Origin: a bacterium
Lineage (GTDB): Bacteria; ARS69
Direction: 5' to 3'
DNA: 5,198 nt
Assembly (NCBI GenBank): GCA_025774865.1
Contig: JALGZO010000617.1
Span: forward strand, 1 to 5,198
In this document: positions 1-5,198 of the stretch, piece by piece
How the letters are laid out: every line of letters starts with the position of its first letter
How positions within the stretch are numbered: position 1 is the first letter of the stretch
Notes under the pieces: generated by a model
Database searches by the model: none
What the model saw: only the letters and a program-made list of their open reading frames with translations
Told to the model about the DNA's origin: nothing
Made by a program: the position numbers and the translations under genes

Positions 1-1
1 C

Positions 2-997
2 AACTACGGGAAGCTCCCCGTGCAGCCCCTCGAGAAGGCCTTCGGGACGACCCTCGGCAACTCGCTTCGCCGAGTGCTGCTCTCGAGCCTGCAGGGCGCG
101 GCCCCCATCTTCACGCGAATCGAAGGCGTGGATCACGAGTTCTCGACGGTGACGGGCGTCCGCGAGGACATGACGGAGATCATTCTGAACCTGAAGAACC
201 TGCGCTTCCGGTACGACGGTGAAGAGATCCGGAAGGGTCGGCTCGAGATGGAAGGCGAGAAGCAGGTTTCGGCCAGTGACTTCGTGTTCGAGCCGGACCT
301 CGAACTGCTCAACCCCGAGCAGTACATCGCGACAATCAACAAGGGCGCGAAGCTCTCCATGGAGGTCGGAGTGGGCTGTGGCCGCGGCTACGTTCAGGCC
401 GAGGCACACAAGCTCGACGAGCAGCCGCTCGGCACTATCATGGTGGACTCGATCTTCAGCCCGGTGATCAAGGTCCGCTACGACGTGGAGGCCACGCGTG
501 TCGGCCAGCGCACGGACTACGACAAGCTGAACATGGAAGTCTGGACGGATGGTTCGATCACTCCGGCCGACGCCATCGCTCACGCTTCGAAGATCCTCAA
601 GGACCACCTGATGATCTTCATCAACTTCGACGAGGAACCGGAAATCGTCGAAGAGGAAGAGTACGACGAGGAATTCGAGCGCATGCGGGAGCTGCTGAAC
701 CGCTCGGTCGACGAGCTCGAGCTCAGCGTGCGGTCGAGCAACTGCCTGACTTCTGCGAGCATCCGTACGATCGGCGAACTCGTACAGAAGTCCGAAAGCG
801 AGATGCTCAAGCAGCGGAACTTCGGACGGAAATCCCTCAAGGAGATCCAGGAGATCCTCGCGGGAATGAATCTCTCGTTCGGAATGGACGTCAGCAGATG
901 GCTCGGCACGCCGTCCGCGCCGGAGACGGAGATGGCGGTGCCAGCGGCATTCGAAACGCCGGATCCGACCGAAGAGAAGGAGCCGGAGACGGTCTAG
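2..997 (+). CDS. rpoA: DNA-directed RNA polymerase alpha subunit, 5'-truncated by window edge
   Basis: Alpha subunit of RNA polymerase: the N-terminal domain dimerises and nucleates core assembly, and the C-terminal domain binds UP-element DNA and activators. The frame is open from base 2 and reads NYGKLPVQPLEKAFG, matching the E. coli alpha segment just before the GNxLRR dimer motif (here GNSLRR). The true start therefore lies upstream, and the GTG at base 20 is only an internal Val codon. About 20-30 residues are missing and 331 are present. The C-terminal domain keeps VRSSNCL, with Arg at window residue 244 equivalent to E. coli R265, and NFGRKSLKEI at 273-282, equivalent to G296/K298/S299. 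The interdomain linker is acidic (IVEEEEYDEEFE). After the conserved GMDVSRW there is an acidic, proline-rich tail about 25 residues longer than in E. coli. It is followed by rplQ, the usual gene order. Identification is near certain. Confidence 0.98.
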   Translation, partial: NYGKLPVQPLEKAFGTTLGNSLRRVLLSSLQGAAPIFTRIEGVDHEFSTVTGVREDMTEIILNLKNLRFRYDGEEIRKGRLEMEGEKQVSASDFVFEPDLELLNPEQYIATINKGAKLSMEVGVGCGRGYVQAEAHKLDEQPLGTIMVDSIFSPVIKVRYDVEATRVGQRTDYDKLNMEVWTDGSITPADAIAHASKILKDHLMIFINFDEEPEIVEEEEYDEEFERMRELLNRSVDELELSVRSSNCLTSASIRTIGELVQKSESEMLKQRNFGRKSLKEIQEILAGMNLSFGMDVSRWLGTPSAPETEMAVPAAFETPDPTEEKEPETV

Positions 998-1010
998 CAC
1001 GATCGGTTGC

Positions 1011-1032
1011 GCGCCCGTCCTCGGACGGGCGC
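1011..1032 (+). other. Perfect GC hairpin in the rpoA-rplQ gap
   Basis: GCGCCCGTC at 1011-1019 pairs perfectly with GACGGGCGC at 1024-1032 around a CTCG tetraloop, a 9-bp almost all-GC stem 13 nt after the rpoA stop. A T-tract does not follow, so it is not a classical intrinsic terminator. A second small inverted repeat, CGCCG/CGGCG at 1050-1054 and 1060-1064, sits just before the rplQ ribosome binding site. The structure could affect mRNA stability, processing or rplQ translation relative to rpoA; that role is inference. Confidence 0.5.
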
Positions 1033-1065
1033 CGGCCGAGGTCAGGAGCCGCCGTCACGCGGCGC

Positions 1066-1071
1066 AGGGAG
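1066..1071 (+). promoter_or_regulatory. Ribosome binding site of rplQ
   Basis: AGGGAG lies 10 nt before the ATG at 1082. It supports that ATG over the in-frame upstream GTG-like starts: the frame is open back to 1007, but the extra 25 codons do not resemble L17 and run through the intercistronic hairpin. Confidence 0.65.
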
Positions 1072-1081
1072 TGAATTCAAG

Positions 1082-1606
1082 ATGAGACATCGCAAATCGA
1101 CCGTCCGGCTGAACCGCACTGCGTCGCACCGTAAGGCGATGTTCCGGAACATGGTGACGTCGCTCTTGCGGGAAGAGCGGGTCGAAACGACCGTCGCGAA
1201 GGCCAAGGAAGCGCGTCGCGTGGCGGAGCGGGTCATCACCTGCGCGAAGCGGGGCGACTTGCACGCACGTCGCCGCGCCGCTCGGGTCGTCCAGGATCCC
1301 GCCGTCCTGCGGAAGCTCTTCGATGAGATTGCGCCGCGCTTCGCCGAGAGGCCGGGCGGCTACACGCGAATCCTGAAGACCGGCTTCCGAGCCGGCGACA
1401 GCGCCCCCCTCTCGATCCTGGAGCTTCTCCAGGCCGAGGGCGCCACCGTGGTCGAGGCGGAAGAGGCGGACGAGAAGAAGAAGTCTGTCAAGAAGGGCAA
1501 GAAGAAGGGAAAAGAGCCCAAAGCTGACAAGAAGACCGAGGGGAAAGCCAAGGCCAAGGGCAAGGGCAAGAGCAAGGCCAAGACGAAGTCCGCCTCCACG
1601 AAGTAG
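1082..1606 (+). CDS. rplQ: 50S ribosomal protein L17 with lysine-rich C-terminal extension
   Basis: Large-subunit ribosomal protein bL17, which binds 23S rRNA near the peptide exit tunnel. The start [20 protein letters not shown] is the conserved L17 N-terminus. The internal [22 protein letters not shown] and the [18 protein letters not shown] region near residues 93-110 are diagnostic. The protein is 174 residues against about 120-130 in most bacteria. The L17 fold ends around residue 120, and the remaining 50 or so residues are low-complexity Lys/Ala/Gly/Glu, ending in AKG/KGK-type repeats, presumably disordered and rRNA-contacting. The ATG was chosen from homology and the AGGGAG site upstream. 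It lies 84 nt after rpoA, the usual final pair of the alpha operon, so co-transcription is expected. The only oddity is the length of the basic tail. Confidence 0.97.
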
Positions 1607-1607
1607 G

Positions 1608-1661
1608 CCCCCCCCCGGACCCCGTCCTCTCCGCCGGGCTCATTCCCCGCTCCTCACTGCC
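1608..1661 (+). other. C-rich, G-poor stretch with C9 tract; possible Rho-utilisation region
   Basis: Directly after the rplQ stop comes a run of nine C (1608-1616). Over the 54 nt to 1661 I count 33 C and 9 G. A C-over-G bubble in untranslated RNA at an operon end is the known hallmark of Rho loading (rut) sites. No stem plus T-tract terminator is present in 1607-1725; the best inverted repeat there is ACTGCC/GGCAGT at 1656-1661 and 1677-1682, with a 15-nt loop. Assignment as a Rho-dependent terminator is inference from composition only. Confidence 0.35.
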
Positions 1662-1725
1662 GATAACTGTCCCGGAGGCAGTCTCCGTTCGAAATCGGCC
1701 CAGCCCGAAGAAGATCGAGAAGGTA

Positions 1726-4700
1726 GTGCACAAGAGTCCACAGCCCGGCTCGCTCGAGCCGACCGGCGAGGCGTTCGTTCACGCCGTCCTCGCCCAGGTA
1801 CACGCCTCCGCCGATCTGGAGACGGGTGCCGCCGCCCTTCTCGATGCGATCCACGGACAGCTTGATGTTACCGGAGGGCTCGTCGCGCTCCGCGACGGGA
1901 ACGTCGGCCGGGTGTTCGCATCCGTCGGGCTTCCTCCGGAGTGGCTCGTCACCTGGAGCCAACCGTCGGAGTCGGACGAGGCGCGGTGGCGGGCGGGCCT
2001 TTGCCAGGAGCCGCTCGACGCGCCGGAACCCGCCATCGATCTTCGTCTGAAACGAAGCGGGGTTCGGGGTGTGCTCACGATTCCGCTGGTCGTGTCGGGC
2101 GGCACCGTGGGCGCGATCGTCCTCACGTCGACCAAGGCGGAGCCCTTCGCCGATCCCGAGTACTTGCCGCTCGCGTCGATCGCGGAGCCGTTCGTCAAGT
2201 GGCTGGTGTCGAAGCTGCCGCCGCCGCGTGAACCGGTGGCGGTCGTGGAGAAGGAGGCCCCGAGGACGACCCAACCGGCCACCCCGCTTTCGGACTCGCT
2301 GGCGACCTCCATCGGGGCCATGGCCGTGGCGACGCTGGACTCCGACGGTCGCTTCCGCGACGTGGGGGCGAGCTTCGCGAAGCTGGTCGGGGTTTCGGAG
2401 GACGACCTGCGTGGGGTCGGGCTGGACGAGGTGCTCGCGGCGGAGGATGCCTCGAGGGCGCGAGCGGCGATCGACGTGACTCGCGAGCGTGCCGCGACGG
2501 TACTGCCGTCCGTGACGCGGCGGCTCGACCCGTTCGGGGACACCGAGGGGACGACGACGATCGACCTCATCCTCAGTCGGCGGGACGAGTCGAGCATCGT
2601 GGTTCTCGGTCTACCGGTCGTGGACGTCCTGGCGGCGGCGGGGGACGAGGCGCCGGCGGAGCCGTCCGACGAGAGTGGAGGGCTCCGGAGCCCGGCCTCG
2701 GGGGTGATGATTCTCGATCGCCGGAAGATCGAGACGTCGAGCCAGTGGCGCCGGTGGTCGGGGGAATTGCTCGCCGTGCTCGGCGGCTCCACGCTCGTGC
2801 TCGATCCGCGCGGGCGCATCGTGGAGCTGGGGTCGGAGTGGCTGTCGGAAACGGAGCCGGACTCCTTCCACTGGCTGGGGCGTCACCTCGGCGACCTGTT
2901 CGAGGAGGACCGGATCGAGGTTCAGGAGGCACTGAAGACGGTGGTCCGCGACGGCGTCTGGAGTGGCCGATTGACGGCCGGGACGTCAGTGCCGGTATAC
3001 CTGCGCTCCGTGCGCGACGACGGGGGAGCGCTCGAGGCCATTGTCGGGGCGCGGCTGCCGGAGAAATCGCTGGAGGGCGGCGACCTCTTCCGGAAGATCC
3101 CGGTGGGCATGATCCACGTCGATCCGGAGCTCCAGATCATGGATACGAACCCGGAGCTGGCGGCCGTCCTGCCCGGGTGCCCTCGGGATGCGAGCCTCAA
3201 GGGCGTCGATGTGAGAAGCCTCGCGGCCTTCCAAGCGAGCCACGTTCAGGAAGCGCTGGAGTCGTTGCCGGAGCGCGGCCGCTTCGACCTATCGGAGGTT
3301 CATCTCGAAGAAGACACGAATGGGCAACCCCAGGCGGCCCGCCCGTCGCCCGTGGTGCAGCTGCACGCCCAGGAGCTCAACGATGGGGATGGCGAGCCGG
3401 TCGGTTTCCTGATCACGGTCATCGGGCGCGACGGAAAGACGCAGCTCGAGAATCGTCTGATCGAAGCGCAGAAGATGGAGTCCATCGGGAACTTCGCGAG
3501 TGGGCTCGCGCACGACTTCGGCAACTTCGTCTCGTTCATTCTCGGCAAGGCCAAGGCTCTCCGGGAGACGCTCGCGGACAACCCGCGGGCGGCTCGGGAT
3601 CTCGCCGACATCGAGGAGGCGGGCAAGCGCGCCCAGCACCTGTCCGAAGAGCTCATCCGGTTCGCGCGGGGTGGGCGGAGTCGCGCATCGAAGCTGGAGC
3701 TGAACGATCTGATCAAGGAAGTCGTCGCTCTCATCAAGACCAGCGTCGGCACCAACATCGACGTGAAGTACGAGCTCGCAGAAGGGCTCGCTCCGGTGGA
3801 AGGCGACGAGGTCGAGCTGCAGCAGATGGTGTTGAACCTCTGCCTGAACGCTCGGGATGCGATGAAGGGCGGCGGAACACTCTCGATGCAAACGACCCCG
3901 CTCACGCCCGAACAGATGGACCTGCTCGGCACGGGGGCGCCCGTGAGCTCGGGCATCTGCCTCGTGATCAAGGACACGGGAGTCGGTATGCCGGCCGAGA
4001 TTCGGGATCACATCTTCGAGCCGTTCTTCTCCACGAAGGACGATCAGCGAAACGGGCTGGGGCTCGCGATGGTGTACGCGATCGTGCGGCGGCACGGAGG
4101 CATGATCGACGTCCGGAGCGAACCGGGCGAGGGGACTTTGTTCGAGGTTCTGCTCCCCGCCGCGACCGACGCGGTTCCCGTTTCGACGAAGAAAGCCCAG
4201 GTCCTGGTGGTCGATGACGAGCTCGCCTTCCGCGAGATGATCCGTCTCATCCTGGAGGAGGAAGGGCACCAGGTGTGTTTGGCGAAGGACGGGGCGGAGG
4301 CATTGACGGTGCTCGAGGCTGACCACGACGAGATCGGGCTCGTCATCCTCGATCTCAGGATGCCGGGCGTCGACGGGTTGAGTGTGCTGCAGCAGATGAA
4401 GTACGTGGCGCCGGAACTGCCCGTTCTCGTGACAACGGGATGGGCCGAACCACACGAGCTGGAGCTCGCCCAGCGGCGCGGGGCGCGCAAGATTCTGCAG
4501 AAGCCCTACCGGGCCGGCGAGTTGCGGCAGGCGATAGCGAAGGTCCTCGCGTCGGAGGCAGGCGAGGCCGCGCCCGGAGAAGCGGTCGAGGCGGAGGCGG
4601 AAGCGGTGCCGGTGGGCGCGACGATCGAGGACGGCGTGGTGGGCGGGCCGGAGGACGGGCAGGTTCGGGCGCAGCGGCGGTGGTCCGGGATCGTCAGTCG

Positions 4701-4824
4701 GCCGGTGCTGGGAGGAGCGCGGCGCGGAGCGGCCGCCGCCGGTGGTGCCGGCGATGCCGCGAACGGGGAGGACCGGGGCGGAGACGGCCCGGCGGCAATT
4801 GACAACGAGGGGCCCGTCGGCTAG
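1726..4824 (+). CDS. Soluble hybrid sensor histidine kinase (GAF-PAS-PAS-PAS-HisKA-HATPase-REC)
   Basis: A 1032-residue two-component hybrid kinase that would autophosphorylate on His and pass phosphate to its own receiver Asp. Domains by eye: GAF 15-164 (GVRGVLTIPLVVSGGTVGAIVL core); weak PAS-like 190-305, 345-450 and 453-570; HisKA from about 573 with H596 in GLAHDFGNF; N-box NLCLNARDAM with N708; G1 box DTGVGMP 750-756; F-box IFEPFFSTK 763-771; G2 region RNGLGLAMVY 775-784; receiver 822-943 with acidic pocket D830/D831, phosphoacceptor D876 (LDLRMPG), T903 and K926 (QKPYR). Catalytic residues look intact. Residues 945-1032 are Ala/Gly/Glu-rich and probably disordered. No signal peptide or membrane segment is seen, so a cytosolic signal is likely. 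GTG 1726 is the only standard start that keeps the GAF domain whole, but its purine-rich GAGAAGG is only 2 nt upstream. The gene lies 119 nt after rplQ. Ligand and output are unknown, and no separate regulator gene is in view. Confidence 0.93.
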   Translation: MHKSPQPGSLEPTGEAFVHAVLAQVHASADLETGAAALLDAIHGQLDVTGGLVALRDGNVGRVFASVGLPPEWLVTWSQPSESDEARWRAGLCQEPLDAPEPAIDLRLKRSGVRGVLTIPLVVSGGTVGAIVLTSTKAEPFADPEYLPLASIAEPFVKWLVSKLPPPREPVAVVEKEAPRTTQPATPLSDSLATSIGAMAVATLDSDGRFRDVGASFAKLVGVSEDDLRGVGLDEVLAAEDASRARAAIDVTRERAATVLPSVTRRLDPFGDTEGTTTIDLILSRRDESSIVVLGLPVVDVLAAAGDEAPAEPSDESGGLRSPASGVMILDRRKIETSSQWRRWSGELLAVLGGSTLVLDPRGRIVELGSEWLSETEPDSFHWLGRHLGDLFEEDRIEVQEALKTVVRDGVWSGRLTAGTSVPVYLRSVRDDGGALEAIVGARLPEKSLEGGDLFRKIPVGMIHVDPELQIMDTNPELAAVLPGCPRDASLKGVDVRSLAAFQASHVQEALESLPERGRFDLSEVHLEEDTNGQPQAARPSPVVQLHAQELNDGDGEPVGFLITVIGRDGKTQLENRLIEAQKMESIGNFASGLAHDFGNFVSFILGKAKALRETLADNPRAARDLADIEEAGKRAQHLSEELIRFARGGRSRASKLELNDLIKEVVALIKTSVGTNIDVKYELAEGLAPVEGDEVELQQMVLNLCLNARDAMKGGGTLSMQTTPLTPEQMDLLGTGAPVSSGICLVIKDTGVGMPAEIRDHIFEPFFSTKDDQRNGLGLAMVYAIVRRHGGMIDVRSEPGEGTLFEVLLPAATDAVPVSTKKAQVLVVDDELAFREMIRLILEEEGHQVCLAKDGAEALTVLEADHDEIGLVILDLRMPGVDGLSVLQQMKYVAPELPVLVTTGWAEPHELELAQRRGARKILQKPYRAGELRQAIAKVLASEAGEAAPGEAVEAEAEAVPVGATIEDGVVGGPEDGQVRAQRRWSGIVSRPVLGGARRGAAAAGGAGDAANGEDRGGDGPAAIDNEGPVG

Positions 4825-4827
4825 TGT
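4799..4827 (+). promoter_or_regulatory. Putative sigma70-type promoter for tRNA-Asn, overlapping the kinase stop codon
   Basis: A perfect -35 hexamer TTGACA (4799-4804) is followed by a 17-nt spacer and TAGTGT (4822-4827). The latter keeps the three most conserved -10 positions (T, A and final T). Transcription would start near 4834 with a GC-rich discriminator (typical of stable-RNA promoters), about 50 nt before the tRNA. The -35 lies in codons for Ile-Asp-Asn of the kinase tail, and the -10 begins with the kinase TAG stop. The -10 matches only 3 of 6, so this is a well-spaced candidate rather than proof. Confidence 0.55.
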
Positions 4828-4883
4828 ACTGCGGCCTCGATTTCGAAACGGCGAGTGGATCATCGCCCGAGGGTTTGCTGCGC

Positions 4884-4958
4884 TCCTCGGTAGCTCAATG
4901 GTAGAGCATGCGGCTGTTAACCGCAGGGTTGTTGGTTCGAGTCCAACCCGGGGAGCCA
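4884..4958 (+). tRNA. tRNA-Asn (anticodon GUU), CCA encoded
   Basis: Full cloverleaf of 75 nt. Acceptor TCCTCGG (4884-4890) pairs with CCGGGGA (4948-4954) with one T-G wobble. D stem is GCTC/GAGC (4893-4896, 4904-4907) around AATGGTA. Anticodon stem TGCGG/CCGCA (4909-4913, 4921-4925) encloses loop CTGTTAA, giving anticodon GTT at 4916-4918. The variable loop is GGGTT. T stem GTTGG/CCAAC (4931-4935, 4943-4947) encloses TTCGAGT. Discriminator is G4955 and CCA is at 4956-4958. It decodes AAC/AAU; the first G of the anticodon is a usual site for queuosine modification. It lies 59 nt after the kinase and probably uses the promoter at 4799-4827. Confidence 0.98.
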
Positions 4959-5003
4959 AACCTCCCAATCGAACTCCACGACGCGGCACGAGAGAAGACT
5001 TGG

Positions 5004-5025
5004 CCGGGGTACGAGCGATCCCCGG
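5004..5025 (+). terminator. Weak hairpin downstream of tRNA-Asn, possible 3' trailer terminator
   Basis: CCGGGG (5004-5009) pairs with CCCCGG (5020-5025) across a 10-nt loop, 45 nt after the tRNA CCA end. The following bases are AAGGCG, not a T-tract; the nearest T run is only TTT at 5044-5046. It may help end or protect the tRNA precursor, but it fails the classical intrinsic-terminator test. Elsewhere in 4959-5105 I see no gene. Confidence 0.25.
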
Positions 5026-5105
5026 AAGGCGCCCCATAGCCCCTTTGATAGCAACGGGATGCGAGGGTGAGTCGGGAAGCGGGAGGCGCGAGAGACGCCG
5101 CGGGC

Positions 5106-5196
5106 TGTTCACCACCTGGCGCGATAGAGCCACGATTTTCGGCCGATTTGCTCGAAACTCTCGGGCTCTAGGCTCTATCCTGCCGAGTGGTGAACA
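5106..5196. repeat. 91-nt imperfect palindrome with 26-nt arms (possible MITE/REP-like element or structured RNA)
   Basis: Left arm 5106-5131 begins TGTTCACCAC and ends GATAGAGCC. Right arm 5171-5196 begins GGCTCTATC and ends GTGGTGAACA. Of 26 opposed positions, 22 are Watson-Crick: blocks of 10, 3 and 9 bp separated by two 2-nt internal sites. Each 2-nt site holds one mismatch and one G-T pair. The 39-nt centre (5132-5170) contains TTTCG/CGAAA (5136-5140 region and 5153-5157) and a GGGCTCTA copy abutting the right arm's GGCTCTAT. The ends are 5'-TG...CA-3', as in many DDE-transposon termini, but no transposase is in view and the window stops two bases beyond, so target duplication cannot be tested. 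It could be a MITE, a REP/BIME-type repeat, a bidirectional terminator or a structured RNA. Confidence 0.7.
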
Positions 5197-5198
5197 AA

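Follow-up and report, generated by a model that had tools for sequence, protein, structure and literature searches.

The long palindrome at the right-hand end of the 5,198-nt stretch of DNA analysed here (the window) is probably one copy of a lineage-restricted, non-coding, dispersed and modular palindromic repeat of the MITE/BOX/REPIN kind, for which we infer non-autonomous spread. We read it as a miniature dispersed repeat because its copies occupy unrelated intergenic sites in two genera, possess symmetric end boxes, are built of modules, are non-coding and have a lower GC content. The unit measures about 100–165 nt and is bounded by the end boxes TGTYCACCAY and RTGGTGRACA; in the related genus represented by genome G002, composites reach about 350–400 bp. 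The repeat appears to form a new family within a familiar class of miniature repeats.

An inverted repeat at the contig end

The window is contig C621 of a MAG (G000; 785 contigs, 4.7 Mb, contamination 8.3%) and has a GC content of 66%. The palindrome is located in the 240 nt of non-coding DNA between a tRNA-Asn (GTT) gene (positions 4884–4958, forward strand) and the contig end at 5198, which falls 2 nt past it. The left arm (5106–5131, forward strand) starts with the box TGTTCACCAC and the right arm (5171–5196, forward strand) has the final box GTGGTGAACA; the arms are 26 nt each, are separated by 39 nt and match at 22 of the 26 positions (85% complementary). We compared this value with those of randomized sequences, and found that, when these 240 nt were dinucleotide-shuffled 300 times, the best 26-nt inverted repeat reached 14–19 matches. 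RNA folding yielded z values of -5.2 with flanks and -6.7 for the bare 91 nt. These results confirm the long near-perfect palindrome recognized in the first-pass annotation, including its two imperfect sites, which are two single mismatches that divide the stem into 10 + 5 + 9 pairs. The repeat has a GC content of 0.56, compared with 0.69 in the neighbouring kinase gene, and a search of Rfam with the palindrome returned no match.

A terminator had also been proposed for this hairpin. The presence of a stable hairpin downstream of a tRNA, together with the position of some G002 copies just past stop codons, is compatible with a terminator or a 3'-end processing hairpin of the tRNA-Asn transcript that resembles the repeats only by chance. 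However, a scan of positions 4700–5198, where the right flank is cut at 5198, revealed no terminator-like site and no T-run on either strand, and the homology among copies reaches well beyond the stem. We therefore regard this explanation as very unlikely.

Copies in the same MAG and in a related genus

The only other significant match in the same MAG was located on contig C778 (513–617), where it precedes a cold-shock (csp) gene by about 240 bp; given the 8.3% contamination, the origin of C621 and C778 from a single organism is not certain. The full homology extends over window positions 5033–5194 and C778:457–617 (81% identity), and therefore the unit begins at least 73 bp to the left of the palindrome and is larger than the 91 nt (5106–5196) first assigned to it. 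As far as it is visible, the repeated unit occupies positions 5033–5198 of the forward strand, its right end being cut by the contig end, so that neither the right boundary nor the 'TG...CA termini' proposed earlier can be judged from the window copy alone.

Using a sequence model (R1) built from three copies, we detected further weak matches in G002 at contigs C276, C270 and C248 (E 2e-4 to 2e-3). These three loci exhibit 77–83% mutual identity over about 280–313 bp. In total, G002 harbors four copies, all intergenic, three of which are 79–85% alike, and the core of the window copy (5090–5198) is homologous to all four. The C270 copy is located between a beta-propeller-like ORF and an apparent tilS, the C248 copy some 380 nt past a beta-propeller ORF, and the C276/C169 copy beside a kinase-TPR gene. 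Contigs C276 and C169 share an overlap of exactly 114 bp and probably represent a single locus. Four G002 contigs end inside the repeat or at most 20 nt from it, and the window likewise stops just past the palindrome, as would be expected if the repeats break the assembly.

The G002 modules are bounded at opposite ends by TGTYCACCAY and its complement, and the box is seen in both orientations. The order within a composite is CTGTYCACCA, left module, TGTCCACCAC, hairpin, GTGGAC, right module(s) and GTGGTGRACA (396 bp in C270), and the sequence of the right module opens with CGGGACCCCGGAG. When the C270 repeat was used as the query, partial modules emerged in G002 at C37, C244, C205 and C169, of which those at C244 and C205 are possibly just cut by contig ends; the remaining four genomes of the phylum yielded nothing up to an E value of 0.01. 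The modules are separable, as the left module occurs without the hairpin in C37 and the right module occurs alone at C169:7991–8049. The right-type module is present twice in C270, and the C778 copy appears to continue as a right module in degenerate form (the match to C248 across a region that includes this module has E 3e-7). At positions 3370–3509 of C270 (L147), the box TGTCCACC stands in direct order with 63-bp spacing and the tandem modules are 71% identical.

An array of boxes might also serve for protein binding or recombination, for example as an attC-like site of an integron or as a cluster of replication-initiator boxes. The 10-bp box does recur in both direct and inverted arrangement, with 63-bp spacing in C270; against this, whole modules are conserved, beyond the boxes alone, and neither the core boxes of attC nor the DnaA box appears to fit TGTTCACC/GGTGAACA. 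We regard such a site as very unlikely, and the dispersed repeat is the preferred reading.

Conservation of pairing and distribution

We aligned the six copies (alignment A4, 54–85% pairwise identity) and analyzed whether the arms remain paired. RNAalifold, with no structure supplied, recovered the window stem, with four pairs changed on both sides. When the 24-pair stem was imposed on A4, 77.8% of cells were paired, compared with 34.7–43.8% for slid versions of the stem and 73.0% for shuffles, none of which reached the observed value (0/500). The covariation score of the stem was reached by 5 of 500 shuffles; the count of covarying pairs alone was not above shuffles (232/500 reach it). Thus, the arms stay paired through paired changes across copies, and the structured element put forward in the first-pass annotation survives this comparison. 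The pairing support across the family is good but not overwhelming, six related sequences being few. It appeared only once the G002 copies were added: the window and C778 alone gave no covariation support, with 28 of 33 pairs kept where 27.1 were expected (P 0.28). Significant inverted arms were observed in the window and three G002 copies, weakly in C778, and not in the fourth G002 copy, on contig C149; the latter two, both upstream of csp genes, also fold poorly (z -1.1 and -0.7). A palindrome kept as DNA, for recognition of its ends, would yield the same pairing pattern as one kept as RNA.

A covariance model built from A4 (R2) was searched against 60 genomes, comprising the five genomes of the phylum (G000–G004) and 55 from other phyla. 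It recovered the six loci and the C169 end of one of them, in G000 and G002 only. Under the stricter filters used, with which weak copies can be missed, nothing else credible was found in G001, G003, G004 or the 55 other genomes (next best E 0.18, the reverse strand of the window aside), and the viral contigs searched contained no match to the repeat. The palindrome is thus not single-copy, with one further copy in its own MAG and four in G002, and among the genomes searched the repeat is restricted to two related genera.

Several other candidates were rejected. Pattern-scan matches in genome contigs lacked the second arm; a DNA match in G001 (E 1.9e-4) covered only the left arm and lay in apparently coding sequence; and the strict paired-box pattern TGTTCACC..GGTGRACA found the window and one match in G004 resembling chance.

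The tRNA-Asn and cold-shock gene context

The position beside a tRNA gene, to which the first-pass annotation drew attention, holds for the window but appears incidental, since no tRNA gene was seen beside any other located copy. One pattern match to tRNA-Asn was found in each of G000, G002 and G003. The element is absent after the orthologous tRNA-Asn in G002 and G003, where the DNA is otherwise unalignable and offers no clean empty site.

The gene order in the window is rpoA-rplQ-histidine kinase-tRNA-Asn, and that in G003, a third genus, is rpoA-rplQ-tRNA-Asn-csp. On the reverse strand of G003:C32 (731–2876; L062), these genes all run in one direction, the csp leader follows the tRNA by about 50 nt, and a promoter-like site (TTGACT-17-TAATGT) occurs only upstream of tRNA-Asn; judging from this arrangement, tRNA-Asn and csp may form a tRNA-mRNA co-transcript. 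A similar arrangement precedes tRNA-Asn in the window, where TTGACA-17-TAGTGT (4799–4827) overlaps the end of the kinase gene and scores below the promoter-scan threshold. In G004:C402 (922–941; L063), a 19-nt exact match to the 3' end of tRNA-Asn, without a tRNA gene, stands just upstream of a csp leader and looks like an integration remnant at tRNA-Asn. A tRNA beside csp does not hold as a general rule: across other genomes, 1 of 26 csp loci had any tRNA nearby (tRNA-Gln). No csp gene is visible in the window; given the synteny with G003, one just past position 5198 is plausible.

We compared the regions upstream of csp genes with the element. The DNA just upstream of the csp leader in G002:C149 aligned to the window element with a score of 33 (shuffle maximum 21), and from the right edge of the element onward C149 and C778 share 74% identity across the csp leader and coding region. 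The two copies sit at equivalent positions in front of csp, and the DNA in between is homologous; this points to shared ancestry of the pair rather than to recent insertion. The csp upstream regions of C507, C13, C22, C257, C682 and C238 exhibited no similarity to the element above shuffles. Ten csp loci of the phylum share the conserved leader proper (alignment A3: L019:745–867, L061:2188–2310, L055, L056, L057, L058, L060, L062, L063 and L053), which contains the hairpin GCGGGA..TCCCGC and the long-range pair CGAGTAGTCGG / CCGACGATTCG; A3 contained no covarying pairs.

The main rival explanation is accordingly that the palindrome functions as a cis-regulatory RNA within the long 5' leader of an off-contig csp gene transcribed together with tRNA-Asn. 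The shared position of the C778 and C149 copies, the G003 gene order, the tRNA-Asn fragment before a csp leader in G004 and the conservation of the leader proper in several loci all agree with it. However, the element is missing from most csp loci of the phylum, no csp gene follows the copies at C270, C248 and C276/C169 in the stretches read, and the stem is weak in precisely the two csp-linked copies. The window shows no csp, and this explanation covers at most three of the six copies; it was dropped as the sole explanation once three G002 copies were found away from csp, and we consider it unlikely. It can hold together with the preferred reading of a mobile repeat if a repeat that landed in front of csp was retained.

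Comparison with known repeats and leader RNAs

Similarly to the BOX elements of Streptococcus pneumoniae (PMC3049150), the repeat is intergenic, non-coding, modular and of variable length, with predicted stem-loops and modules that are absent or repeated; its mosaic of separable modules with variable copy number is apparent at C37, C169 and C270. In contrast to BOX, its sequence is probably unrelated, its host is GC-rich and few copies were seen, and its module order and mobility are putative. Bacterial MITEs (RUP, ERIC and Correia/NEMIS; PMC2229807) likewise have a unit below 200 bp, terminal inverted repeats and a highly paired, intergenic sequence encoding no protein, and the repeat resembles them as a short non-coding element with dispersed copies whose terminal inverted repeats and paired fold are evident in the window and three G002 copies. 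The repeat differs from them in that its termini carry no TA. No target duplication was obvious at the C270 and C276/C169 flanks, and no IS with matching ends was found among the ORFs scanned near the G002 copies; at 56% GC in a 66% GC window, the repeat is GC-poorer and not AT-rich in absolute terms. REP/REPIN sequences (PMC3116915, PMC3733652) are also extragenic palindromes that can form clusters and inverted pairs. However, REPs are 20–40 bp long and tagged with GTAG or CGTC at one end (PMC3733652), whereas the repeat is 91 nt or more and neither tag is found at its ends; no RAYT was found among the neighbouring ORFs scanned.

The likeness to the cspA 5' UTR thermoregulator (RF01766; PMC9947658) consists of the two copies upstream of csp genes. 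The RF01766 covariance model did not match window positions 4950–5198. Its match on C778 (753–1125), the only Rfam hit in L019, spans the leader of csp and its coding region, lies downstream of the element and falls short of the gathering score.

Mobility and significance

We infer that the repeat transposes. It may spread, or may once have spread, as a non-autonomous element, with a transposase supplied in trans that would recognize the symmetrical ends or the hairpin. When transcribed, the repeat would form a stable hairpin, which may affect the neighbouring mRNA. The non-autonomous mobile repeat suggested in the first-pass annotation is supported in part: the sequence is multi-copy, its G002 sites are unrelated and intergenic, and its arms pair. 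On the other hand, the copy number is low (two in G000 and four in G002), no autonomous element with the same ends was found near the G002 copies, and no clean empty site after the orthologous tRNA-Asn of G002 and G003. Target duplications were not obvious at the flanks of C270 and C276/C169, the right flank of the window being cut, and no transposase was present among the selected ORFs near the G002 copies.

A bolder combination, which we regard as unlikely, would be that a new lineage-specific modular mobile repeat bounded by TGTYCACCA was taken into csp leaders, perhaps within a tRNA-Asn-csp transcript, which would have turned a parasitic hairpin into a cis-regulatory RNA within this phylum. 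The dispersed repeat itself adds a family with a conserved, covarying palindromic structure for a sparsely sampled phylum (five genomes), and the TGTYCACCA box motif provides a handle for seeking the enzyme that mobilizes the repeat. The copies upstream of csp genes make it possible to ask directly whether miniature repeats are co-opted as leader RNAs.
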